DNA from: Bacteroidia bacterium
Lineage (GTDB): Bacteria; Bacteroidota; Bacteroidia; J057
DNA length: 64,000 nt
Assembly (NCBI GenBank): GCA_030430205.1
Contig: JAUIGE010000007.1
Span: forward strand, 124,001-188,000
Direction: 5' to 3'
The position numbers and the translations under genes are program-made. Positions 1 through 64,000 of this stretch are shown here, in pieces (the first letter of the stretch is position 1; each line of letters opens with the position of its first letter). The notes beneath the pieces are model-generated. The model was not told the origin of the DNA, did not search any database, and saw only the letters and a program-made list of their open reading frames with translations.

Positions 1-980
1 CGCTCCACATCCAGCACCTGCGCCTGACGCTGGCTGTTTTTCCAATCAAAAGGCTGCCATTTCAGGCTGAGGCCTACCATATAAAAAGGGCTGAGGCCCG
101 TTTCGAAAAAATTAAAGGGATTGGGAGCGCCCAATCCGACTCTTCCAAAGGCGGAGACCATAGGCTTCAGGCTTAAATTTGTATAGGAAGCATCTACCTG
201 CAGCCTGGCTGCCTGTGTGGAGAATAGCCTTTGCTCTGGCCTTGACAAAAGGTAAGCAGGTTTTGGCTCCGCAGGCTCAGGCTGTTGGAAAACAGCTTGT
301 GACAGATCGTTTTTCCCCGTCCAATTCTCCAACAAACCAATAATGGTGGCTCTGTTTTGCTCAGCCTGGCTCAACTCCTGCCGGAGTTGCAGGATACGGA
401 TGCGAAAAGCATCAGCATCCCCTTCCAGCAGGACTCCATTATCGACTCCTGCCTGAACACTTTTCATGCGATCTTCCAGCAAAGTCTGCTGTGCCAGCAG
501 AATTTCCTTTTGCTTGTCGAGGAGCAAAATATTGAAGTACAATCCGTGGATAAGCCCCTTGAGTTGAAACAGATCCACCTCTGTCTGGTGTTGGCGTATT
601 TTTTCCTCCCAGCCTGCTTTTTCACTGGCGCGGGTGGCCTGCCCGCCATCATAGAGCTTTTGCTGTATGTTGAGGGAGACATTGTACTGAAATTTGGGGA
701 TTTCAGGTATCTCTGCCGTAGGCAGCTGGAAGGGCAGCGCAAAGACATCAGACTGGTAGCTGGCCTGCCCCGACAGTTGAAACTGTGGGAGAGAACTCGT
801 CTGTATCATGGCTTGCTGGAGTTCTCTGCTGCTTTGCAGCAGGCTGGCCTGCCCCTGAAGCGGGCTGTGCTCGCGCGCCCATTGGCTACACATCTCCAGA
901 TTTACTGTTTGCTGGGCCAGCAGCGGGGAAAATCCGAGCAGCAGTCCGCTGAGCAGCAACATAAAGGGATGATTTCTCAT
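1..980 (-). CDS. TolC-family outer-membrane efflux protein (3' end outside window)
   Basis: Reading the minus strand from an ATG at 980 gives at least 325 codons running off the left edge. The N-terminus is a signal peptide (MRNHPFMLLLSGLLLG, then a cleavage-like LLAQQ). The body is rich in Gln, Leu and Ala heptads (for example LLQSSRELQQAM) and contains a barrel-like segment ending IQQKLYDGGQ, as in outer-membrane efflux proteins. TolC proteins form trimeric outer-membrane channels for RND, ABC or MFS pumps. The gene lies 59 bases downstream of a TetR gene on the same strand, so it is probably the first pump gene of a TetR-controlled efflux operon. The periplasmic adaptor and pump would lie to the left, outside the window. 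The family call is firm; the substrate is unknown. Confidence 0.85.
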   Translation of the reverse strand, partial: MRNHPFMLLLSGLLLGFSPLLAQQTVNLEMCSQWAREHSPLQGQASLLQSSRELQQAMIQTSSLPQFQLSGQASYQSDVFALPFQLPTAEIPEIPKFQYNVSLNIQQKLYDGGQATRASEKAGWEEKIRQHQTEVDLFQLKGLIHGLYFNILLLDKQKEILLAQQTLLEDRMKSVQAGVDNGVLLEGDADAFRIRILQLRQELSQAEQNRATIIGLLENWTGKNDLSQAVFQQPEPAEPKPAYLLSRPEQRLFSTQAARLQVDASYTNLSLKPMVSAFGRVGLGAPNPFNFFETGLSPFYMVGLSLKWQPFDWKNSQRQAQVLDVE

Positions 981-1039
981 ACGACTGACATTTAAGTTAA
1001 TATGACTAATGGCAGGCTAAAAAATAGCTGCCAACAATT

Positions 1040-1648
1040 TTATGTATCCAATAAAAAACGAGGTATCAATTCCCTTCTGCTTTCCATCAAATCATGAAAA
1101 CTCTCATCGTCCATGTTCATCATGATCTTCAGCATGGGCTTCATCATAAAGGGAAATACCGACAGGCCGATCAGGTTGATGATCAGGTGTCGGGGATCTA
1201 CTGGCGGAAGCTTACCTTCCTGTATTTCCTGCTGAAACTGCTGCATGAGTTTCCCCATAAAAGCCTGAGGACTCATCTGCTTATTCTTCATGAATTTGCC
1301 CAAAAACCTTTCAGGATCATATTGAATGGCATTCAGGACAAATACAGGAAGCTGAGGATTGGCAGATAAAGTGGTGATATAAAAATCCGCAATCTCTTCT
1401 ATTTTCTCTCTGATCGGTTTTTCCGAATTCAATACAGAAATGATAGAAGGTATAATTTTATGGAAAGCCTCTTCGAAAACCGTTTCGAATAATTGTTCTT
1501 TAGAGGAGAAATAATAATGGAGCATGGCTTTGTTGATGCCTGCTTCTTCGGCGATTTCTGCCATCCGTGCGCCTCCCAGGCCCTTTTTGTAAAAAATACC
1601 TTTGGCAGCTTCCAGTATTTTCTCTTTTGCATCCAGTTCTTTAGGCAT
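1040..1648 (-). CDS. TetR/AcrR-family transcriptional repressor
   Basis: This is a 202-residue protein of typical TetR length. The N-terminal helix-turn-helix is clear: ILEAAKGIFYKKGLGGARM, then EIAEEAGINKAMLHYYF, then SSKEQLFETVF. The C-terminal 140 residues are the variable ligand-binding and dimer domain, here with a Met-rich tail (PFMMKPMLKIMMNMDD). It starts at the ATG at 1648. Two near-palindromic operators lie within 55 bases upstream, so autorepression is likely. The next gene on the same strand encodes a TolC-type channel, so its probable role is drug- or metabolite-responsive control of that efflux operon. The ligand cannot be inferred. Confidence 0.93.
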   Translation of the reverse strand: MPKELDAKEKILEAAKGIFYKKGLGGARMAEIAEEAGINKAMLHYYFSSKEQLFETVFEEAFHKIIPSIISVLNSEKPIREKIEEIADFYITTLSANPQLPVFVLNAIQYDPERFLGKFMKNKQMSPQAFMGKLMQQFQQEIQEGKLPPVDPRHLIINLIGLSVFPFMMKPMLKIMMNMDDESFHDLMESRRELIPRFLLDT

Positions 1649-1653
1649 TCTAA

Positions 1654-1699
1654 TTAACTATTTGGTTAAACCATGCGGCAAGTTTAACCAACTGGTTAA
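1654..1699. promoter_or_regulatory. Double TetR-type operator upstream of the TetR gene
   Basis: Two copies of the same dyad are present. Site 1 (1654-1669) reads TTAACTA-TT-TGGTTAA and site 2 (1684-1699) reads TTAACCA-AC-TGGTTAA. Site 2 has perfect 7-base arms and site 1 has one mismatch. Their centres are 30 bases apart, close to three helical turns, and site 1 starts 6 bases from the TetR start codon. This is the usual arrangement for an autoregulating TetR dimer. Binding is inferred. Confidence 0.75.
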
Positions 1700-1760
1700 T
1701 TAATTCCAAATTTTTTTAATCTGAGCTTGAGGAATCAGGTAAGTTTTTCAAATAATGTGT

Positions 1761-1792
1761 TTTGAAGCAGAAGGGGGAAAAATCTACCTTTG
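1761..1792 (+). promoter_or_regulatory. Bacteroidota-type promoter for the response regulator
   Basis: TTTG at 1761-1764 is followed after 20 bases by TACCTTTG at 1785-1792. This matches the Bacteroidota sigma-A pattern (TTTG at -33, TAnnTTTG at -7). It would start transcription near 1799, about 85 bases before the ATG at 1885. Confidence 0.6.
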
Positions 1793-1884
1793 AAAACAGT
1801 GATAGCACAATTATCCACTTTTGCCGAGAAATTCAATCAACTCCACATTTTTCCATTGTCTTGCTCTCCTAACACTGCTTTTAC

Positions 1885-2337
1885 ATGAAAGCTATCAACA
1901 TCCTCCTTGTTGAGGATAACCCTACAGACCTCTTGCTTGCCAGAGAAGCCATCAACCGTTGTCAAAACCCTATTGAACTCCACATCGCTTATGATGGGCA
2001 GGAAGCCCTTGGCTTTTTGGAGCAACACGCGACCACGGAGACGTCCAATTCGCCTTCCATGGTGCTTTTAGATCTAAAATTGGGGGGAATGGACAGTTTG
2101 GAACTATTGAGGCACATCCGCCAAAATCCCAAACTCCGCTACCTGCCGGTAATTATTATGTCTGCCCAAGCGGATTGGCTGGAAGCCAAGCGTTTTTTTG
2201 CGGCGGGCGCCAATAGCTATCTCCCCAAGCCTATGGACCTGGAAGAGTTCCAGATCATCATACAAGGATTGGAAATGTTTTGGCTGGAATCCTGTGTATT
2301 GCCAGCCCATAATTATTTCGCTTTGGATGTCGCCTGA
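1885..2337 (+). CDS. Single-domain response regulator (Rcp1/CheY-like)
   Basis: This 150-residue protein is essentially one receiver domain. The acidic pocket is VEDNPTD near residue 10, the phospho-acceptor Asp is in VLLDLKLGG near residue 62, and the switch Lys is in YLPKPMD near residue 119. There is no DNA-binding or enzymatic output domain. Proteins of this shape usually shuttle phosphate from a bacteriophytochrome or hybrid kinase, or act by protein contact. It stands alone, with no kinase beside it, behind its own Bacteroidota promoter. A second protein of the same class lies at 58539-58958 and does have a partner kinase. Confidence 0.92.
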   Translation: MKAINILLVEDNPTDLLLAREAINRCQNPIELHIAYDGQEALGFLEQHATTETSNSPSMVLLDLKLGGMDSLELLRHIRQNPKLRYLPVIIMSAQADWLEAKRFFAAGANSYLPKPMDLEEFQIIIQGLEMFWLESCVLPAHNYFALDVA

Positions 2338-2368
2338 TGTAAGAAAATGACCCGGAGGAGGTAAATAT

Positions 2369-3058
2369 TTATTCAGGATGTTTGAATCCCTCTGGGGGTG
2401 ACTCCATATTTCGATAATCCCAATATGCGTTTCCCTCCTCTTCTTCACTCTCCTCCTCCCAACTGTACTTTTGGGGAGGTTTTCTATCTTCATTTCTATA
2501 AAAAAAAGCTGCTATCAGGCCAGCAATCGCTCCAAAAAGATGCGACTCCCAGGATACGTTTGCCTCTGTAAAAAAGGGCAAAGTACCCCAGACCATGCTA
2601 CCATGAAACATCACCACGATAAGTGAAACCACCAGCGAGATGGCATCTCTTCGAATGATTCCGCTGAAAAACAAAAAGGAGGCTAAGCCATAAATAACCC
2701 CACTCACCCCAATGTGGTTGCTGCCCAAATCTCCAACCACCCAAACCCAAAAGCCCGCAGCTATCCAGACAAAAATAATCACCCGCCAGGCCACCTTTCT
2801 GAAGAAGATAAATAATACCGTCACAAGTGGGAAGAGGGAAAGCGAGTTTCCTATCAAATGGTCCATGATACCGCCATGGATAAGAGGCGCAGTCAGGATA
2901 CCCCAAAGGCCTGCCATCCTTCCTGGCCGTACACCATATCGCTCCAGCTGGATGTCCCAGCTAAGCATATCGAAGATTTCAATACCCCAAAGTAGAGCGA
3001 GCCAGATACTGCCTACCATTAATCCAAACTTCAGGTTTTTGATTTCTTGTTTTAACAT
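2369..3058 (-). CDS. Rhomboid-family intramembrane serine protease
   Basis: This 229-residue protein has about six hydrophobic segments. The rhomboid catalytic Ser lies in GVSGVIYG (GxSG motif) and the partner His in SWESHLFGAIAG in the last membrane helix. The oxyanion-side HG of the loop is seen as LIHGGIMDHLIGN. The C-terminal 45 residues are a charged, Glu-rich cytoplasmic tail. Rhomboids cleave single-pass membrane proteins inside the bilayer. It ends 32 bases from the convergent response regulator and lies 29 bases downstream of the hydrolase on the same strand, so the two may be cotranscribed. The substrate is unknown. Confidence 0.9.
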   Translation of the reverse strand: MLKQEIKNLKFGLMVGSIWLALLWGIEIFDMLSWDIQLERYGVRPGRMAGLWGILTAPLIHGGIMDHLIGNSLSLFPLVTVLFIFFRKVAWRVIIFVWIAAGFWVWVVGDLGSNHIGVSGVIYGLASFLFFSGIIRRDAISLVVSLIVVMFHGSMVWGTLPFFTEANVSWESHLFGAIAGLIAAFFYRNEDRKPPQKYSWEEESEEEEGNAYWDYRNMESPPEGFKHPE

Positions 3059-3087
3059 GATTTTTAGTCCTCTTTTTAGCCTGATTT

Positions 3088-3858
3088 TTACTTGTCCTGT
3101 AAAAAAGCCTCTACCTCCTCTAAAAAGCGCCCCGGCGCTTCTGCATGCACCCAGTGTCCTACGCCTGCTATCTCTACAAAGTTGGCCTGAGGGAAAGAGT
3201 CGAGCAAGTCTTCCTGATCCGCATGCTCCACATAAGCGGAATTGCCGCCGGAAATAAACAAGGTGGGGCCTTCATAAGGGAAATCTACCTCCACTTCGGC
3301 CAGAATCTCCTGGTAGTGGCTGGACAAAGAAGACAAATTGAATTTCCACTGATAGGTATTGCCCCTTTCTCTCCCGAGGTTTTTCAGGAGGAATTGCCTG
3401 ACGCCTTCTTCGGGAACCCGCTTTTCGAAAAAAGCGGCTGCTTCACTTCTGGCCTTCAATTGATCGAGTTTCAGGGCATGCAATGCCTCAAATATCTCCG
3501 TATGGTGAGGCTTATACTGCCTGTTGGCCATGTCAACGACTACCAACTTATCTATTCGGTCTGGATATAAGCCTGCAAATTGCATCACCACTTTTCCGCC
3601 CATCGAGTGCCCGATGAGATGAGCCTGGTAAATCCCTTGCTCATCCATAAAAGTATGGAGATCCTCTGCTAACAGATCGTAACTGAATTCATCGGTATGG
3701 GGGGATTTCCCATGGTTTCGCTGATCTATGAGGTAAACGCTATAATTTTCAGCGAGCTTGCGCGCCAGGCTAAGCCAATTGTCGAGTGAACCAAAAAGGC
3801 CATGAAGAATAATGATGGCGGGGCCCTGTCCCAGGGTCTTAAAATTTAACTGTATCAT
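3088..3858 (-). CDS. Alpha/beta-fold hydrolase (YbfF-like esterase)
   Basis: The protein begins IQLNFKTLGQGPAIIILHG, the usual beta strand and oxyanion HG of this family. The nucleophile elbow is GHSMGG, the loop DQRNHGKSP is typical of YbfF-like esterases, and the catalytic His is in GVGHWVHAEAP near the C-terminus. The ATG at 3858 is preferred because an in-frame ATG at 3900 would add 14 residues ahead of a complete N-terminal strand. The length is then 256 residues, normal for the family. It is probably a cytoplasmic carboxylesterase or thioesterase; the substrate is not predictable. The rhomboid gene follows closely on the same strand. Confidence 0.9.
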   Translation of the reverse strand: MIQLNFKTLGQGPAIIILHGLFGSLDNWLSLARKLAENYSVYLIDQRNHGKSPHTDEFSYDLLAEDLHTFMDEQGIYQAHLIGHSMGGKVVMQFAGLYPDRIDKLVVVDMANRQYKPHHTEIFEALHALKLDQLKARSEAAAFFEKRVPEEGVRQFLLKNLGRERGNTYQWKFNLSSLSSHYQEILAEVEVDFPYEGPTLFISGGNSAYVEHADQEDLLDSFPQANFVEIAGVGHWVHAEAPGRFLEEVEAFLQDK

Positions 3859-3943
3859 AGATGCAACTTCTACTGGATGATTGCTGTCTTTGTTGTACAA
3901 AGAGCCAAAAATAAAGGCTTCGTTTTTATTTTAACTAAACGTC

Positions 3944-4312
3944 ATGGAAAAGCTAGCCAAAAAGCTGAGTATCCTCATTTTATTTTTTGCTTGTTTTCAT
4001 CTTGAGGCCATTTCTCTGAGTTTGCTGAGCATCTCACCCCACACACACGATTTGTATACCTCCGCTCCGTCGCCGCCTTGCAATCCAGAAGAGTTCAGTA
4101 CCCTAAAAACAGGATGCAAACATCCTTTGCTAGTTGCGTCAACTTCCCCAAACAGGCAAATGCCTTCTCAGAATGATAAAGTTTTGCTGCCTTCTATTGG
4201 AGAAATAAAAGCGGAATCCTATTTATCATATAGCCTTTTATTTCTCTATGCGATCAGCCTTTTATTACTGCTTCCCCGCCTGATCAAGCCTTTTCTTGCC
4301 AAAAAGACATAG
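3944..4312 (+). CDS. Small predicted membrane protein, unknown function
   Basis: This is a 122-residue protein with a hydrophobic N-terminal segment after a basic start (MEKLAKKLSILILFFACFHL) and a second membrane segment near the C-terminus (LLFLYAISLLLLLPRLI), followed by a basic KPFLAKKT tail. The middle is polar and Pro/Ser rich with two Cys. No family is recognised. Support for a real gene comes from the sensible membrane topology, the divergent position beside the hydrolase, and a strong terminator 33 bases after the stop. It could be a periplasmic loop held by two helices. Confidence 0.55.
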   Translation: MEKLAKKLSILILFFACFHLEAISLSLLSISPHTHDLYTSAPSPPCNPEEFSTLKTGCKHPLLVASTSPNRQMPSQNDKVLLPSIGEIKAESYLSYSLLFLYAISLLLLLPRLIKPFLAKKT

Positions 4313-4344
4313 GGTTTTCCAAAATATCACCCAAAATTTCATTC

Positions 4345-4380
4345 TATAAGCTGCTCATTTTGAGCAGCTTATATTTTTAT
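4345..4380 (+). terminator. Intrinsic terminator
   Basis: A perfect 13-base stem (TATAAGCTGCTCA, 4345-4357, pairing with 4361-4373) has a 3-base loop and is followed by a T-rich run. It ends the transcript of the small membrane protein. Confidence 0.85.
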
Positions 4381-4463
4381 CAGTTACCTTTTTCATGGAA
4401 ATATCATAAATGGCACGAGACTTGGTTAAATGGTAAGTATCCAAACGTTATAATAGCCATATA

Positions 4464-4901
4464 ATGAAAACGACAATTATTATTACCATCTTCCTCAGCT
4501 TAGGTTTGCTCCTTGTGGCTCAAACGGGTAGCAATCAGGATTTTATCAGTATGAGTAATGGAGCAATTGAAATCGGCCAGGAAGATGGCCCGGTTTACAA
4601 TGGTCCTACGGGATGCAGCCGTCCTCTGCTTCATGATGATTTTGAGATGATGCTTTCCAAGCTTGGGAAACAACCTTTTGAGAAAGACAAACTCTCCGCC
4701 GCCAAACAGCTTGTTCAGTCAAATTGTCTGCAAAGCAAACAGGTTAAGCAAATTATGCTTCGCCTTTCATTTGAAGAACATAGACTTGAGTTTGCACAAT
4801 TTGCCTATCCTTTTACCTATGATCTGGATAATTATGATCTGGTAAACGATGCTTTTAAGTTTAGCTCTTCCGTTCAAAAATTAAAAGAAAGCCTCAACTA
4901 A
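4464..4901 (+). CDS. Secreted DUF4476-domain protein
   Basis: This 145-residue protein has a signal peptide (MKTTIIITIFLSLGLLLVAQ). The C-terminal 95 residues match the DUF4476 pattern: a helix with KLSAAKQLVQSNCL, then SKQVKQIMLRLSFEEHRLEF, then a YDLDNYDLVNDAFKF stretch. DUF4476 proteins are found mostly in Bacteroidota; their function is unknown and they are probably periplasmic or surface exposed. Two Cys (CSRPLL and NCLQ) could form a disulfide. It converges on the BlaI-type gene with a 20-base gap. Confidence 0.75.
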   Translation: MKTTIIITIFLSLGLLLVAQTGSNQDFISMSNGAIEIGQEDGPVYNGPTGCSRPLLHDDFEMMLSKLGKQPFEKDKLSAAKQLVQSNCLQSKQVKQIMLRLSFEEHRLEFAQFAYPFTYDLDNYDLVNDAFKFSSSVQKLKESLN

Positions 4902-4921
4902 GGAGGTAAGATTTTAGCTCT

Positions 4922-5311
4922 TTAATTTTCCTGATCTTTTTCCAGTTGCTCCAGGAACTCCCGGATTTCATGTAACTCTTTCTGACTTGCCCGGCGGCTC
5001 CCCAGGGCTCTCAACACCAGTTTGCTCGCAGAACCCTGAAACACCTGGTCCATCAGCTTATCCAGTATTTGGCTTTGCGTTCCTTGTTCATCTATCAAAG
5101 ATTGATAGACATGGGACTTGCCATCTTTCCTCCTTTCAAGCAGTCCTTTGGCATGCATAAGCTGCATGATTTTAAGGGTGGTGGTATACCCACTTTGCTT
5201 CTCCTGAAGTCCATTGATGGCTTCATTTACCTCCCTTACCGTAGCCTCTTTCTTTTCCCAAAGGATCCGGAGGACCTTCAATTCTTCATCTGTTGGACGA
5301 TAAGTTGACAT
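4922..5311 (-). CDS. BlaI/MecI/CopY-family transcriptional repressor
   Basis: This 129-residue winged-helix protein starts YRPTDEELKVLRILWEK, has the recognition segment SGYTTTLKIMQLMHAKGLL and the wing RRKDGKSHVYQ. The C-terminal helices (ILDKLMDQVF) are the dimer domain. Family members repress beta-lactamase or copper genes and are inactivated by a BlaR1-type M56 sensor protease. In Bacteroidota, BlaI is usually followed by such an M56 gene. None is present here, so the protein is an orphan whose inducer and proteolytic partner are unknown. Two matching operators lie just upstream and suggest autorepression. Confidence 0.92.
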   Translation of the reverse strand: MSTYRPTDEELKVLRILWEKKEATVREVNEAINGLQEKQSGYTTTLKIMQLMHAKGLLERRKDGKSHVYQSLIDEQGTQSQILDKLMDQVFQGSASKLVLRALGSRRASQKELHEIREFLEQLEKDQEN

Positions 5312-5330
5312 ATTTTGCTTTTACTTCTAC

Positions 5331-5373
5331 TACGAACCGATTCGTATGACAAGTATATACGAAACTTTTCGTA
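5331..5373. promoter_or_regulatory. Two BlaI-type operators
   Basis: The same dyad, TACGAA-N4-TTCGTA, occurs exactly twice, at 5331-5346 and 5358-5373, with centres 27 bases apart. The first lies 19 bases upstream of the BlaI-type start codon. Perfect 6-base arms and exact repetition make these good autoregulatory sites; the assignment to this repressor is inferred from position. Confidence 0.75.
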
Positions 5374-5944
5374 ATTCCAAATCATGCTTAACATGAAAGA
5401 TTTTTGTATCATTGCAATCGGAAGTAAAAATCAAAGAGGGATGAGATATTTTGATGCACCTATTCAATATCCCCTAGACTGTATCTCATCAAAAAATTAC
5501 GGCAGAAATAACATTTCGGCACGGGAGTTGCTTTACAGCAATATCCTACCCCTATTTTCCCGATCCTCACATAGATCAAAAAGGGAATATTTTTTCAAGA
5601 AAATCTTTTTTAATCATAAATATATGCGGGTGTATTATCCGCCTAAATGTAATAATTAACATTAAATGCGTAAGTTTTTACAAGATCACACTCCTCCTTT
5701 TTGTATCTCAATGCCTTAAATCAACAAAAAAACGCTCTTTCGTAAGTAGATTTACTTAGTAGTTAGGTATTAATACGGATAGAAATTTCACTTGTTTTAC
5801 TGAATTAAACTATCCAACAGCACAAATCTTAAAAGTACTGAAGATGTAAAGCTTTGCTCATGTTCGCTTTTTCCGGCTCAAACCAAAGAACTAAGTTTAC
5901 ATTGTAAATATTCCAGAAGAAAATCCTAAATCCAGCACGACACG
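5374..5944. other. AT-rich intergenic region, no supported gene
   Basis: These 571 bases separate the divergent BlaI-type gene from the first secreted paralogue. A 91-codon open frame (5384-5659) has no recognisable domain, a composition like the surrounding AT-rich DNA, and no clear ribosome site, so it is not called. The right part probably holds the promoter and long leader of the gene at 5945. Confidence 0.5.
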
Positions 5945-7039
5945 ATGAAAGTCCAAATTTTACTCCTTTTCCTGTTGTCTTCTTTCCTAAGCTTAGGGAA
6001 AGTTAACGCACAAGCCAGTCTTGGTTTCATGATCAAAAATGAAACAACGAACAATGGCAAATTTGAATTCGATGTATATGCCAGCGCCAGCGCTTTGGGA
6101 ACATTCCACAGCAGAGGCCAGGTATACATTAACTATAGCGATGCCTTTGGTGACTCGGCGGCATCTTACAACCACGTCAGTTTCCAACAACTAGCCCTGC
6201 TCAATGAATCATTGCCGATGTTTGGCAATAAGTACACAACGATTGGCTTTGTCGATAATGCTCCAAATCGCATTGCCCTTACCTGGCAAACCAACTTCCC
6301 GGCAGCAAACCCATCTTCGGTTGCCCATACAGAAGTCCCCAGTACTTTGACCCCTCTCTATCATTTGAGCTTTGATATTGTAAACAGCAATATTCCTATT
6401 TCTATCAGTTTTGAACAAAACCTGATGAATGGGCAGCAGTTTATGATTATTGCTCCTGCTGCAGAGATCCCGTACTCCAATTGGGTATTTCCAGTAGAAC
6501 TACTTGATTTTCAAGCCACTCCACTGGATGCTGAATCTGTAAGATTGGATTGGCTAACTGCCAAGGAGTTGAACAATGACTATTTTGTCATTGAGAAGAA
6601 AGTAGAAGGCCAGACTGACTACCAAGTCATAGCAGAAGTGAAAGGAGCCGGTACTACTGATGAAATTCAGGAATACAATTTTGTTGACAGGACCGCTATG
6701 GGCACAGTCAATTATTACCGCTTAAAGCAGGTGGATATCGATGGCTCAGCCACCTATAGCAAGATGATTGAAGTCCGTATGATACGAGAGGACAAGCCCC
6801 TCTATACGGTCTTCCCAAATCCTGCAAAAGATGTGGTAAACCTAAAATACATGGGTAAGCTTGAATATGATCGTGAATACGAAGTTATCAATATGCAAGG
6901 AATCATCCTTCATAAAGGATTGTTATCTGCAATGGAAAACTATGCCACACACAGTGTTTCAATAGGCGATTTGCCTGCCGGTATGTATTTCATGAGAATA
7001 CAGGGAGAGCTAAAAAGCATTCCTTTTATAAAGAAATAA
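5945..7039 (+). CDS. T9SS-secreted protein, paralogous family member 1
   Basis: This 364-residue protein has a signal peptide (MKVQILLLFLLSSFLSLGKV, cleavage near VNAQ). Residues 25-185 form a beta-rich domain shared with four other proteins in this window; shared marks are FEFDVYASA, GTFHSRGQVYI, IGFVDNAPNRIALTWQ and HTEVPSTLTPLYH. Residues 185-280 are a fibronectin-like segment (VRLDWLTAKELNNDYFVIEK, then NYYRLKQVDIDG). The last 75 residues are a type A T9SS sorting domain with YTVFPNPAKD and a GMYFMRIQG strand. It would be exported across the outer membrane and anchored or released by the T9SS. The function of the N-terminal domain is unknown. It heads a tandem array of three paralogues and has its own strong terminator. 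Confidence 0.85.
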   Translation: MKVQILLLFLLSSFLSLGKVNAQASLGFMIKNETTNNGKFEFDVYASASALGTFHSRGQVYINYSDAFGDSAASYNHVSFQQLALLNESLPMFGNKYTTIGFVDNAPNRIALTWQTNFPAANPSSVAHTEVPSTLTPLYHLSFDIVNSNIPISISFEQNLMNGQQFMIIAPAAEIPYSNWVFPVELLDFQATPLDAESVRLDWLTAKELNNDYFVIEKKVEGQTDYQVIAEVKGAGTTDEIQEYNFVDRTAMGTVNYYRLKQVDIDGSATYSKMIEVRMIREDKPLYTVFPNPAKDVVNLKYMGKLEYDREYEVINMQGIILHKGLLSAMENYATHSVSIGDLPAGMYFMRIQGELKSIPFIKK

Positions 7040-7092
7040 TTTTCTGCTCCTGAAAAAAGGTGTAAGAATAACATAATTATTCTCGTTTATTC

Positions 7093-7128
7093 CCCCAATG
7101 GTGCATTGCAACCATTGGGGTTTTTTTT
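7093..7128 (+). terminator. Intrinsic terminator
   Basis: The stem CCCCAATGGT (7093-7102) pairs perfectly with 7111-7120 over an 8-base loop and is followed by eight T. It ends the first secreted paralogue. Confidence 0.92.
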
Positions 7129-7210
7129 CACCTTTGTAATTGAATACAAATGCAGGTAAATTGCATCTTGAGTTATTTTTTTCGGAAAAAAGCATTCTTA
7201 ATATAGTTCC

Positions 7211-8431
7211 ATGGCGAAGTCCCTCCTTCAAAACCTTGATTCCCTCCTTTCCTCTTGTTTCAGGACGCGGCATTTGGCTGTTGTCTTTTTTTGTGTAATA
7301 GCTGGAGTGCAGGCTTCTCTGTACGCTCAACCTAATGTCTATTTTGAGCTTAAAAATGAAGCTGTTGTCGGCGGCACACACTACCATTTTGATGTGTTTA
7401 TGTATGCCGACCAACCCGGCACTTACCATAATAAGGGTCAAATCTATATCATTTACGACACCACTGCTTTTGGTGAAGCCATCGTTTTTAATGGCAGCGT
7501 GACAAATTGCCCTACGGGAAATACCAATGATCCCAGTTGTACAGGAATTCACCTGGATTTATTGTCAGAACGAATCAATTTGCCGCCGGTATTTATTAAC
7601 GCCCCAAAATACAGAACCACCCTCAATGATAATGGGGACAAACTGGCTGCTACCTGGATTTCCAGTTTTGAAAACGTTTGCCCGCCAAATGCTACAACCC
7701 ATACCCTTGTTCCAGATACTTCAACGGGATTATATCACTTTGAAGTGCTGATGAAGAACCCCCTGATAAATCCAAAATTGGATTTTTATTTTCCACTGAT
7801 GCTGAATCAGCAATTCTTTTCCAATCCCGCCCCCCCATCCTCTGGCGTCAACTGCGACCAACCCTATGGCAATGGAGGCTTGCTGCCAGTCAATATGACC
7901 TTCTTCAAGGCCATGTCTTTGGAAAACAAGCATGTTCAACTCAATTGGCAAACCAGCCGCGAGCAAGATCACTCTCATTTTGTGGTTGAGAAAAAACGTG
8001 GTGAAGGAGAGTTTGAACCTCTTGCGTGGGTACTGGGACAAGGCAATAGCGAGGAAGAACTTTCCTATGAATATGTTGACCGCAGCCTTATGGCAGAGCT
8101 CAATTTTTACCGCCTAAAAATGGTTGATATTGACGGAAATGCATCCTATTCCGAAATTGTCGAAATACGTCATGCCGATCTGAAAGAAGACTTTGCCATT
8201 TACCCTGTACCGGCAAATGATTACCTGATAATTCAGGCTCTTTCCTCCATCGATAATGAGGTGATTACCTGCCAAATTATCAACCCGCAAGGGCAGCTTA
8301 TCTCAACCGAAACCCTCCCAGGCCAGGGGCAGGTTCGGATATCAACGAAAAGCCTTGCTTCTGGAATTTATTACATTCGTATTTTGAGAGAAAATGCCAT
8401 TTCTTTTCAAAAACAATTTGCGAAGCGTTAG
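7211..8431 (+). CDS. T9SS-secreted protein, paralogous family member 2
   Basis: This 406-residue protein has a long basic n-region before its signal core (LAVVFFCVIAGVQASLYAQ). It has the shared N-terminal domain (NEAVVGGTHYHFDVFMYA, then GTYHNKGQIYIIYD). Unlike the other members, this domain carries extra Cys-containing loops (NCPTG, DPSCTG, NVCPPN and NCDQPYG), probably disulfide bonded. A fibronectin-like segment (VQLNWQTSREQDHSHFVVEK) and a type A sorting domain (FAIYPVPAND, then SGIYYIRIL) follow. Export by the T9SS is inferred from the C-terminal domain. The ligand or partner is unknown. Terminators flank it on both sides, so it is probably monocistronic. Confidence 0.83.
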   Translation: MAKSLLQNLDSLLSSCFRTRHLAVVFFCVIAGVQASLYAQPNVYFELKNEAVVGGTHYHFDVFMYADQPGTYHNKGQIYIIYDTTAFGEAIVFNGSVTNCPTGNTNDPSCTGIHLDLLSERINLPPVFINAPKYRTTLNDNGDKLAATWISSFENVCPPNATTHTLVPDTSTGLYHFEVLMKNPLINPKLDFYFPLMLNQQFFSNPAPPSSGVNCDQPYGNGGLLPVNMTFFKAMSLENKHVQLNWQTSREQDHSHFVVEKKRGEGEFEPLAWVLGQGNSEEELSYEYVDRSLMAELNFYRLKMVDIDGNASYSEIVEIRHADLKEDFAIYPVPANDYLIIQALSSIDNEVITCQIINPQGQLISTETLPGQGQVRISTKSLASGIYYIRILRENAISFQKQFAKR

Positions 8432-8470
8432 GCCAAATTTTATTTGGAATTCCTTCCTTTCGCCATAAAA

Positions 8471-8507
8471 ACAGTCCTTCCTTTGATAGGAAGGACTGTA
8501 CCTTTTT
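8471..8507 (+). terminator. Intrinsic terminator
   Basis: The stem ACAGTCCTTCC (8471-8481) pairs perfectly with 8489-8499 over a 7-base loop and is followed by a short T run at 8503-8507. It ends the second paralogue. Confidence 0.88.
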
Positions 8508-8816
8508 GTAGGCGGTCTAAAAAAGATTCTTTACCTTGCGGCAATTAATCATAAAAATTATTTATTAAACCGATGTGTTAATAAATTTTCTTACCCTTGT
8601 TTTTTACACATTTTTAGACAAAAAAACCTCAATTCTGTATCCAATTCACTATACCTTGCAATCATTTGGCATGCATAAGCTTGAAAATTTTACATTCCCC
8701 AATAAAAATGGTCTACATTTTGTTTTGTATAAGAATAACTAATAATCGTAAAATCTAAAGCATAAACTACTGCATTTCTTACACACTATTCAGAATTAGG
8801 ATTCAATATTCGGCAC
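8508..8816. other. AT-rich leader region before the third paralogue
   Basis: No gene is visible in these 309 bases. GTATAAGAATAAC near 8727-8739 resembles GTGTAAGAATAAC at 7060-7072, which lies between the first and second paralogues, so a shared regulatory element is possible. Confidence 0.35.
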
Positions 8817-9980
8817 ATGAAATTCACCCCAGTAACTTATACCTTGCAAAACATCTTCTTACTTCAACGTAAATATTTTTTATGTCTGAAATACATGATC
8901 GCGGCAATTTTTCTGGGAAACCTTGCCAACGCTCAGGTAAACATTTATTTTTATGTACAAAACGAACAGGTGGTTGGCACCAACTATGAGTTTGATGTTT
9001 ATATGAACGCAGACCAAACCAACACCTTCCACAGCAGGGGGCATGTTTATTTATTATATAACCAGGCAGCCTTTGGTAACAATGTGGTTTTGAATGGAAA
9101 CTGTACTTACAACCACCTCAGTCTCCTCAATGGTATTGCCATGTCTGGCCCTGTTCCCATTGGTGCAAAATACTCGACGATCAACTTCGTAGATAATGGC
9201 CCAAGAATCGTGCTTACCTGGCTATCCAATTTTCTCTTTGCACCGCCTTCTTCAGCGGCCCACAATGAGGTACCGATGACGCCTACCCCACTCTATCATG
9301 TTTCTATCGCTATCCAGGATGGCACCAAAGCACCCAATATTCAGCTTGACCTGGGCTTGATGGATAGACAGATTTTTTATTTTAACAGTGCCACTTTAGG
9401 CGCTGAGATTCAATATAGTTTTGGGCAATTGCCTGCCAGCCTGAGTGCCTTTGAGGCAAAGGCTATCGGAGACAAAGAAGCTTTGATCCAGTGGGCTACA
9501 CTTGATGAAACAAATACTTCTCACTTTATCCTGGAAAAGAAAGTGGGCAATGGAGACTTTGCCGAATTGGCTCGTATAGATGCGCATTCGCATGGCAAGG
9601 CAGGCAGCGACTATGCCTTTACGGATGCTTCTTTCATGGGTGAAAACAATTACTACAGACTCAAGTCTGTAAACCTGAATGGTGATGTGGTCTTTTCAGA
9701 CGCGATAGAGGTGAATTTTCACTTTTCGACTGCTGATTTGATCATCAGCTATCCCAATCCAACCACAGATTTCCTTCACCTGAAATCCACTGCCTTGCTG
9801 GAAGATGATTATTACTTTCAGCTAAATGATATATCCGGCAATGTTTTACAAAGGAAAATGCTGAATAAAGGCGATTTGGATTTGCTTATAGACCTGAGAG
9901 ACTATCCGGCAGGCGTTTTTCTACTGAAAATTGAAGGCCCGTATGGTTTGCAAAGTATCCGAAGGATTGTGAAAAATTAA
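8817..9980 (+). CDS. T9SS-secreted protein, paralogous family member 3
   Basis: This 387-residue protein has an export signal preceded by about 25 extra residues; the core is MIAAIFLGNLANAQ. The family N-terminal domain follows (NEQVVGTNYEFDVYMNADQ, then TFHSRGHVYLLYN, then INFVDNGPRIVLTWLSNF). Next come the fibronectin-like segment (EALIQWATLDETNTSHFILE) and a type A T9SS sorting domain (ISYPNPTTDFLHLK, then AGVFLLKIEG). An internal ATG at residue 27 is the more economical start, but the upstream one is in frame and cannot be excluded. It is the last of the tandem trio and ends in a hairpin that overlaps the convergent glycosyltransferase. Confidence 0.83.
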   Translation: MKFTPVTYTLQNIFLLQRKYFLCLKYMIAAIFLGNLANAQVNIYFYVQNEQVVGTNYEFDVYMNADQTNTFHSRGHVYLLYNQAAFGNNVVLNGNCTYNHLSLLNGIAMSGPVPIGAKYSTINFVDNGPRIVLTWLSNFLFAPPSSAAHNEVPMTPTPLYHVSIAIQDGTKAPNIQLDLGLMDRQIFYFNSATLGAEIQYSFGQLPASLSAFEAKAIGDKEALIQWATLDETNTSHFILEKKVGNGDFAELARIDAHSHGKAGSDYAFTDASFMGENNYYRLKSVNLNGDVVFSDAIEVNFHFSTADLIISYPNPTTDFLHLKSTALLEDDYYFQLNDISGNVLQRKMLNKGDLDLLIDLRDYPAGVFLLKIEGPYGLQSIRRIVKN

Positions 9981-9987
9981 GCATACA

Positions 9988-10014
9988 AAGGCTCCGCTAA
10001 GCGGGGCCTTTTTT
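9988..10014. terminator. Bidirectional terminator overlapping a gene end
   Basis: The stem AAGGCTCCGC (9988-9997) pairs with GCGGGGCCTT (10001-10010) with one wobble, over the loop TAA, and is followed by T on the plus strand. The stop codon of the minus-strand glycosyltransferase (9997-9999) lies inside it, so the hairpin serves a convergent pair. Confidence 0.8.
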
Positions 10015-11094
10015 GTATAAAGCTATGAGCTTTTCTTTTTCCTTTTCCCAGTTCAAGTCCTCTGCTGCTTTCAGGCAGTTTTTTTGGAAAAGGTCATACT
10101 GCTTTTCATCCAGCAGCATTTTTTTGACTCTCTGCGCCAGCAGAAGGGGATTTCTTTCTTCCTTTGTCAGTATCTCTCCTACCTCAAAAGTCTCTACAGT
10201 CCGCCTCATTTCGGGCAAATCTGACACCAGGACGGGCACTCCGGCCTGTATATAGTCATATACTTTATTGGGGGAAGCAAAATGATAATTTGCTCCCAGG
10301 TCTTCTTCCAGGCTAAAGCCCAGCTTTGCCTGGGCGGTATATTCGAACAATTGTTCGAAAGGCAGGCGCCCCTGAAAGACAATCCTGTCTTTCCAGTCTG
10401 CGGCAGCGGCACGCTGCCGGAGGCTTTGCTCCAGGTCTCCCCCTCCAAATATCCACAAGCTACAGTCTGGCAAATGCTCCATGGCATCTATCATCAATTC
10501 TATGCCCCTTCCCAGGTTGAGGGCTCCCTGGTACAAAAGGATGTTTTTCTGCTTCTCAACTGTCTTAAAAACCCGCCTGAAGGGCAAATTGCGGATGACT
10601 TTGACATCTACTCCGTATTTGTCCTGGTAAATTTTTGCAATAGAGTCATTGACGGTATATGCCTTGTGGATTTTGGGAAAAATCCATCGCTCCAGGCGCA
10701 GCCAGATCTGCCGCGTTAGCGGACGGTGAATCAGTTCAGGAACTTCCGTAAAATATTCGTGAGAATCATAGACCAGCTCCAGCCTTTTTATTTTACTCAC
10801 CAGAAAATTGGCAAGCAAAGTATCCAGATCATTGGCCAGCAGGATATCGGATTTTTTGCGGAGTAAAAAGAAAAAAAGACGCCAGTTATAGGCCAGATAA
10901 AAGAGCTTGCCCTGGTGGAACCACAGTTTCATTCGATAGGTGCTATAAGGGCGCCCGGGAAGAGCCTGTGAATTTGGCAAAATGCGGCCAATCACACAGA
11001 CCTCATGGCCATCCTCCTGTAAGGCGGTAGCAACCCTGTGAATTCGCTGGTCACTCACCAAATCATTTATCACTGATATATAAATTCGCGCCAT
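9997..11094 (-). CDS. Glycosyltransferase family 4 protein
   Basis: This 365-residue GT-B protein has an N-terminal Rossmann-like half (MARIYISVINDLVSDQRIHR, with the acceptor-side DSHEYFTEVP loop) and a C-terminal nucleotide-sugar half (LLYQGALNLGRGIELMIDAM, then VFQGRLPFEQLFEYTAQA and SPNKVYDYIQAGVPVLVSD). The SPNKVYDYIQAG loop matches the GT4 signature that holds the conserved Glu/Asp. There is no signal peptide, so it acts at the cytoplasmic face, probably in exopolysaccharide or glycolipid assembly. No other polysaccharide gene is adjacent, so the product is unknown. Confidence 0.88.
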   Translation of the reverse strand: MARIYISVINDLVSDQRIHRVATALQEDGHEVCVIGRILPNSQALPGRPYSTYRMKLWFHQGKLFYLAYNWRLFFFLLRKKSDILLANDLDTLLANFLVSKIKRLELVYDSHEYFTEVPELIHRPLTRQIWLRLERWIFPKIHKAYTVNDSIAKIYQDKYGVDVKVIRNLPFRRVFKTVEKQKNILLYQGALNLGRGIELMIDAMEHLPDCSLWIFGGGDLEQSLRQRAAAADWKDRIVFQGRLPFEQLFEYTAQAKLGFSLEEDLGANYHFASPNKVYDYIQAGVPVLVSDLPEMRRTVETFEVGEILTKEERNPLLLAQRVKKMLLDEKQYDLFQKNCLKAAEDLNWEKEKEKLIALYKKGPA

Positions 11095-11150
11095 GATGTT
11101 AAATTTCTCGCTCTCAGCCTTTTAGTTTCTTACTAATATTTTTATTTTTT

Positions 11151-11172
11151 GCTAAAAGTTCATACTTTTGGC
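11151..11172. promoter_or_regulatory. Candidate XRE-repressor operator
   Basis: GCTAAAAGT-TCAT-ACTTTTGGC is a dyad with 8 of 9 arm bases paired. It lies 39 bases upstream of the XRE-S24 start codon, in the gap to the divergent glycosyltransferase. This suits autorepression by the HTH protein and possible control of both genes. The assignment is inferred. Confidence 0.5.
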
Positions 11173-11210
11173 TAAATAGGACTGCAAAAGTTAATAAAAA
11201 ACCTAATGGC

Positions 11211-12023
11211 ATGAGCGAGAAAGATAAAGTAACAATTGGCAAAAACCTCAAATTTTTGCGTAAAAAGAAAGGTTTGACACAGCAGGAGCTAGCTGATGAG
11301 CTCAACATTCGCCGCTCATCTATTGGGGCTTATGAGGAGTGCCGTGCTACACCGAAATATGAAACGCTGGAGAATATTTCTGAGTTTTTTGAGGTGTCTA
11401 TTGATCTCCTGGTCAAAGAAGATATCAGTCAGTTGGATCCTACAGACCTGATCGACCACAAAGAGCAGCGCCGCCTGGATATTGAAGGAAGAAAACTGCG
11501 TGTCCTTCCCATTACTGTCGATAGTGATGGCAATGAAAATATTGACCTGGTACAGGAAAAAGCTGCCGCAGGTTATCTTAATGGATACGCCGATCCTGAG
11601 TATATCGAAGACCTTCCCAAGTTCCAGTTGCCGATGCTCAAAAACGGTACGTTTCGCGCCTTCGAGATCAATGGAGATTCTATGCTCCCATTGACTTCAG
11701 GAACCATCATTATTGGTGAATACATACAGGACTGGCGTCATGACATCAAGGAAGGAGAGACCTATATTGTCGTTTCCAAAAACGATGGGGTTGTGTACAA
11801 GCGGGTTTTTAACCGGATTTCCGGTGATGGGGGCACCGTGCTCCTCCGCTCGGACAATCCTGCCTACCCGGATTATTCTGTCGAAGTAGAAGAAGTACGG
11901 GAGATATGGAAAGCGAAAATGTTTATCTCCAATTCCTTTCCTGAGCCGGATATCTCCATCGAAAGGTTGACCTCTATCGTCATGGAGTTGCAACAGGAGG
12001 TGATGCGGCTGAAGAATAAATAA
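11211..12023 (+). CDS. XRE-type repressor with S24 (LexA-like) autoprotease domain
   Basis: This 270-residue protein has an N-terminal XRE helix-turn-helix (IGKNLKFLRKKKGLTQQELA, then IRRSSIGAYEECRATPKYET). The C-terminal half is S24-like: the nucleophile Ser lies in EINGDSMLPLTSG and the general-base Lys in DGVVYKRVF. The ending ERLTSIVMELQQEVMRLKNK is a short coiled coil. S24 repressors such as LexA or CI respond to DNA damage by self-cleavage, but Bacteroidota proteins of this size are often general regulators. The expected Ala-Gly or Cys-Gly cleavage site is not obvious; KAAAGYLNGYADPEY near residue 117 is the likely linker. No SOS genes are adjacent. Confidence 0.88.
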   Translation: MSEKDKVTIGKNLKFLRKKKGLTQQELADELNIRRSSIGAYEECRATPKYETLENISEFFEVSIDLLVKEDISQLDPTDLIDHKEQRRLDIEGRKLRVLPITVDSDGNENIDLVQEKAAAGYLNGYADPEYIEDLPKFQLPMLKNGTFRAFEINGDSMLPLTSGTIIIGEYIQDWRHDIKEGETYIVVSKNDGVVYKRVFNRISGDGGTVLLRSDNPAYPDYSVEVEEVREIWKAKMFISNSFPEPDISIERLTSIVMELQQEVMRLKNK

Positions 12024-12055
12024 GATTTTAGCTGACCATCAGGTATATAAATAAG

Positions 12056-12088
12056 AAGGCCACCATCCGGGAAAGATGATGGCCTTTT
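12056..12088. terminator. Bidirectional terminator
   Basis: AAGGCCACCATC (12056-12067) pairs with GATGATGGCCTT (12075-12086) with one mismatch over a 7-base loop and is followed by T-rich DNA. It lies between the convergent XRE-S24 and AGCS genes. Confidence 0.75.
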
Positions 12089-12105
12089 CATTTTATTTCA
12101 ATTAT

Positions 12106-13584
12106 TTAATCGGCTGATTTGAGTTTTTTGGAGGTGTACTCCTTTGTAATTTTTCCTACTTCCCTTGCCAAAAAGATCAAGGCGATCAGGTTTGGTACAG
12201 CCATCAAAGCATTACCAATGTCTCCAACGGCCACTACTGCGCTGATTCCTTCTGCTGTAGGCAAAGATCCCACAAAGAGAAAAGCAATAAATAACAGTCG
12301 GTAAGGCACTTTTACCCGGGAGCCAAAGAGGTATTCCGTACACTTTTCTCCATAATAACTCCAGCCCAACAGGGTAGAAAAGCCAAAGAGGAGCGAACCG
12401 ATCATCACAATAATGTTTCCTCCAGGAAGCACTGAGTTAAATGCAAACATGGTCATATCAATGCCTCTTTTGGCGGTATCCGGATCCGCCGCGAATAGCG
12501 GCCCTTCACGGAAAGCACCTGTAACAGTGATAACCAAAGCTGTAAGGGTACACACAACCAGGGTATCGATAAATGTACCCATCATAGCTATCTGCCCCTG
12601 CTTAACGGGATCTTTTGTCTTTGCAGCAGCATGCGCAATCGGCGCACTACCCAAACCAGACTCATTTGAAAGGATGCCCCGGGCCACACCAAAGCGTACT
12701 GCCTGCATTATCCCAATACCTACAGCCCCGCCAAATATACTTTGAGGATCAAAAGCAGACTTAATAATCACCATGAAGGCTTCAGGAATATCTGTTATTT
12801 TTATCAGGATAATAACAATCGCTCCTAAAAAATATAAACCGATCATCGTAGGAACCAGTTTTTCCGCTACTTTCCCGATCCGTTGCACGCCACCCAAAAT
12901 AACCATCCCCACAAATACAGCAATCACCACCCCAATAACTCCCTGGGAAAGCATCCTCGAACCTTCTCCTATCAATTCATTGGTAACAAAAAACTGCGTA
13001 AAAGAAACGGCCATAGAATTGGCCTGAAACATATTCCCTGTGCCTATCAGGGCCGCAATGATTCCGGCCACCGCAAAAAACACCCCCAGGAATCTACCAA
13101 ATTTACCTCCTACCCCATCTTCACAATAATACATAGGTCCACCTGCCATGGAACCATCTTCTGCATGCCTTCGGTATTTGACACCCAAAACAGCCTCGGC
13201 ATACTTTGTTGCCATGCCAAAGAGCGCTGTAACCCACATCCAAAAGGCTGCCCCAGGACCACCAAGCGCGATCGCCGTAGCAACTCCGGCAATATTTCCG
13301 TTTCCGACAGTGGCGGAAAGTGAAGTCATCAAAGCCTGGAAAGGAGAGAGTTCCCCATCTTCTTTTCCGTCTTTATCCTTCCCCATGGCGCCTGACATCA
13401 CCATCTTAAATCCGTCACGAAATCTTCGGACCTGAACACCTCCGGTTAGGATGGTGAGTAAAATGCCCGTTCCTAAAAGTAAAATTACCAGTAGCGGTAC
13501 TCCACCTAAAAACTCGGGTCCCCAACCCCACATTTTTTCAGCAACCTCAATAACAAAATCTTTTAAAGATGTGAGAAATTCCAT
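12106..13584 (-). CDS. Alanine/glycine:cation symporter (AGCS family)
   Basis: This 492-residue inner-membrane protein has about ten to eleven hydrophobic helices. The AGCS signature is present as GGPGAAFWMWVTALFGMATK, along with the early GVQVRRFRDG segment and SATVGNGNIAGVATAIALGG, which in family structures lines the Na+/amino-acid site. The family imports alanine or glycine with Na+ or H+. It starts at the ATG at 13584. A membrane pyrophosphatase elsewhere in the window could support an ion gradient, but no direct link is shown. The RidA gene lies upstream on the same strand with a 74-base gap; cotranscription is possible and would join amino-acid uptake to 2-aminoacrylate clearance. Confidence 0.93.
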   Translation of the reverse strand: MEFLTSLKDFVIEVAEKMWGWGPEFLGGVPLLVILLLGTGILLTILTGGVQVRRFRDGFKMVMSGAMGKDKDGKEDGELSPFQALMTSLSATVGNGNIAGVATAIALGGPGAAFWMWVTALFGMATKYAEAVLGVKYRRHAEDGSMAGGPMYYCEDGVGGKFGRFLGVFFAVAGIIAALIGTGNMFQANSMAVSFTQFFVTNELIGEGSRMLSQGVIGVVIAVFVGMVILGGVQRIGKVAEKLVPTMIGLYFLGAIVIILIKITDIPEAFMVIIKSAFDPQSIFGGAVGIGIMQAVRFGVARGILSNESGLGSAPIAHAAAKTKDPVKQGQIAMMGTFIDTLVVCTLTALVITVTGAFREGPLFAADPDTAKRGIDMTMFAFNSVLPGGNIIVMIGSLLFGFSTLLGWSYYGEKCTEYLFGSRVKVPYRLLFIAFLFVGSLPTAEGISAVVAVGDIGNALMAVPNLIALIFLAREVGKITKEYTSKKLKSAD

Positions 13585-13658
13585 AGTGTTTTATTAATAA
13601 TTGAATTGTTTCGAAAATACAAAGCTCTCTGATATACACAAACATAATTCTGTTTATA

Positions 13659-14231
13659 TCAATCTTTTACTTCCACGATCATTTCAATTTCCACTGCAAA
13701 ATTTCTGGGCAGAGAGCTCATACCCACGGCAGAACGGGCGTGTCTGCCTGCATCTCCAAAGACATTTACCATCAGGTCTGAACAGCCGTTGATTACCTTG
13801 GAATGCTCTTCAAAGTCAGGCGTAGCATTGACCATGCCCATTACTTTGACGATACGTTTCACCCTATTCAAATTTCCCAGCTCAACTTCCAGCAGGGTGA
13901 GTAACTGAAGCCCTGCCAGCCTGGCGGCTTCATAGCCCTGCTCCACAGTCAGGTCCTTCCCCAGTTTGCCTGTCACATAATTTCCAGCTGAGTCTATCGG
14001 GACTTTTCCCGAGGTAAATAACAGATTCCCTGTGCGAACGGCATGCACATAATTGCCCACCGGGCGAGCCATAATGGGAAGCACAATCTTCATATCACGA
14101 AGAGATTCATTGGGGTCGGTATAGGGGACCATTTCCTCCTGAGGATCTTCGGGTTTTTCATCGCTTGGGGGAGGAAGGGGCTTGCAGGAAAAAAGAAATA
14201 AGATCAGGATGAGGGATAAAAATGCTTTCAT
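13659..14231 (-). CDS. RidA/YjgF-family protein carrying a lipoprotein signal
   Basis: This is a 190-residue protein. Residues 1-16 form a lipoprotein signal (MKAFLSLILILFLFSC, lipobox Cys16) followed by a Pro/Glu-rich linker. Residues 60-190 form a RidA domain: NYVHAVRTGNLLFTSGKVPI, the catalytic-type Arg in RHARSAVGMSSLP and the Glu in FAVEIEMIVE. RidA enzymes deaminate reactive enamines and imines such as 2-aminoacrylate, normally in the cytoplasm. The signal places this copy in the envelope, which is unusual. It starts at the ATG at 14231 and is divergent from the chitinase. Confidence 0.85.
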   Translation of the reverse strand: MKAFLSLILILFLFSCKPLPPPSDEKPEDPQEEMVPYTDPNESLRDMKIVLPIMARPVGNYVHAVRTGNLLFTSGKVPIDSAGNYVTGKLGKDLTVEQGYEAARLAGLQLLTLLEVELGNLNRVKRIVKVMGMVNATPDFEEHSKVINGCSDLMVNVFGDAGRHARSAVGMSSLPRNFAVEIEMIVEVKD

Positions 14232-14304
14232 ATTTCAGGTGCTTTTATCTGCAAGATAAGAATTTGCCAGAGGTATCGTATCTTCACATCAAAAGAATCA
14301 CTAT

Positions 14305-15630
14305 ATGATTACACCTCTCCGTTTCATCCTTTTTTGCATGGTTGTTTTTGCAGCTTTTACCCCTGCAAGGGCCCAGGTCCCCAGCCCAGCCCTGATTGGG
14401 TATTTCCACAACTGGAACACCACCAACGCCCCTTATGTGCAGTTGGATCAGGTGGATGATCGCTATAACGTCATCGAAGTGGCATTTGCCGTGCCTCAAT
14501 CCGGCACCGATTACCAGATGACTTTTAGCCCCAATGGCGTTTCCAAAGCCCAATTTATTTCTCAAATACAGACCGTTCAAAGCCAGGGAAAAAAGGTCTT
14601 TATCAGCATGGGCGGTGGCGGAACCACCGTCAAACTGGATAACCAGGTCGAAAGAGACTCTTTCGTCAGCAGCATGATCCGCATCATCAATACTTATGGT
14701 TTTGATGGAATTGACATAGATTTTGAAGGCAGCTCCCTAGCTGTGGCGGGCGGAACCATCGCTTCCCCCATAGAAATCCCCATCATCATCCTGATTGATG
14801 CCATCCGGCAAATCATGCAGATACATCGTATCCAACACGGAAAAAAACTCATGCTAAGCATGGCACCGGAAACTGCCTTTGTTCAGGGGGGACAATCCAA
14901 CTATTCCGGTGCCTGGGGGGCATATCTGCCGATCATTGACGCCTTGCGGGATTCGATTGACATCCTCCAGGTGCAGCTTTACAATAGCGGCACGATGTAC
15001 GGCATCGACCGGGGCATCTATACGCAAGGCACAGCAGATTTTCTGGTGGCAATGGGGGAAGCCGTGATCCAGGGTTTCAATACAATTGGCGGTCATTTTG
15101 CAGGCTTGCCTGCAAATAAAATCGCCATCGGCCTGCCGGCCTGTCCCTCCGCCGCAGGCGGCGGTTATACCTCCCCCTCCGTGGTGCAATCTGCACTGGA
15201 ATACCTGCTGGGCCGGGGCCCTCAGCCGGGCCAATACAGGCTTTTCAACCCCAACGGCTATCCCGATCTGCGCGGCATGATGACCTGGTCCATCAATTGG
15301 GATGCGAGCAGCAGCTGCACCAGCGCCTATGAATATGCGGATGTTTTTGAGGCGGTTTTTGGAGAACCCGCAGGCCTGACAGAAACGGACTGGAACCGGA
15401 TGAAAATGTATCCCAATCCCGTTCAAGATATCGTGAATCTCTCGCTGGGTTCCAGCAATTACCAGGCTGATATTCAGCTTGTTGATATGAATGGCAAGAT
15501 CCTGCTGAATCGTTCCAGCGATTATCAGGAGAAAATATCCATGGATATTTCAGGCTTTCCTGCCGGGATGTATATGCTGCGCTTAGGGATTGAGGGAGAG
15601 GTGCATTTCTTTAGGCTGATTAAGATTTAG
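14305..15630 (+). CDS. Secreted GH18 chitinase-like hydrolase with T9SS sorting domain
   Basis: This 441-residue protein has a signal peptide (LFCMVVFAAFTPARAQ). The GH18 barrel begins PSPALIGYFHNWNTTNAPYV. Strand 4 carries the catalytic DGIDIDFEG (DxxDxDxE, acid Glu last), preceded by the SMGGGG motif of strand 3. Later barrel parts are LMLSMAPETAF, DILQVQLYN and GMMTWSINWD. The last 75 residues are a type A T9SS sorting domain (KMYPNPVQDIVNLS, then AGMYMLRLG). GH18 enzymes hydrolyse chitin or related beta-1,4-GlcNAc polymers with substrate-assisted catalysis. T9SS export suggests an extracellular or cell-surface enzyme. No chitin-binding module is evident. Confidence 0.92.
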   Translation: MITPLRFILFCMVVFAAFTPARAQVPSPALIGYFHNWNTTNAPYVQLDQVDDRYNVIEVAFAVPQSGTDYQMTFSPNGVSKAQFISQIQTVQSQGKKVFISMGGGGTTVKLDNQVERDSFVSSMIRIINTYGFDGIDIDFEGSSLAVAGGTIASPIEIPIIILIDAIRQIMQIHRIQHGKKLMLSMAPETAFVQGGQSNYSGAWGAYLPIIDALRDSIDILQVQLYNSGTMYGIDRGIYTQGTADFLVAMGEAVIQGFNTIGGHFAGLPANKIAIGLPACPSAAGGGYTSPSVVQSALEYLLGRGPQPGQYRLFNPNGYPDLRGMMTWSINWDASSSCTSAYEYADVFEAVFGEPAGLTETDWNRMKMYPNPVQDIVNLSLGSSNYQADIQLVDMNGKILLNRSSDYQEKISMDISGFPAGMYMLRLGIEGEVHFFRLIKI

Positions 15631-15709
15631 GGGAATGACCAGGATTTGCATTCAGGAGTAACAAGAAAAATTGCTACCTTCAAAATGCAATTTTTATAAC
15701 AACTCTCTC

Positions 15710-16156
15710 ATGACAGAAATGACCAAAAAGTACTCCAACGGTGAGATCACTGTTGTCTGGAAACCCGATACCTGCATACATTCCGGCATCTGCTGGAAGG
15801 GAGCAGCGGGCTTAACTGATGTATTCGATCCACGGAAAAAACCCTGGATCAATCCGCAAGGAGCCGCTTCAGAGCGTATTATCCAACAGATAAACCAATG
15901 CCCCAGTGGCGCCCTGAGCTACTTCCGCAATGCGGAAGGCGAAGAGCTTAAAATTGAAGCGGCAGCCGCTTCCATCCTACATGCCGAGATCAAGCCCAAT
16001 GGCTCGATCCGTTTGCATGGTGAAGTAACCATCACCCATAAGGACGGCCGCCAGGAGGTGAAACCCAATGGCGTATCTCTCTGCCGCTGTGGCGCTTCGG
16101 AGAATAAGCCTTTTTGTGACGGAAGTCATAAAAGGATTGGCTTTCAGGATGCATAA
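15710..16156 (+). CDS. Ferredoxin-like (Fer4_19) plus CDGSH iron-sulfur protein
   Basis: This 148-residue protein starts at the ATG at 15710; a TTG upstream would add 13 unsupported residues. The N-terminal part is a divergent mono-cluster domain (TCIHSGICWKG and NQCPSGALSYF, three visible Cys). The C-terminal part has a complete CDGSH motif, CRCGASENKPFCDGSH, in which three Cys and one His bind a 2Fe-2S cluster. Together they suggest a small soluble redox or cluster-transfer protein. The two-domain order is common in bacteria, but the partner is unknown. It converges on the YARHG lipoprotein gene with a 19-base gap. Confidence 0.9.
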   Translation: MTEMTKKYSNGEITVVWKPDTCIHSGICWKGAAGLTDVFDPRKKPWINPQGAASERIIQQINQCPSGALSYFRNAEGEELKIEAAAASILHAEIKPNGSIRLHGEVTITHKDGRQEVKPNGVSLCRCGASENKPFCDGSHKRIGFQDA

Positions 16157-16175
16157 TATAGGGGCTTTCAAGCCC

Positions 16176-17075
16176 CTATCTTCCAAAATAGTCATAATAC
16201 TTCTCCGCATGATCTTCATAGCGCTTGAGCAAATCAATATTTACCAGTTCTACTTCCGTCAACTCTGCAAGGACATTCGTTTTTAGCGGCATATACCAAT
16301 CCACATGGCGATCAAAAACATAGCGCATCCTGCGGTTTTTGAAGGAATAGCCATGGCGGGCATAAATCGCATTGCGGATCAGCTCCAAATCTCCCTTATA
16401 CATATTTGCGACATCCTCTTTCTTTAAGAGGGTTTGGGAAGCATTGAATTTTACCACATCAGAAGTTGGCATTTCATACTCGTCCCTGTTTCCATCATAG
16501 GAATTGTAAAACTCAATCATGCCCACAATATCTTCCGGCATAGCTGTACCGGCATCATAGGAAAATGTCCTTTTCTCCAGGGTGAAATTCCTTTTGGTTA
16601 CGGCGAGGTCCTCTTTAAATGCCTCCCAATAGCCTGATATGTTTTTTCTTATACCATCAATGGTCAAACTAAAAATACCATCATATTTATCGTCTCCTGG
16701 CTCATTGACCGAGGCACTCAAACCAACCCCCGCAAGCTCTGCTTTCCCCACAAAAGGGCGCATATTTCCCGCAACCACACTATGACCAAACAGCATATCT
16801 CCCCGGATAGAATCAATGGAAATCGTGATTTTATTGGAATAGGAAGGCATTTTATTTTCCTTATACTTCACGGCTTTAAACATGCCTACATAGGTTCCCA
16901 GCAGAGATTCGGGCGAAACAGCAGTTTCTGCTATGGCATCTGATTCATCAGATAGCTCATTGCCAGCTGATTCTTCCTGCTCGGCAGAAACGATGTTTTC
17001 CTGCTCGGCTTCCTGTGTAGGCGCACATGCGACGCAAAGGGCGAGCAGACTTAGGATTAAAAAGGCTTTTTTCAT
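16176..17075 (-). CDS. YARHG-domain lipoprotein
   Basis: This 299-residue protein has a lipoprotein signal (MKKAFLILSLLALCVAC, lipobox Cys17) followed by a Glu/Ser-rich linker. Residues 55-190 are a beta-rich domain of unknown family. The C-terminal YARHG domain is clear: LELIRNAIYARHGYSFKNRR followed by a Phe/Trp-rich stretch. YARHG domains are extracellular and are thought to bind cell-wall material, but the function is unproven. The start codon overlaps the stop of the DUF2306 gene by 4 bases (ATGA, 17072-17075), so the two are translationally coupled. Confidence 0.85.
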   Translation of the reverse strand: MKKAFLILSLLALCVACAPTQEAEQENIVSAEQEESAGNELSDESDAIAETAVSPESLLGTYVGMFKAVKYKENKMPSYSNKITISIDSIRGDMLFGHSVVAGNMRPFVGKAELAGVGLSASVNEPGDDKYDGIFSLTIDGIRKNISGYWEAFKEDLAVTKRNFTLEKRTFSYDAGTAMPEDIVGMIEFYNSYDGNRDEYEMPTSDVVKFNASQTLLKKEDVANMYKGDLELIRNAIYARHGYSFKNRRMRYVFDRHVDWYMPLKTNVLAELTEVELVNIDLLKRYEDHAEKYYDYFGR

Positions 17076-17707
17076 TTTTTGAAAGATTTATAGATGATGT
17101 ATTCAGCGATAAGCAAATTGAGCACCCAGCCGAGCCAGGCGACGAGCATATAGACGTCCATGGGACGGGGATGAAAGAGGGCGACCAGCACATACTTCCA
17201 CGCTCGTAGCGTGATGGCCGAGAGCGCCAGGGCGAAGCTGCGGATCATCCATCTGCGATGCGCAGAGAAATCCTGCCCCATGGCCCTTTTGAGCGCCATC
17301 CAGGTGAAAGCAAACCACAGGATCGCCAACAGGCAGAAGGCCAGTTGAGAAGGAAAGCCGCCATTGGCGTAAAGCCCGATCACGAAGCCGGAAGGCGCTG
17401 CAAAAAGCAGCGTGATACCCACATACAGCCAACCCGACCAGCGGTGAATCTGTGGGAAGCGGATCCTAAGCGTAGGCGAAAACTGCGTAAATCCCGCTCC
17501 CAGCACAAAAATAGCACTAAAGACATGCACAAAAAATGCCCATTTGTAATGCATCAGGCCGATATAGTCCTGCTTGATCCGCAGGAAAGCAACATCCGGC
17601 TGGATGGGAATATATTGAAGCGTGATTTGAAGCATGAGCATGCAGAAAAGGGCATACAGGCTTAGCAGGCCTATCCACATCCACTTTTGAAGATTTCTTT
17701 GGCGCAT
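17072..17707 (-). CDS. DUF2306 integral membrane protein
   Basis: This 211-residue protein has about six to seven hydrophobic helices, the first in WIGLLSLYALFCMLMLQITL. Family marks are HVFSAIFVLGAGFTQFS, IHRWSGWLYVG and the loop FSAHRRWMIRSFALALSAIT. The conserved His residues in these helices recall cytochrome b561-like haem ligands, but no function is established for DUF2306. It is the first gene of a two-gene unit with the YARHG lipoprotein, suggesting an envelope-associated pair. Confidence 0.82.
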   Translation of the reverse strand: MRQRNLQKWMWIGLLSLYALFCMLMLQITLQYIPIQPDVAFLRIKQDYIGLMHYKWAFFVHVFSAIFVLGAGFTQFSPTLRIRFPQIHRWSGWLYVGITLLFAAPSGFVIGLYANGGFPSQLAFCLLAILWFAFTWMALKRAMGQDFSAHRRWMIRSFALALSAITLRAWKYVLVALFHPRPMDVYMLVAWLGWVLNLLIAEYIIYKSFKK

Positions 17708-17723
17708 ATCAGCGGCTTTTTTT

Positions 17724-17828
17724 GACGCTGATTTACACTGATTTTTATGATTAATGATGTTTTACACCATGTAGATCATTTAAGCATGCCTACATTTCCC
17801 ATCATAACAATCAGCGTAAATCTGCGTC
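17724..17828. repeat. 28-base imperfect inverted repeat of a dispersed repeat type
   Basis: GACGCTGATTTACACTGATT and the following 8 bases (17724-17751) pair with 17801-17828 at 25 of 28 positions. The 49-base spacer holds a small inner dyad (TGTAG 17770-17774, CTACA 17790-17794). A related half, ACACTGATTGAACTGATT, occurs near 42805. The element lies upstream of the coiled-coil lipoprotein and the divergent DUF2306 gene. Confidence 0.65.
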
Positions 17829-17975
17829 CACTCTTTTTTCCGAATCTAAAAGAAGCAAAATACAGAATACCCGCTAAAAAGCGCAATGTGACCGAAAAGC
17901 CCTTTTCAAGTCTATAATCCAAATACTAAAGACAATTATTTTCCTACATTTGCCAACCAAACGGCTATCCATTTC

Positions 17976-18620
17976 ATGAAAAAATTACAATTTTCAATTA
18001 CGCTCCTTTTTACCCTTCTTATCCTCTCCGCCTGTAACCGCAGCCCAGAAGAACTTCCAAAGTTCAAGAAGAAATTTCGCGCGCAGATCGCCTCTTTTGA
18101 AAGTCAGAAAGAGAGGGCAAATAAAAAGGTAGCGGAAGGCGTGAGCGAACTCGGCGGCCTTCAGGCAGCCATAGATAGCGCCCGCAATGTGGACAAAGAA
18201 TTCAACAAAGTATATGGCGATTGGGAGCAGGTCAACCGCCAGGTTGAGGCGCTCAACAAAGACTATGAAGGCCTCAAGCAGGACGCTGACAACCTATTCA
18301 CAGCTATGGAAGCACAGACTGCCAGCCTGAATGACGCCAGGACCAAAAAGCAGCTCAATGATGCCATCAAAAGCTCGCGTGCAGATTACGAAAAGACATT
18401 AGCAAAAACCGCCCAGGCGATAGAGCGCATGCGCTCTCTGCATACAGATGCAGTTGACATCATCAAAGCCCTTGAAGTTGCTTTTGCTCTCGGGCAGGTA
18501 TCCCAAATCAATGAAGGCCTTCAAAATATTGAATCCAAAGTGGAAGGCATCATGGTGGACCTCAACAGCACCATTGCGGAGAGCAAAGCGCTGTATGATG
18601 ATAAGATTGGGAAGTTTTAG
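17976..18620 (+). CDS. Coiled-coil lipoprotein, unknown function
   Basis: This 214-residue protein has a lipoprotein signal (MKKLQFSITLLFTLLILSAC, lipobox Cys20). The remainder is almost wholly alpha-helical, with heptad-rich segments (KFRAQIASFESQKERANKKV, then VNRQVEALNKDYEGLKQDAD). No catalytic motif is seen. The shape suits a periplasmic helical bundle anchored to a membrane, for example a spacer or assembly factor. TACATTTG near 17945 resembles a Bacteroidota -7 element. The stop codon lies at the edge of a G-rich repeat. Confidence 0.75.
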   Translation: MKKLQFSITLLFTLLILSACNRSPEELPKFKKKFRAQIASFESQKERANKKVAEGVSELGGLQAAIDSARNVDKEFNKVYGDWEQVNRQVEALNKDYEGLKQDADNLFTAMEAQTASLNDARTKKQLNDAIKSSRADYEKTLAKTAQAIERMRSLHTDAVDIIKALEVAFALGQVSQINEGLQNIESKVEGIMVDLNSTIAESKALYDDKIGKF

Positions 18621-18690
18621 GGTTTTGAGTTTCGGGTTTCGGGTTCTGAGTTTCGGGTTTTGAGTTTCGGGTTTGGGGTTTCGGGGTCTG
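18619..18690. repeat. TTTCGGG/TTTTGAG G-rich tandem repeat
   Basis: About 70 bases are built from the units GGGTTTCGGG, GGGTTTTGAG and GGGTTCTGAG, with GGG tracts spaced by 3-7 bases. It starts at the stop codon of the lipoprotein gene. The same units occur at 22453-22544. The plus strand could fold a G-quadruplex. Confidence 0.8.
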
Positions 18691-18769
18691 ATAAACATTA
18701 ACATGGATTAACGTTTCCTTAACCCTTTTACCAAAGGGTGAAATGTACTTTTGCTAATAAAAAATAATT

Positions 18770-19555
18770 ATGAATAAGATTATTGGCCTCATCCTGCTTT
18801 CTATTCCCTTTTTCGCCATAGCTCAGCAAAGCCAGGGAACAGTTAAATATAAAGAGACGGTAAAAATTGAAATCCAGCTTCCTCCCGAGATGGCAGAGCA
18901 AATGAAAGACCGCATTCCGAAGGAACGCTCCTTTCCTAAAGAATTGTACTTCAATAAAGTGAGTTCTTTTTACAAAGATGCTGAAATAACAGCAGAGGAA
19001 GGCCCCGGCGGCGGCATGCATTGGCAGGGAAGTGGCGGTGGCGGCATGCGCATGCGCATGGGGATGATGCGCCCACAAAACCGCATGTTCAAAAACCTGG
19101 AAGAAGGCACCAAGGTGGAGCAGCGGGATTTCATGGAAAAGAAATTCATCATAGAAGGCGAGCTGACAAAGTATAACTGGAAGATTGCGATGGCGCAAAA
19201 AGAGATCGGGGAATACCTTTGTCAGAAAGCCACTTATAGCGATACCAGCATGACGGTAGAAGTATGGTTTGCTCCGCAAATCCCTGTTCCTACCGGCCCT
19301 GGAGATCTGGGCGGATTGCCGGGATTGATCCTGGAAGCCAGTTATGACGATGGCAAAAGGGTGATCCGGATGGAAGAGATCAGCTTTGAAGAGCCTGATA
19401 CAGAGGTATTTGTGATGCCTACAAAAGGCAAAAAAGTAACGGAAGAAGAGTTCCGCGCGATCCAAAAAGAGAAAATGGAAGAGATGCGAAAAGAAATGGG
19501 TGGAAGACCCGGCGGTCCCCATGGCGGAAATATGATCATTATCCGGAACGATTAA
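18770..19555 (+). CDS. GLPGLI-family secreted protein
   Basis: This 261-residue protein has a signal peptide (MNKIIGLILLSIPFFAIAQ). The defining motif is present as GGLPGLILEASYDDGK near residue 185, preceded by a strand-rich region and VWFAPQIPVPTGPGDL. A Gly/Met-rich loop (MHWQGSGGGGMRMRMGMMRP) near residue 85 is unusual and may bind metal. The charged tail is KEKMEEMRKEMGG. GLPGLI proteins occur in Bacteroidota, often beside a TonB receptor with an outer-membrane barrel, as here. Their biochemical role is unknown. TACTTTTG shortly upstream resembles a -7 promoter element. Confidence 0.88.
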   Translation: MNKIIGLILLSIPFFAIAQQSQGTVKYKETVKIEIQLPPEMAEQMKDRIPKERSFPKELYFNKVSSFYKDAEITAEEGPGGGMHWQGSGGGGMRMRMGMMRPQNRMFKNLEEGTKVEQRDFMEKKFIIEGELTKYNWKIAMAQKEIGEYLCQKATYSDTSMTVEVWFAPQIPVPTGPGDLGGLPGLILEASYDDGKRVIRMEEISFEEPDTEVFVMPTKGKKVTEEEFRAIQKEKMEEMRKEMGGRPGGPHGGNMIIIRND

Positions 19556-19562
19556 TAATTAA

Positions 19563-19615
19563 TTTTAAAAATAGGTTTACTAAACTTTTAAAGTTTAGTA
19601 AACCTATTTTTAAAA
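19563..19615. terminator. 53-base perfect palindrome, probable bidirectional terminator
   Basis: The arms 19563-19588 and 19590-19615 are perfectly complementary over 26 bases with a single central base. The inner arm reads ATAGGTTTACTAAACTTT and the ends are TTTTAAAA. It lies in the 75-base gap between the GLPGLI gene and the TonB receptor on the same strand, so it may end or attenuate the transcript between them. Confidence 0.8.
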
Positions 19616-19630
19616 AAACTACCCTACACC

Positions 19631-22438
19631 ATGAGAAAGATATACCTCTTGCTGGCGCTGTTTTTCGCGGTCGCTGCTACTCCCCTACAAGCTCAATTTA
19701 CCATCGAAGGACAAATCCAGGATACCCTGGGTGAACCTCTCAGCAGCGCGACAGTTGCACTGCTTCAGGCTTCAGACTCTATCCTTGTCAGCTTTGCGCT
19801 GACCGATGAGCATGGCATTTTTGTATTCAAAAAAGTCAACAAAGGTGACTACCTGGTGCAGGCCTCTTTTCTGGGATTTCATACCATGTCTGTACCTGCT
19901 GATATAACCGCAAACGTCAGTTTGCCCACCATCACCATGTATCCCAATACAGTTTCACTGAGCGAAGTAGAGATACAGGGGGAAAGAACACCTATTTTTA
20001 TCAAAAAAGACACCATCGAATACAATGCCCTGGCCTTCAAAACCCAGCCGGGAGATAATGTAGAGCAACTGCTCAAAAAGCTCCCCGGAATCGAGGTTGA
20101 CAAAGAAGGAAATGTAAAAGCCATGGGGGAAGACGTGCAAAAAGTGCTGGTAGATGGAAAGGAATTTTTTGGCAATGATCCCAAGGTAGCCACCAAAAAT
20201 CTGCCCGCCGATGCAGTGGACCGGGTTCAGGTATATGACAAAAAATCAGACCTGGCGGATTTTACGGGTATTGATGATGGGGAAAGGGAAAAAACCATCA
20301 ACCTGAAATTGAAGGCCGATAAAAAGAAAGGGGTATTTGGCAATGTGACGGGAGGATATGGACAGAATAACATGGAAACCGCCAACCCAGACCACCTCTA
20401 TGAAGGTAAAATCAATGTCAATAAATTTTCCAACAAGCTACAACTCTCTGTTATTGGCATGTTGAACAACAACAACCAGCAGGGCTTTTCCATCAATGAA
20501 TATATCAACTTCATGGGCGGAATGGGCAATATGATGTCAAGTGGGGGGGGAAGAATGCAGCTGGGAGGATCTTCCGGCATTCCCTTAAGCACAGGCGGCC
20601 AAATGGGGACAGGCTTTATGAAAACAGGCGCCGGTGGCGTCAATTTCAATTACGATATCAGCAAAAAGACGGAAATACAAACCAGCTATTTTTACAATGA
20701 CCTGAGCAATACGCTCGATCAGACCACCTACCGGGAGCAATTTCTGAACAATGGAGTTTTCGAGACAGAAAGCAACAGCAATCAGCTGACAGCCAACAGC
20801 AACCACAAAGTCAACCTCACGCTCCGAACGGAGATAGATTCTATGCAGAATCTTATTTTCCGTGCAAATGCAGGCATCAATGATGCCATGATGAGTCAAA
20901 ACAGCGACAGCAGGACGCTGGATAACGAAGGCGCTGTCGAAAACAGCAGCCTGACAGACAATGTCTCCACCGGCCAAAACCTCAATGCCACAGGCACGCT
21001 GATCTATCGCCGGCGTTTTCACACCAGGGGCCGCGCCCTTGTGCTGGAAGCAAATGGCTCCATGCAGCAGGATGACAAAGAAGCGATGCTTTATTCTGAA
21101 AACAGCTTCAAACCGGGAACCAACAAGGCTTTTACGGACAGTATAGATCAGGACCAATTCCAGACAAATGACCAGACCAATTGGGGCGCAAAGCTCTCCT
21201 ATACAGAGCCTTTAGGCAATGCAAAATACCTCCAACTCAACCTGGAACACAGGAATTACAGCAATGATTGGGACCGGGAAGTATATGACATCATAGGTGG
21301 AAATCAACACAAGAATGTCTCTCAGTCAAACCACTACCTGCGGGAATACTTTTATGATAAAGGTGGCCTAAGTCTCCTCGTCAATCGTCCAAAAGCCAGC
21401 CTGACGGCCAGCATGGACCTACAGCGTTCCCAGCTGGATGGCAATTTGATCACGCTTGACACCATGATCAACCAATCATTTGTGAATCTTTTGCCGGGCC
21501 TGCGCTACCGCTACGAGATGGCTGCTACTCGCAATATCTCGGTCAACTACCGCACCAGTGTGCGGGAGCCAAGCCTGGAGCAGCTCCAGCCTATCGTGGA
21601 CAATTCCAATCCTCTCAATATTTATGTTGGCAATCCGAATCTTCGGCCCGAGTACACACATAGCGGCAGTATTCATTTCATGAATTTCAGCCGATTCAAC
21701 TTCACCAACCTCTTTGGTGTGCTTCGCGCCACCTATACCAACAATAAGATCACCAATGCAAAAGTCGTAGACTCCCTATTCCGACAGACCACGACGCCGA
21801 TCAATGTGGATCAGGACCTGAGTTTAAGTACTTTTATCAATTATGGTACGCCCATAAAACCGCTGAAAGCCAAAATCCGCCTGGAAGGAAACATCACCTA
21901 CAACCGCAGCATTCTGTTTGTAAATACCCTGGAAAACAATGTCAACCGCCTCATGGGAAGCATGGGCCTGACACTTGAAAACAGAAATAAAGAGAAATTT
22001 GATCTGTCCGTAGGGGCGAGGTACTCCCCTACCCTTACCCGATACGATATTTCTGTAGAGCAAAATCAGGACTTTCTGAACCAAAATTATTTTGCGGATT
22101 TGTCGCTTAATCTGGGCAAAAACTGGCTTTTAAGCAGCAATTTTGACTATACGCTCTATGCGGGTGATGCCTTTAGCGAAGACGCAAGTGTTGCCCTTTG
22201 GCAGGCCTCTGTGACGCGTTACCTCTTGAAAAACCGCAGAGGACAGCTCAAATTAACCGCATTTGATATCCTCAATCAAAATCAGGGCATCAACCGCACA
22301 AGTACGTTTAACTATGTGGAAGAAACCCGCGCGCGCACCCTCAGTCGCTATGTGATGATGACTTTCACCTACAACCTCAACAAGTTTGGGGGCGAGCAAA
22401 AAGGGGGGAATTTTATGATCACTACCCGAAGGAGGTAG
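19631..22438 (+). CDS. TonB-dependent receptor-like outer-membrane protein, GLPGLI-linked
   Basis: This 935-residue protein has a signal peptide (LLLALFFAVAATPLQAQ). Residues 24-110 are a carboxypeptidase-like regulatory domain (FTIEGQIQDTLGEPLSSATV). A plug-like domain follows (DNVEQLLKKLPGIEVDKEGN, then VLVDGKEFFGNDPKVATKNL). The remaining 650 residues are strand-rich barrel, with a Gly/Met-rich loop near residue 310. Proteins of this class in Bacteroidota are annotated as outer-membrane beta-barrel or TonB-like and may import peptides or other substrates. The upstream GLPGLI gene is its probable partner. The substrate is unknown. Confidence 0.88.
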   Translation: MRKIYLLLALFFAVAATPLQAQFTIEGQIQDTLGEPLSSATVALLQASDSILVSFALTDEHGIFVFKKVNKGDYLVQASFLGFHTMSVPADITANVSLPTITMYPNTVSLSEVEIQGERTPIFIKKDTIEYNALAFKTQPGDNVEQLLKKLPGIEVDKEGNVKAMGEDVQKVLVDGKEFFGNDPKVATKNLPADAVDRVQVYDKKSDLADFTGIDDGEREKTINLKLKADKKKGVFGNVTGGYGQNNMETANPDHLYEGKINVNKFSNKLQLSVIGMLNNNNQQGFSINEYINFMGGMGNMMSSGGGRMQLGGSSGIPLSTGGQMGTGFMKTGAGGVNFNYDISKKTEIQTSYFYNDLSNTLDQTTYREQFLNNGVFETESNSNQLTANSNHKVNLTLRTEIDSMQNLIFRANAGINDAMMSQNSDSRTLDNEGAVENSSLTDNVSTGQNLNATGTLIYRRRFHTRGRALVLEANGSMQQDDKEAMLYSENSFKPGTNKAFTDSIDQDQFQTNDQTNWGAKLSYTEPLGNAKYLQLNLEHRNYSNDWDREVYDIIGGNQHKNVSQSNHYLREYFYDKGGLSLLVNRPKASLTASMDLQRSQLDGNLITLDTMINQSFVNLLPGLRYRYEMAATRNISVNYRTSVREPSLEQLQPIVDNSNPLNIYVGNPNLRPEYTHSGSIHFMNFSRFNFTNLFGVLRATYTNNKITNAKVVDSLFRQTTTPINVDQDLSLSTFINYGTPIKPLKAKIRLEGNITYNRSILFVNTLENNVNRLMGSMGLTLENRNKEKFDLSVGARYSPTLTRYDISVEQNQDFLNQNYFADLSLNLGKNWLLSSNFDYTLYAGDAFSEDASVALWQASVTRYLLKNRRGQLKLTAFDILNQNQGINRTSTFNYVEETRARTLSRYVMMTFTYNLNKFGGEQKGGNFMITTRRR

Positions 22439-22452
22439 GAAGGAGGAAGGAA

Positions 22453-22544
22453 GTTTGGGGTTTGGGGTTTCGGGTTTCGGGTAGTAACTCGGAACTCGAA
22501 ACTCAAAACCCGAAACTCAAAACCCGAAACCCGAAACTCAAAAC
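22453..22544. repeat. G-rich repeat forming an inverted repeat between convergent genes
   Basis: GTTTCGGGTTTCGGG (22467-22481) pairs perfectly with 22523-22537. The left half runs G-rich and the right half C-rich, with the same TTTCGGG and TTTTGAG units as at 18619-18690. The stop codon of the minus-strand nucleotidyltransferase lies inside it. It may act as a hairpin terminator for the convergent pair. Confidence 0.8.
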
Positions 22545-23320
22545 CGCCCTGCAAGCCAGCTTGCAAACCCCTGCAGGAAATCCTGCAATTCTTCCGCCGG
22601 AGGCGTGGGGTTGAGGTACCAGAACAGCGCCTTGCGCATTTCGCTTTCCTGCCGGGGATAATATTTGCTAAATGCCTGATAGGCAGGATATAAGTCGCGG
22701 GTATAGCGTCCTTCCCTTTCCATCACCAACTCAAATCCGGCGCGGATGATGCTTTTCATCTGCGAGCAAAAGGCTCCCTTTTCCAAAACTTCGCCCTTTT
22801 GGATTTTTTCCAAAGCCTCCTTAACATCTGCCGCAATCCAGCGGTATTCCAGCATCATCTCTTTACCGGGCCGGTATTTTCCCAGCATGGGACGCAGGTC
22901 TTCGCCCCAGAGGCAGACAGACTGGGTCGCAATCAGCATCGCGATCTGCGATCGCAAATCCTCCGGCCTGCCGGAATAGCTTTCCAGCTGACATTCCAAT
23001 GGAAAGTCCTTTCCGCCGAGGGGCTCAAGCAGTGCCTGCAGCTCAGCCAGGTCGGCCATTTCACCCCAATGAAAACCCTCCTCTTTGATCAAGGCAAATA
23101 CATCCAGATCCGACTGTCCGGCCACGCCCAGGCCGCGGGCCACACTCCCCCGAAGCCAGATACTGTGAATGTGATGAGGATATTTTTTTCGTAAAAAAGT
23201 CTGTATTTCGCTTAACATGGCATCCCAGGGATGCCCAAAAGGTGCTTGCAGGCAAGGATTGATCAGAAAGCCCGATTTATCCATTTGGAAAAAGTCTCCG
23301 ATAGCTTGAATTGAATTCAT
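22538..23320 (-). CDS. Nucleotidyltransferase-fold protein (Pol-beta/MNT type)
   Basis: This is a 260-residue protein. The nucleotidyltransferase core motif is WLRGSVARGLGVAGQSDLDV near residues 55-75 (hGS, then DxD). The expected third acidic residue may be Glu in PLECQLESY near residue 108. The C-terminal 110 residues are helical, starting KEMMLEYRWIAADVKEAL, like MNT/HEPN-type or aminoglycoside-transferase C-domains. Such proteins transfer a nucleotide to proteins, tRNA or small molecules; the substrate is unknown. It is divergent from the HD/Pycsar-effector gene with 104 bases between start codons. The stop codon TGA is contributed by a repeat unit. Confidence 0.78.
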   Translation of the reverse strand: MNSIQAIGDFFQMDKSGFLINPCLQAPFGHPWDAMLSEIQTFLRKKYPHHIHSIWLRGSVARGLGVAGQSDLDVFALIKEEGFHWGEMADLAELQALLEPLGGKDFPLECQLESYSGRPEDLRSQIAMLIATQSVCLWGEDLRPMLGKYRPGKEMMLEYRWIAADVKEALEKIQKGEVLEKGAFCSQMKSIIRAGFELVMEREGRYTRDLYPAYQAFSKYYPRQESEMRKALFWYLNPTPPAEELQDFLQGFASWLAGRF

Positions 23321-23424
23321 TCTTTATCAATGGAATAGCAATTGGAAAGTTGCTAATTTTGCCCTTATATTGTATGGAACAAAACCAGAGTTAGAAGAAA
23401 ACACCATAAGCTTTCCTCCCCGGA

Positions 23425-24681
23425 ATGAACAAAATTAACCTGCTGCTGCCATCAGCTGAAAACTTCGCCAGAGAAACGCTTGCCCAAAAAGGGCATCCTG
23501 ACCTGGTATTTCATACGATTGGACATACAGAACAAGTGATCGCTTCCGTCCGCAAGATAGCAGCAGGATCCGGCTTATCGGAAGCCGAAACGGACCTCAT
23601 TGTTTTGGCAGCCTGGTTTCATGACCTGGGATATATCCATGTTTACAGAGGGCATGAGGCAGAAAGTCAAAAGATTGCTGAAAACTTCCTCCGGAAGGAA
23701 GGAGTTGAAGCAGCGCAGATTGAACAGGTAAATAAGCTAATAGAAGCGACCCGTCTGGACCAGGAACCACGAAATTTGCATGAGCAAATCATCAAAGATG
23801 CGGATCTCTCCAACCTGGCCACCCCTGAGGCCTTGTCTTACACCGGCAAATTGAGGCATGAATGGCAATGCTTTCTCGACCAGGAATATTCCACCCAGGA
23901 ATGGTACGAATTCAACCTCAACTTTTACCGCAAACACAGGTATTTCACGGATTTTGCCAAACAGGAATTTATGCCAAAGAAAGAGGCTAATGTGAAATTA
24001 CTGGAAGAAAAACTCCAGGCGCTTAAGGAGAAAAAAGCCCGGAAAAGAGCACTAGATGGAAATGAAAAGAAGGCGCTGGAAAAAGAGCTGAAGAAGAAAA
24101 TCAAAAAAATCGCTCGTCTGGAGCAAAAAATAGAATCTGTACGGGAGCAAAAGCCCGATCGTGGCATCGAGACCATGTTTCGTACGACCTATCGTACCCA
24201 CATTTCCCTCAGCAGCATCGCCGACAACAAGGCCAACATCCTGCTTTCGATCAATGCCATCATCATATCCATCGTAAGTTCCTCCATGTATGGCCAGATA
24301 AGGGAACATCCCTTTATGCTGCTGCCAGTTATCATCTTATTGACGACCTGCCTGTCGACCATCGTATTTGCCATCCTTTCTACCCGCCCCAGCGTCAGTA
24401 CGGGCATATTCACCCGCGCCGACATCCTCAACAAGCAGACCAACCTGCTGTTTTTTGGCAATTTCCACAACATGAAGCTGGATGACTACCTCTGGGGCAT
24501 GACCGAAATGATGAAAGATGGCGATTACCTCTACGGCAGCATGGCCAAGGATATCTACTTCCTCGGCGTCGTTTTAGCCAAAAAATTCAAACTGCTGCGC
24601 TATGCCTACACCATCTTTATGTATGGGATCGTATTGGCGATGGTGAGTTTTGGGGTGATGTATGTGATTGGATCGGCTTGA
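23425..24681 (+). CDS. HD phosphohydrolase fused to a Pycsar-effector (DUF5706) membrane domain
   Basis: This 418-residue protein has three parts. Residues 10-170 are an HD domain with His in HTIGHTEQVI, the HD pair in AAWFHDLGYIH, a further His in RGHEAE and Asp in IKDADLSNL, so all metal ligands appear present. Residues 185-245 are a Lys/Glu coiled coil. Residues 250-418 match the Pycsar effector domain: THISLSSIADNKANILLSIN entering the first membrane helix, a second helix (LLPVIILLTTCLSTIVFAIL), the loop FFGNFHNMKLDDYLWGM and a last helix. In Pycsar defence, such membrane effectors are triggered by cyclic CMP or UMP. HD fusions of this kind also occur widely in Bacteroidota without a cyclase, so a housekeeping signalling role is possible. 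TAATTTTG at 23354 is a candidate -7 element. Confidence 0.85.
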   Translation: MNKINLLLPSAENFARETLAQKGHPDLVFHTIGHTEQVIASVRKIAAGSGLSEAETDLIVLAAWFHDLGYIHVYRGHEAESQKIAENFLRKEGVEAAQIEQVNKLIEATRLDQEPRNLHEQIIKDADLSNLATPEALSYTGKLRHEWQCFLDQEYSTQEWYEFNLNFYRKHRYFTDFAKQEFMPKKEANVKLLEEKLQALKEKKARKRALDGNEKKALEKELKKKIKKIARLEQKIESVREQKPDRGIETMFRTTYRTHISLSSIADNKANILLSINAIIISIVSSSMYGQIREHPFMLLPVIILLTTCLSTIVFAILSTRPSVSTGIFTRADILNKQTNLLFFGNFHNMKLDDYLWGMTEMMKDGDYLYGSMAKDIYFLGVVLAKKFKLLRYAYTIFMYGIVLAMVSFGVMYVIGSA

Positions 24682-24713
24682 TTCAGCTACTACTATACAA
24701 AATAATGTAACAA

Positions 24714-24864
24714 ATGCCAGCAAAGGATATATATCATGATCATGTAAAAGATGCATTGATAGCTGGAAGACTTATTGATTTTTGAACGAGCAGTGAAGCA
24801 TTTCGACATAAAATTGATTATCTTCCAACCTACAGAAAGAAAAATCAAGCAATGGAAAAAGTAA
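24714..24864 (+). pseudogene. Internally deleted xisH remnant (fdxN excision controlling factor)
   Basis: The first codons (from the ATG at 24714) read MPAKDIYHDHVKDALI, the standard start of XisH. After seven more residues the frame stops. From the overlapping +1 frame, codons FERAVKHFDIKLIIFQPTE then RKIKQWKK and a TAA at 24862-24864 match the C-terminal end of XisH. About 85 central residues, including the PDDEXK-like nuclease core, are missing. The remnant still overlaps the xisI start by 13 bases, as intact xisHI pairs do. The simplest reading is one internal deletion with a frame change. Confidence 0.75.
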
Positions 24865-25193
24865 AACAGTATCAACAAGCCATCATCAAAATATTGGAAG
24901 ATTGGCTGGAAGTAAAAACCAAGGACCATACCGATATCAAAAATTACTTAATTGCCGATACAGAGCGAAATCATTATCAATTGCTTAGAATGGGTTGGGC
25001 AGATGAGAGTTATGTTTTTAACCCTCTGATCCATTTTGATATCATAGAAGGAAAAATTTGGTTACAGGTAAACAATACGGATGTAGATGTTGCAGAAGAC
25101 CTGGTAATGGCAGGAATAGACCGTAATGATATCGTTCTGGGCCTGCAACCTCCCTTTGTAAGACCTCACACCGCTTATGGCGTTGCTTCTTAA
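24852..25193 (+). CDS. xisI: XisI-family protein
   Basis: This 113-residue protein has the full XisI pattern: VKQYQQAIIKILEDWLE, then DTERNHYQLLRMGW, VFNPLIHFDIIEGKIWLQ and the C-terminal AGIDRNDIVLGLQPPFVRPH. In Anabaena, XisH and XisI are needed with XisF for excision of the fdxN element. Elsewhere the pair is widespread, mobile and of unclear role. Here xisI is intact, although the xisH in front of it has lost its centre, so it may be recently orphaned or have a separate function. It starts at the ATG at 24852. Confidence 0.9.
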   Translation: MEKVKQYQQAIIKILEDWLEVKTKDHTDIKNYLIADTERNHYQLLRMGWADESYVFNPLIHFDIIEGKIWLQVNNTDVDVAEDLVMAGIDRNDIVLGLQPPFVRPHTAYGVAS

Positions 25194-25429
25194 CAGCCCC
25201 CTACTGCCCCCGCCAGACGGGATTTCCCTAATCCCGACCACCATTCCCCAACTTCTGACATTCTTCTTGAAATGGAAAAGCCATTTTGAGGTATAATTCT
25301 GTCATCCCTTCGGCAGGCTCAGGGCAGGTTCCTTCGGGATTCGGGGAGGTCGATTTGTTTAAGTTATAATCCATCAACATGCTCAAAACCCCGAAGAGGT
25401 GGTATGATTAACATCTGGCAATGCATAAA

Positions 25430-25801
25430 CTACTCATTTTGAGAGCATGTTCCTTCAACAAATGGTTTGCCATCTAAAATAATTGTACAAGAGTCTTTTA
25501 CTCTTATTTTTAACTTTATTTTTTCTTCAAAAGATGAAATGAAAGAACCTTCATTTGGCTGCACTGTTCTATATAGAACTGTGCGTTTTCCGCCTTTATA
25601 TAGCCCAGAATAAATTATCCGACACTCCCCAATAGGGCATCGTATGATGTAACTGAGGCTATCCGAATAAAAAAGGACTTCTTCTCCCCAAAAAAACTTT
25701 GAAAAATATTTCTGGTTTGAAACAGGCTTATAAGCTGTAGTGCATCCTTTGAGCATTGCTGTTACAGCAAATAGTATTATCAAAAATTGAATATATTTCA
25801 T
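25430..25801 (-). CDS. Small lipoprotein, unknown function
   Basis: This 123-residue protein has a lipoprotein signal (MKYIQFLIILFAVTAMLKGC, lipobox Cys20). The mature part is strand-rich with four further Cys (RCPIGECRIIY, DSCTIIL and GTCSQNE), possibly two disulfides. No family is recognised. It lies downstream of the GT39 gene on the same strand with a 21-base gap, so cotranscription is likely. Confidence 0.65.
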   Translation of the reverse strand: MKYIQFLIILFAVTAMLKGCTTAYKPVSNQKYFSKFFWGEEVLFYSDSLSYIIRCPIGECRIIYSGLYKGGKRTVLYRTVQPNEGSFISSFEEKIKLKIRVKDSCTIILDGKPFVEGTCSQNE

Positions 25802-25822
25802 AGTGAAATTTTATTTTCCCCT

Positions 25823-27259
25823 TCACCTCAATTCCCACATCCCACAGCCCCGCCATCCCCTCAAAAAGCTAGCCCTTTTCTCCATCTCCATACGCTCCCA
25901 AAAGGGAGCTTCACAACTGACATAATATCCAGCCCTCAGGCTGTCTACTTCCTGAACAGGAGCAATCCAGGGACCGCCGCGTTCTTTCCACGATTTTTGG
26001 TAAAAAAGGAGCTGATCCCAATGGTAGACATGCGAAACCGCTTTGACGACCCAAAGGCTGTCCTGGGCATTCAGAGAATGCACGACATCCTTCAGCAATT
26101 TCCCTTCAGCCTCATAGGCTTGAACGCGCTCAAAACTGCTGTTTTGCCGGATGATCTGGCTATAGGGAAAAGCGAAAAGGCATAGCCCCGCCAGGCCCAG
26201 CACAAGCCTCAGCCATGCTGCTTTTTTCCATACAAGCATGCGCTCATACAGCTCCAGCGCGCCTACAGCCGTAAGCATCGCCAAAGCCGGAAACAAAGGT
26301 GCATCATACCAGCTATGGTGTGTTCTGGAGGCAGAAAGGAGAAACAGCAGGCTTGCTACCAACAGCAAAGAAAAGAGGCTGTACTGCCTTCGTGCTGCAT
26401 TTTTTGACAAAATACCCAGCAAAGCCGCCAGGGGAAAAAAGTAGCACAAGGGAAAAAATTGGCGATGGGTCAATTGATCGAAATAAAAGCCCCAATCCTT
26501 GCTGACGGCCTGGCCGCCGCCTTCTTCCCGCAGAAAGCGGCCTCCCCATTCATTGTATTGAACGGCTTCGAGGTAGCCGGGCGTGAGGAAATCCCGATAC
26601 AGGTAAAAAGCCGCCAATAAACCGAGGGCAAGGCCCCCGAATATATACAGCTGATATTTCAGCAAAGCTGAACGACCCTCTCTGCTCAGCAAAGCAAAAA
26701 TGCCCAGGGCCGGCAGCGGCAAATAGGCCGCAATGCCTTTGGTGAGGCCTGCCAACAGCAGGCCGGCTGCAAACAGCCAGAGGTAGCGCCGCATCGGGCG
26801 CTGAAGCCAGGCATAAAATGCCAGGATATACAAGCTTTGCCAGCAAACGAGCAAAGCGTCGGCATCGCCCGTCCGGGCGATATGTATCCCCCAATAGCCC
26901 GGTATGGCCAACATGGCCATCACGACCAATACGGCAAGCCTTCCGCTTGCCAGAATCCGGCGGGCAAAGCCCGCCAGGAGCAGCAGCGTCATCAGCGCTG
27001 CAAGCGCTGAGGGAAGGCGCACAGCCAGTTCGACTGGCCCGAGCAGTCGCATCCAAAAGGATTGCGAAAGCGCAGTTAGCGGGGGTTTGCTGTTCCACAG
27101 ATCAGCCTCGCCCTGGTAGCTAGGCACCAGCAGGCTGCCGCTTTGCGCCATTTCCAGGGCGTTGATGGCAAAGCGGGACTCATCCCACTGGAGGATCGGC
27201 CAGCTGTCAAGCTTCCAGAAGGCAGCAAAGTAGATCAGAACCAGGAGGCCCAATCCCAA
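25823..27259 (-). CDS. Glycosyltransferase family 39 (ArnT/PMT-like) membrane protein
   Basis: This protein of about 478 residues has ten or more hydrophobic helices. The first periplasmic loop holds the GT39 acidic motif in WPILQWDESRFAINALEMAQ, followed by WNSKPPLT as in ArnT-like enzymes. These transfer a sugar from a polyprenyl-phosphate donor to lipid or protein at the outer face of the inner membrane. No ATG opens the frame before an in-frame stop at 27296-27298. A TTG at 27259 or a CTG at 27284-27286 are the candidate starts, the latter giving LKAKNTYRLLGLGLL. A lipoprotein gene follows. It is divergent from the PspC gene. Confidence 0.87.
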   Translation of the reverse strand: MGLGLLVLIYFAAFWKLDSWPILQWDESRFAINALEMAQSGSLLVPSYQGEADLWNSKPPLTALSQSFWMRLLGPVELAVRLPSALAALMTLLLLAGFARRILASGRLAVLVVMAMLAIPGYWGIHIARTGDADALLVCWQSLYILAFYAWLQRPMRRYLWLFAAGLLLAGLTKGIAAYLPLPALGIFALLSREGRSALLKYQLYIFGGLALGLLAAFYLYRDFLTPGYLEAVQYNEWGGRFLREEGGGQAVSKDWGFYFDQLTHRQFFPLCYFFPLAALLGILSKNAARRQYSLFSLLLVASLLFLLSASRTHHSWYDAPLFPALAMLTAVGALELYERMLVWKKAAWLRLVLGLAGLCLFAFPYSQIIRQNSSFERVQAYEAEGKLLKDVVHSLNAQDSLWVVKAVSHVYHWDQLLFYQKSWKERGGPWIAPVQEVDSLRAGYYVSCEAPFWERMEMEKRASFLRGWRGCGMWELR

Positions 27260-27373
27260 AAGGCGATATGTGTTTTTTGCTTTCAGACAGGCAAACTAGA
27301 AAAGTACAGGCAATGGGACAAACTTCCGTAAGTTTCCCCCTCATCTTTATACTTATGGGAAGAATGTGAGCTT

Positions 27374-27859
27374 ATGGATGACAAATTTTTGAAAAAATAC
27401 GAGCGGAAAGCCCGCATGCGTAAGCGGGGAGGTCCTCCTCCCTGGCTGGAGCGTCTGCGCGAAAAAGCGCAGTTTTTGTATGACAAAATAGAAGACCTCG
27501 TCACAGGCGAAACCCGCCTGCGCAAAAAAACCGGCAACCTGACAGGCGTCAGCGCCACCCTGGCAGAATATCTCGAACTGAAACCCGCACTGGTCCGCCT
27601 GGGATTTATTGTCGGGTCGGTTTTGTTTTGGCCCACCATCCTGATTTATGCTGCGCTGGCCTTTATCATTCCTTCTATCTCAGATTCAGATGCCGATCAT
27701 GCAGCTCTCGAAGGTGATTGGGGCTGGGAGGACGATGAAGACGAACCCTCTTACGTTGACCTGCAACTCTGTGAGCATTGCGATACAGCCCTCAAGCCAA
27801 ACGCAAAATTTTGCCACAGCTGCGGCAAAATTGTTGGAGCAGAAAGCTCCAAAAATTAA
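27374..27859 (+). CDS. PspC-domain protein with C-terminal zinc ribbon
   Basis: This 161-residue protein has a very basic start (KKYERKARMRKRGG). A PspC domain follows near residues 55-105 (NLTGVSATLAEYLELKPALV, then a membrane helix ending IYAALAFIIP). The tail after an acidic linker is a zinc ribbon, CEHCDTALKPNAKFCHSCG (two CxxC pairs). PspC proteins act in envelope stress responses. The next gene on the same strand, an M48-like protein, also ends in a zinc ribbon, which suggests a shared partner or joint regulation. The two are about 100 bases apart, separated by a pyrimidine repeat. Confidence 0.87.
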   Translation: MDDKFLKKYERKARMRKRGGPPPWLERLREKAQFLYDKIEDLVTGETRLRKKTGNLTGVSATLAEYLELKPALVRLGFIVGSVLFWPTILIYAALAFIIPSISDSDADHAALEGDWGWEDDEDEPSYVDLQLCEHCDTALKPNAKFCHSCGKIVGAESSKN

Positions 27860-27894
27860 CCCCCAGGATTCTCTTTTCTCTAATCTCCGTTCTC

Positions 27895-27950
27895 TGTTCT
27901 CTACTCTCTGTTCTCTACTCTCTGTTCTCTACTCTCTGTTCTCTACTCTT
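27895..27950. repeat. Four tandem 14-base pyrimidine repeats
   Basis: TGTTCTCTACTCTC is repeated four times with only the last base varying, inside a longer run of pyrimidines on the plus strand (27870-27960). It occupies the leader of the M48-like gene, whose ATG is at 27963. Confidence 0.9.
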
Positions 27951-27962
27951 TACTCTCCACCT

Positions 27963-28898
27963 ATGTCTCCTCTATCCGGTCTCAATCCATCCTCATACGA
28001 ACACCCCTTTGACAGGCAGGCGCTGGAGCGCCTCAATAAGCGCCCGGGCATCAACCTGATGACGCGCAAGGTCCTCGACAAGGGACTGGAGCGTTACCTT
28101 TGGATGAAACATACAGGCGACAACCTGCACATCACCCGGGAGATCATCCCGGAAGTATTTGACCTACTGGTCAAAGCCTGCGAGATTCTCGATATGGATC
28201 AGGTGCCGGAGCTTTATGTCTTTCTGGAGGACAAAATCAAGACTTTTGCCAGTGGCGACCAAAAGCAGCTGATTGCGCTGAGTAGCGGCGCTTTGGAGTT
28301 GCTGGATGAGCAGGAACTGCTCTTTATGATCGGCCGGGAACTCGGCCATATCAAAAGTGAGCATGTGCTCTACCGCATGATGGGCGATTCGCTGCAATCG
28401 CTGACCCAACTGGCCAGTGATATCAGCCTGGGCATCAGCAATTGGTTTTCCATGCCGCTTCAGGCAGCCCTGATACATTGGTATCGGATGTCGGAGTTCA
28501 CCGCAGATCGAGCGGGGCTGCTGGTGGTCCAGGACCCCGACCTGGTGGTGCGGACATTTATCAAGCTTGCCGGCCTGCCGGCCATGTATAAGGACCGTGT
28601 TACGGTCGGGCATTTTCGTAAACAGGCAAAGGAATTTGACAACTTCCAGGCCTCTGGTTTTGAGCAGTTTATCCGCTTTGCAGCGGCTTATGAAAACCAC
28701 CAGCCTTTCCTCTGCATCCGCGTCAACCAACTGGATGAATGGGTGGACTCGGGGCAATATGCCCAAATCCTTGCCGGTCCCAGAACAAGCTTGCCACGGA
28801 GATGCCCGCACTGTGGGCAGAAGGCAGATACTGGAGATCAATTTTGTGCTTTTTGTGGAAATGCCATGCAGCCCCCTATAGAGAATCCCGAAGGATAA
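27963..28898 (+). CDS. M48-like protein with altered zinc motif and C-terminal zinc ribbon
   Basis: This is a 311-residue protein. The frame is open far upstream, but residues there are translated repeat, so the ATG at 27963 (SPLSGLNPSSYEHPFDRQAL) is chosen. The M48 helix reads MIGRELGHIKSEHVLY: the first zinc His of HExxH is Arg, while Glu and the second His remain. The third ligand region is MSEFTADRAGLLV. A typical strand-turn (GDQKQLIALSSGALELL) precedes it. The C-terminus is a zinc ribbon, CPHCGQKADTGDQFCAFCG. M48 enzymes are zinc proteases; with Arg in the first ligand position, activity is doubtful. Its 3' end overlaps the convergent DUF4249 gene by 23 bases. Confidence 0.8.
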   Translation: MSPLSGLNPSSYEHPFDRQALERLNKRPGINLMTRKVLDKGLERYLWMKHTGDNLHITREIIPEVFDLLVKACEILDMDQVPELYVFLEDKIKTFASGDQKQLIALSSGALELLDEQELLFMIGRELGHIKSEHVLYRMMGDSLQSLTQLASDISLGISNWFSMPLQAALIHWYRMSEFTADRAGLLVVQDPDLVVRTFIKLAGLPAMYKDRVTVGHFRKQAKEFDNFQASGFEQFIRFAAAYENHQPFLCIRVNQLDEWVDSGQYAQILAGPRTSLPRRCPHCGQKADTGDQFCAFCGNAMQPPIENPEG

Positions 28899-29796
28899 AG
28901 AAGCTCCCCACGATCCCATAACCTCCCTTTACATTGGAGATTACTTCCTCTCCTTCTTTGGGGAAGACTAAATCAGGCTGGGAAAAGCTGGACTGATTGT
29001 GCCTGTCAAAGCCTACCCGATAGGCATAATAAATCGAATCACAAAAGTGATATTCCCAGGAAAGCCAGTCGTAAGCTGCCAGACGGGTATTTATCCTTTC
29101 CGTTTTGAAAAAAACCTGTGCCTTTTCATCTACCTCATTTATCCAAAAAATGGAAAAACCCGCATATACCTTGGGATCATTGAGCGAGGTGCTGAAGGTG
29201 AGCCTTTCTTGCCGCTCATCCAACATCAGGGTGGTATCAGAAAGGAACATTTCCCCTTTCAACTCTATATAGGAAGGCTGAGAAGCTTTTAACGAAAAAA
29301 AGAAGGAGGAATAGTAAAAGTTAAATTGATCCACGATCTGATCGCGTTCTATTTGCGGATTCAGTATTTCGGGGGCTTCCGGCAACTGTGTCTCTCCCCA
29401 TACAGGATCAAAATCGGGGTGTTTGGCTTCTATCCGGTAGGTTTTGCCTGCCTGAGGGACATAATCCAATTGATAATTGATTCGCTGGATAGGTATGGAG
29501 TCAAAACCCTGTGGATAAAGCCAAATAACGGTGTCCCAGGGCGTAAATATTCCGATTTCGATGCCTTCCTCAAATAAGCGGACATCCGCCCCTTCCACAT
29601 AAATGTCATTTACCTTAATGGTGTCCGTGACCCCTCTACTTTTGCTCAGATAGACCACCAGCCTATCTTCATTATTCAGCACACTATTCAACACCAGTTT
29701 GGGCTCATGTGGCGGCAAAGGTACATTAATCGGTATGGGTGGGCATCCCCACAGGGCCCAAAGCATCAGCAGACATATATACCTGATTTTTGACAT
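28876..29796 (-). CDS. DUF4249 protein (SusD-like partner of a TonB receptor)
   Basis: This 306-residue protein has a secretion signal (MSKIRYICLLMLWALWGC, likely lipoprotein). The mature N-terminus has the DUF4249 strand pattern (KLVLNSVLNNEDRLVVYLSK, then VEGADVRLFEEG), followed by a PQAGKTYRIEAKHP strand pair. DUF4249 proteins are surface beta proteins found next to TonB receptors in Bacteroidota. This gene starts one base after the stop of the TonB receptor at 29798, so they are cotranscribed. It probably covers or assists that receptor in substrate uptake. Confidence 0.82.
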   Translation of the reverse strand: MSKIRYICLLMLWALWGCPPIPINVPLPPHEPKLVLNSVLNNEDRLVVYLSKSRGVTDTIKVNDIYVEGADVRLFEEGIEIGIFTPWDTVIWLYPQGFDSIPIQRINYQLDYVPQAGKTYRIEAKHPDFDPVWGETQLPEAPEILNPQIERDQIVDQFNFYYSSFFFSLKASQPSYIELKGEMFLSDTTLMLDERQERLTFSTSLNDPKVYAGFSIFWINEVDEKAQVFFKTERINTRLAAYDWLSWEYHFCDSIYYAYRVGFDRHNQSSFSQPDLVFPKEGEEVISNVKGGYGIVGSFFILRDSL

Positions 29797-29797
29797 A

Positions 29798-32509
29798 TCA
29801 AAAGGAGAAATGGTAACTGATGGATGGCAGCATGCTAAATAAACTGAATTGTTTCAATTTGACCAGGGGTAAGAGCGGGCCTCCATTGTCAGAAATCAAT
29901 TCTGTTTCGAAAAAATAGTAATAGGGATTTTTCCTGTTATAGGCATTGTAGAGCCCCAGATGCCAACTTCGTTCGCCCCAGTTGGTTTGTTTTTTGAATT
30001 GGAAGCCGAGATCCAGTCGGTGATAATTGCGCATGCGATTTCCGTTTCTTTCGCCCGCGAAAACTCCCGCAAATCCTTCCAAAGAAAAGGGCGAAAACTC
30101 GCCTATATCCTGCATCCAGGACTGATGACGCCCCGTCGTCAGGGTATAGGCATTGCCGGTTCCATATACCCAATTGGCTGAAAAAGAGACTTTTTCAGAA
30201 AAATCATGCACAATCGCTGCAGAAATATCATGTCTGCGGTCATAGCGAAAAGGAAAGGGCCTACCGCCATTTATATGGTCAAATTGGCGATAGTTCCAGG
30301 ACAGGGTATAGCCTATCCAGCCGCTGGTTTTGCCGTGGATTTTGCGCAGCAGACATTCCAGGCCATAGGCTTCCCCTGTTCCATCTTTTTCTACAAAATC
30401 CTGCCACTGAATAGATTGGCTGTAAAAATTTTCTGAGGACGAATATGCAATCAGGTTTTGAAGCTTTTTGTAATAGCCCTCCACGCTCATGCTCCAGCCT
30501 TTGTCTGGTCTTTCCCACCAGGCACCCAGTGATAGTTGCTGGGCTGTTTGAGGCGGAATTTTTTCCGTAGCAGGCACCCACCTGTCCGAAGGCAAATCCA
30601 GACCAGGATTGGTAAGCAAGTGTACGTACTGTGCCATAGAGACAAAAGCTGCTTTGAACTGAAGGTTTTTGGCAGGTCTGTAAAAAGCGGAAATGCGAGG
30701 CTGGAGCGAAGGATAGCTCTTTTTCCCGACCACATAATACACCGCATGCAAGCCTGTATGTAAGCGAAATTTAGGACTGATTTTCCATTGATCCTCTACA
30801 TAAACATGGTTCTCCAGGCTGCGAATCAGGCTTGAATCTGAAACTGCCTGGGAGTTGATGAAACGGTCAAAATCCGAATAAAAATTAATCCGGCCATAGC
30901 CTGGTCGAAAACTGTGCGACAGGCTGCCCCCTCCAAATTTCACCTCATGCAAAGGATGAGGATAGAAGTCAAAATCCAGTTTCAGGCCTATATCCTGTAT
31001 GCCTGACTGGTACCTCCACTGGTAGTTGGCAAAACTTCTCCTGCCGGACAATTCCTCATGGTAGGTATAATTGTGGTTAAATTGAAGTTTGTATTCATAA
31101 TAGCCATAGGTGGCTGTCATGTTGCTAAACAGCCTGGGCGACCAGATATGGTTCCAACGGGCAGCCATGAGGTTGTTGCCCCATTGCACCAGAGAGGAGG
31201 TTTTCCGCTCCCAGAATTCTTTCAGGCCGGGCTGTACATTTTGGGTCTCCGATTTGAAGGAGGTAAAAGTTCTGTCATGACCGGAATAAAAGCTCACATA
31301 AAAGCGGTCATTGGGACTCAGCAAATAGTTTATCTTGGCATTCAGATCATAAAATGCATATCCCAGGCCCACAGATCTATCTGTGATTCTGCTCACGATG
31401 GGACTGAGAATCAGGTCCAGGTAGGACCTCCGGGCAGAAATGATAAAAGAGCTTTTCTCTTTTTTGAGGGGCCCTTCCAGGGAAAATTTCCCTGTCAGCA
31501 GCCCCAGGCTGCCAGCACCATGCCATTCCTTCATATTGCCCTCTTTCATGTGCACATCCAGCACAGAAGATAGACGGCCGCCGTAGCGGGAGGGAAATCC
31601 TCCTTTGATAAGTTTGACATCCGTGAGGGCATCCGGGTTAAAAATGGAGAAAAATCCACCCAGATGATTGACATAATACAGAGGCACACCGTCCAATAAA
31701 ACGAGGTTCTGGTCAGGGCCTCCCCCCCGGATGTACAGCCCGCTGCTCCCTTCGCGCCCCGCCTGTACTCCCGGCATCAATTGCAGGGTTTTCATCACAT
31801 CCACCTCTCCCAGCAAAGCTGGCAAAGCCTTCACTTCGCGGATAGAAACCCATACTTCAGAGGGATCATAATCCCCTTCCCAAATCCTGGCTTCATCAGC
31901 CAGTATTTCTACTTCCCCCAACTCATAGTCTGGGTTCAATTCCAATTGCAAAAAAGCATTTTTCTCCAGGGGAAAACTCTTCCTCAGATTCTTATAGGTA
32001 GCATAAGTGACCCATAAGCTGATGGAATCGCAGGGAAGTTTCAGGCTAAAAAAGCCATATTCATTAGTGAGTACACCGCGCCCGGAGCGCAGGTCCACTA
32101 CCCGTGCAGCGATCAATTTTTCGCCACTTTCTGCATCTTTCACAAAGCCGCTCAGGATCAGTTGCTTTCGCTTGCTGTCTTTAAATAGAATGACCCTGTT
32201 TCCTCTGAGCTGATAGCCCAGGCCATAGTGCTCAGACAGCTGATCCAGCACAAAATCAAGCGATTTATCACTCAGCTGAAGGCTGATTTTTTGGGTCAGG
32301 GGAATGCTTTCCGGATTGTAGGAAAAAACGACATCGCATTGTTCACGCAGTTGCTGAAGCACCTCCTGTAAGGCTTTTTCCTTACAGGAGATGCTGATGC
32401 TGCAGCTTTGTTGGGCAAAAGAAAAAGAAGGGGCGAGCAGCAAACACAAAAAAAACAGGTTTTTGTGCATAAAAGAAAAAACCCATTTTTTAGGTAAAAG
32501 GTGCTGCAT
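29798..32509 (-). CDS. STN-type TonB-dependent receptor (signal-transducing)
   Basis: This is a 903-residue protein. An in-frame ATG at 32470 (MHKNLFFLCLLLAPSFSFAQ) gives a standard signal peptide and is a plausible alternative start. Residues 35-110 are an STN domain (KEKALQEVLQQLREQCDVVF), which contacts the FecR anti-sigma factor. A carboxypeptidase-like domain (ILSGFVKDAESGEKLIAARV) and a TonB plug (LPALLGEVDVMKTLQLMPGV, then GREGSSGLYIRGGGPDQNLV) follow. The rest is barrel. It lies 13 bases after the FecR stop and 1 base before DUF4249. The set resembles the FecR-FecA order of surface-signalling systems. The substrate is unknown. Confidence 0.92.
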   Translation of the reverse strand: MQHLLPKKWVFSFMHKNLFFLCLLLAPSFSFAQQSCSISISCKEKALQEVLQQLREQCDVVFSYNPESIPLTQKISLQLSDKSLDFVLDQLSEHYGLGYQLRGNRVILFKDSKRKQLILSGFVKDAESGEKLIAARVVDLRSGRGVLTNEYGFFSLKLPCDSISLWVTYATYKNLRKSFPLEKNAFLQLELNPDYELGEVEILADEARIWEGDYDPSEVWVSIREVKALPALLGEVDVMKTLQLMPGVQAGREGSSGLYIRGGGPDQNLVLLDGVPLYYVNHLGGFFSIFNPDALTDVKLIKGGFPSRYGGRLSSVLDVHMKEGNMKEWHGAGSLGLLTGKFSLEGPLKKEKSSFIISARRSYLDLILSPIVSRITDRSVGLGYAFYDLNAKINYLLSPNDRFYVSFYSGHDRTFTSFKSETQNVQPGLKEFWERKTSSLVQWGNNLMAARWNHIWSPRLFSNMTATYGYYEYKLQFNHNYTYHEELSGRRSFANYQWRYQSGIQDIGLKLDFDFYPHPLHEVKFGGGSLSHSFRPGYGRINFYSDFDRFINSQAVSDSSLIRSLENHVYVEDQWKISPKFRLHTGLHAVYYVVGKKSYPSLQPRISAFYRPAKNLQFKAAFVSMAQYVHLLTNPGLDLPSDRWVPATEKIPPQTAQQLSLGAWWERPDKGWSMSVEGYYKKLQNLIAYSSSENFYSQSIQWQDFVEKDGTGEAYGLECLLRKIHGKTSGWIGYTLSWNYRQFDHINGGRPFPFRYDRRHDISAAIVHDFSEKVSFSANWVYGTGNAYTLTTGRHQSWMQDIGEFSPFSLEGFAGVFAGERNGNRMRNYHRLDLGFQFKKQTNWGERSWHLGLYNAYNRKNPYYYFFETELISDNGGPLLPLVKLKQFSLFSMLPSISYHFSF

Positions 32510-32522
32510 GCTATCTCATTTT

Positions 32523-33515
32523 TTATTTAACCAGATAGCCGTCATTTTTCTTTTCAAAATGAATTTGACCAGGGTTGGCAATTTCAATTTCTTCTAAAAT
32601 AAGAGCTAACGGTACATTCTTATATACGGAGTCGGAATGGAATTTCAATTTTGCCAGGTCAGGATTTTCCTGCTCAAAAGAGACGCTATAATAGCGGGAA
32701 AGGGCATCGAGCACCTGATCCAGGCTCTCCTGCTCAAACCGCAATGTTTTATCTCTCCACGCGAGATAATTGGGCTGAGGATCACTCTGCAACTGAGGTT
32801 GCGACGCCTCTGCGCCAATCACGGCCTGCTGTCCGGCTACCAAAATGCGGGCATTTGAAGAATCCGGCAACAGCTTTGGGCCTTTGAAAAAGAGGACTTT
32901 TCCACTTTTCACACTCAGCTCGATTTCGCCTGTGCCCGGATAAGCGCGCACATTGAAGCTGGTTCCCAGCACCTGCACGCGGGCATCGCCCGCTTCGATG
33001 ATGAAAGGACGTTTTTCGTCCCTGGCGACCTCAAAAAAGGCTTCGCCTTGCAGGCGTATTCGGCGCTCATTGTCCGCCATGTTGGGTGAATACTGTAGGT
33101 GGCTATGCTGATTGAGCCATAGCTGGCTGCCGTCATCCAGGCTCACTTCAAGCTGAAGACCCTGGGTCTGCAAAGATTTGAAGCCGACGGGGCTATCCCA
33201 TGGCTTCCAAAGTAGCAGGATGAGTGCAGCGGCAGCTACCGCTGTCAGGTATTGAAGAGGGCGTGTAAGGGAGCGTTTGCGCGCGGGCAGGCGCTCATTA
33301 AGGGCCGCCCAGGCCTTGTCGGTATTCGGCTGAAAAGCCGCAGGAGGGCGGTTTTTCTGTTGCCAAACAAGCTTTGCCTGTTCAAATTCCTGCCTATGCA
33401 GGGGATCCTCCTCAAGCCAAAGCTGTAGGCTGGCCTTCTCTGCCTCGGAAGCCTCCGAGGCGAGCACCTTAGCCATGAGGCTCCAGGGATCATTTTTGTG
33501 TAAATTTTGTTCCAT
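32523..33515 (-). CDS. FecR-family anti-sigma factor
   Basis: This 330-residue protein has an N-terminal cytoplasmic part with DUF4880-like helices (KASLQLWLEEDPLHRQEFEQ), one membrane helix (YLTAVAAAALILLLW), a FecR core (LSVKSGKVLFF; LQGEAFFEVARDE; VQVLGTSFNVRAYP) and a C-terminal DUF4974 domain (TLRFEQESLDQVLDALSRYY). FecR binds and inhibits an ECF sigma factor until the TonB receptor signals. No sigma gene is found upstream in this window, though the order sigma-FecR-receptor is usual, so the partner sigma must be elsewhere or lost. Confidence 0.93.
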   Translation of the reverse strand: MEQNLHKNDPWSLMAKVLASEASEAEKASLQLWLEEDPLHRQEFEQAKLVWQQKNRPPAAFQPNTDKAWAALNERLPARKRSLTRPLQYLTAVAAAALILLLWKPWDSPVGFKSLQTQGLQLEVSLDDGSQLWLNQHSHLQYSPNMADNERRIRLQGEAFFEVARDEKRPFIIEAGDARVQVLGTSFNVRAYPGTGEIELSVKSGKVLFFKGPKLLPDSSNARILVAGQQAVIGAEASQPQLQSDPQPNYLAWRDKTLRFEQESLDQVLDALSRYYSVSFEQENPDLAKLKFHSDSVYKNVPLALILEEIEIANPGQIHFEKKNDGYLVK

Positions 33516-33645
33516 TCTAAACCCGGTTTATTAGCAGACAACTTTCCAGGAGTTTACCCTTAGTTCATTTTTTGTTTTTCGAAAGCCCTAACCCAATTAG
33601 ATACGGTCCTACTCCCATCCCGCCATCCCGCCTCCCGCTTCCCCT

Positions 33646-34026
33646 TCACTCACAAACCAACCGCTTCGTATACTCCCAAACCCCCTCATCAATGGTGATT
33701 TTGCGAAAGCCATAAGGCTTTTCCTTATAGAGCCAGGTATTTTCCTTGCTTTTCCACACCCGATCGCCGGCTATGTTGCGGGCGTGGTAGTACAAAACCG
33801 CATTGGGTGTGGTGAGCACAAAACGGCTTTCGCCAGGTGGCACCCAATACCAGCCCTTGGTAACCCATTCTTCCTCCCCCCTTTTGTAATGAACCAACAC
33901 CAGGATGGTATCCTGACAGGCGTTTTCGAAGCTCACTTCCATTTCTCTGGGTTTCAGAGAATCTTGCTGAGCCAACATATCAGCGAAATAGCAAAAGCTG
34001 AGGAAAAGCAGAAAATAAACTCTCAT
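33646..34026 (-). CDS. Secreted DUF1036-like small protein
   Basis: Using the ATG at 34026 gives a 126-residue protein with a signal peptide (MRVYFLLFLSFCYFADMLAQ). An upstream ATG at 34152 would add 42 non-signal residues and is less likely. The mature part has the DUF1036 pattern: FENACQDTILVLVHYKR, then WVTKGWYWVPPGESRFVL and later an aromatic strand VWKSKENTWLYKEKPYGFRK. Family function is unknown; members are periplasmic or extracellular. It lies 130 bases upstream of FecR on the same strand. Confidence 0.65.
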   Translation of the reverse strand: MRVYFLLFLSFCYFADMLAQQDSLKPREMEVSFENACQDTILVLVHYKRGEEEWVTKGWYWVPPGESRFVLTTPNAVLYYHARNIAGDRVWKSKENTWLYKEKPYGFRKITIDEGVWEYTKRLVCE

Positions 34027-34159
34027 GAAATTCAATTTTGTGTAAAAAAACAGCCCGAATCGGGGTAAAAACGGAAGATTCAAGGCTTTCTTATACTTTA
34101 TTGAGGTAAAAAGCTTTGCCCTTTTTATCCTGAGATTGCTTTTCCGATGCAATAACTCC

Positions 34160-34291
34160 TCCCCAATAGAGTTTATACACTAGCAACGAACACAACACGA
34201 TGACGAAAGACTCAAGAATTATCGTTCTTTTCAATCGTTAGACGTGTTTACACATACTAGAGGGTCCGAACGGCAGTTCGGCCCTTTTTTT
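34160..34291 (+). ncRNA. Candidate small RNA or leader peptide with terminator
   Basis: A strong plus-strand terminator at 34262-34291 has no plus-strand gene upstream, since the flanking gene is on the minus strand. The interval holds a 13-codon frame (MTKDSRIIVLFNR, 34200-34241). Either a short RNA of about 100 bases or a tiny leader peptide would explain it. No known RNA family is recognised. Confidence 0.3.
34262..34291 (+). terminator. Intrinsic terminator without an assigned upstream gene
   Basis: GGGTCCGAAC (34262-34271) pairs with GTTCGGCCC (34276-34284) with one wobble or bulge over a 4-base loop and is followed by seven T. It lies 88 bases before the TIGR03032 gene, so it could also attenuate that gene. 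Confidence 0.8.
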
Positions 34292-34378
34292 ATGGGGAAA
34301 ATCATTTTTCTGTTTATGTTTATAGCAAAGTCAAGGCTACCAACAGACACAGCATCATCCCCATAAATCACTATCCCC

Positions 34379-35428
34379 ATGACCGAACCGAAGCCTCACT
34401 TCGAAATCACCACTTCCCGTAACTTTCAATCCTGGCTGATCGCCCAGAAGGCCAGCATTGCCTTTACTACCTACCAGGTAGGAAAGGTTTTCATGATGGG
34501 AACCCAGGCCGATGGCAAGCTTCATCTGAGCGAAAGGACTTTCAACCGATGCATGGGACTTGGCAAAAGGGAGGAAACACTCTGGATGAGTTCGCGCTTT
34601 CAGATATGGCGATTTGAAAACTCGCTGCTTCCCGGCCAGGCGTACAATGGCTATGACAGGATTTATATTCCTCAGATCGCTTATACCACGGGAGATTTGG
34701 ACATACACGATATCATTGTGGGCAAGGATGGCATGCCGGTTTTTGTGAATACCCTCTTTAGTTGTCTGGCTACGGTAAGCGAAACCCATAGCTTTAGGCC
34801 GCTGTGGAAACCCTCCTTTATCAGTGAGTTGGCGCCCGAGGATCGCTGCCACCTCAATGGGATGGCCGCCATCGACGGAGTGCCTGCCTTTGTGACGGCG
34901 GTTAGCAAGAGTGATGTATCGGCGGGTTGGCGGGATTTTCGCCAGGATGGCGGTATCGTGATCGATGTATCCAATCAGAACATCGTCTGTGAAGGGCTCT
35001 CCATGCCACATTCGCCCCGATGGTATCAGGGAAAACTGTGGGTACTGGAAGCTGGAAGTGGCTTTCTGGGCTATGTAGACAGGGAAAAAGGCGTATTTGA
35101 AAAAGTGTGTTTTTGTCCTGGCTTTTTGAGGGGGCTTTCCTTTATAGGGGATTATGCCCTCGTAGGGCTTTCCGGAGCCCGCAAAAACAGAACTTTCAGC
35201 GGCCTGGCGCTGGATGAAAACCTGCAAAGCCGCAATACCCAGCCCCGTTGTGGCATTCAGATCATCAATCTCCAAACAGGTCATGCGGAGCATTGGGTGA
35301 GGATGGAAGGCATCATTGACGAATTATATGATGTCATGGCATTGCCAGCCGTCCGGCGGCCGCTGCTTATCGGCACCCAAAAGGATGAAATTCAAAAAAT
35401 GATTTCTATCGAACCCACTTCATTTTAA
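34379..35428 (+). CDS. TIGR03032 family protein
   Basis: This 349-residue protein has no signal peptide. Family marks include SRNFQSWLIAQKASIAFTTY near the start, LGKREETLWMSSRFQIWRF, DIHDIIVGKDGMPVFVNTLF and LSMPHSPRWYQGKLWVLEAG. It looks like a beta-propeller-type repeat protein of TIGR03032/DUF4915. The family occurs in bacteria near tetratricopeptide or sulfotransferase genes, but no reaction is established. It stands between a candidate leader and the FG-GAP gene on the same strand. Confidence 0.88.
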   Translation: MTEPKPHFEITTSRNFQSWLIAQKASIAFTTYQVGKVFMMGTQADGKLHLSERTFNRCMGLGKREETLWMSSRFQIWRFENSLLPGQAYNGYDRIYIPQIAYTTGDLDIHDIIVGKDGMPVFVNTLFSCLATVSETHSFRPLWKPSFISELAPEDRCHLNGMAAIDGVPAFVTAVSKSDVSAGWRDFRQDGGIVIDVSNQNIVCEGLSMPHSPRWYQGKLWVLEAGSGFLGYVDREKGVFEKVCFCPGFLRGLSFIGDYALVGLSGARKNRTFSGLALDENLQSRNTQPRCGIQIINLQTGHAEHWVRMEGIIDELYDVMALPAVRRPLLIGTQKDEIQKMISIEPTSF

Positions 35429-35487
35429 CAAAAAGCCCTCTCCCTAAGGCTATTTCTTCATTATTCAACCTTTTATCTACCGTTTTC

Positions 35488-37491
35488 ATGAGAAGAAAAA
35501 ACATGAGCTACGCATGGTACAAAGCCCTTCGCAAGTACCGGCGACTACAAGCCCGGCTACAGGAAGCAGAGCTTCCTGAGCTGATGAAGCATTTGAGCCT
35601 CAAGCTCAGGCGCTTGCAAAGTCGCATTTTTCGCCTCAACCGCCAGTTGAAACTTGGGATCGCCGCCGCAGCTCTCACAGCCTGGATGGCCGCTCCCGTG
35701 CAGGCCCAGCATTTCCCTCCCCTGATGTCTCTTGACACGCTCAATGGTACTCATGGCTTCTCTATCGCAGGAAGGTCAAACGAAAGTTATGCAGGCATAT
35801 CTGTTAGCAATGCCGGAGATGTCAATGGTGATGGGATTGACGACATCCTCATTGGAGCAGAAAGCTCCATGGCAAATGACACCATTCGGGTTGGGGAAGC
35901 CTATGTAGTATTTGGCAACAATTCAGGCTTTAACGCCCAACTGGATCTCTCCAGTCTCAATGGCACCAATGGTTTTTATCTCAAGGGAACGCCTGATTCC
36001 TATGCAGGAAATTCTGTGGCTGCCGCCGGAGATATCAATGGAGATGGTTTTGATGACATCATTGTAGGGGCACCGGAAACCAAAAATGCAAATGGCGTTT
36101 TTGCCGGTGCAGCTTATGTGGTTTTTGGAAAAAACAGTGGTTTTCCAGCCAGTATTGATTTGGCAGCATTGGATGGCACCGATGGTTTTATGTTTATGGG
36201 AGCCGATGGTTCCAGGACGGGTAGAGTTGCAGGAGGAGGTGACCTCAATAAGGATGGGATTGATGACATCATCATAGCAGCTCCTGAGGCAGCTTCCGGA
36301 GGTGCAGAGAGAGGAGAGGTGTATGTGGTTTTTGGAAAAACAACTGCATTCAGTGATACCCTGGACTATACAGCCTTAAATGGGAGCAATGGATTTACCC
36401 TTTTAGGCACCCATGATTATGACAATGCCGGTGTATCTGTTGACTTTGCAGGAGATATCAATGGAGACGGGATAGACGATATCATCATCGGAGCCTATGG
36501 AGCCAAACCGATCAATGGATCAAACGAAGGACTTTCTTATGTAGTCTTTGGTAAAAGTACTCCATTTAGCAGCAATATGGCCCTTTCCAGCCTCAATGGC
36601 AGCAATGGTTTTGTCATCAGTGGGCTTGATCCAACTGCCTATTCCGGCCATTCAGTATCGAAAGCAGGAGATATCAATGGCGATGGAATGGATGACCTGA
36701 TCATTGGAGCACCCCTTGCAGAGCCGGGCATGAGTGGGTATTATGAAGGGGAGAGTTATGTGGTTTTTGGAAAAATAACGCCCTTTGCTGATACCCTGTC
36801 CGCCGGCAGTCTCGATGGCCTCAACGGATTTGTTATCCGTACTTCAGCTGCCAGCAATGGGCTCGGGGCTGCTGTAGATGCTGCCGGAGACCTGAATGGA
36901 GATGGATTTGATGACCTGATCATCGGAAGCCCTGTAACCAACAGAGGCCCTCTCGAATATGTTGGTGGGGCCCATATCGTATTTGGAGCCAGTAGTTTCG
37001 GTTCTCCTTTTTCGGTTACTACCCTGGATGGGATGAATGGATTTAGCCTGCTAGGAGTTGGGGAATACGATCTTAGCGGAATTTCAGTAGGTGGAGGCGG
37101 TGATTTCAATGGCGACGGGATTCCAGATGTTATTATAGGCGCATCCTATTCTGATGGCTTTTCTTCTACCTTATCGTATGAGGGAGGAGCTTATGTCGTA
37201 TTTGGAAGAGATATAAACGCCAGTCTTACGCCCAGTCTGGAGGTTTTTCCGATGAGCATGACTCCCAACCCCAGCTCCGGTCTGGTACATATTCAATCAG
37301 ATTTATTTGGCACGGGTTCTCAGCCTCAAATCAGGTTATTTGACCTGAGTGGTCGGGAAATACCCATCTTCCCCAACAGACTGACCCAGAAACGGTATCA
37401 GCTGGACGTCAGCCATCTCCCCACGGGGATCTACCAACTGCGGGTCTTGCAGGATGGGAAAATGAAAACCCAAAAACTGGTAAAGAAATAG
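35488..37491 (+). CDS. T9SS-secreted FG-GAP (integrin-like) beta-propeller protein
   Basis: This 667-residue protein has an unusual N-terminus. About 50 basic, Leu/Arg-rich residues (YKALRKYRRLQARLQEAEL, then KLRRLQSRIFRLNRQLK) precede the signal core (LGIAAAALTAWMAAPVQAQ). Seven FG-GAP repeats follow, each with a calcium-type loop (DVNGDGIDD, DINGDGFDD, DLNKDGIDD, DINGDGIDD, DINGDGMDD, DLNGDGFDD, DFNGDGIPD), enough for one seven-bladed propeller. The last 80 residues are a T9SS sorting domain (PMSMTPNPSSGLVHIQ). Likely a surface adhesin or binding protein needing calcium. No catalytic domain is visible. Confidence 0.9.
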   Translation: MRRKNMSYAWYKALRKYRRLQARLQEAELPELMKHLSLKLRRLQSRIFRLNRQLKLGIAAAALTAWMAAPVQAQHFPPLMSLDTLNGTHGFSIAGRSNESYAGISVSNAGDVNGDGIDDILIGAESSMANDTIRVGEAYVVFGNNSGFNAQLDLSSLNGTNGFYLKGTPDSYAGNSVAAAGDINGDGFDDIIVGAPETKNANGVFAGAAYVVFGKNSGFPASIDLAALDGTDGFMFMGADGSRTGRVAGGGDLNKDGIDDIIIAAPEAASGGAERGEVYVVFGKTTAFSDTLDYTALNGSNGFTLLGTHDYDNAGVSVDFAGDINGDGIDDIIIGAYGAKPINGSNEGLSYVVFGKSTPFSSNMALSSLNGSNGFVISGLDPTAYSGHSVSKAGDINGDGMDDLIIGAPLAEPGMSGYYEGESYVVFGKITPFADTLSAGSLDGLNGFVIRTSAASNGLGAAVDAAGDLNGDGFDDLIIGSPVTNRGPLEYVGGAHIVFGASSFGSPFSVTTLDGMNGFSLLGVGEYDLSGISVGGGGDFNGDGIPDVIIGASYSDGFSSTLSYEGGAYVVFGRDINASLTPSLEVFPMSMTPNPSSGLVHIQSDLFGTGSQPQIRLFDLSGREIPIFPNRLTQKRYQLDVSHLPTGIYQLRVLQDGKMKTQKLVKK

Positions 37492-37525
37492 CGTGGGTGA
37501 AAGCACGCTTTGGGGTAATACATCT

Positions 37526-37554
37526 GTCCCGTGTAACTTTTGTTTACACGGGAC
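37526..37554 (+). terminator. Hairpin terminator after the FG-GAP gene
   Basis: GTCCCGTGTAA (37526-37536) pairs perfectly with 37544-37554 over a 7-base loop. The T tract after it is weak, so efficiency is uncertain. Confidence 0.65.
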
Positions 37555-37990
37555 TTCCTGTTTTGAGGAAAATTGTTTTCACCGGAAATAGGTCTTGAAG
37601 TCGCTGTGCAAAGAGAATTGATAAAATCGTCTCTACTTCTGCCTCCCTTTCGGATACTTTTAGTGTTTATGCAGGAGAATCTACCACGGATATTTTAAGT
37701 GTCGACAAGATCATCGCCTGAGCCCCGAAAGAGATCACAGAATAAGCTTTCTCCTATTCAAAGTGTATGCAAATGTGATAGTAAAACAGTAAAAATCTAC
37801 ACCTATAAAATATTACACACAAAAAAAAGACATTTTCTTACATCCGTACAAATACGTAACCCTCTGAAAATCAACTCCCAAAAGGCCCTTTGATTTCAAA
37901 AAAATATAATAACCAAAAACATTTAAGCAGTTGGAATAAAAATTGCATGGATTTCTTACATCTGAGTTTGACTTTCGATTTTGGCTTGAT
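37555..37990. other. Intergenic region before the fourth secreted paralogue
   Basis: No gene is supported in these 436 bases. The right half is AT-rich and contains two copies of TTTCTTACATC (near 37832 and 37951). A similar TTTCTTACAC occurs near 8776 before the third paralogue, so a shared regulatory element is possible. Confidence 0.4.
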
Positions 37991-39133
37991 ATGGAAAAAA
38001 AGACATTCCTTTTCCTAACCTTTCTCTTGCTTACAGTCACTGCATTTTCGCAAGTGTCTATTTTTTTTGATATCCGAAATGAACGTTTTGTAAACCATGC
38101 ATCCCTGGGAAATGCTGTTGCATTTGATGTATGTATGCAGGCAAGTGTTGCGGGTACCTACCACAGCCGAGGGCAAGTGTATATTACTTACAATGAGCAA
38201 AAATTTGGACAGGATGTGGTGGATAGAGGAAAGGTCATTGTAGAAGCAGGGACTCTTGTAGGGGGGACCTTAAATTTTGCAGGCACCTTAACTCCTCTTT
38301 ACACAACCGTTAATGTTATAGATAATGCAGCTACTATTTTTGCTATTACCTGGCAAAGCAACTTCCTCAACCTTTTTCCTCACCCTCTGATCCATACCAC
38401 AGTCCCAGATACAGCTACTGTTCTATATACCATATACATGAGTGTGCAAAATGCCAGCTATCCCAATGGCATCGATATCAACCGCCGCCTGATGGCCAAT
38501 CAAATGTATATGATTACAAGCCATGACAATGACTCCAATGGCATTCCTGATGAGCAACCCTATGCCAATGGTTTTTTACCTGTAGAGTATATGGGATTTG
38601 ATCATAAGGTCCGGGAAGACAAAACCATTGAACTAAACTGGATCACAAGCAAAGAAATCAACAACGATGTATTCGTTATCGAGAAAGATATGGGAGAGGG
38701 AAATTTCACACCTATTGGTAATATAAAAGGGGCAGGAAATTCTGATAAGCCCCTTTATTATCAATTTGTCGATGAGACTCAATTACAAGATGTTAACTAC
38801 TACCGAATCAAGCAGATTGATTTGAATGGAGACTTTGCATTTTCTCCAATTATCGAAGCAACTTTTTCGGGAGGAAATTTATTTCAGGTCTATCCTACAG
38901 TTACGCATGATTTTTGTACCCTAAAAGCAACAGGCAGACTTGAGCCTTCTTACAGTGTCCAAATCTTTGATGTAATGGGCAATATCCTCGCAAATACGGA
39001 AATGGAGCTTAACTCAGAAGAAGGGAAACTCCAACTCGATCTTTCAGCCTTTAATACAGGCATGTATTTTATCCAGGTTTTCACTGAGGCAGGCCCCATT
39101 TATGCAGCCAAAGTGCTCAAAGTGCAACCCTGA
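37991..39133 (+). CDS. T9SS-type secreted protein, paralogous family member 4
   Basis: This is a 380-residue protein. The ATG at 37991 gives a standard signal peptide (EKKTFLFLTFLLLTVTAFSQ); an in-frame upstream start at 37943 would lengthen it without reason. The family N-terminal domain is present (AVAFDVCMQASVAGTYHSRG, then VNVIDNAATIFAITWQSNF). An extra calcium-like loop, SHDNDSNGIPDEQPYANGF, is shared only with member 5. The fibronectin-like segment has ELNWITSKEINNDVFVIEK. The C-terminal sorting domain is variant: the usual YPNP motif is VYPTVTHDFCTLK, then TGMYFIQVF. Secretion by T9SS is likely. It is followed closely by member 5. Confidence 0.83.
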   Translation: MEKKTFLFLTFLLLTVTAFSQVSIFFDIRNERFVNHASLGNAVAFDVCMQASVAGTYHSRGQVYITYNEQKFGQDVVDRGKVIVEAGTLVGGTLNFAGTLTPLYTTVNVIDNAATIFAITWQSNFLNLFPHPLIHTTVPDTATVLYTIYMSVQNASYPNGIDINRRLMANQMYMITSHDNDSNGIPDEQPYANGFLPVEYMGFDHKVREDKTIELNWITSKEINNDVFVIEKDMGEGNFTPIGNIKGAGNSDKPLYYQFVDETQLQDVNYYRIKQIDLNGDFAFSPIIEATFSGGNLFQVYPTVTHDFCTLKATGRLEPSYSVQIFDVMGNILANTEMELNSEEGKLQLDLSAFNTGMYFIQVFTEAGPIYAAKVLKVQP

Positions 39134-39167
39134 TTGTAAACCACAATAGGACGTGAATCCAAACACT

Positions 39168-40304
39168 ATGATCAAGAATCTTTTTGCTTTTTTCGCCTTA
39201 CTCTTTGCTCTCAGCTTTACCTTTGCCCAAACTCCCATTTTTTTTACCCTAAAAAATGAACGAAATGTAACCCACCCAACCCTTGGAAGTGCCACTGCCA
39301 TAGATGTCTTTATGCATGCAGGGGCCGCAGGGACTTTTCATAGCCGGGGCCAACTCTACCTTCGTTATAATGAATTCCGTTTTGGGCAGCAGGTCAAAGC
39401 CAATGGTAACATTATCTTTGAACATGGGCCACTGTTGGCAGGCGATTTTGTGTTTTTTGGGCAAACAACGCCTAAGTACAATACTATCAATGTGATTGAT
39501 AATTCACGCAACGTAGTTGCCCTTACCTGGCAAAATAACTTTTTGACAGTTTTTCCCAATGCAGCTGTCCATAATGAAGTTCCAGATACAGCGACTCTCC
39601 TGTATACAATCTATATGGGTATTCAAAATGGTGCAGTAACGTCTAATTTCGATCTCAATCGCCAATTGATGGCCGACCAGCAATACCAGCTCACCAATCA
39701 GGACGCCAATGCAGATGGCAGGCCTGATGAGCAGCCCTATTCCAATGGCTTCCTCCCAGTAGAATTCATGGATTTCACTTTTGACCTGGTGGGTAAAAAT
39801 CAGGTTCAATTGAATTGGACAACCAGTAAGGAAGTCAATAATGATTATTTTGAAGTCCAAAAATTCTATCCTGGAGCAGATTTTCTCCCTCTCGGCAGAG
39901 TCACTGGATTTGGAACGACAGATGAGCAGCAGTATTATCACTTTTTGGATGATTCGCGGATGGAAGAAAGCAATTTCTACCGCATCAAGCAGATAGACTT
40001 TGATGGAAAGTATGACTATTCTCCCATTATCGAAGTTCACATTTCCGGAGAGACACAATTTGTCCTCTATCCTACTGTCACTCATGACAAATGCAGAATC
40101 AAGGCTAAAGGCACTGCCGATGAGACCTATCAGGTATGGGTCATGGACATGGTCGGCAGAGTTGTCCTGAAAGAAAAACTTGAAGTCATCGATACGATGG
40201 GCAATATGGAGCTCGACCTGAATGCTGTACAGCAAGGGATGTATATCGTCCGCCTGGTGGACAGAACAGGAAAATCCTTTACCAGTCGGTTAATCAAAAT
40301 ATAA
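39168..40304 (+). CDS. T9SS-type secreted protein, paralogous family member 5
   Basis: This 378-residue protein starts at the ATG at 39168; a GTG 15 bases earlier is in frame. The signal peptide is IKNLFAFFALLFALSFTFAQ. The family domain (TAIDVFMHAGAAGTFHSRGQ, then INVIDNSRNVVALTWQNNF) carries the calcium-like loop NQDANADGRPDEQPYSNGF. The fibronectin-like segment has QLNWTTSKEVNNDYFEVQ. The sorting domain is the same variant as in member 4 (LYPTVTHDKCRIKAKG). The gap to member 4 is 34 bases, so they are an operon. A strong terminator follows. The pair probably arose by tandem duplication. Confidence 0.83.
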   Translation: MIKNLFAFFALLFALSFTFAQTPIFFTLKNERNVTHPTLGSATAIDVFMHAGAAGTFHSRGQLYLRYNEFRFGQQVKANGNIIFEHGPLLAGDFVFFGQTTPKYNTINVIDNSRNVVALTWQNNFLTVFPNAAVHNEVPDTATLLYTIYMGIQNGAVTSNFDLNRQLMADQQYQLTNQDANADGRPDEQPYSNGFLPVEFMDFTFDLVGKNQVQLNWTTSKEVNNDYFEVQKFYPGADFLPLGRVTGFGTTDEQQYYHFLDDSRMEESNFYRIKQIDFDGKYDYSPIIEVHISGETQFVLYPTVTHDKCRIKAKGTADETYQVWVMDMVGRVVLKEKLEVIDTMGNMELDLNAVQQGMYIVRLVDRTGKSFTSRLIKI

Positions 40305-40342
40305 TAAAGCAAGAACAGTATACTGTTGCTTTTGGAATCTTA

Positions 40343-40380
40343 GAGGCTATACAAAATATTGTATAGCCTCTTCTTTTTTC
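40343..40380 (+). terminator. Intrinsic terminator
   Basis: GAGGCTATACAA (40343-40354) pairs perfectly with 40359-40370 over a 4-base loop and is followed by a T-rich run. It ends the operon of members 4 and 5. Confidence 0.9.
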
Positions 40381-40400
40381 TCCTAACCAAAAGCGACAAC

Positions 40401-41637
40401 ATGAATGCTAAGTTACTCCTCCTCCTTTCCTTTCTTTTAGCCTCTATAGCTATTTTTTCCCAGGAAGAAAACGAATCCCCGCTCAGTGAAAAAAACCTCT
40501 CGGGTTTAACCTTTCGAAACTAAGCTTGCATAGGGTGGATCGCCTCACAGGCGAGCAGGTCTACATACAGCCCCAACCCGCTTTCGGCGAGGATTTTGAG
40601 CGCTTCAACTGGAATGCTCCCATCCTGATATGTCCACACAAAGCTTCGCGCCTGTATTTCGCTTCTCAGCGCGTATGGCGATCAGAAGACAGAGGCGATA
40701 GCTGGACACCTATCTCAGACGACCTCAGTCGCAACCAAAACCGCCTCGAATTACCGATCATGGGTGGCCTGCAAAGCTGGGATAATCCCTGGGACATAAG
40801 AGCCATGTCCAACTACAACAGCATCACATCCCTCGCAGAATCTCCTCTCCAGGAGGGACTGCTCTATGCGGGGACAGATGACGGTATCATCCAGCTAAGC
40901 GAAGATGGGGAAAAAACTGGCGAAAAATCGAGGTCGGCAACCTGCCGGAGAGGCCCCTGGCATGGCGCATCGTGCAGGATTATGTAAAAGCAGATTTGCT
41001 TTTCGTTGCAACTGAATTTGGGATTTATACCTCGCTAAATGGGGGTTCTTCCTGGCTGAAACTCAAGGGCGGAGTCCCTACCATTTCCTTTAGAGACATC
41101 ACCATCCAGCGCACAGCCGATGACCTGATAGGTGCATCTTCCCTTCCCTGGCTGGGAGGCATTGGACGCTGAGAAGCAGGAAGAAAAAGCACAAATATGG
41201 CTCGTTATCAAAGATAATGATGGCGAAGTAGTCGTGCGATTGGAGGCTCCGGCAGGCAAAGGCCTGCATCGCACAAATTGGGACCTACGCTATGCGTCCA
41301 CCAACTCCCGCCGCCCCAGCGGCGGCCCACAACTGCACTTAAGAAGAGAATACATGACATGGAATTGCAGATAGAGGGAAGCCCATCTAAGAGCGAAGTG
41401 GGCGAAAAAAATCCCACCAGCATACGCTCCCGCATGTTTGTCGGCTTCCGGGGAATGAACACAACCTATGGCCCCACGGCAACCCACAAAAAAAGCGTAG
41501 CCATCGCTCAGCAGGAACTGGAGGCACTTATGCCTCAATTGAAAAAGCTATATGAGGAAGATATTCCTCAATTGGAGCGGGCGCTGATGGCGGCCGGAGC
41601 GCCATGGGTAGAGGGCATGGTGATGCCTGGGGAGTAG
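40401..41637 (+). pseudogene. Decayed VPS10/BNR-repeat (sortilin-like) glycosidase-type gene
   Basis: Five fragments in changing frames align in order to one large secreted BNR/VPS10-type protein. A (from 40401): signal peptide, then LSGLTFRN and a stop. B (about 40523-40915): WRSEDRGDSWTPISDDLSRN and AGTDDGIIQLSEDG. C (about 40915-41172): KNWRKIEVGNLPERPLAWRI and LFVATEFGIYTSLNGGSSW. D (about 41150-41374): DNDGEVVVRLEAPAGKGLHR. E (to 41637): EDIPQLERALMAAGAPWVEG, the normal C-terminus. Intact relatives usually exceed 900 residues, so several internal deletions and at least one small frameshift (near 40910) have occurred. Not expected to make a working protein. Confidence 0.85.
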
Positions 41638-41667
41638 GATTTGTTTACCTTTTTAAAAAAATTCCAT

Positions 41668-41700
41668 ATAGAGATGAAAGCAAACTTTCATCTCTATTTT
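41668..41700 (+). terminator. Hairpin after the decayed gene
   Basis: ATAGAGATGAAAG (41668-41680) pairs perfectly with 41685-41697 over a 4-base loop and is followed by TTT. It lies just before the ATG at 41708 and may be the old terminator of the pseudogene. Confidence 0.75.
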
Positions 41701-41707
41701 AATATCT

Positions 41708-42790
41708 ATGAAAACACATATTTTTCTCCTTCTTTGCTTAATCCCTTTTGGCCTACAGGCCCAATACAACTACGGATTCCAGCAGGAATACTTCTTCGGT
41801 CGCCTGCCCAGCGGGCAGGTAGAAGCCATGGGCCGCGCCAATGTCGCTGTCGGCGGAAGCGTTGCTTCCCTCTTTTTCAATCCGGCAGGGATCGGATTGA
41901 TAGATCATCAGGAAGTGACATTTTCTACTTCAGCCCCTTATTATTTTCTAAAAGGCGCTGACTATTACTTTTTGGGCGGGGCGCGCCGTTTTAAACCCAA
42001 TATGGTGGGAGCCATCAGTATGAATAAGTTTGCCATCGGACCTACCACTTTTGACTTAACTATACTGGGCGTCAGATATCCTACGGATAAGCCGCGCAGC
42101 ACCAATTGGGCGCTGACTTATGCCATAGAGCCGATTAAAGGCCTTCATATCGGCACCAATGTCAATACTTTTTTCTGGAAATACATTGATGAGGTACCTG
42201 TTACTACCCAATTTCACATCGATCTGGGCGCGCTATACAGAATGCCGTTGAAGGAAAGTACTTCGGGCTCTTCCCATCTGCAATTCGGTGCGGCGGTGAA
42301 CAATGTCACCTTTGCGGGCCTTCCGTTTGCCAATCCTCAGGGTGAGGTAGATTTTGCCGAATTTCCTTCCATCCTGCGTGCAGGCGTTGCTTTTATGACC
42401 GAAGGTCCGGTAGATGTGGGATTTCTCGGGCTGGAAAAAATAGCCTTTACAGGAACCCTGGAATATCAAAATGTGCTCAACAATCCCTTCCGCACAGGCA
42501 TCCGCCTGGGAACAGAAACCATCCTCTGGGATGCTTTTGCTGTCCGACTGGGATATCTATCACATTCACTGAATAATGGTGGCCTTAGCATCAACTGGTC
42601 CCGGATGCGGGATTTAACTTTTGGTTTTGGGCTGATCATTCCTCTACAAGAATTGACAAAAGGTAATCTGCCTTTCAATTTGAATGTAGACTATGTAGGA
42701 ATGAAGCAGCCTCCCCAGACCAATTTTGGAGCGCGCTTGGAGAATTTTCGGACTTTTAGTTTTCGTTTGGTTTGGGTGATGGAAGAATAA
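41708..42790 (+). CDS. PorV/PorQ-like outer-membrane beta-barrel protein
   Basis: This 360-residue protein has a signal peptide (MKTHIFLLLCLIPFGLQAQ). The motif MGRANVAVGGSVASLFFNPA matches the N-terminal part of PorV/PorQ and UPF0164 (FadL-like) barrels, which often read as MG.A..A...D..A.F.NPAG. The rest is strand-rich, ending with a barrel-type aromatic (LVWVMEE). PorV and PorQ are outer-membrane parts of the T9SS, but many paralogues have other roles. The window encodes several T9SS cargos, so a link is reasonable but unproven. A second barrel gene follows. Confidence 0.7.
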   Translation: MKTHIFLLLCLIPFGLQAQYNYGFQQEYFFGRLPSGQVEAMGRANVAVGGSVASLFFNPAGIGLIDHQEVTFSTSAPYYFLKGADYYFLGGARRFKPNMVGAISMNKFAIGPTTFDLTILGVRYPTDKPRSTNWALTYAIEPIKGLHIGTNVNTFFWKYIDEVPVTTQFHIDLGALYRMPLKESTSGSSHLQFGAAVNNVTFAGLPFANPQGEVDFAEFPSILRAGVAFMTEGPVDVGFLGLEKIAFTGTLEYQNVLNNPFRTGIRLGTETILWDAFAVRLGYLSHSLNNGGLSINWSRMRDLTFGFGLIIPLQELTKGNLPFNLNVDYVGMKQPPQTNFGARLENFRTFSFRLVWVMEE

Positions 42791-42844
42791 GAATAGACAC
42801 AGATAACACTGATTGAACTGATTTTCACTGTTAAGATATTGAAT

Positions 42845-43543
42845 ATGAAAAAGATAAGACTACATATATTGATGCTGAGTGTTCTGCTAATCCTTCCCTT
42901 TTGGGGGCAGGCGCAGACTTTTTTTGGATTCCAGACGATTGGGGTGAATACTTTTTATTTCTCCATCAGCTGGCAGGACAGGCCCTATCTGGGCGTTGGT
43001 TATAACTTCCGAAAATTTGGAAAAACCTTCACGGATATAGGCGCGGAGCTGCGCTTTCCGGTGGATGAGATCTATCAATTTGACAACCATCAGATCATTG
43101 CGGGTTTCTACAAGCCGTTTCGTATGAAGCGGACATTTGGGGCGATAGGCGTGCATGCACGCATCGATAAAGAAACCATTGCTTCCGGCTCAAATACCCA
43201 TTATGGCCTGGCAACCACTTTTTTACCTAGCTATGCTTATGCTGCAAGCTTAGGAGATGGCGCCTATAATACCATGGCACTACGGGCCACCTACAACCCC
43301 ATCCTCTTTACCCAAAGTAAAGATGAATCCGGCTCAAAAAACTGGCAGACCCTTACGGGGCATCGCGTACAATTGGGCGGCCACCTGGACATGCATTTGG
43401 AACGAACCTTTACCTTCTCCTCCGATGGCTATGCCACCCACATTTTTGGCTCAAAAACAGACTTCGAAGGAGACGAAAGCGATAGCTGGCAATTGGAAGG
43501 GAATTTTTATTTGGGGACGACTTATTATTTGAGGCGGTGGTAG
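42845..43543 (+). CDS. Predicted outer-membrane beta-barrel protein
   Basis: This 232-residue protein starts at the ATG at 42845; a TTG two codons earlier is less likely. Signal peptide: KIRLHILMLSVLLILPFWGQ. The mature part has alternating hydrophobic strands (YLGVGYNFRKFGKTFTDIG, then IIAGFYKPFRMKRTFGAIG) and ends in YYLRRW, an aromatic barrel terminus. No family is recognised. It follows the PorV-like gene on the same strand by 54 bases. Confidence 0.65.
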   Translation: MKKIRLHILMLSVLLILPFWGQAQTFFGFQTIGVNTFYFSISWQDRPYLGVGYNFRKFGKTFTDIGAELRFPVDEIYQFDNHQIIAGFYKPFRMKRTFGAIGVHARIDKETIASGSNTHYGLATTFLPSYAYAASLGDGAYNTMALRATYNPILFTQSKDESGSKNWQTLTGHRVQLGGHLDMHLERTFTFSSDGYATHIFGSKTDFEGDESDSWQLEGNFYLGTTYYLRRW

Positions 43544-43553
43544 GAGGATTTCT

Positions 43554-44921
43554 CTACGTCATTTTTTCCAATAACCAATCTTTATCCGGGATGTGAGGCA
43601 TCGCTTCTACCCTTGCTCTTAATTCGCGTACTTTTTCGGGGTTTACCCCCTTATATTTTGCCAGACGGTTTAAAACTCTTGCAAAAGAATGCAAGCGCTT
43701 TTTGTAAGTGTCTGGTAGCTTCTTATTCGTCCTGACATATCGCATAAAATTGTCTGCCGTAGAATTGAGTTTTTCGAATTCCTGCAACTCGAAGAGAATT
43801 TTCATATGTAATCGCTCCGAGATAATATGGTGAATATATTCTTTCCTTTTAAACCTGATTAAGGTTTTTCTTGCGAGCGAATACCTTTGTTGATAGAAAT
43901 ACAAATTGGCCCTGGCCATAGCGGAGTGTGCTTCTTTATTCTTTTGAGGGAGCATCTTCTCATACTTTCTAACAAACTGTAAGCACCAGTCAAATTCCCC
44001 TATTTTTAAACTTATGTTGACGATATTTTGAAATTTACCCTGATGGATCATCTGCTTTTCCAATAGGGTATTTTCTTTGTCCTGAAAATCCACATAGTCA
44101 AGGTATTTTTTTCCCATACTGTAGAGACCTTGATTCAATTGTTGTATGCAGTAATTCATCAAATAGGATATCACTGTTTGCTTATAGTTTATCTCCAATA
44201 AATGATGATTTTCCAGAAATAAGCGATCTGCAGCTACAAAGTGCAGCTGTTTTTCGGATGAAGTGAGCATTTGGTATAAATGGTAAAAAAATCGAATACC
44301 CAGGGGTTGCGATTCGAGTTGGTTTTCAATTCTCGACCAGGGAATTGCTATCCTGCTATTAAAATCGGATTCAGAGATTATTTTTTTTCGGCTTGCCATT
44401 TCCAGCATGATCAGCAGTTTATTTTCAATAAAAAAGGCATCCAATGCCCCGTCTAACTTCATCAAACCATCCTTGTTGCGATGCTGGTCCCGCAAGGATG
44501 CCTCCTTCAACCTCCACAGGGTCATCTCATAGCCATGGTACTTGTGGTCTTTAACCTTTCCTTCTTCCAGCATCTTTTCAAATTTTCGAATGCTCGCCTG
44601 ATAATTTTTTTCACAACCTCGCTGAATCTGAGCCATCGCCAGATGTTCCTGGAAGGCCAAGGGCTGCAATGCGATCTCCAGATGTACGAGATAGGCATTG
44701 ACGACTTTGAGGAGCTTGTGATGGAGAAGGTGGGAAGGTGCCGGACCCTGTCCAGAGTCCTCGCGGGACCGGGTTTCGGGATTCGGATAGAGGATACTTT
44801 TCAGGTAAAAAAGCTCTGCTGGGTTGAGCCGCCAATAGGGGCCACTGGCGTATAGCCAAAAATCTTCTTTTTCTTTAAGGGAAAACTGAGAAATAATTTC
44901 AATCAATTTTATTTGACTCAT
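43554..44921 (-). CDS. Helical-repeat (TPR-like) protein, unknown function
   Basis: This 455-residue protein has no signal peptide or membrane helix and is rich in Leu, Lys and Tyr. It is predicted all-helical with paired helices resembling tetratricopeptide repeats (NIVNISLKIGEFDWCLQFVR, then ANLYFYQQRYSLARKTLIRF, then LHMKILFELQEFEKLNSTAD). The N-terminal segment (LIEIISQFSLKEKEDFWLYA) resembles a family of uncharacterised proteins common in Saprospiria. Probably cytoplasmic and protein-binding. It converges on the barrel gene with a 10-base gap. Confidence 0.75.
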   Translation of the reverse strand: MSQIKLIEIISQFSLKEKEDFWLYASGPYWRLNPAELFYLKSILYPNPETRSREDSGQGPAPSHLLHHKLLKVVNAYLVHLEIALQPLAFQEHLAMAQIQRGCEKNYQASIRKFEKMLEEGKVKDHKYHGYEMTLWRLKEASLRDQHRNKDGLMKLDGALDAFFIENKLLIMLEMASRKKIISESDFNSRIAIPWSRIENQLESQPLGIRFFYHLYQMLTSSEKQLHFVAADRLFLENHHLLEINYKQTVISYLMNYCIQQLNQGLYSMGKKYLDYVDFQDKENTLLEKQMIHQGKFQNIVNISLKIGEFDWCLQFVRKYEKMLPQKNKEAHSAMARANLYFYQQRYSLARKTLIRFKRKEYIHHIISERLHMKILFELQEFEKLNSTADNFMRYVRTNKKLPDTYKKRLHSFARVLNRLAKYKGVNPEKVRELRARVEAMPHIPDKDWLLEKMT

Positions 44922-45405
44922 AATTTTTTGTCAATTAGTGACAATAATTAAATTATTAACTTAATGATAATCAATTATTTATATCAAATAATTTAAAATA
45001 TATCCCCACAATCACAATAATTTTACATAAAATATTCCCTTTTTTTCATTTCAAGCCTCTAGTTAATTGAGTTTGAAACTCAATACTAAAATCAAAACCC
45101 TATCACTTAAAATTTGGGATGGCAAAATCCAGATAGCCGATACAGCCATAGCCAATTTTTGGCTTGCTGGTCTTATACAAAATCCTTCCACTCCTTGAGG
45201 GAACCCCCATACCTTATTGAGTTTCAAATGATAGGGTTTTGGGGTCAGGCCTTGCCTCACTTTGAGGCAGGCCTACCCTATCCTATTCAGCTTTTTAGAA
45301 CGAATAAAGCCTATTAATCCCAAATAGGTTGCGTTTTTTTTTACTCCATTAGTCCTGTTCTTCCAAAAAATTTGTATAAGTTGAAAGCATTCCATCACTA
45401 ACCTC
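44922..45405. repeat. Intergenic region with interleaved inverted repeats
   Basis: A 19-base palindrome, ATTGAGTTTGAAACTCAAT, lies at 45066-45084. Its right part TTTGAAACTCAATA (45072-45085) pairs with 45215-45228, and AAAACCCTATCA (45094-45105) pairs with 45229-45240. The two pairs interleave instead of nesting. No open frame is supported; the left third is very AT-rich. Confidence 0.75.
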
Positions 45406-45873
45406 ATGAACACCTCCGAATATCCCTCCTGTTTCTACCAGCTCTCTGCCATACTCACCGGCTACCCTGAGACCACCCTCCATGGGACGGGCTGCGGGGA
45501 ACAATATTTTGACAAGCTAAAGGCTGTCATGGGTGAGCCTATGCTGGGCGATTTGCTTCAAGGATTTGCCAATCTGCTTCAGGAAGCGGCAACTTGCGAT
45601 CAGCTTCCGGAAGTTCTGGTAAAAGAAAGCATGCTTCCCGATCCCCAATGGGGCCCCATCTGCAAAAACATCATCAAGATGTGGTTCATGGGCAATTGGT
45701 ATCCCATGCCTCCGGCCTGGCGCGCCAATTATGTGAATAGCCCCGAAGACCAAATGGAAATTCTTTCGAATCAAAGCTATATAGAAGGCCTGGTATGGAA
45801 AGCTCTGGGTAGCCATCCCAAATCTGCCAAACAACCTGGCTACGGCACATGGGCAAGTCCTCCTTTTTCCTAA
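45406..45873 (+). CDS. Small subunit of a GMC dehydrogenase (gluconate 2-dehydrogenase subunit 3-like)
   Basis: This 155-residue protein has no clear signal. It looks like the sorbitol/gluconate dehydrogenase small-subunit family: FYQLSAILTGYPETTL at the start, a helical middle (LLQGFANLLQEAATC) and IIKMWFMGNWYPMPPAWRAN near residue 85. It lies 26 bases before the GMC oxidoreductase gene, so the two probably form a complex. In related enzymes the small subunit helps export or fold the flavoprotein; here the lack of a twin-arginine signal suggests a cytoplasmic complex. Confidence 0.75.
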   Translation: MNTSEYPSCFYQLSAILTGYPETTLHGTGCGEQYFDKLKAVMGEPMLGDLLQGFANLLQEAATCDQLPEVLVKESMLPDPQWGPICKNIIKMWFMGNWYPMPPAWRANYVNSPEDQMEILSNQSYIEGLVWKALGSHPKSAKQPGYGTWASPPFS

Positions 45874-45899
45874 GCTTCATCACCTCAACTACACAGAAC

Positions 45900-47732
45900 A
45901 TGGATTCTACTGAACAATTTGACGTCATCATCGTGGGCGCGGGCATCACCGGTGCCATCATAGCCAAATCCCTGGTGCAAAGCTGCAAAGGCCTCAATAT
46001 TCTCATGTTGGACGCAGGCTCAGGGGATGCAAAGGATTTTCGCACCTACGAAAAATACAACGACCAATACTACAATGCGCTCGCCAAAACGCCGAATTCA
46101 CCCTATCCAGATTCGCCGATGGCGCCTTCGCCCAGCGTATTGAGCTTGCACAATATCAAAGAAGAAGGCCCCATCACCTCAGGCTATTTTGTCCAAAAAG
46201 GTCCTTTTCCCTTTTTGAGCAATTATAACCGTAATGTCGGTGGTACTACCCTCCATTGGCTGGGCACTTGCCTACGAATGTGTCCCAATGATTTCAAACT
46301 GAAATCGACCTACGGCCAAGGCGTAGACTGGCCGATGAGTTATGAAGAGCTGATGCCGTATTACCGGCAGGCAGAATTGGAGATCGGTGTATCTGCCGAG
46401 GTGGAGGAGCAAAAGATCCTGGGGATCGAGTTTGAGAAAGATTATGTCTTTCCCATGCACAAAATCCCTCAGAGTTACCTCGATCGCTATATGAGCAAGG
46501 GGCTCGAAGGCATGACGATTAGCTTTCATGGGGTAGAATATCCGATCAAGGTCATCAGCACGCCGCAAGGGCGAAACGGCATGCCCAATAAAAAATACTT
46601 CAATGAGCAGACACAAAGCTATGGCTTCACACCCGTTGGCGCAGTCGGCGCGCCTGAATTGGGCCAGCGCTGCGAAGGCAACGCCAACTGTGTGCCCATC
46701 TGCCCTGTGCAGGCCAAATACAATGCCCTCAAAACCCTTCAGGATGTCCTGAACAATCGCGACAATACTGTCCGGCTGATCAATCAGGCCCCAGTTCATG
46801 AACTGGGGATCGATCCTGACACCCAACTTATCAAGCAGGTTTTTTACAAAAAATACGCTACTTCAGCAGACGGAAAACGAAGCCTCATCAGCACACATGA
46901 GGCTCAGGGAAAGATCGTTGTCCTGGCAGCCCATGCCATCGAAAATGCCAAAATCCTACTTGCTTCCAGGGCATGTACGACGAGTGGCCAGGTGGGCAAA
47001 AATCTCATGGATCACCTAGTCATGCTAACCTGGGGGCTGTTGCCAGAGGCTATCGGTTCCTATCGGGGACCGGGTTCTACCAGCGGCATGCCGCTGACGA
47101 GGGATGGCAGTTTTCGCAGCAGACGCGCTGCTTTCAGAGTCGAGATCGGCAACTGGGGCTGGAACTGGCCAGCCAATACACCGGAGAGCACTTTACTCGA
47201 TGCCGTAGACAATTTGGGGCTGAGTGGAAAAGAGTTGATCGCGCATGTGCGCGATATCGGTAGCCGCCAATTTCGTATGGGCTGGGAATTTGAACAATTG
47301 CCGGAAGAAAGAAATCGCATCGAAATCTCCGATGACTACCGGGATGAACTCGGAAATTATCGTCCTATTATCCATTACCACATCGATCGTTATCAAAAAC
47401 TCGCCGCGAGAGCTGCACGCAGAATGTCGAAAAAAATATTCAGGAAACTGAATGTGGAGGAATTTACCTCATACAAAGAGACGGATGCGGGCTATTTTGA
47501 ATTCAGGGGGCGTGGCTATACGGTCAACGGTGCAGGACACCTGGTAGGGACCCATCGCATGGGAGAAAACGCCCAGGATGGGGTCGTCGATGTAAATCAA
47601 CGTGCTTTTGATCACCCCAATCTCTTTGTGGCTGGCTGTGGCAGCATGCGCACCATCGCTACTTCCAATCCTACGCTGACCATGGCTGCTTTAGCTTTCA
47701 AAACGGCAGAAGCCATTGCACAAGAATTTTAG
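45900..47732 (+). CDS. GMC-family FAD-dependent oxidoreductase
   Basis: This 610-residue protein starts at the ATG at 45900; an earlier in-frame ATG adds 17 residues ahead of the FAD site. The dinucleotide site is FDVIIVGAGITGAIIAKSL. A substrate-domain Cys motif, NCVPICPVQAKYNAL, lies near residue 265. The GMC C-terminal signature is present: GAGHLVGTHRMGEN, then LFVAGCGSMRTIATSNPTLT, with the catalytic His in the THRMG loop and Asn in SNPT. GMC enzymes oxidise alcohols such as sugars or sterols. The electron acceptor is unknown, and no cytochrome subunit is encoded here. Confidence 0.92.
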   Translation: MDSTEQFDVIIVGAGITGAIIAKSLVQSCKGLNILMLDAGSGDAKDFRTYEKYNDQYYNALAKTPNSPYPDSPMAPSPSVLSLHNIKEEGPITSGYFVQKGPFPFLSNYNRNVGGTTLHWLGTCLRMCPNDFKLKSTYGQGVDWPMSYEELMPYYRQAELEIGVSAEVEEQKILGIEFEKDYVFPMHKIPQSYLDRYMSKGLEGMTISFHGVEYPIKVISTPQGRNGMPNKKYFNEQTQSYGFTPVGAVGAPELGQRCEGNANCVPICPVQAKYNALKTLQDVLNNRDNTVRLINQAPVHELGIDPDTQLIKQVFYKKYATSADGKRSLISTHEAQGKIVVLAAHAIENAKILLASRACTTSGQVGKNLMDHLVMLTWGLLPEAIGSYRGPGSTSGMPLTRDGSFRSRRAAFRVEIGNWGWNWPANTPESTLLDAVDNLGLSGKELIAHVRDIGSRQFRMGWEFEQLPEERNRIEISDDYRDELGNYRPIIHYHIDRYQKLAARAARRMSKKIFRKLNVEEFTSYKETDAGYFEFRGRGYTVNGAGHLVGTHRMGENAQDGVVDVNQRAFDHPNLFVAGCGSMRTIATSNPTLTMAALAFKTAEAIAQEF

Positions 47733-47759
47733 GTATAAGCTCATTCAACTTACCTCATT

Positions 47760-48956
47760 ATGGAAGATCAGGAACAAAAATCATATCATCATCAAAGACT
47801 TGCTCCCGAAAAGTTGGACCTAGCCAAACAAGAGCAATTGCAGAAAAACAAGCTGATCAGCAAAATGCTACGGATCGGCCAGTCCGAGCGAGGCCTGGAA
47901 GACAACCGTCTTCATAAATTACATGAAAGCCTGCGCATAGCCATGGAGCTGGAACTTTCGACCATCCCTCCTTATCTCTGTGCGCTCTATTCCATCAAAG
48001 AGGGTGATCGTACTAAGACTGATTACGCAGCCAAATTCGGAGATAATGCAGAGGTGAGTTATCTCATACGCTCCGTGATGATGGAGGAAATGCTGCATTT
48101 TACCCTTGTCGGCAATATTCTGAATGCTGTTAAAGGAGAAATAAAGATCACAGATCCGAATTTTGTCCCTAGCTACCCTACCGCCTTGCCTGACAGCGCA
48201 GGCCTCTTTGAAGTGGGACTTCAAAAATTTAGCCCTGATGCCATCCGCACTTTTTTGCGGATCGAGCAGCCCACTCCGCCGGATACTCCGCCGCTTTTTG
48301 ATGGCTACCAAACCATCGGGCAGTTTTACAGCGCCATCATCGATTTGATGAAAGAGTTGGAAAAGGAAGCAGAGAAAAAGGGGACAACTATTTTCCAGGG
48401 GCACCTCTCCTTACAAATAGACGCCAATTACTATTATGGTGGGGGAGGAAAAATCATTGGGGTTCATGATCTCGAATCCGCACTTGCGGCTTTTGAGGTG
48501 ATTCTGGAACAGGGAGAAGGCTCTCAGACCAGCATTTATGATCAGGATGACAAGGATTTTGGTCAAATCCGTGATATGGCCCATTATTTCAAATTCAATG
48601 AAATCTTTGAAGGTCGTCGCTATGCAGCATGCCAAAACGACCCCAAACAGCCGCCTGATGGAGCAAGACTCCACATTCACTATGACCAGGTCTACAATAT
48701 GGCTCAAAATGCCAAAACAGCAGACTTCGTCTCGCCGGAGCTGATGGAGATGTCACATGCTTTCAACCGAAAGTACAGTGAATTGCTGTACACATTGGAA
48801 GAGGCTTTCACAGGGCAACCTGATCAGCTGATGGCTGCTGTAGCCATCATGTATGAGTTGCGATACCAGGCTGTCGCGCTGATGCGCAATCCTATTCCCG
48901 GCAGAAATGTAAACGCAGGGCCTACTTTTGAGTTTTTGCCCAGGGTTAAAGCCTGA
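47760..48956 (+). CDS. Ferritin-like (VioB/RebD C-terminal-type) protein
   Basis: This 398-residue protein has a ferritin-like domain: helix 1 AMELELSTIPPYLCALYSIK and helix 2 IRSVMMEEMLHFTLVGNILN, supplying Glu and ExxH-type ligands for a metal pair. A proline-rich stretch then reads PNFVPSYPTALPDSAGLF. The pattern is that of the ferritin-like family found in VioB and StaD-type iminophenylpyruvate-dimer enzymes. The C-terminal part (residues 180-398) is helical with a LMAAVAIMYELRYQAVALM segment. It is 27 bases after the GMC stop, so part of the same operon. The product is unknown. Confidence 0.85.
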   Translation: MEDQEQKSYHHQRLAPEKLDLAKQEQLQKNKLISKMLRIGQSERGLEDNRLHKLHESLRIAMELELSTIPPYLCALYSIKEGDRTKTDYAAKFGDNAEVSYLIRSVMMEEMLHFTLVGNILNAVKGEIKITDPNFVPSYPTALPDSAGLFEVGLQKFSPDAIRTFLRIEQPTPPDTPPLFDGYQTIGQFYSAIIDLMKELEKEAEKKGTTIFQGHLSLQIDANYYYGGGGKIIGVHDLESALAAFEVILEQGEGSQTSIYDQDDKDFGQIRDMAHYFKFNEIFEGRRYAACQNDPKQPPDGARLHIHYDQVYNMAQNAKTADFVSPELMEMSHAFNRKYSELLYTLEEAFTGQPDQLMAAVAIMYELRYQAVALMRNPIPGRNVNAGPTFEFLPRVKA

Positions 48957-48998
48957 TTTCCAAAGAAAACCACTAGCTTTCGGAAGTAATTTTTACCC

Positions 48999-50150
48999 AT
49001 GAAAGCTGCTGTTATATACTCCTGGCCTGCGCTGATCTTCTGGATTGGGCTGTACCAATGTGTTTTGTTGGCACCTGTTATCTGGCTAAAGGGAAAAGAC
49101 AAACCCCTCCCCTATCGCCTGTTGGCGATTTTTCTATTGATCATGGGCTTTCGCCTCCTGGTGAGCATCGTTCAGTTTGGGCCGGAACCCGACCTGAAGC
49201 AGCTTTTCAGGCTGATTGACTTTTCAGGTCTCCTGATCATTTTGTACAGTCCACTCTATTACTTCTATATCAAATCCTTTATTCAGCGAAATTTTCATTT
49301 CCAAAGGAAACATCTACTTCATTTGTTGCCGCTTCTGGTGCCGGTCTTCATCCGCATCTTTGTGGGGCTCACCAATCCTGAGGAAGGCGAGAGGTTGCGG
49401 CTCGCATTTCACCTGGGCACGCCGCCTCCCCTGGAGGTACGCATCGTAGGAGTTTTGATCCTGATGATATATGCCAGCTATTTTTTTGCAGGCTTTCGCC
49501 TGCTGCTTCGTTTTCGGAAGTTCCTCAAAAGAACTGCTTCTTTTGAAGACACCCTGCACTTCAGGTGGCTGGTTTTTATGGCTATCGTGCTGCTCATGCC
49601 CGTCCTGAGCATGATCCTTACCGCTATTTTCATTGGTAGACCGATCAATATCCCCTACCCATCCTATGGCATCAGCCTGATGGTAAGCATCGTCGCCGTC
49701 ATTGTGATGGTCAGACCAGAGATTTTTAAGGGCGTTCCTGAAAAATTAAAAGTGGAAAAGGAAGAAGAATTGGAACCCAAACGCTATGAGTCTTCTCCTT
49801 TGAGTTCTCCGCAGAAAGAAATTTTCCACCAAAAACTCCTCCGGCACATCGCATCTCAAAAGCCCTACCTCGATCAGGAGCTCACCATCTCCCAGCTTGC
49901 AGACCAACTGGATATCAACTCCAAATATCTCTCCCAGATCATCAATGAAAAGCTGGATCAAAATTTCATGGACTTCATCAATAGCCATCGTATTGAGCGC
50001 GCCAAAGAATTGCTCCTTTCCCCCGCCTTCGAATACTACACCATCCAGGCCATAGCCGAAGAAGCCGGCTTTAAGTCTAAGTCCGCTTTTTACAATGCCT
50101 TTAAAAAATTTACCGGCAAGACGCCGGTGGAGTTTAAGAGGATGAGCTAA
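48999..50150 (+). CDS. Membrane-anchored AraC-family regulator
   Basis: This 383-residue protein has about seven hydrophobic segments over residues 1-240 (for example WPALIFWIGLYQCVLLAPVI). The C-terminal 110 residues are an AraC/XylS DNA-binding domain: LTISQLADQLDINSKYLSQI, then FMDFINSHRIERAKELL and AGFKSKSAFYNAFKKFTGKT with the conserved PVEFK ending. Such regulators sense membrane or periplasmic signals and activate nearby genes. It is 42 bases after the ferritin-like gene on the same strand and upstream of a TonB receptor, so it may control either side. Confidence 0.88.
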   Translation: MKAAVIYSWPALIFWIGLYQCVLLAPVIWLKGKDKPLPYRLLAIFLLIMGFRLLVSIVQFGPEPDLKQLFRLIDFSGLLIILYSPLYYFYIKSFIQRNFHFQRKHLLHLLPLLVPVFIRIFVGLTNPEEGERLRLAFHLGTPPPLEVRIVGVLILMIYASYFFAGFRLLLRFRKFLKRTASFEDTLHFRWLVFMAIVLLMPVLSMILTAIFIGRPINIPYPSYGISLMVSIVAVIVMVRPEIFKGVPEKLKVEKEEELEPKRYESSPLSSPQKEIFHQKLLRHIASQKPYLDQELTISQLADQLDINSKYLSQIINEKLDQNFMDFINSHRIERAKELLLSPAFEYYTIQAIAEEAGFKSKSAFYNAFKKFTGKTPVEFKRMS

Positions 50151-50260
50151 TCCTCTCATTTTCTTGTCCTGATTCCTGAATATGGAGCCCAGAACCAATT
50201 CTGAGGCGTTTCTTTGCCTAAACCTTTTCATCAACCGTTTACCATCACATCAAAAAAGTC

Positions 50261-52573
50261 ATGAAAAAATTGCTGTTTGGGCTGCTGCTTAGCATAAGCA
50301 TTTCGGCCTTTGCCCAGGACAAAACGACGCTTAGCGGCTATGTGCGGGATGCCGAAACCGGAGAAGCCCTGATTGGCGCCACCATTTTTATCCCCAGCAG
50401 CGGGAAGGGCGCTTATACCAATGAATATGGATATTATTCACTCACCTTACAGGCGGGAAGCTATGAGGTGGGTTATCAATATTTGGGCTATCAGCCCAGG
50501 ACCGAAGCCATTGAATTGACCCAAAGTCTACGAAAAGACATGGAACTGGCATTAGCCGAAAACAGCCTCGACGAGGTCGTGATCAGTGGTCGCGCCAGCG
50601 ACGACAATGTGCAATCCGCCGAAATGGGTGTCACCCGCATGTCTATTTCCGAAATCAAAAAAGTGCCTGTGCTCTTTGGCGAGACAGATGTGCTGAAGAC
50701 CATGCAACTCCTGCCCGGCGTCAAACCCGCCGGAGAAGGAAGCAGCGGCTTCTATGTCCGCGGAGGCGGACAGGACCAAAACCTCATCCTGCTGGATGAA
50801 GCGCCTGTCTACAACCCCTCCCACCTGCTCGGCTTCTTCTCCGTTTTCAATGGCGACGCCATCAACAGCACCAAGCTCTACAAAGGCAATATGCCTGCGG
50901 AATATGGAGGCAGGCTCTCCTCTGCGCTGGATATACAGATGAAAGATGGCAACAGCAAAGACTATGGTCTTTCGGGCGGAATCGGCCTGATTTCCTCACG
51001 CCTGACTGCTGAAGGGCCCATCGTGGAGGACAAAGGCTCCTTTATGGTTTCAGGCAGAAGGACTTATGCAGATATGTTTCTGCTGCTTTCGTCTGATACC
51101 ACCATCAAAAACTCCACCCTCTATTTCTATGATTTCAATGCCAAGGCAAATTATAAATTAAGCGATAAGGACCAGATTTACCTTTCCGGATATTTTGGCA
51201 GAGATAAATTTGGCATTGGAAATAATTTTGGTCTGGACTGGGGGAATGCCACGGCTACCCTGCGCTGGAACCACCTTTTCAACGACAAACTCTTCCTCAA
51301 TTCTTCCCTGATCTACAGCGATTATGATTACAAAATTGAGCTGACGCCGGTGAATGCAAGCATCAGTTCGGGCATCAAAGACTGGAACCTCAAGGAAGAC
51401 TTCAGCTACTATGCAAACAATGAAAACACCCTCAAATTTGGTGTAAATGCCATTTACCACAACTTCATCCCGGGAGAAGTAAGCAATATCACCGATCCCA
51501 CAGAGGGAACTTCCATTTTGAATAAAAAGGTGGAGGAAAGATATGCTCTGGAAACAGCTGCTTATTTTTCGCATGAGTGGCATCCCTCAAAGCGATTCAA
51601 AATGAATTATGGTGTGCGTTATTCCAACTTCGCGGTCCTCGGACCGGGTAGCTTTTATGACTATGATGCCGCAGGCAATGTGACCGACAGCGCCACCTAC
51701 GCCAGCAATGAGCTGGTGACCCAATATGGCGGCCTGGAGCCGCGCATCACGGCCAGCTATGTGCTGAACCCCGAGCAATCCATCAAGGCATCTTATGCCC
51801 GCAATCGCCAATACGTCCACCTGCTATCCAATAGCACCGCCACCACGCCTACCGACGTCTGGATGCCTTCCACCAACAATGTGAAGCCGGAGATCGCAGA
51901 TCAGCTTTCCCTGGGCTACTTCCGCAATTTTGATGACAACAAATGGGAAAGCTCAGTGGAGGTCTATTATAAAGATTTGCAAAATCAGATTGAGTATAAA
52001 AACGGAGCTGATCTGTTTCTCAATGATAATGTGGAATCTCAGCTGGTGTATGGCAGCGGTTATTCCTATGGCCTGGAGCTTTTGTTGCAAAAAAAGACGG
52101 GGAATTTCACCGGTTGGGTATCCTATACCTGGTCAAAGACCATGCGTCAGTTTGACGAAATCAATGAAGGAAATCCCTTCCCGGCACGTCAGGATCGTAC
52201 GCACGATATCTCCCTGGTGGGCATGTATAGCCTGAACAAAAAGTGGGACTTTTCTGCCGCCTGGGTATACTATACCGGAGATGCAGTCACCTTTCCCAGC
52301 GGGAGCTATGTGGTGGATGGAAATCTTGTGCCGCTCTATTCCGAGCGAAATGGCTACCGCCTGCCAGACTACCACCGCCTGGATCTGAGCGCCACTTATT
52401 TTGGTAAAAATCCTGACTCCAACCTCAACATTTCGCTTTACAATGCCTACGGCAGAAAGAATGTCTATACCATTGACTTTCAAGCCAGTACTGACAATCC
52501 TGGCACACAGGAAGCCGTGAAGACTTACCTCTTTCAGTGGGTTCCCAGTGTGACTTATAATTTTAAATTCTGA
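50261..52573 (+). CDS. TonB-dependent receptor (carboxypeptidase-like, no STN domain)
   Basis: This 770-residue protein has a signal peptide (KKLLFGLLLSISISAFAQ). Residues 22-105 are a carboxypeptidase-like domain (TTLSGYVRDAETGEALIGAT). The plug holds VPVLFGETDVLKTMQLLPGV and GEGSSGFYVRGGGQDQNLIL, followed by a barrel ending SVTYNFKF. It has no STN domain, unlike the receptor at 29798, so it does not signal to a FecR. It is followed by a DUF4249 gene. The two receptors share plug motifs and are paralogous. The substrate is unknown. Confidence 0.92.
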   Translation: MKKLLFGLLLSISISAFAQDKTTLSGYVRDAETGEALIGATIFIPSSGKGAYTNEYGYYSLTLQAGSYEVGYQYLGYQPRTEAIELTQSLRKDMELALAENSLDEVVISGRASDDNVQSAEMGVTRMSISEIKKVPVLFGETDVLKTMQLLPGVKPAGEGSSGFYVRGGGQDQNLILLDEAPVYNPSHLLGFFSVFNGDAINSTKLYKGNMPAEYGGRLSSALDIQMKDGNSKDYGLSGGIGLISSRLTAEGPIVEDKGSFMVSGRRTYADMFLLLSSDTTIKNSTLYFYDFNAKANYKLSDKDQIYLSGYFGRDKFGIGNNFGLDWGNATATLRWNHLFNDKLFLNSSLIYSDYDYKIELTPVNASISSGIKDWNLKEDFSYYANNENTLKFGVNAIYHNFIPGEVSNITDPTEGTSILNKKVEERYALETAAYFSHEWHPSKRFKMNYGVRYSNFAVLGPGSFYDYDAAGNVTDSATYASNELVTQYGGLEPRITASYVLNPEQSIKASYARNRQYVHLLSNSTATTPTDVWMPSTNNVKPEIADQLSLGYFRNFDDNKWESSVEVYYKDLQNQIEYKNGADLFLNDNVESQLVYGSGYSYGLELLLQKKTGNFTGWVSYTWSKTMRQFDEINEGNPFPARQDRTHDISLVGMYSLNKKWDFSAAWVYYTGDAVTFPSGSYVVDGNLVPLYSERNGYRLPDYHRLDLSATYFGKNPDSNLNISLYNAYGRKNVYTIDFQASTDNPGTQEAVKTYLFQWVPSVTYNFKF

Positions 52574-52704
52574 TCAGGCACAACACACAAGGAAGCACCA
52601 TTAAAATAATCAAGTTCCCATTAACAAAGTCAAGAGATTCCTCCTCGAAGACTCGTCGGAATGACATCCTTAAGCATTGATAACAATACTATCATCAAAA
52701 AACC

Positions 52705-53511
52705 ATGAAAAATATATCATTTGTCCATTTGCTCCTTTTCTCTCTACTCTCCCTATCCCTTCTCTCTTCCTGCACGGAAGTGATCGACATTCCGCTCGAA
52801 GATGCAGACCGTAAAGTCGTAGTCCAGGCAAGCCTGTACAATGTTCCTGGCTTTAGCCAGGTGGTACTGATGCAAAGTGGCAGCTTTTATGAGCCAGGGG
52901 ACTATCCCCTGCTCAGCGATGCAGCCGTCACCATCAGTGACGAGGAGGGCAACAGCCAGTTGCTGGAAGAGACACAAGCAGGGGTGTACAGCCTTCCCAG
53001 CCTTATTGGAAAGGAAGGCATGAAGTATCAGCTGGATATCGAATACAATGGGGAAAATTTTCAGTCGGGCAGCCTGATGAAATCCGCTGTCCAAATCGAC
53101 TCTGTGAGTTTTGAAATGGGCGAGGAAGCGCCCTTCAGGGAAGCAGGCTATGTCATGCAGGTACATTTTACTAGCAAAAATCCATCAGACACCTATTTGA
53201 AATTTCGTCTCCTGGTAAATGACACCTTGATTAATCGCCTATACCTCTACGATGGCAGTTTGCCCAGAGGCGGAGCTGGTCAGTATAGTTTCCTTACAGC
53301 CTCCTTTCAAAAGGGTGATCGCATCCAGATCATCACAGAATCGCTTGATAAAGAAGCGTTTAGCTATTTTGACCAGCTCTCTGAGCTGACGGGTGATGCC
53401 TTCGGGCCGCCTTCGGCGGCCCCGGCCAATCCTAAGAGCAATCTTAGTGGAGGGGCTTTGGGCTACTTTGCCGCCGTGGCGGCGAGTTTGAAGGAAGTCG
53501 TTGTACCTTAA
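52705..53511 (+). CDS. DUF4249 lipoprotein paired with a TonB receptor
   Basis: This 268-residue protein has a lipoprotein signal (FVHLLLFSLLSLSLLSSC). The mature strand pattern (KVVVQASLYNVPGFSQVVLM, then LLSDAAVTISDEEGNSQLL) matches DUF4249. It is a shorter paralogue of the DUF4249 protein at 28876, and lies 131 bases after its TonB receptor. The TonB/DUF4249 pairing is the same as in the FecR-linked operon. Its stop overlaps the convergent DUF1207-like gene by 4 bases. Confidence 0.82.
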   Translation: MKNISFVHLLLFSLLSLSLLSSCTEVIDIPLEDADRKVVVQASLYNVPGFSQVVLMQSGSFYEPGDYPLLSDAAVTISDEEGNSQLLEETQAGVYSLPSLIGKEGMKYQLDIEYNGENFQSGSLMKSAVQIDSVSFEMGEEAPFREAGYVMQVHFTSKNPSDTYLKFRLLVNDTLINRLYLYDGSLPRGGAGQYSFLTASFQKGDRIQIITESLDKEAFSYFDQLSELTGDAFGPPSAAPANPKSNLSGGALGYFAAVAASLKEVVVP

Positions 53512-54551
53512 TTCTCATACACAAAGGAAAACCCAAAGAATTGATACTTTGGCAGATTCCTAAACTGCCCATGAGGGTTTACCCCTGAGTAGGCGCGGAA
53601 ATATATCCCCAATCGACGGAGCTCATTTTGGTTGGTGAAACGCCATCCGGCAAGGAGATTGAAAGAAGGCTGAAAGGCTTCTTCATTGGGGATTTCAATC
53701 AGGCCGCCTGCGGGATTGCGCTCATAGATCGGGTAGCCATAGCGCACCCGCAGCCGCGCCTCAAGCGAAACAACAAGCATCACATCCTTGCTGGCAAGGA
53801 AGCCAATGGGGTCCTGAAACTGGTATTGGAGGTAGGGTTCAAATCCTCTTTTAGAGGGCAGAATCGAGGCGGAATCAGCCTCTGAAGCCGAGACAACATA
53901 CCAGCCTTTTTTCGGCTTAAACAAAAACCTGGAACCCAGTTTCAGAGAATGGTTGCGCTCCACTTTGCTATGGGCGTCATTGACCAAAAAAGCCAGTTCG
54001 AATGACTCGTAAGAGGGGTTTATCCGCGCAGTCGGAAAAGAATCCCGCCGCCGCATGATGGTTATTTCATCCCCCAGATGTGTGCTTTCATGGAAGATGG
54101 GGATCAATTTGATACCAAAATTCTTTATCGGCCCCTGAGAGAGATGATGCAAATAATTCATTTCAAATCCACCTACCCGATAGTCGGTGTTGAGGATCGG
54201 CGCAGTCCTTTCCTCCAAAATATCCAAAATAGTATAGAAGGAAATGGGAAAGGAAAGGGCAAAGGAGGATTTTTCACCCTGACGAAGGTAAATGGGAATT
54301 TCTGCTCCCAGCAAGGGTTCTGTCAAAAACAGGTAATTCTGATCCCGGGAAAGGTTGATGTTGTACTCATCATTGTTCAGGGCAAAGCCTGAACTGAGAT
54401 TTACAATAGGTGCGTAGTAGTCAGAAATGAAATATTTCCCAAAAGGGCGTTGCTTGAAAAAGGTGGTTTTTACTTTTCCCTCCTGGGCATTGGCCTGATG
54501 AAAACTAATCCCCAATAAAAGCAAAACCAATAATGGAAGCTGATATTTCAT
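53508..54551 (-). CDS. DUF1207-like secreted protein
   Basis: This 347-residue protein has a signal peptide (KYQLPLLVLLLLGISFHQANA). The segment IPIFHESTHLGDEITIMRRR resembles the DUF1207 H-x-S-x-H-LGDE mark, and the rest is strand-rich, ending in FFGFSFVYEN, consistent with an outer-membrane barrel or surface beta protein. The family function is unknown and the match rests on one motif and overall shape, so the call is tentative. It converges on the DUF4249 gene and lies 11 bases downstream of the PhnA-like gene on the same strand. Confidence 0.6.
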   Translation of the reverse strand: MKYQLPLLVLLLLGISFHQANAQEGKVKTTFFKQRPFGKYFISDYYAPIVNLSSGFALNNDEYNINLSRDQNYLFLTEPLLGAEIPIYLRQGEKSSFALSFPISFYTILDILEERTAPILNTDYRVGGFEMNYLHHLSQGPIKNFGIKLIPIFHESTHLGDEITIMRRRDSFPTARINPSYESFELAFLVNDAHSKVERNHSLKLGSRFLFKPKKGWYVVSASEADSASILPSKRGFEPYLQYQFQDPIGFLASKDVMLVVSLEARLRVRYGYPIYERNPAGGLIEIPNEEAFQPSFNLLAGWRFTNQNELRRLGIYFRAYSGVNPHGQFRNLPKYQFFGFSFVYEN

Positions 54552-54562
54552 ACATCCTTTTT

Positions 54563-55141
54563 TTACGATTTCTTAACAAACTGAGTCAAAATAACAATTT
54601 GCTGCCCATTGACACGCCCTTCTATATGCTCGGGATTGTCATAGACGAGTGAGATATTTCGCACAGCAGTCCCCCGCTTAGCGGCGAAATTAGCTCCCTT
54701 CACATTGAGGTCCTTGATCAGGACCACCGTATCTCCGGCCTGCAACTCGACGCCATTGCTATCAATATGCTTAAGGACCTCCTCTTTTTCCTCCCCTTCC
54801 CCTGTGGCTTTTGCCCAGGCAAGCGTCTCATCATCAAGATACAACATTTCGAGCAATTCTGCAGGCCATCCTTCTCCCCTCATGCGTGTGAGCATGCGCC
54901 AGGCAAGCACCTGCACGGCAGGCACAGGGCTCCACATGCTGTCGTTGAGACAGCGCCAGTGGTTAGGCTCCATGATCGAAGGGTCTTCGATCTGGGATTG
55001 GCAGGTCGTGCAGATCAGCACGCCATTGTCTGCCGAAGCCTCTTCGGCTGGCGGAACAGCGAATAGCTGGAGGTCGTCCGTAGCACTGCATAGTTCGCAG
55101 ACAGAGCCGCTACGTTCGTGTAAGCTTTGTTCTATATTCAT
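54563..55141 (-). CDS. PhnA-like zinc-ribbon protein
   Basis: This 192-residue protein has an N-terminal zinc-binding cluster (CELCSATDDLQLFAVP and LICTTCQSQ, two CxxC pairs) and a C-terminal PhnA domain (IDSNGVELQAGDTVVLIKDL, then GRVNGQQIVILTQFVKK). PhnA-family members are cytoplasmic proteins of unclear function; despite the name they do not hydrolyse phosphonoacetate. It follows tRNA-His on the same strand, but a terminator intervenes. Confidence 0.85.
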   Translation of the reverse strand: MNIEQSLHERSGSVCELCSATDDLQLFAVPPAEEASADNGVLICTTCQSQIEDPSIMEPNHWRCLNDSMWSPVPAVQVLAWRMLTRMRGEGWPAELLEMLYLDDETLAWAKATGEGEEKEEVLKHIDSNGVELQAGDTVVLIKDLNVKGANFAAKRGTAVRNISLVYDNPEHIEGRVNGQQIVILTQFVKKS

Positions 55142-55165
55142 TTTATGAGGTTAATTTTTTTGTAT

Positions 55166-55194
55166 AAAAAAAGCCTCCTACAAACGTAAGAGGC
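55166..55194 (-). terminator. Intrinsic terminator of tRNA-His
   Basis: On the minus strand GCCTCTTAC pairs with GTAGGAGGC with one wobble over the loop GTTT (55173-55194) and is followed by seven T (55166-55172). It lies 9 bases after the tRNA gene. Confidence 0.88.
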
Positions 55195-55203
55195 ATTTTG
55201 AAG

Positions 55204-55278
55204 GGTGGCTAATGGGATTTGAACCCACGACCCCCAGAACCACAATCTGGTGCTCTAACCAACTGAGCTATAACCACC
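55204..55278 (-). tRNA. tRNA-His (anticodon GTG)
   Basis: The minus strand gives a complete cloverleaf. The acceptor GTGGTTA pairs with TAGCCAC and is preceded by an encoded G-1 facing C73, the identity pair of tRNA-His. The D arm has AGCTCAGTTGGTTAGAGC and the T arm has TCGTGGGTTCAAATCCCA. The anticodon loop TTGTGGT places GTG at 55243-55241. The CCA end is not encoded. Confidence 0.97.
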
Positions 55279-55398
55279 ATCAGAATTTGGGACTGCAATA
55301 ATACGTAATTTTTCTCCATAGGAGGAAAAATTTTTTCACTTTTTTACTGCCTTTTCCCTGGGCAAAGTTAATTTGCAGCTCATTTCCCGTACTTTTTT

Positions 55399-56160
55399 AT
55401 GAGATACGTCCTTGACATATCCTATCACGGCAAGGCTTTTGCCGGCTGGCAGCGGCAAAATAATGCACATACAGTGCAGGAAGCCCTGGAAGAGGCGCTG
55501 GCGACCATCCTGCGCCAACCCATCAGCGCCACAGGCGCTGGCAGGACAGATGCGGGCGTACACGCCCGGCAGTTGATTGTCCATTTTGACTACCAGGAGG
55601 CTTTGCCTCCCAACTTTTTCCATGGACTGAATGGCATTTTGCCGCATAATGTCGCTGTAAGGCGCCTGCTTCAGGCTCACAATGAAGACTTTCATGCGCG
55701 CTTTGATGCCCTTAGCAGGAGCTATGAATATCATTTGGTGAGCCTGAAGTCGCCCCTGGCTTATGGCCTGGCCTTGTGGGTAAGGCAGGAACTGGATTTT
55801 CAGGCGATGAATGAAGCAGCTGCTATCATGCCTGAGTATCAGGATTTTGCAAGCTTCTGCAAAGCCCATGGAGACAACAAAACCACGCTTTGTGACTTGT
55901 CCCATGCCTTTTGGGAAAAGCGGCAAGATCGCTGGATCTTTCACATCAAAGCGAATCGCTTTTTGAGGGGAATGGTTAGAGCTGTCGTAGGCACTTTGCT
56001 CGAAGTGGGGAAAGGTAAAATCGGTCTGGAGGATTTCAGGGCTATTCTTGAGGCCAGAGACAGGAAATTTGCGGGGCCCAATGTAGCCGCAGAAGGGCTT
56101 TATCTAACAGAAGTCAACTATCCTGAAAACAGTTTTAATCAGATTTTTCCGCTGTCCTGA
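55399..56160 (+). CDS. truA: tRNA pseudouridine(38-40) synthase TruA
   Basis: This 253-residue protein starts MRYVLDISYHGKAFAGWQRQ, typical of TruA. The catalytic Asp lies in GAGRTDAGVHARQ near residue 53. Later family marks are FHARFDALSRSYEYHLV and FRGMVRAVVG-type FLRGMVRAVVGTLLEVGKG. TruA converts uridines 38-40 of the tRNA anticodon arm to pseudouridine. It is divergent from tRNA-His and its 3' end lies 9 bases from the convergent hybrid kinase gene. Length is normal. Confidence 0.95.
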   Translation: MRYVLDISYHGKAFAGWQRQNNAHTVQEALEEALATILRQPISATGAGRTDAGVHARQLIVHFDYQEALPPNFFHGLNGILPHNVAVRRLLQAHNEDFHARFDALSRSYEYHLVSLKSPLAYGLALWVRQELDFQAMNEAAAIMPEYQDFASFCKAHGDNKTTLCDLSHAFWEKRQDRWIFHIKANRFLRGMVRAVVGTLLEVGKGKIGLEDFRAILEARDRKFAGPNVAAEGLYLTEVNYPENSFNQIFPLS

Positions 56161-56169
56161 CTGAGCTCC

Positions 56170-58521
56170 CTACAGAACTTCATTTTTCAATGCAGCATGC
56201 AGTTCGGCAAATGATTTTTCCACCAGCCCCCTGAGTTCACTGACCAACATGGGCAATCTTGCCTTACTCAGGTTGTTTCGCAGGATATTTTCGATTTCCA
56301 AAATCGTATTTTTCGCATGCTCCATGCCCATGGTAGCGACAGAACTTTTCAATTTATGCACTGCTCTTGCCAACTCCTGATATTCTTCGCCATGGAGATA
56401 TTCATCAATCAGATCAAGGCTGTCGGGTGAGCTCTCCAAAAATTTATTGATCGCCAGGTTAAAAATAAATTGATCTTTTCCGCTCACCTCTTTCAAATAA
56501 GCTAAATTGATGACATCAAAGCGTTGGGAGGAGGAATTTGGAACTTCTGGCTGAAGGTGATTTTGAGGTGAAGCTGGCTTTTCCTTCAGTGAAAAACGGC
56601 TCATTTCCATGGGCTTCATACAAGCGTTCATTTTGGCAAAAAGGACCCCTTTTTCAAAGGGTTTAGATAAATAATCATTCATCCCGATTTTCATGCACTC
56701 ATCATCCATGCCATGGAAAGCATTTGCCGTGAGAGCAATAATAGGGATTTGGCTTAAGTCGCCAGAAAGTTCGTTTCTAATGTATCGGGTGGTATCATAG
56801 CCATCCATGACAGGCATCTGAAGGTCCATCAGAATCAGGTCATAGCTGCTTTTAAGCAACAATTCGATCGCTATTTTTCCATTAGAAGCAATATCTACCT
56901 GAACTCCCCATTCGTGCAGCAGGTGTTCGGTTACCATTTGATTCAGCAGGTTATCTTCTACCAGCAATACCCTTCGCCCCTCCATTTCTCCCGCATGGTT
57001 GACGACTTTATGCGGTTTCTGCCTGTTGGGTTTTTCGCCTATTTCAAAGGGCAAGGAGAAAATAAAACTGGAACCCTTTCCCACTTCGCTTTTCACACTG
57101 ATATCTCCGCCCTGCAATTTCACCAATTGCTCGACTATGGTCAGGCCAAGGCCTGTACCGCTGTATTTTCGGTTGAGGTCCGTATCCAAACGCTGAAAGC
57201 CCAAAAAGATAAAATCTAACTTATTGGCAGGAATGCCAATACCACTGTCTTCCACCATGATCTCAATCAACACCTGATTCCCTTTTTTACCCTTAACCCT
57301 CACATGGATGTTGACAAATCCCTCCTCGGTATATTTGATTGCATTGTTAATCAGGTTGAGGAGAATCTGATTCAGCCGGACGGGATCGCCTACGAGATAG
57401 GCAGGCACTCCCTCATCTACAAATTTATTGAGCCTCAGTTTTTCTTCATTGGCTTTAAGCTCCATGATGGCGATCACAGAGTCTATCAATAGATTCAGTT
57501 CAAAATGAGATTGAGAGAAGTCCATTTTACCGGCTTCAATCTTAGAAAAATCCAGCACATCATTGACCACTGCCAGGAGTGTACTTCCTGCATTTTTGAT
57601 CAGGTTGAGGTACTTCATTTGCTCCTCAACTGTGTCGCCCTCCATCAGGATGCGGGTCAATTGAAGGATTGCATTCAGTGGAGTACGGATTTCGTGGCTC
57701 GTATTTGCGAGAAATTCTTCTTTGAGTTTGGCGCTCTTAATGGCCAATTCTTTTTCCCGTATCAGTTGCTCTCTTTCAATTCGATCTGTAACATCCTGCA
57801 CGGTACCCACAACGGTCAGGCTTTCGCCGGGATGGTTTCGGCCTGCTTTTCCCTGAATCGCCAAATACCTTTGTCCATGAATGGAAATCCTCGTTTTGGC
57901 ATCTACTCTGAACTCTTCCTGATTCAGTAAGGCAGTCGAAATCGCATCTATGAGTTTTATGCGATCATCTGAAACCAGGCATTTGAAATAATTTTCAAGT
58001 CCGAGGCTATTGTGGTCCTGATCCAACTCGAGGATACTTTGGGCAGATTTGGAGCAATAGACTTCTTCCTTTGCTGGGAGATACTCCCAGTTGCCCATTT
58101 TGGCAAGTTTTTGAGCTTGCTCAAGGCGGGTCAGCATTTGATGCCGCTCGATTCCATATCGGATACACCGAATCAGAGATTCAGGATTCAGGTCGTCTTT
58201 ACTGAGAAAATCCTGTGCGCCTTTTTTTACGGCCCTCAATCCTGTCGCATCATCAGAAAGGCCCGTGAGAACGATGATCGGCAAGTTGGAAAAAGTCTCG
58301 ATTAGGCGATCGAATGACTTAAGTCCCAGGCTGTCAGGCAGGTGTAGGTCAAGAAGAATGATGTCAATGGGTTCCTTTTTGAGAATTTCATTCCCTCCCT
58401 TCAAAGTACTACTCTGAAAAAGCTCATAGGACTGCATGGGAGCAAAACTCAAATATTCCCTTATCAACCTGACATCGGCCGGGTTGTCCTCGATAAGCAG
58501 AATATGAATTCTAGATTCCAT
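56170..58521 (-). CDS. Hybrid sensor histidine kinase (REC-PAS-HK-REC-HPt)
   Basis: This is a 783-residue protein. A TTG start at 58542 overlaps the upstream stop, but the ATG at 58521 (MESRIHILLIEDN) is preferred. Order: receiver 1 (Asp in ILLDLHLPD, Lys in FLSKDDL); PAS-like domain (WEYLPAKEEVYC through VVGTVQDVTDR); phospho-acceptor helix (NTSHEIRTPLNAILQL); ATPase (NLINNAIKYTEEG, DSGIGIP, GTGLGLTIV); receiver 2 (ILMDLQMPVMDG, YLSKPFEKG); HPt (His in RAVHKLKSSVATMG). No membrane helix, so a cytoplasmic phosphorelay. The single-domain regulator lies 17 bases upstream on the same strand and is its likely partner. Confidence 0.93.
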   Translation of the reverse strand: MESRIHILLIEDNPADVRLIREYLSFAPMQSYELFQSSTLKGGNEILKKEPIDIILLDLHLPDSLGLKSFDRLIETFSNLPIIVLTGLSDDATGLRAVKKGAQDFLSKDDLNPESLIRCIRYGIERHQMLTRLEQAQKLAKMGNWEYLPAKEEVYCSKSAQSILELDQDHNSLGLENYFKCLVSDDRIKLIDAISTALLNQEEFRVDAKTRISIHGQRYLAIQGKAGRNHPGESLTVVGTVQDVTDRIEREQLIREKELAIKSAKLKEEFLANTSHEIRTPLNAILQLTRILMEGDTVEEQMKYLNLIKNAGSTLLAVVNDVLDFSKIEAGKMDFSQSHFELNLLIDSVIAIMELKANEEKLRLNKFVDEGVPAYLVGDPVRLNQILLNLINNAIKYTEEGFVNIHVRVKGKKGNQVLIEIMVEDSGIGIPANKLDFIFLGFQRLDTDLNRKYSGTGLGLTIVEQLVKLQGGDISVKSEVGKGSSFIFSLPFEIGEKPNRQKPHKVVNHAGEMEGRRVLLVEDNLLNQMVTEHLLHEWGVQVDIASNGKIAIELLLKSSYDLILMDLQMPVMDGYDTTRYIRNELSGDLSQIPIIALTANAFHGMDDECMKIGMNDYLSKPFEKGVLFAKMNACMKPMEMSRFSLKEKPASPQNHLQPEVPNSSSQRFDVINLAYLKEVSGKDQFIFNLAINKFLESSPDSLDLIDEYLHGEEYQELARAVHKLKSSVATMGMEHAKNTILEIENILRNNLSKARLPMLVSELRGLVEKSFAELHAALKNEVL

Positions 58522-58538
58522 TGGGGCATGTGAAAGAC

Positions 58539-58958
58539 TCAACTACCAGCTAACTTCACTATTTTAAACCAAAAGTCGTCAATTCCTTTTATCACATCAA
58601 TATATTCATTTATATCGACGGGTTTGGTGATGAAGCAATTGGCATGGAGATTATAGCAGATTTCAATATCTACCTGAGCTTCCGAAGTTGTCAGGACAAT
58701 CACAGGAATCCGTCGAAACTGCTCGTCATTTTTGATCTCTGCAAGGACCTCCCGGCCATCTTTACGAGGCAGGTTAAGGTCAAGAAAAATCATATCAGGG
58801 TATATCCTTTCAATATAATTCCCTTCGGCCCTCAAATATTTTAACGCTTCTTCACCATCCTTCACTACGTGTAGTTGGTGTTTATTGGGGACCTCTTTCA
58901 GGGCCTCCTCTGTTAACCTGATGTCCCCTATATTATCTTCAATAAGCAAAATTTGCAT
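58539..58958 (-). CDS. Single-domain response regulator (Rcp1-like)
   Basis: This 139-residue receiver has the acidic pair in LLIEDNIGDIRL, the phospho-Asp in MIFLDLNLPRKDG and the switch Lys in FITKPVDINEY. The ending IDDFWFKIVKLAGS is shared in shape with the lone regulator at 1885. It is the first gene of a two-gene unit with the hybrid kinase, so it probably takes part in the same phosphorelay, possibly delivering signals to the kinase's first receiver or taking phosphate from its HPt domain. Confidence 0.93.
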   Translation of the reverse strand: MQILLIEDNIGDIRLTEEALKEVPNKHQLHVVKDGEEALKYLRAEGNYIERIYPDMIFLDLNLPRKDGREVLAEIKNDEQFRRIPVIVLTTSEAQVDIEICYNLHANCFITKPVDINEYIDVIKGIDDFWFKIVKLAGS

Positions 58959-59057
58959 CAGAGAAAAAATTTAGATCGGCGAGTTATTTCCCTTCTTCCA
59001 AATCAAAAGAAAAACTGGATTTTGGAATTATACGAAGCAAATAATGGGCCGAATTCG

Positions 59058-60452
59058 TCAAGGCCTACTTAGGGTATTCACTTCCCGGATGGCTTGTTCT
59101 GCAAAATGATCGGCCTCCTTTTGGCTGCGAGCCTCTGTATAAATACGAATAATAGGCTCGGTATTAGATTTTCTCAAATGCACCCAGGCATGTTCAAAAT
59201 CCACCTTTACCCCATCCACATCTGTCACCCTGGCATCAGCTTGTTTGCTATACCTCTCCTTAAACTTTGCCAGGATGTCATCTACATCCATTTCCTCACT
59301 CAGGGAAATCTTTTCCTTAGACATGAAATAGTCGGGATATGAGGCGCGGATTTCGGATACGGTGGCATCTCCTTTCGCCAAAAACGAAAGGAATAATGCT
59401 ATCCCAACGAGCGCATCTCGTCCATAATGAAGCTGAGGGTAAATGATTCCACCATTTCCTTCTCCTCCAATAACCGCATCACTGCGTTTCATCATCTCAA
59501 TTACATTTACTTCCCCTACAGCTGAAGTCACCCTGCGGCAGCCATATCGGGCAGCCACGTCTTCCAGAGCCCGGCTTGAGCTTAGATTGGAGACAACGGT
59601 ACTCTTGGTATGTTTCAGGATATAATCGGCTATAGAAACGAGGGTGTATTCTTCACCGAACATTTTCCCATTTTCATCAATAAAGACCAGCCTATCCACA
59701 TCAGGATCAACAGCGATCCCGATATCTGCTCCTTCTTTTTCGATATATTCACAGATGTCTGTCAGGTTTTTCTTAAGGGGTTCGGGGTCATGGGCAAACC
59801 AGCCGTTAGGCTGACAGTTTAATTCGACGATTTGGGTTACCCCCAAAGCCTTCAGTAGTTTTGGGACATAAATGCCCCCGCTGCTGTTGATCCCATCAAC
59901 CACTACCTTAAAATTGGATTTGGCTATGGCATAATTATCCACCAGCTGCAATTGCTGGATTTTGTGGATGTGTTGCTCAAAGAAAGTATCATCCTTTCTG
60001 ATAAATCCCAGCTTTTCGACCGGAGCAAAATCATAGAGACGATTGGTTAAAATTTCCAGAATTTCAATTCCATCTTTCTCAGTGACAAATTCCCCGCGGT
60101 GGTTAAGTAATTTGAGTGCATTCCAGTTCACAGGGTTGTGTGAAGCAGTCAGAATAACCCCTCCATTGGCCTGATAATGAGGCACAGCCATTTCGACGGT
60201 GGGGGTGGTGGAAATACCGAGGTCTATCACCTCAAAGCCAAGGCCTACCAATGTGTTTGAAACGAGCCCCTGAACCATGGCGCCTGAAGGGCGGGCATCT
60301 CGTCCGATGACGACTCGCTTTTCACCTCCTTTAAGGCCCAACCAGGTCCCAAAGGCAGAAGCAAAATTAACAACATCAATGGGGGTAAGGTTTTCGCCTA
60401 CTCTGCCTCCAATGGTACCTCTCGTTCCAGAAATAGAAGAGATAAGGGTCAT
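59058..60452 (-). CDS. glmM: Phosphoglucosamine mutase-type phosphohexomutase
   Basis: This is a 464-residue protein. The N-terminus is SISGTRGTIGGR (substrate loop), the catalytic Ser lies in ILTASHNPVNWNALK near residue 102, the metal loop is DPDVDRLVFIDENG near residue 250, the sugar-specific loop is GGEGNGGIIYPQLHYGRDAL, and the phosphate loop is RKSNTEPIIRIYTEA. Bacteroidota GlmM proteins have this form. The enzyme converts glucosamine-6-phosphate to glucosamine-1-phosphate for peptidoglycan and LPS. A related phosphomannomutase activity cannot be excluded. It is divergent from the PLP enzyme. Confidence 0.9.
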   Translation of the reverse strand: MTLISSISGTRGTIGGRVGENLTPIDVVNFASAFGTWLGLKGGEKRVVIGRDARPSGAMVQGLVSNTLVGLGFEVIDLGISTTPTVEMAVPHYQANGGVILTASHNPVNWNALKLLNHRGEFVTEKDGIEILEILTNRLYDFAPVEKLGFIRKDDTFFEQHIHKIQQLQLVDNYAIAKSNFKVVVDGINSSGGIYVPKLLKALGVTQIVELNCQPNGWFAHDPEPLKKNLTDICEYIEKEGADIGIAVDPDVDRLVFIDENGKMFGEEYTLVSIADYILKHTKSTVVSNLSSSRALEDVAARYGCRRVTSAVGEVNVIEMMKRSDAVIGGEGNGGIIYPQLHYGRDALVGIALFLSFLAKGDATVSEIRASYPDYFMSKEKISLSEEMDVDDILAKFKERYSKQADARVTDVDGVKVDFEHAWVHLRKSNTEPIIRIYTEARSQKEADHFAEQAIREVNTLSRP

Positions 60453-60514
60453 GTAGTAAGTATTATATTGAGAAAGGCTAAATTAGGGAAAATAAAACAT
60501 AATCACAGGATATA

Positions 60515-61549
60515 ATGGGGAATAATCCATTCCGAAATATCAGAGAGATTGAAAAGTGTTTGGAACAGAAGATAGATCAGAATTTGGGGTATACAAGCAG
60601 GATTCACCCTTTGCACACTTTTGGGGAGCATATATATGTAAAAAGGGAAGACGAATCCGGCTTTGGTAGTAGCGGGAGCAAAAGGCGAAAATTTGCCTCT
60701 CTTATCCCTCATTTGATCCAGGAGGAGGTCGAATTGGCACTGCTTATAGGAGGTGCCAACTCCAACCATATCGTAGCTGCAACCCAATTGCTGCGGCAAT
60801 ATGGCATCCCTTTTCAGCTTTTTCTGAAAAAATATCATGGCAAGGTCATAGCTGGAAACAGCTTTTTGATTCACTTGCTGGAGGATGAAAAAAATATTCA
60901 ATGGATTGAAAAAAATGATTGGCCCAGAGTAGAAAGTATGGCGCTTGATTTTGGAAAAAACACAGGCAAAAACTGTATGCTCATCCCGGAAGGAGGCATG
61001 TGCTTTGAGGCAGTAGCAGGTGCGGCGAGCCTGATGTTAGATATTGTAAAAAATGAGCAAAATTTCCCCCTTTTCAGGGAAGAATTCAATGCTTCGGAGA
61101 ATTGCTTTGATCATATATGGGTAGACTCTGGGACAGGTCTGATGGCCGCTACGCTCGTAGCAATGAATGCTTTACTCAACAGAAAAACGGAGATTCATGT
61201 AGTTCTCATTGCAGGTGATGAAGCCTATTTCTTGAATATCTACAAACAGGTGGCAAGCTGGTTGTCAAATATCCTAAAGCTCCCTATTCCCCCCATATCT
61301 AACTTTCGGCTTCATTTCCCCCTGACAGGCCGGTCTTTTGGCAATGTAAACAAGCGGATTCTCCAATCTGTAAAATATTTTGCCCGCACGGAAGGGCTGC
61401 TAACTGATCCCATTTATACAGCAAAATTATTTCTTACAGCCCAGGAACAAATCACTTCCGGGAAAACATCTGGCGTTCAATTGATTATCCATTCAGGTGG
61501 AGGCACAGGCTTGATGGGGTTTGCAGAAAAAATGGCAAAGCGGATGTAA
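60515..61549 (+). CDS. PLP-dependent enzyme (ACC deaminase/D-cysteine desulfhydrase-like)
   Basis: This 344-residue fold-type II protein starts LEQKIDQNLGYTSRIHPLHT. The cofactor Lys is in GSSGSKRRKFASL near residue 53; the glycine-rich substrate loop is IGGANSNHIVAATQLL. The phosphate-binding glycine loop is VDSGTGLMAATLVAMN. The end is HSGGGTGLMGFAEKM. Relatives act on D-cysteine or 1-aminocyclopropane-1-carboxylate; the substrate here is not certain. It stands alone between glmM (divergent) and hppA (convergent). Confidence 0.85.
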   Translation: MGNNPFRNIREIEKCLEQKIDQNLGYTSRIHPLHTFGEHIYVKREDESGFGSSGSKRRKFASLIPHLIQEEVELALLIGGANSNHIVAATQLLRQYGIPFQLFLKKYHGKVIAGNSFLIHLLEDEKNIQWIEKNDWPRVESMALDFGKNTGKNCMLIPEGGMCFEAVAGAASLMLDIVKNEQNFPLFREEFNASENCFDHIWVDSGTGLMAATLVAMNALLNRKTEIHVVLIAGDEAYFLNIYKQVASWLSNILKLPIPPISNFRLHFPLTGRSFGNVNKRILQSVKYFARTEGLLTDPIYTAKLFLTAQEQITSGKTSGVQLIIHSGGGTGLMGFAEKMAKRM

Positions 61550-61703
61550 GATTTATTTCCATTCATACATAAAAAATGACAGATCGGCCTTTTAGGCTAC
61601 CTGCAAAGCTTTTTTGCCGTTAAAGTAGAAAGTCAGAATATTATCGGCTATAATGGCCAACAGCTTGATCATTTAAGGAAGACCTTAAATACAACCAAAC
61701 GAA

Positions 61704-61738
61704 AAAACCCGAACGTATAGTCCGGGTTTTCCTTTTTT
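61704..61738. terminator. Bidirectional terminator
   Basis: AAAACCCG (61704-61711) pairs with CGGGTTTT (61723-61730) over an 11-base loop. A T run follows on the plus strand (61733-61738) and an equivalent run on the minus strand. It separates the convergent PLP enzyme and hppA. Confidence 0.8.
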
Positions 61739-61754
61739 ATATGGTTTCGAATGC

Positions 61755-64000
61755 CTATTCGAATCTTACAACTTTTTCTCCATCTGCCACAGGCACATCC
61801 TCTGCCTGTAAGCTCTGCTCTATAGGAGTGGGTACTTCCAGGATTGCATCACCATGCTGATCGTGGTCGGCATCAACTACCCTGATATAAGGTGCGATAA
61901 CCAGCGCCACAATTGAGGTAAGCTTAATCAGAATGTTCATAGAAGGACCAGAAGTGTCCTTGAATGGATCTCCCACGGTATCACCTGTTACAGAAGCTTT
62001 GTGCGCTGAAGAGCCTTTGTAATGCATCTCTCCATCAATCATTACCCCTTTCTCAAAAGATTTTTTCGCATTATCCCAGGCACCACCTGCATTGTTTTGG
62101 AAAATACCCATCAGGACACCCGAAACGGTGATACCTGCGAGCAGGCCTCCCAATACTTCCGGTCCAAAGGCAAAGCCTACAACAACCGGAGTGATCAAGG
62201 TGATAGCTCCGGGGGCCAACATCTCACGCAAAGAAGCCTTGGTGGATATAGCTACGCATTTTTCATACTCAGGCGTAGCTGTTCCTTCCATGATACCGGG
62301 AATCTCCGCAAACTGGCGGCGCACCTCGTTGACCATATCCATGGCTGCGCGGCCTACCGCGGCGATCGCCAGAGAAGAGAATATAAACGGAATCATACCA
62401 CCGACAAATAATCCGGCAAGCACATCCGCTTTGTAAATATCAATGCTATCAATGCCTGAAAGGCCTACAAAGGCAGCAAAAAGCGCCAGGGCTGTCAAGG
62501 CAGCAGAAGCAATGGCAAAGCCTTTGCCGGAAGCTGCTGTGGTATTACCCACGGCATCGAGGTTGTCAGTACGGCCACGTACTTCTTTGGGCAAGCCGGC
62601 CATCTCAGCGATGCCGCCGGCATTGTCGGCAATAGGGCCAAAAGCATCAATAGACAACTGCATAGCAGTGGTTGCCATCATACCAGCAGCTGTGATAGCT
62701 ACCCCGTAGAGGCCAGCCAACTCAAATGCACCATAGATACCTGCTGCAAGTACAACTATAGGAATCACTGTGGACTCCATGCCCACTGCCAAACCGCCGA
62801 TGATATTGGTGGCGTGGCCAGTTCCTGATTGCTGAATAATGCTATTCACAGGGCGTTTGCCCATGGAAGTATAATACTCCGTGACAAAACTCATAATCGC
62901 ACCAATCACCAATCCCAGAAGGATACAGTAGAAGACATGCATACGGGTAAATTCATAGCCCCGTATCTCCATGCCTCCTTCAGGCAACATATATTGTACC
63001 AGGAAGAAAGAAGCTATTACTGTCAGGATAATAGAACCCCAGTTACCCATATTTAGGGCTTTCATCACACTGGAATCTTCGCCTTTGATGCGGACAAAAA
63101 ATCCGGCAATGATAGAGAATACCAGGCCCAGACCCGCTATAAGCATCGGGAGGAGAATAGGAGAAATACCACCAAAATTGTCTGCAAGGGCTACATTCTC
63201 TGCTCCTAAGCCGCGAACTTCACGTCCCAGGACCATGGTAGCCAGGATGGTGGCTACATAGGAGCCAAAGAGGTCGGCTCCCATACCGGCAACGTCGCCG
63301 ACATTGTCACCGACATTGTCGGCGATGGTGGCTGGGTTGCGGGGGTCATCCTCAGGGATGCCTGCTTCTACTTTTCCGACGAGGTCGGCACCTACATCAG
63401 CAGCTTTGGTATAAATACCTCCACCGACACGGGCAAAAAGGGCAATACTCTCAGCTCCCAATGAGAAGCCTGCGAGTACTTCCAGGGCTTGCTCCATCGG
63501 TACACCGATGACATCTCCAGATTGAGATACAAACATCTGGTAGAATACAATGAAAAGAGAACCCAAACCCAAAACGGCAAGGCCTGCTACGCCAAGTCCC
63601 ATTACCATGCCTCCTCTGAAGGAAACATTAAGGGCCTTTGCCAGGCTGGTACGTGCAGCCTGCGTGGTTCTTACATTTGCCTTCGTGGCAATCGTCATAC
63701 CGATATAACCGGCAAGAGCTGATAAAAAGGCTCCAATAAGGAAGGCTCCGGCTATCCAGGGGTGGGAGGTTTCTACCATTCCACCAGAGATTCCCAGAAG
63801 GATGGAAACGATGACAGCAAAAATTGCCAAAATTTTCCATTCAGCTCTCAAAAAAGCTAAAGCGCCACGCGCTATGTACCCAGCAAGTTCTTTCATGTTG
63901 TCATCACCGGCATCCTGGCGGTTAACCCAGGCAGCATGTATTCCCATTACTGCAAGGCCAACGATCCCCAAAATTGGGATAACAAAAACTAAATTAGTCA
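61755..64000 (-). CDS. hppA: Membrane-bound proton/sodium pyrophosphatase (5' end outside window)
   Basis: At least 748 codons are present, and the frame continues without an ATG past the right edge ([19 protein letters not shown]), so the start lies outside. The catalytic region is complete: [20 protein letters not shown], then [20 protein letters not shown], and the last motif [20 protein letters not shown]. The K+-dependence position reads [13 protein letters not shown], with Ala where K+-independent enzymes carry Lys, so a K+-dependent type is likely. These pumps use pyrophosphate hydrolysis to move H+ or Na+ across the inner membrane. About 15-16 helices are expected. Confidence 0.95.

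Follow-up and report, generated by a model that had tools for sequence, protein, structure and literature searches.

We propose that three adjoining genes of a Bacteroidia bacterium encode a cytoplasmic iron-sulfur flavoprotein dehydrogenase of sugar-like alcohols, whose electrons would pass to a ferritin-like di-metal protein and on to O2, a reading in which we have about even confidence. The genes lie in a window of 64,000 nt (assembly GCA_030430205.1, contig JAUIGE010000007.1, positions 124,001 to 188,000 of the forward strand). The same three-gene module is conserved in Bacteroidota, Cyanobacteriota, Actinomycetota, and Pseudomonadota, in two gene orders, and the linkage is more than chance, given four phyla. 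A literature search, with most subscription papers outside its range, found no paper on the three-gene set. The locus is laid out as follows:

44922..45405, no strand: intergenic stretch of 484 bases upstream of the small subunit, with inverted repeats
45406..45873, + strand: small subunit, 155 aa, related in fold to the small or gamma (hitchhiker) subunits of FAD-dependent dehydrogenase complexes; Tat leader absent
45900..47732, + strand: GMC flavoenzyme, 610 aa, assigned by Pfam and solved relatives, with putative cofactor and catalytic residues by homology
47760..48956, + strand: PF12902 ferritin-like protein, 398 aa, assigned by Pfam, with six invariant Glu/His as candidate metal ligands
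48999..50150, + strand: membrane AraC-type regulator, a neighbor gene paired in relatives with a downstream TonB receptor and probably outside the module

The successive genes are separated by 26, 27, and 42 bases, and the tightly packed cassette described in an earlier note on this DNA is borne out by these open reading frames. If translation of the GMC gene began instead at 45849, the gene would overlap the one for the small subunit. The upstream stretch holds two inverted repeats (45072-45085/45215-45228 and 45093-45112/45222-45241) and presumably contains the promoter. A plain hydropathy scan predicted six membrane segments in the AraC protein and none in the small subunit or the ferritin-like protein; its single segment in the GMC protein, residues 7 to 25, overlaps the FAD-binding stretch marked by Pfam (residues 8 to 41).

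The flavoenzyme matches GMC_oxred_C (1.9e-19) and GMC_oxred_N (4.6e-07) in Pfam. Its best solved-chain matches are FAD-dependent glucose dehydrogenase (FAD-GDH; 8hdd, 2.5e-71; 6a2u, 2.6e-71), and fructose dehydrogenase (FDH) chains are also among the best (4.5e-57 to 7.3e-56). Cys258, Cys264, and Cys268 (C-x5-C-x3-C) are invariant in all 28 aligned rows, the window included, as are His547, Asn590, and His119. By homology, the cysteines are predicted to ligate a 3Fe-4S cluster, while His547 and Asn590 would be the catalytic pair and His119 the FAD histidine. For the Burkholderia cepacia enzyme (BcGDH), the accessible part of one report gives Cys212, Cys218, and Cys222 as cluster cysteines, spaced as in the window protein, His476 and Asn519 as the catalytic pair, and His105 as a residue that may bind FAD covalently; the FeS-GMC dehydrogenases named there work with a haem c subunit (PMC6719666). 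The window protein, at 610 aa, is longer than the solved FAD-GDH and FDH chains (539 to 545 aa), and it is the single copy of its kind found in the window's genome.

The 155-aa window protein has no Pfam or NCBIfam match at E values up to 1, PF12318 (FAD-SLDH) included, and Foldseek alone returned nothing under E 0.001 for its model (best 0.041). PF12318 matches three of the six members of the small-subunit alignment, at best with 3.5e-4. When the predicted structure (structure alignment, 17 of 25 rows) was compared with 37 chains, only four reached Z 2, all of them FDH or FAD-GDH small subunits, at Z 9.3 to 10.5 and with chain residues aligned from 47-52 onward; they include 8jej_B (Z 10.5, 117 residues, rmsd 3.9) and 6a2u_A (Z 9.3, 97 residues, rmsd 2.9). 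Thus, because of the PF12318 matches in relatives and the structural alignment, the name dehydrogenase small subunit used by the earlier note is right. The broader claim of an oxidation cassette is supported as well.

Motif positions and twin arginines in 25 rows give no sign of a Tat leader on the small subunit. The first conserved motif starts at residue 16 to 26 in 24 rows and at residue 50 in L071, and a twin arginine occurs within the first 60 residues of one protein (L004, residue 39), behind that motif. The enzyme would remain in the cytoplasm because its small subunit has no Tat leader; the cytoplasmic site assumed previously is supported as far as absence of leaders tells.

The closest known systems are BcGDH (6a2u/8hdd) and the fructose dehydrogenase of Gluconobacter japonicus (7w2j, 8jej), together with VioB/RebD/StaD, CC_0557, and a sister cassette described below. 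BcGDH and FDH share with the window a GMC subunit with three cluster cysteines, the His/Asn pair, and the FAD histidine, as well as an adjoining gene for a dedicated small subunit, alike in fold. They are periplasmic, however, whereas the window small subunit is leaderless, and the third gene of the window encodes a PF12902 protein, with no multihaem cytochrome c gene nearby. None of 31 stretches holds, near the cassette, an open reading frame of at least 80 aa with at least two CxxCH motifs. The description of the cassette as "not a standard catabolic set" fits.

In the proposed mechanism, the GMC enzyme would use its FAD to oxidize a hydroxyl of a substrate resembling a sugar or cyclitol and would pass the electrons to its surface 3Fe-4S cluster. 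The small subunit would serve as its dedicated folding and stabilizing partner, as its counterparts do in FAD-GDH and FDH. The ferritin-like protein, most likely a di-metal protein (probably iron), would occupy the place of the multihaem cytochrome c, take electrons (or product), and hand electrons to O2.

The ferritin-like protein matches PF12902 at 3.2e-59. Glu65, Glu110, His113, Glu169, Glu253, and His275 are invariant in 26 of 26 rows and are kept in three PF12902 proteins from other settings, namely, one with a long N-terminal part (L036), one linked to LodA (L037), and one linked to an MbnB-type protein (L022). Position 188 in the next helix, a Gln in the window protein, may be Q, E, L, D, or G among the rows, which makes a classical di-iron site uncertain. 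The predicted structure (structure alignment, 19 of 26 rows plus L067) aligns with CC_0557 of Caulobacter (3hl1) at Z 27.3 over 266 residues (rmsd 2.9); the two share the ferritin-like core but are only 28% identical over the aligned part. No fusion of the ferritin-like protein with a GMC enzyme was seen. A "VioB-like" label for the 911-aa L036 was discarded; PF12902 is present, but no NCBIfam model matches at 0.001.

The same label needs qualifying for the window protein, which the earlier note had called VioB-type. The domain is shared with the iminophenyl-pyruvate dimer synthases VioB, RebD, and StaD, but the full protein is not of that type: the VioB model TIGR04492 scores 39.5 bits, where the cut-off is 1250, and matches at positions 605 to 840 of 1003 only. 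Unlike these synthases, the window protein has no N-terminal part and is partnered by a GMC enzyme. The partner of VioB is an amino-acid oxidase. A small pigment-type or amine-oxidizing pathway, with the ferritin-like protein coupling imines under its own AraC regulator, was the original reading. It accounts for the common domain and the weak model match, but with a score so far under the cut-off and a sugar-dehydrogenase-type GMC as partner, we regard it as very improbable. The AraC gene also counts against it. Its product is indeed a membrane AraC protein, as first described (HTH_18, 1.2e-18, with the six predicted membrane segments), but the AraC relative adjoins a gene related to that of the downstream TonB receptor in five of the seven other family loci shown, and in the two longer stretches with this pair (G403 and G405) the cassette is absent. 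On synteny, a dedicated regulatory role for the cassette thus appears less probable than first suggested.

VioB reportedly works on what its partner oxidase produces. By analogy, the ferritin-like protein might take the GMC product, a keto-sugar or some other ketone, and cleave its ring, couple it, or oxygenate it, with the GMC pair only supplying substrate. The six Glu/His common to L036, L037, and L022 make a common chemistry possible, and PF12902 genes adjoin LodA-like oxidase genes; in the accessible part of one report, a fungal lodA likewise lies beside a PF12902 gene (PMC4417212). Against this, the N-terminal part of VioB is unmatched, and the partners of PF12902 proteins are too diverse chemically to predict one product type. 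We consider such product modification rather unlikely.

The linkage that underlies the electron-transfer proposal belongs to a subfamily of PF12902. All three genes occur together in 13 of 15 non-seed genomes bearing the small subunit, a count that leans towards trio members because six trio loci served to build the small-subunit model (A1). In a scan of genome contigs, 6 of 22 loci had all three. A GMC gene adjoins the PF12902 gene (within about 1.5 kb) at 8 of 30 places and is apart at 22; among the 30 are the seeds' own places (window and L118) and three weak matches that score under the family cut-off (L111, L112, L127). Thus, the situation that the earlier note thought damaging to its reading, a ferritin-like gene mostly apart from GMC genes, is found for PF12902 as a whole and not for the small-subunit-linked subfamily. 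The idea that the ferritin-like gene always accompanies a GMC gene was rejected on the 8 of 30 and 6 of 22 counts. Seven actinobacterial relatives (L007-L013, 37 to 42% identity) lack both the small subunit and this GMC in their vicinity. Conversely, L074, L075, and a Streptomyces plasmid locus have the small subunit and GMC with no ferritin-like gene nearby, so the ferritin-like protein is not always needed. Eight plasmid loci, hand-picked for host spread among 80 matches listed, were examined, and a ninth came from a further search; a scan of viral contigs found no relative.

The sister cassette comprises the same three proteins in the order GMC, ferritin-like, small subunit, which differs from the window's small subunit, GMC, ferritin-like. 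It occurs in rhizobia, cyanobacteria, Pseudoalteromonas, and Persicobacter, its ferritin-like proteins are 38 to 44% identical to the window's, and it neighbors iolE, sugar epimerase, and glucosidase genes, sugar-enzyme neighbors that the window locus lacks. Five sister clusters (L064-L067, L077) and a Nocardia stretch carry genes for Dyp-type peroxidases. An IolE-type gene (myo-inosose-2 dehydratase) lies beside the sister form in 14 of 17 loci, above the curated cut-off in both loci tested, and near none of 11 window-order cassettes; the stretches compared ran from 6.4 to 25 kb (20 kb for the window), and since lengths differ, absence from short ones is weak evidence. The window's genome has three IolE matches, none above the cut-off. 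The adjacency in the sister form is a hint that the substrate may be a sugar or a cyclitol.

RebD has a catalase side activity. A third role for the ferritin-like protein, removal of H2O2 formed by electron leakage from the reduced GMC enzyme to O2, would suit this activity, the ferritin-type bundle of the model, and the Dyp-type peroxidase genes just mentioned. Such a catalase- or peroxidase-like guard would not need tight linkage to one small-subunit/GMC subfamily, however, and the solved 3Fe-4S relatives are dehydrogenases; we think it improbable.

The electron-transfer proposal can be extended to a cytoplasmic oxidase of sugars or cyclitols that works without haem: the PF12902 protein would have replaced the cytochrome c subunit of FeS-GMC dehydrogenases, electrons from the 3Fe-4S cluster would go to O2 or into oxygenation of the product, and the module would have spread between phyla, travelling on rhizobial plasmids as well. 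We judge this extended form possible but less likely than not. FeS-GMC dehydrogenases have been studied for direct-electron-transfer glucose sensors. If our proposal is true, a soluble enzyme found in nature and paired with a ferritin-like protein would offer another electron exit, a PF12902 subfamily for which no function was found would gain one, and rhizobia and cyanobacteria would have an unrecognized route of sugar or inositol oxidation.

Left out of the 28-row GMC tree were L066, whose open reading frame lacks the 5' part of the gene, L083, which has no GMC match, and two loci with frame problems, L075 (unclear) and L076 (split over two frames). In this tree L035 and L074, the longest two branches, group together with unsure placement, so the window-order loci are not one group (two changes). 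The sister form makes up one side of a branch with support 100/100.

Three genes of the window and a regulator gene lie close together on the forward strand:

45406-45873, + strand, small-subunit gene, 155 aa (open reading frame)
45900-47732, + strand, GMC gene, 610 aa (Pfam GMC_oxred_C and GMC_oxred_N)
47760-48956, + strand, ferritin-like gene, 398 aa (Pfam PF12902 Ferritin-like, 3.2e-59)
48999-50150, + strand, membrane AraC gene, 383 aa (Pfam HTH_18)

The intergenic gaps are, in order, 26, 27, and 42 bases. The earlier note had described four open reading frames with gaps of 26 and 27 bases within the trio, and coordinates and Pfam matches bear this out. Neither Pfam nor NCBIfam has a match for the 155-aa protein itself. 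Gene content, with a CarbopepD_reg_2 TonB receptor, points to a Bacteroidota genome. Upstream of the cassette, 45072-45241 holds long-spaced inverted repeats (14 nt at 100% and 20 nt at 90% complementarity), possibly a small mobile remnant or a hairpin.

The small-subunit, GMC, and ferritin-like genes are one module. A genome_contigs scan with the ferritin-like protein recovered 22 loci, and the trio stands side by side in six: Xenococcus, an Alcanivoracaceae MAG, Aureisphaera, two Mucilaginibacter, and Nocardia abscessus. A small-subunit profile matched 4 of 395 genomes in the window's phylum, 6 of 244 in that of Xenococcus, 3 of 346 in that of Nocardia, and 6 of 349 in that of the Alcanivoracaceae MAG. 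Four of these 19 genomes were seeds of the model. The neighborhood check proposed in the earlier note thus returned a recurrent trio, with all three genes together in 13 of the 15 non-seed genomes, a count that leans toward trio hits because every seed of the model was a trio locus. Two profile matches (L074 and L075) have no adjoining ferritin-like gene. In Streptomyces sp. NBC_01001, the small-subunit and GMC genes are followed by a 289-aa protein matching neither Pfam nor the ferritin-like model. Among 72,556 plasmid records, 168 matched the ferritin-like protein and 102 the small subunit, mostly from Rhizobium and Sinorhizobium among the matches listed. An open-access literature search found no paper on the cassette.

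The closest solved relatives of the window GMC protein are FAD glucose dehydrogenase (FAD-GDH) and fructose dehydrogenase (FDH). Cys258, Cys264, Cys268, His119, His547, and Asn590 are invariant in all 28 aligned GMC rows. In the excerpted account of the Burkholderia cepacia FAD-GDH, BcGDH (PMC6719666), the cluster ligands are Cys212, Cys218, and Cys222, His476 and Asn519 are the likely catalytic pair, His105 may bind FAD covalently, and electrons pass from the cluster to a subunit with three hemes c. The cluster-cysteine spacing of the window protein is the same as in that account. Based on the conserved residues and their BcGDH counterparts, we infer by homology that the cofactors are those of BcGDH.

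The small subunit was compared by structure. Its predicted model (mean pLDDT 82.6; residues 137-155 below 50) reached Z of at least 2 with 4 of 37 chains, all FDH or FAD-GDH small subunits (Z 10.2-10.5 for FDH, 9.3 for FAD-GDH). Foldseek alone ranked three of these four chains first, though with E values of 0.04-0.08. The match starts at residues 47-52 of those chains. Among 25 relatives of the window protein, the first conserved motif starts at residue 16-26 in 24 and at residue 50 in one; a twin arginine occurs within the first 60 residues in a single relative, behind the conserved motif. In the same excerpts, the small subunit of BcGDH serves as a hitchhiker in Tat export and may shield the cluster as well (PMC6719666); of these two roles, only cluster protection would apply here.

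The ferritin-like model (mean pLDDT 85.9) matched 3hl1 with Z 27.3 over 266 residues, followed by Dps and bacterioferritin chains at about Z 12; values below about 13 are common for helical bundles. Against VioB, the protein scored 39.5 bits on a profile model with a cutoff of 1250. All 26 rows share Glu65, Glu110, His113, Glu169, Glu253, and His275, as do three PF12902 proteins from different contexts (one of 911 aa with an extended N-terminal part, a LodA neighbor, and a neighbor of an MbnB-type gene). These residues are candidate metal ligands. On the following helix, residue 188 varies among the 26 rows, so the metal site may differ from that of classical ferritins. Open reading frames of at least 80 aa with at least two CxxCH motifs were absent from all 31 stretches, the entire 64-kb window included. 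Compared with BcGDH and its three-heme subunit as excerpted, the third gene of the window module is ferritin-like, and no multiheme cytochrome gene is nearby.

The GMC protein and small subunit would form a cytoplasmic FeS-flavoprotein dehydrogenase oxidizing a sugar-like alcohol, with the ferritin-like third protein possibly taking over the electron-accepting role. A dehydrogenase-type enzyme is probable; the fuller assignment, with cytoplasmic location, sugar-like alcohol, and both partner proteins, we hold in even balance. Electron acceptance by the ferritin-like protein is a tentative and rather doubtful proposal; alternatively, the target of this protein may be the product of the enzyme or H2O2.

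The module occurs in two gene orders. The window and ten other loci have the order small subunit, GMC, ferritin-like; 17 loci have the sister order GMC, ferritin-like, small subunit, including L083, which lacks a GMC match. The sister form occupies one side of a branch (support 100/100) in a tree built from 28 GMC proteins; the window order requires two changes there, as the long branches L035 and L074 come together. At 100/100 support, the window GMC clusters with its counterparts from the cyanobacterium Xenococcus, the Alcanivoracaceae MAG, and Aureisphaera. As this group spans three phyla, transfer of the cassette between lineages is probable.

An IolE relative adjoins the sister form in 14 of 17 loci and the window order in 0 of 11. 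The two tested scored 305.1 and 307.5 bits, above the myo-inosose-2 dehydratase cutoff of 290. These clusters (L064-L069, L072, L073, L076-L079, L081, and L082) surround the sister cassette, and most include a glucosidase gene and a second xylose-isomerase-type protein, weakly like keto-sugar epimerases. Recurrent glucosidases, where tested, were of the GH15 (PF00723), GH63 (PF03200), and debranching (PF06202) types; other recurring members are a metallo-hydrolase and a thiamine-diphosphate enzyme. Such clusters resemble a sugar or inositol route that has yet to be described. Several cyanobacterial ones add a galactose-oxidase-like protein, a Dyp peroxidase, and a pentapeptide protein. On two rhizobial plasmids (L081 6569-8810 and L082 5658-7903), a second small-subunit/GMC pair lies directly upstream of the sister cassette, its GMC gene annotated in two pieces in L081.

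The AraC gene probably has a different history. Its relative adjoins a relative of the window's TonB receptor (Pfam CarbopepD_reg_2) in five of seven other family loci (L089-L095; in L091 just the first 35 residues fall within the stretch). In G403, a genome of the same genus, and G405, one of the same family, the AraC gene, TonB receptor, and next downstream gene are consecutive, as at 48999-53511 in the window, and the cassette is absent from these stretches; the sole ferritin-like profile match in G403 is the 911-aa PF12902 protein. Since relatives keep this order without the cassette, the AraC-TonB pair most likely came first and the cassette was inserted ahead of it. The AraC protein may act on the cassette or have no effect on it.

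A search for PF12902 gave 17 places in the window's phylum (395 genomes) and 13 in that of the Alcanivoracaceae MAG (219 genomes; two rows here refer to the same gene). Of these, 4 of 17, including the window's, and 4 of 13 have a GMC match no more than about 1.5 kb away. The refuting condition set in the earlier note, that the ferritin-like gene mostly occurs apart from GMC genes, therefore holds for the PF12902 family and fails for the small-subunit-linked subfamily. For seven actinobacterial relatives (L007-L013, 37-42% identical), neither a small-subunit gene nor this GMC turned up in the stretches examined. At L119 (92-2541), one of the GMC-linked places, a GMC gene directly precedes the PF12902 gene, a third arrangement in which no small subunit was detected.

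Other PF12902 neighbors are relatives of the long N-terminal protein, LodA, or a precursor-like protein with an MbnB-type enzyme; a check of the query proteins confirmed their LodA and MbnB-type assignments. The PF12902 gene adjoins a relative of the 229-aa precursor-like protein of L022 at L022, L103, L104, L106, L107, L113, and L114, and shares one frame with it at L123. An MbnB/TglH/ChrH-type enzyme is also present where the stretch extends far enough, and these loci are possibly a peptide-modifying operon with a ferritin-like member. LodA-type quinoprotein genes adjoin PF12902 in bacteria (L037, L120, and L122) and likewise in fungi, according to excerpts of PMC4417212. The 911-aa protein of G403, the window's sister species (L036 5956-8688), carries its PF12902 domain at 594-797; its long N-terminal part matches no Pfam family and has relatives as separate genes in L007, L015, and L099. 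In a Catenulispora MAG (L010 6143-7897), a succinate-dehydrogenase-type flavoprotein (PF00890, PF02910) lies just upstream of the PF12902 gene, and a close relative lies near a PF12902 gene in a second MAG in a different arrangement.
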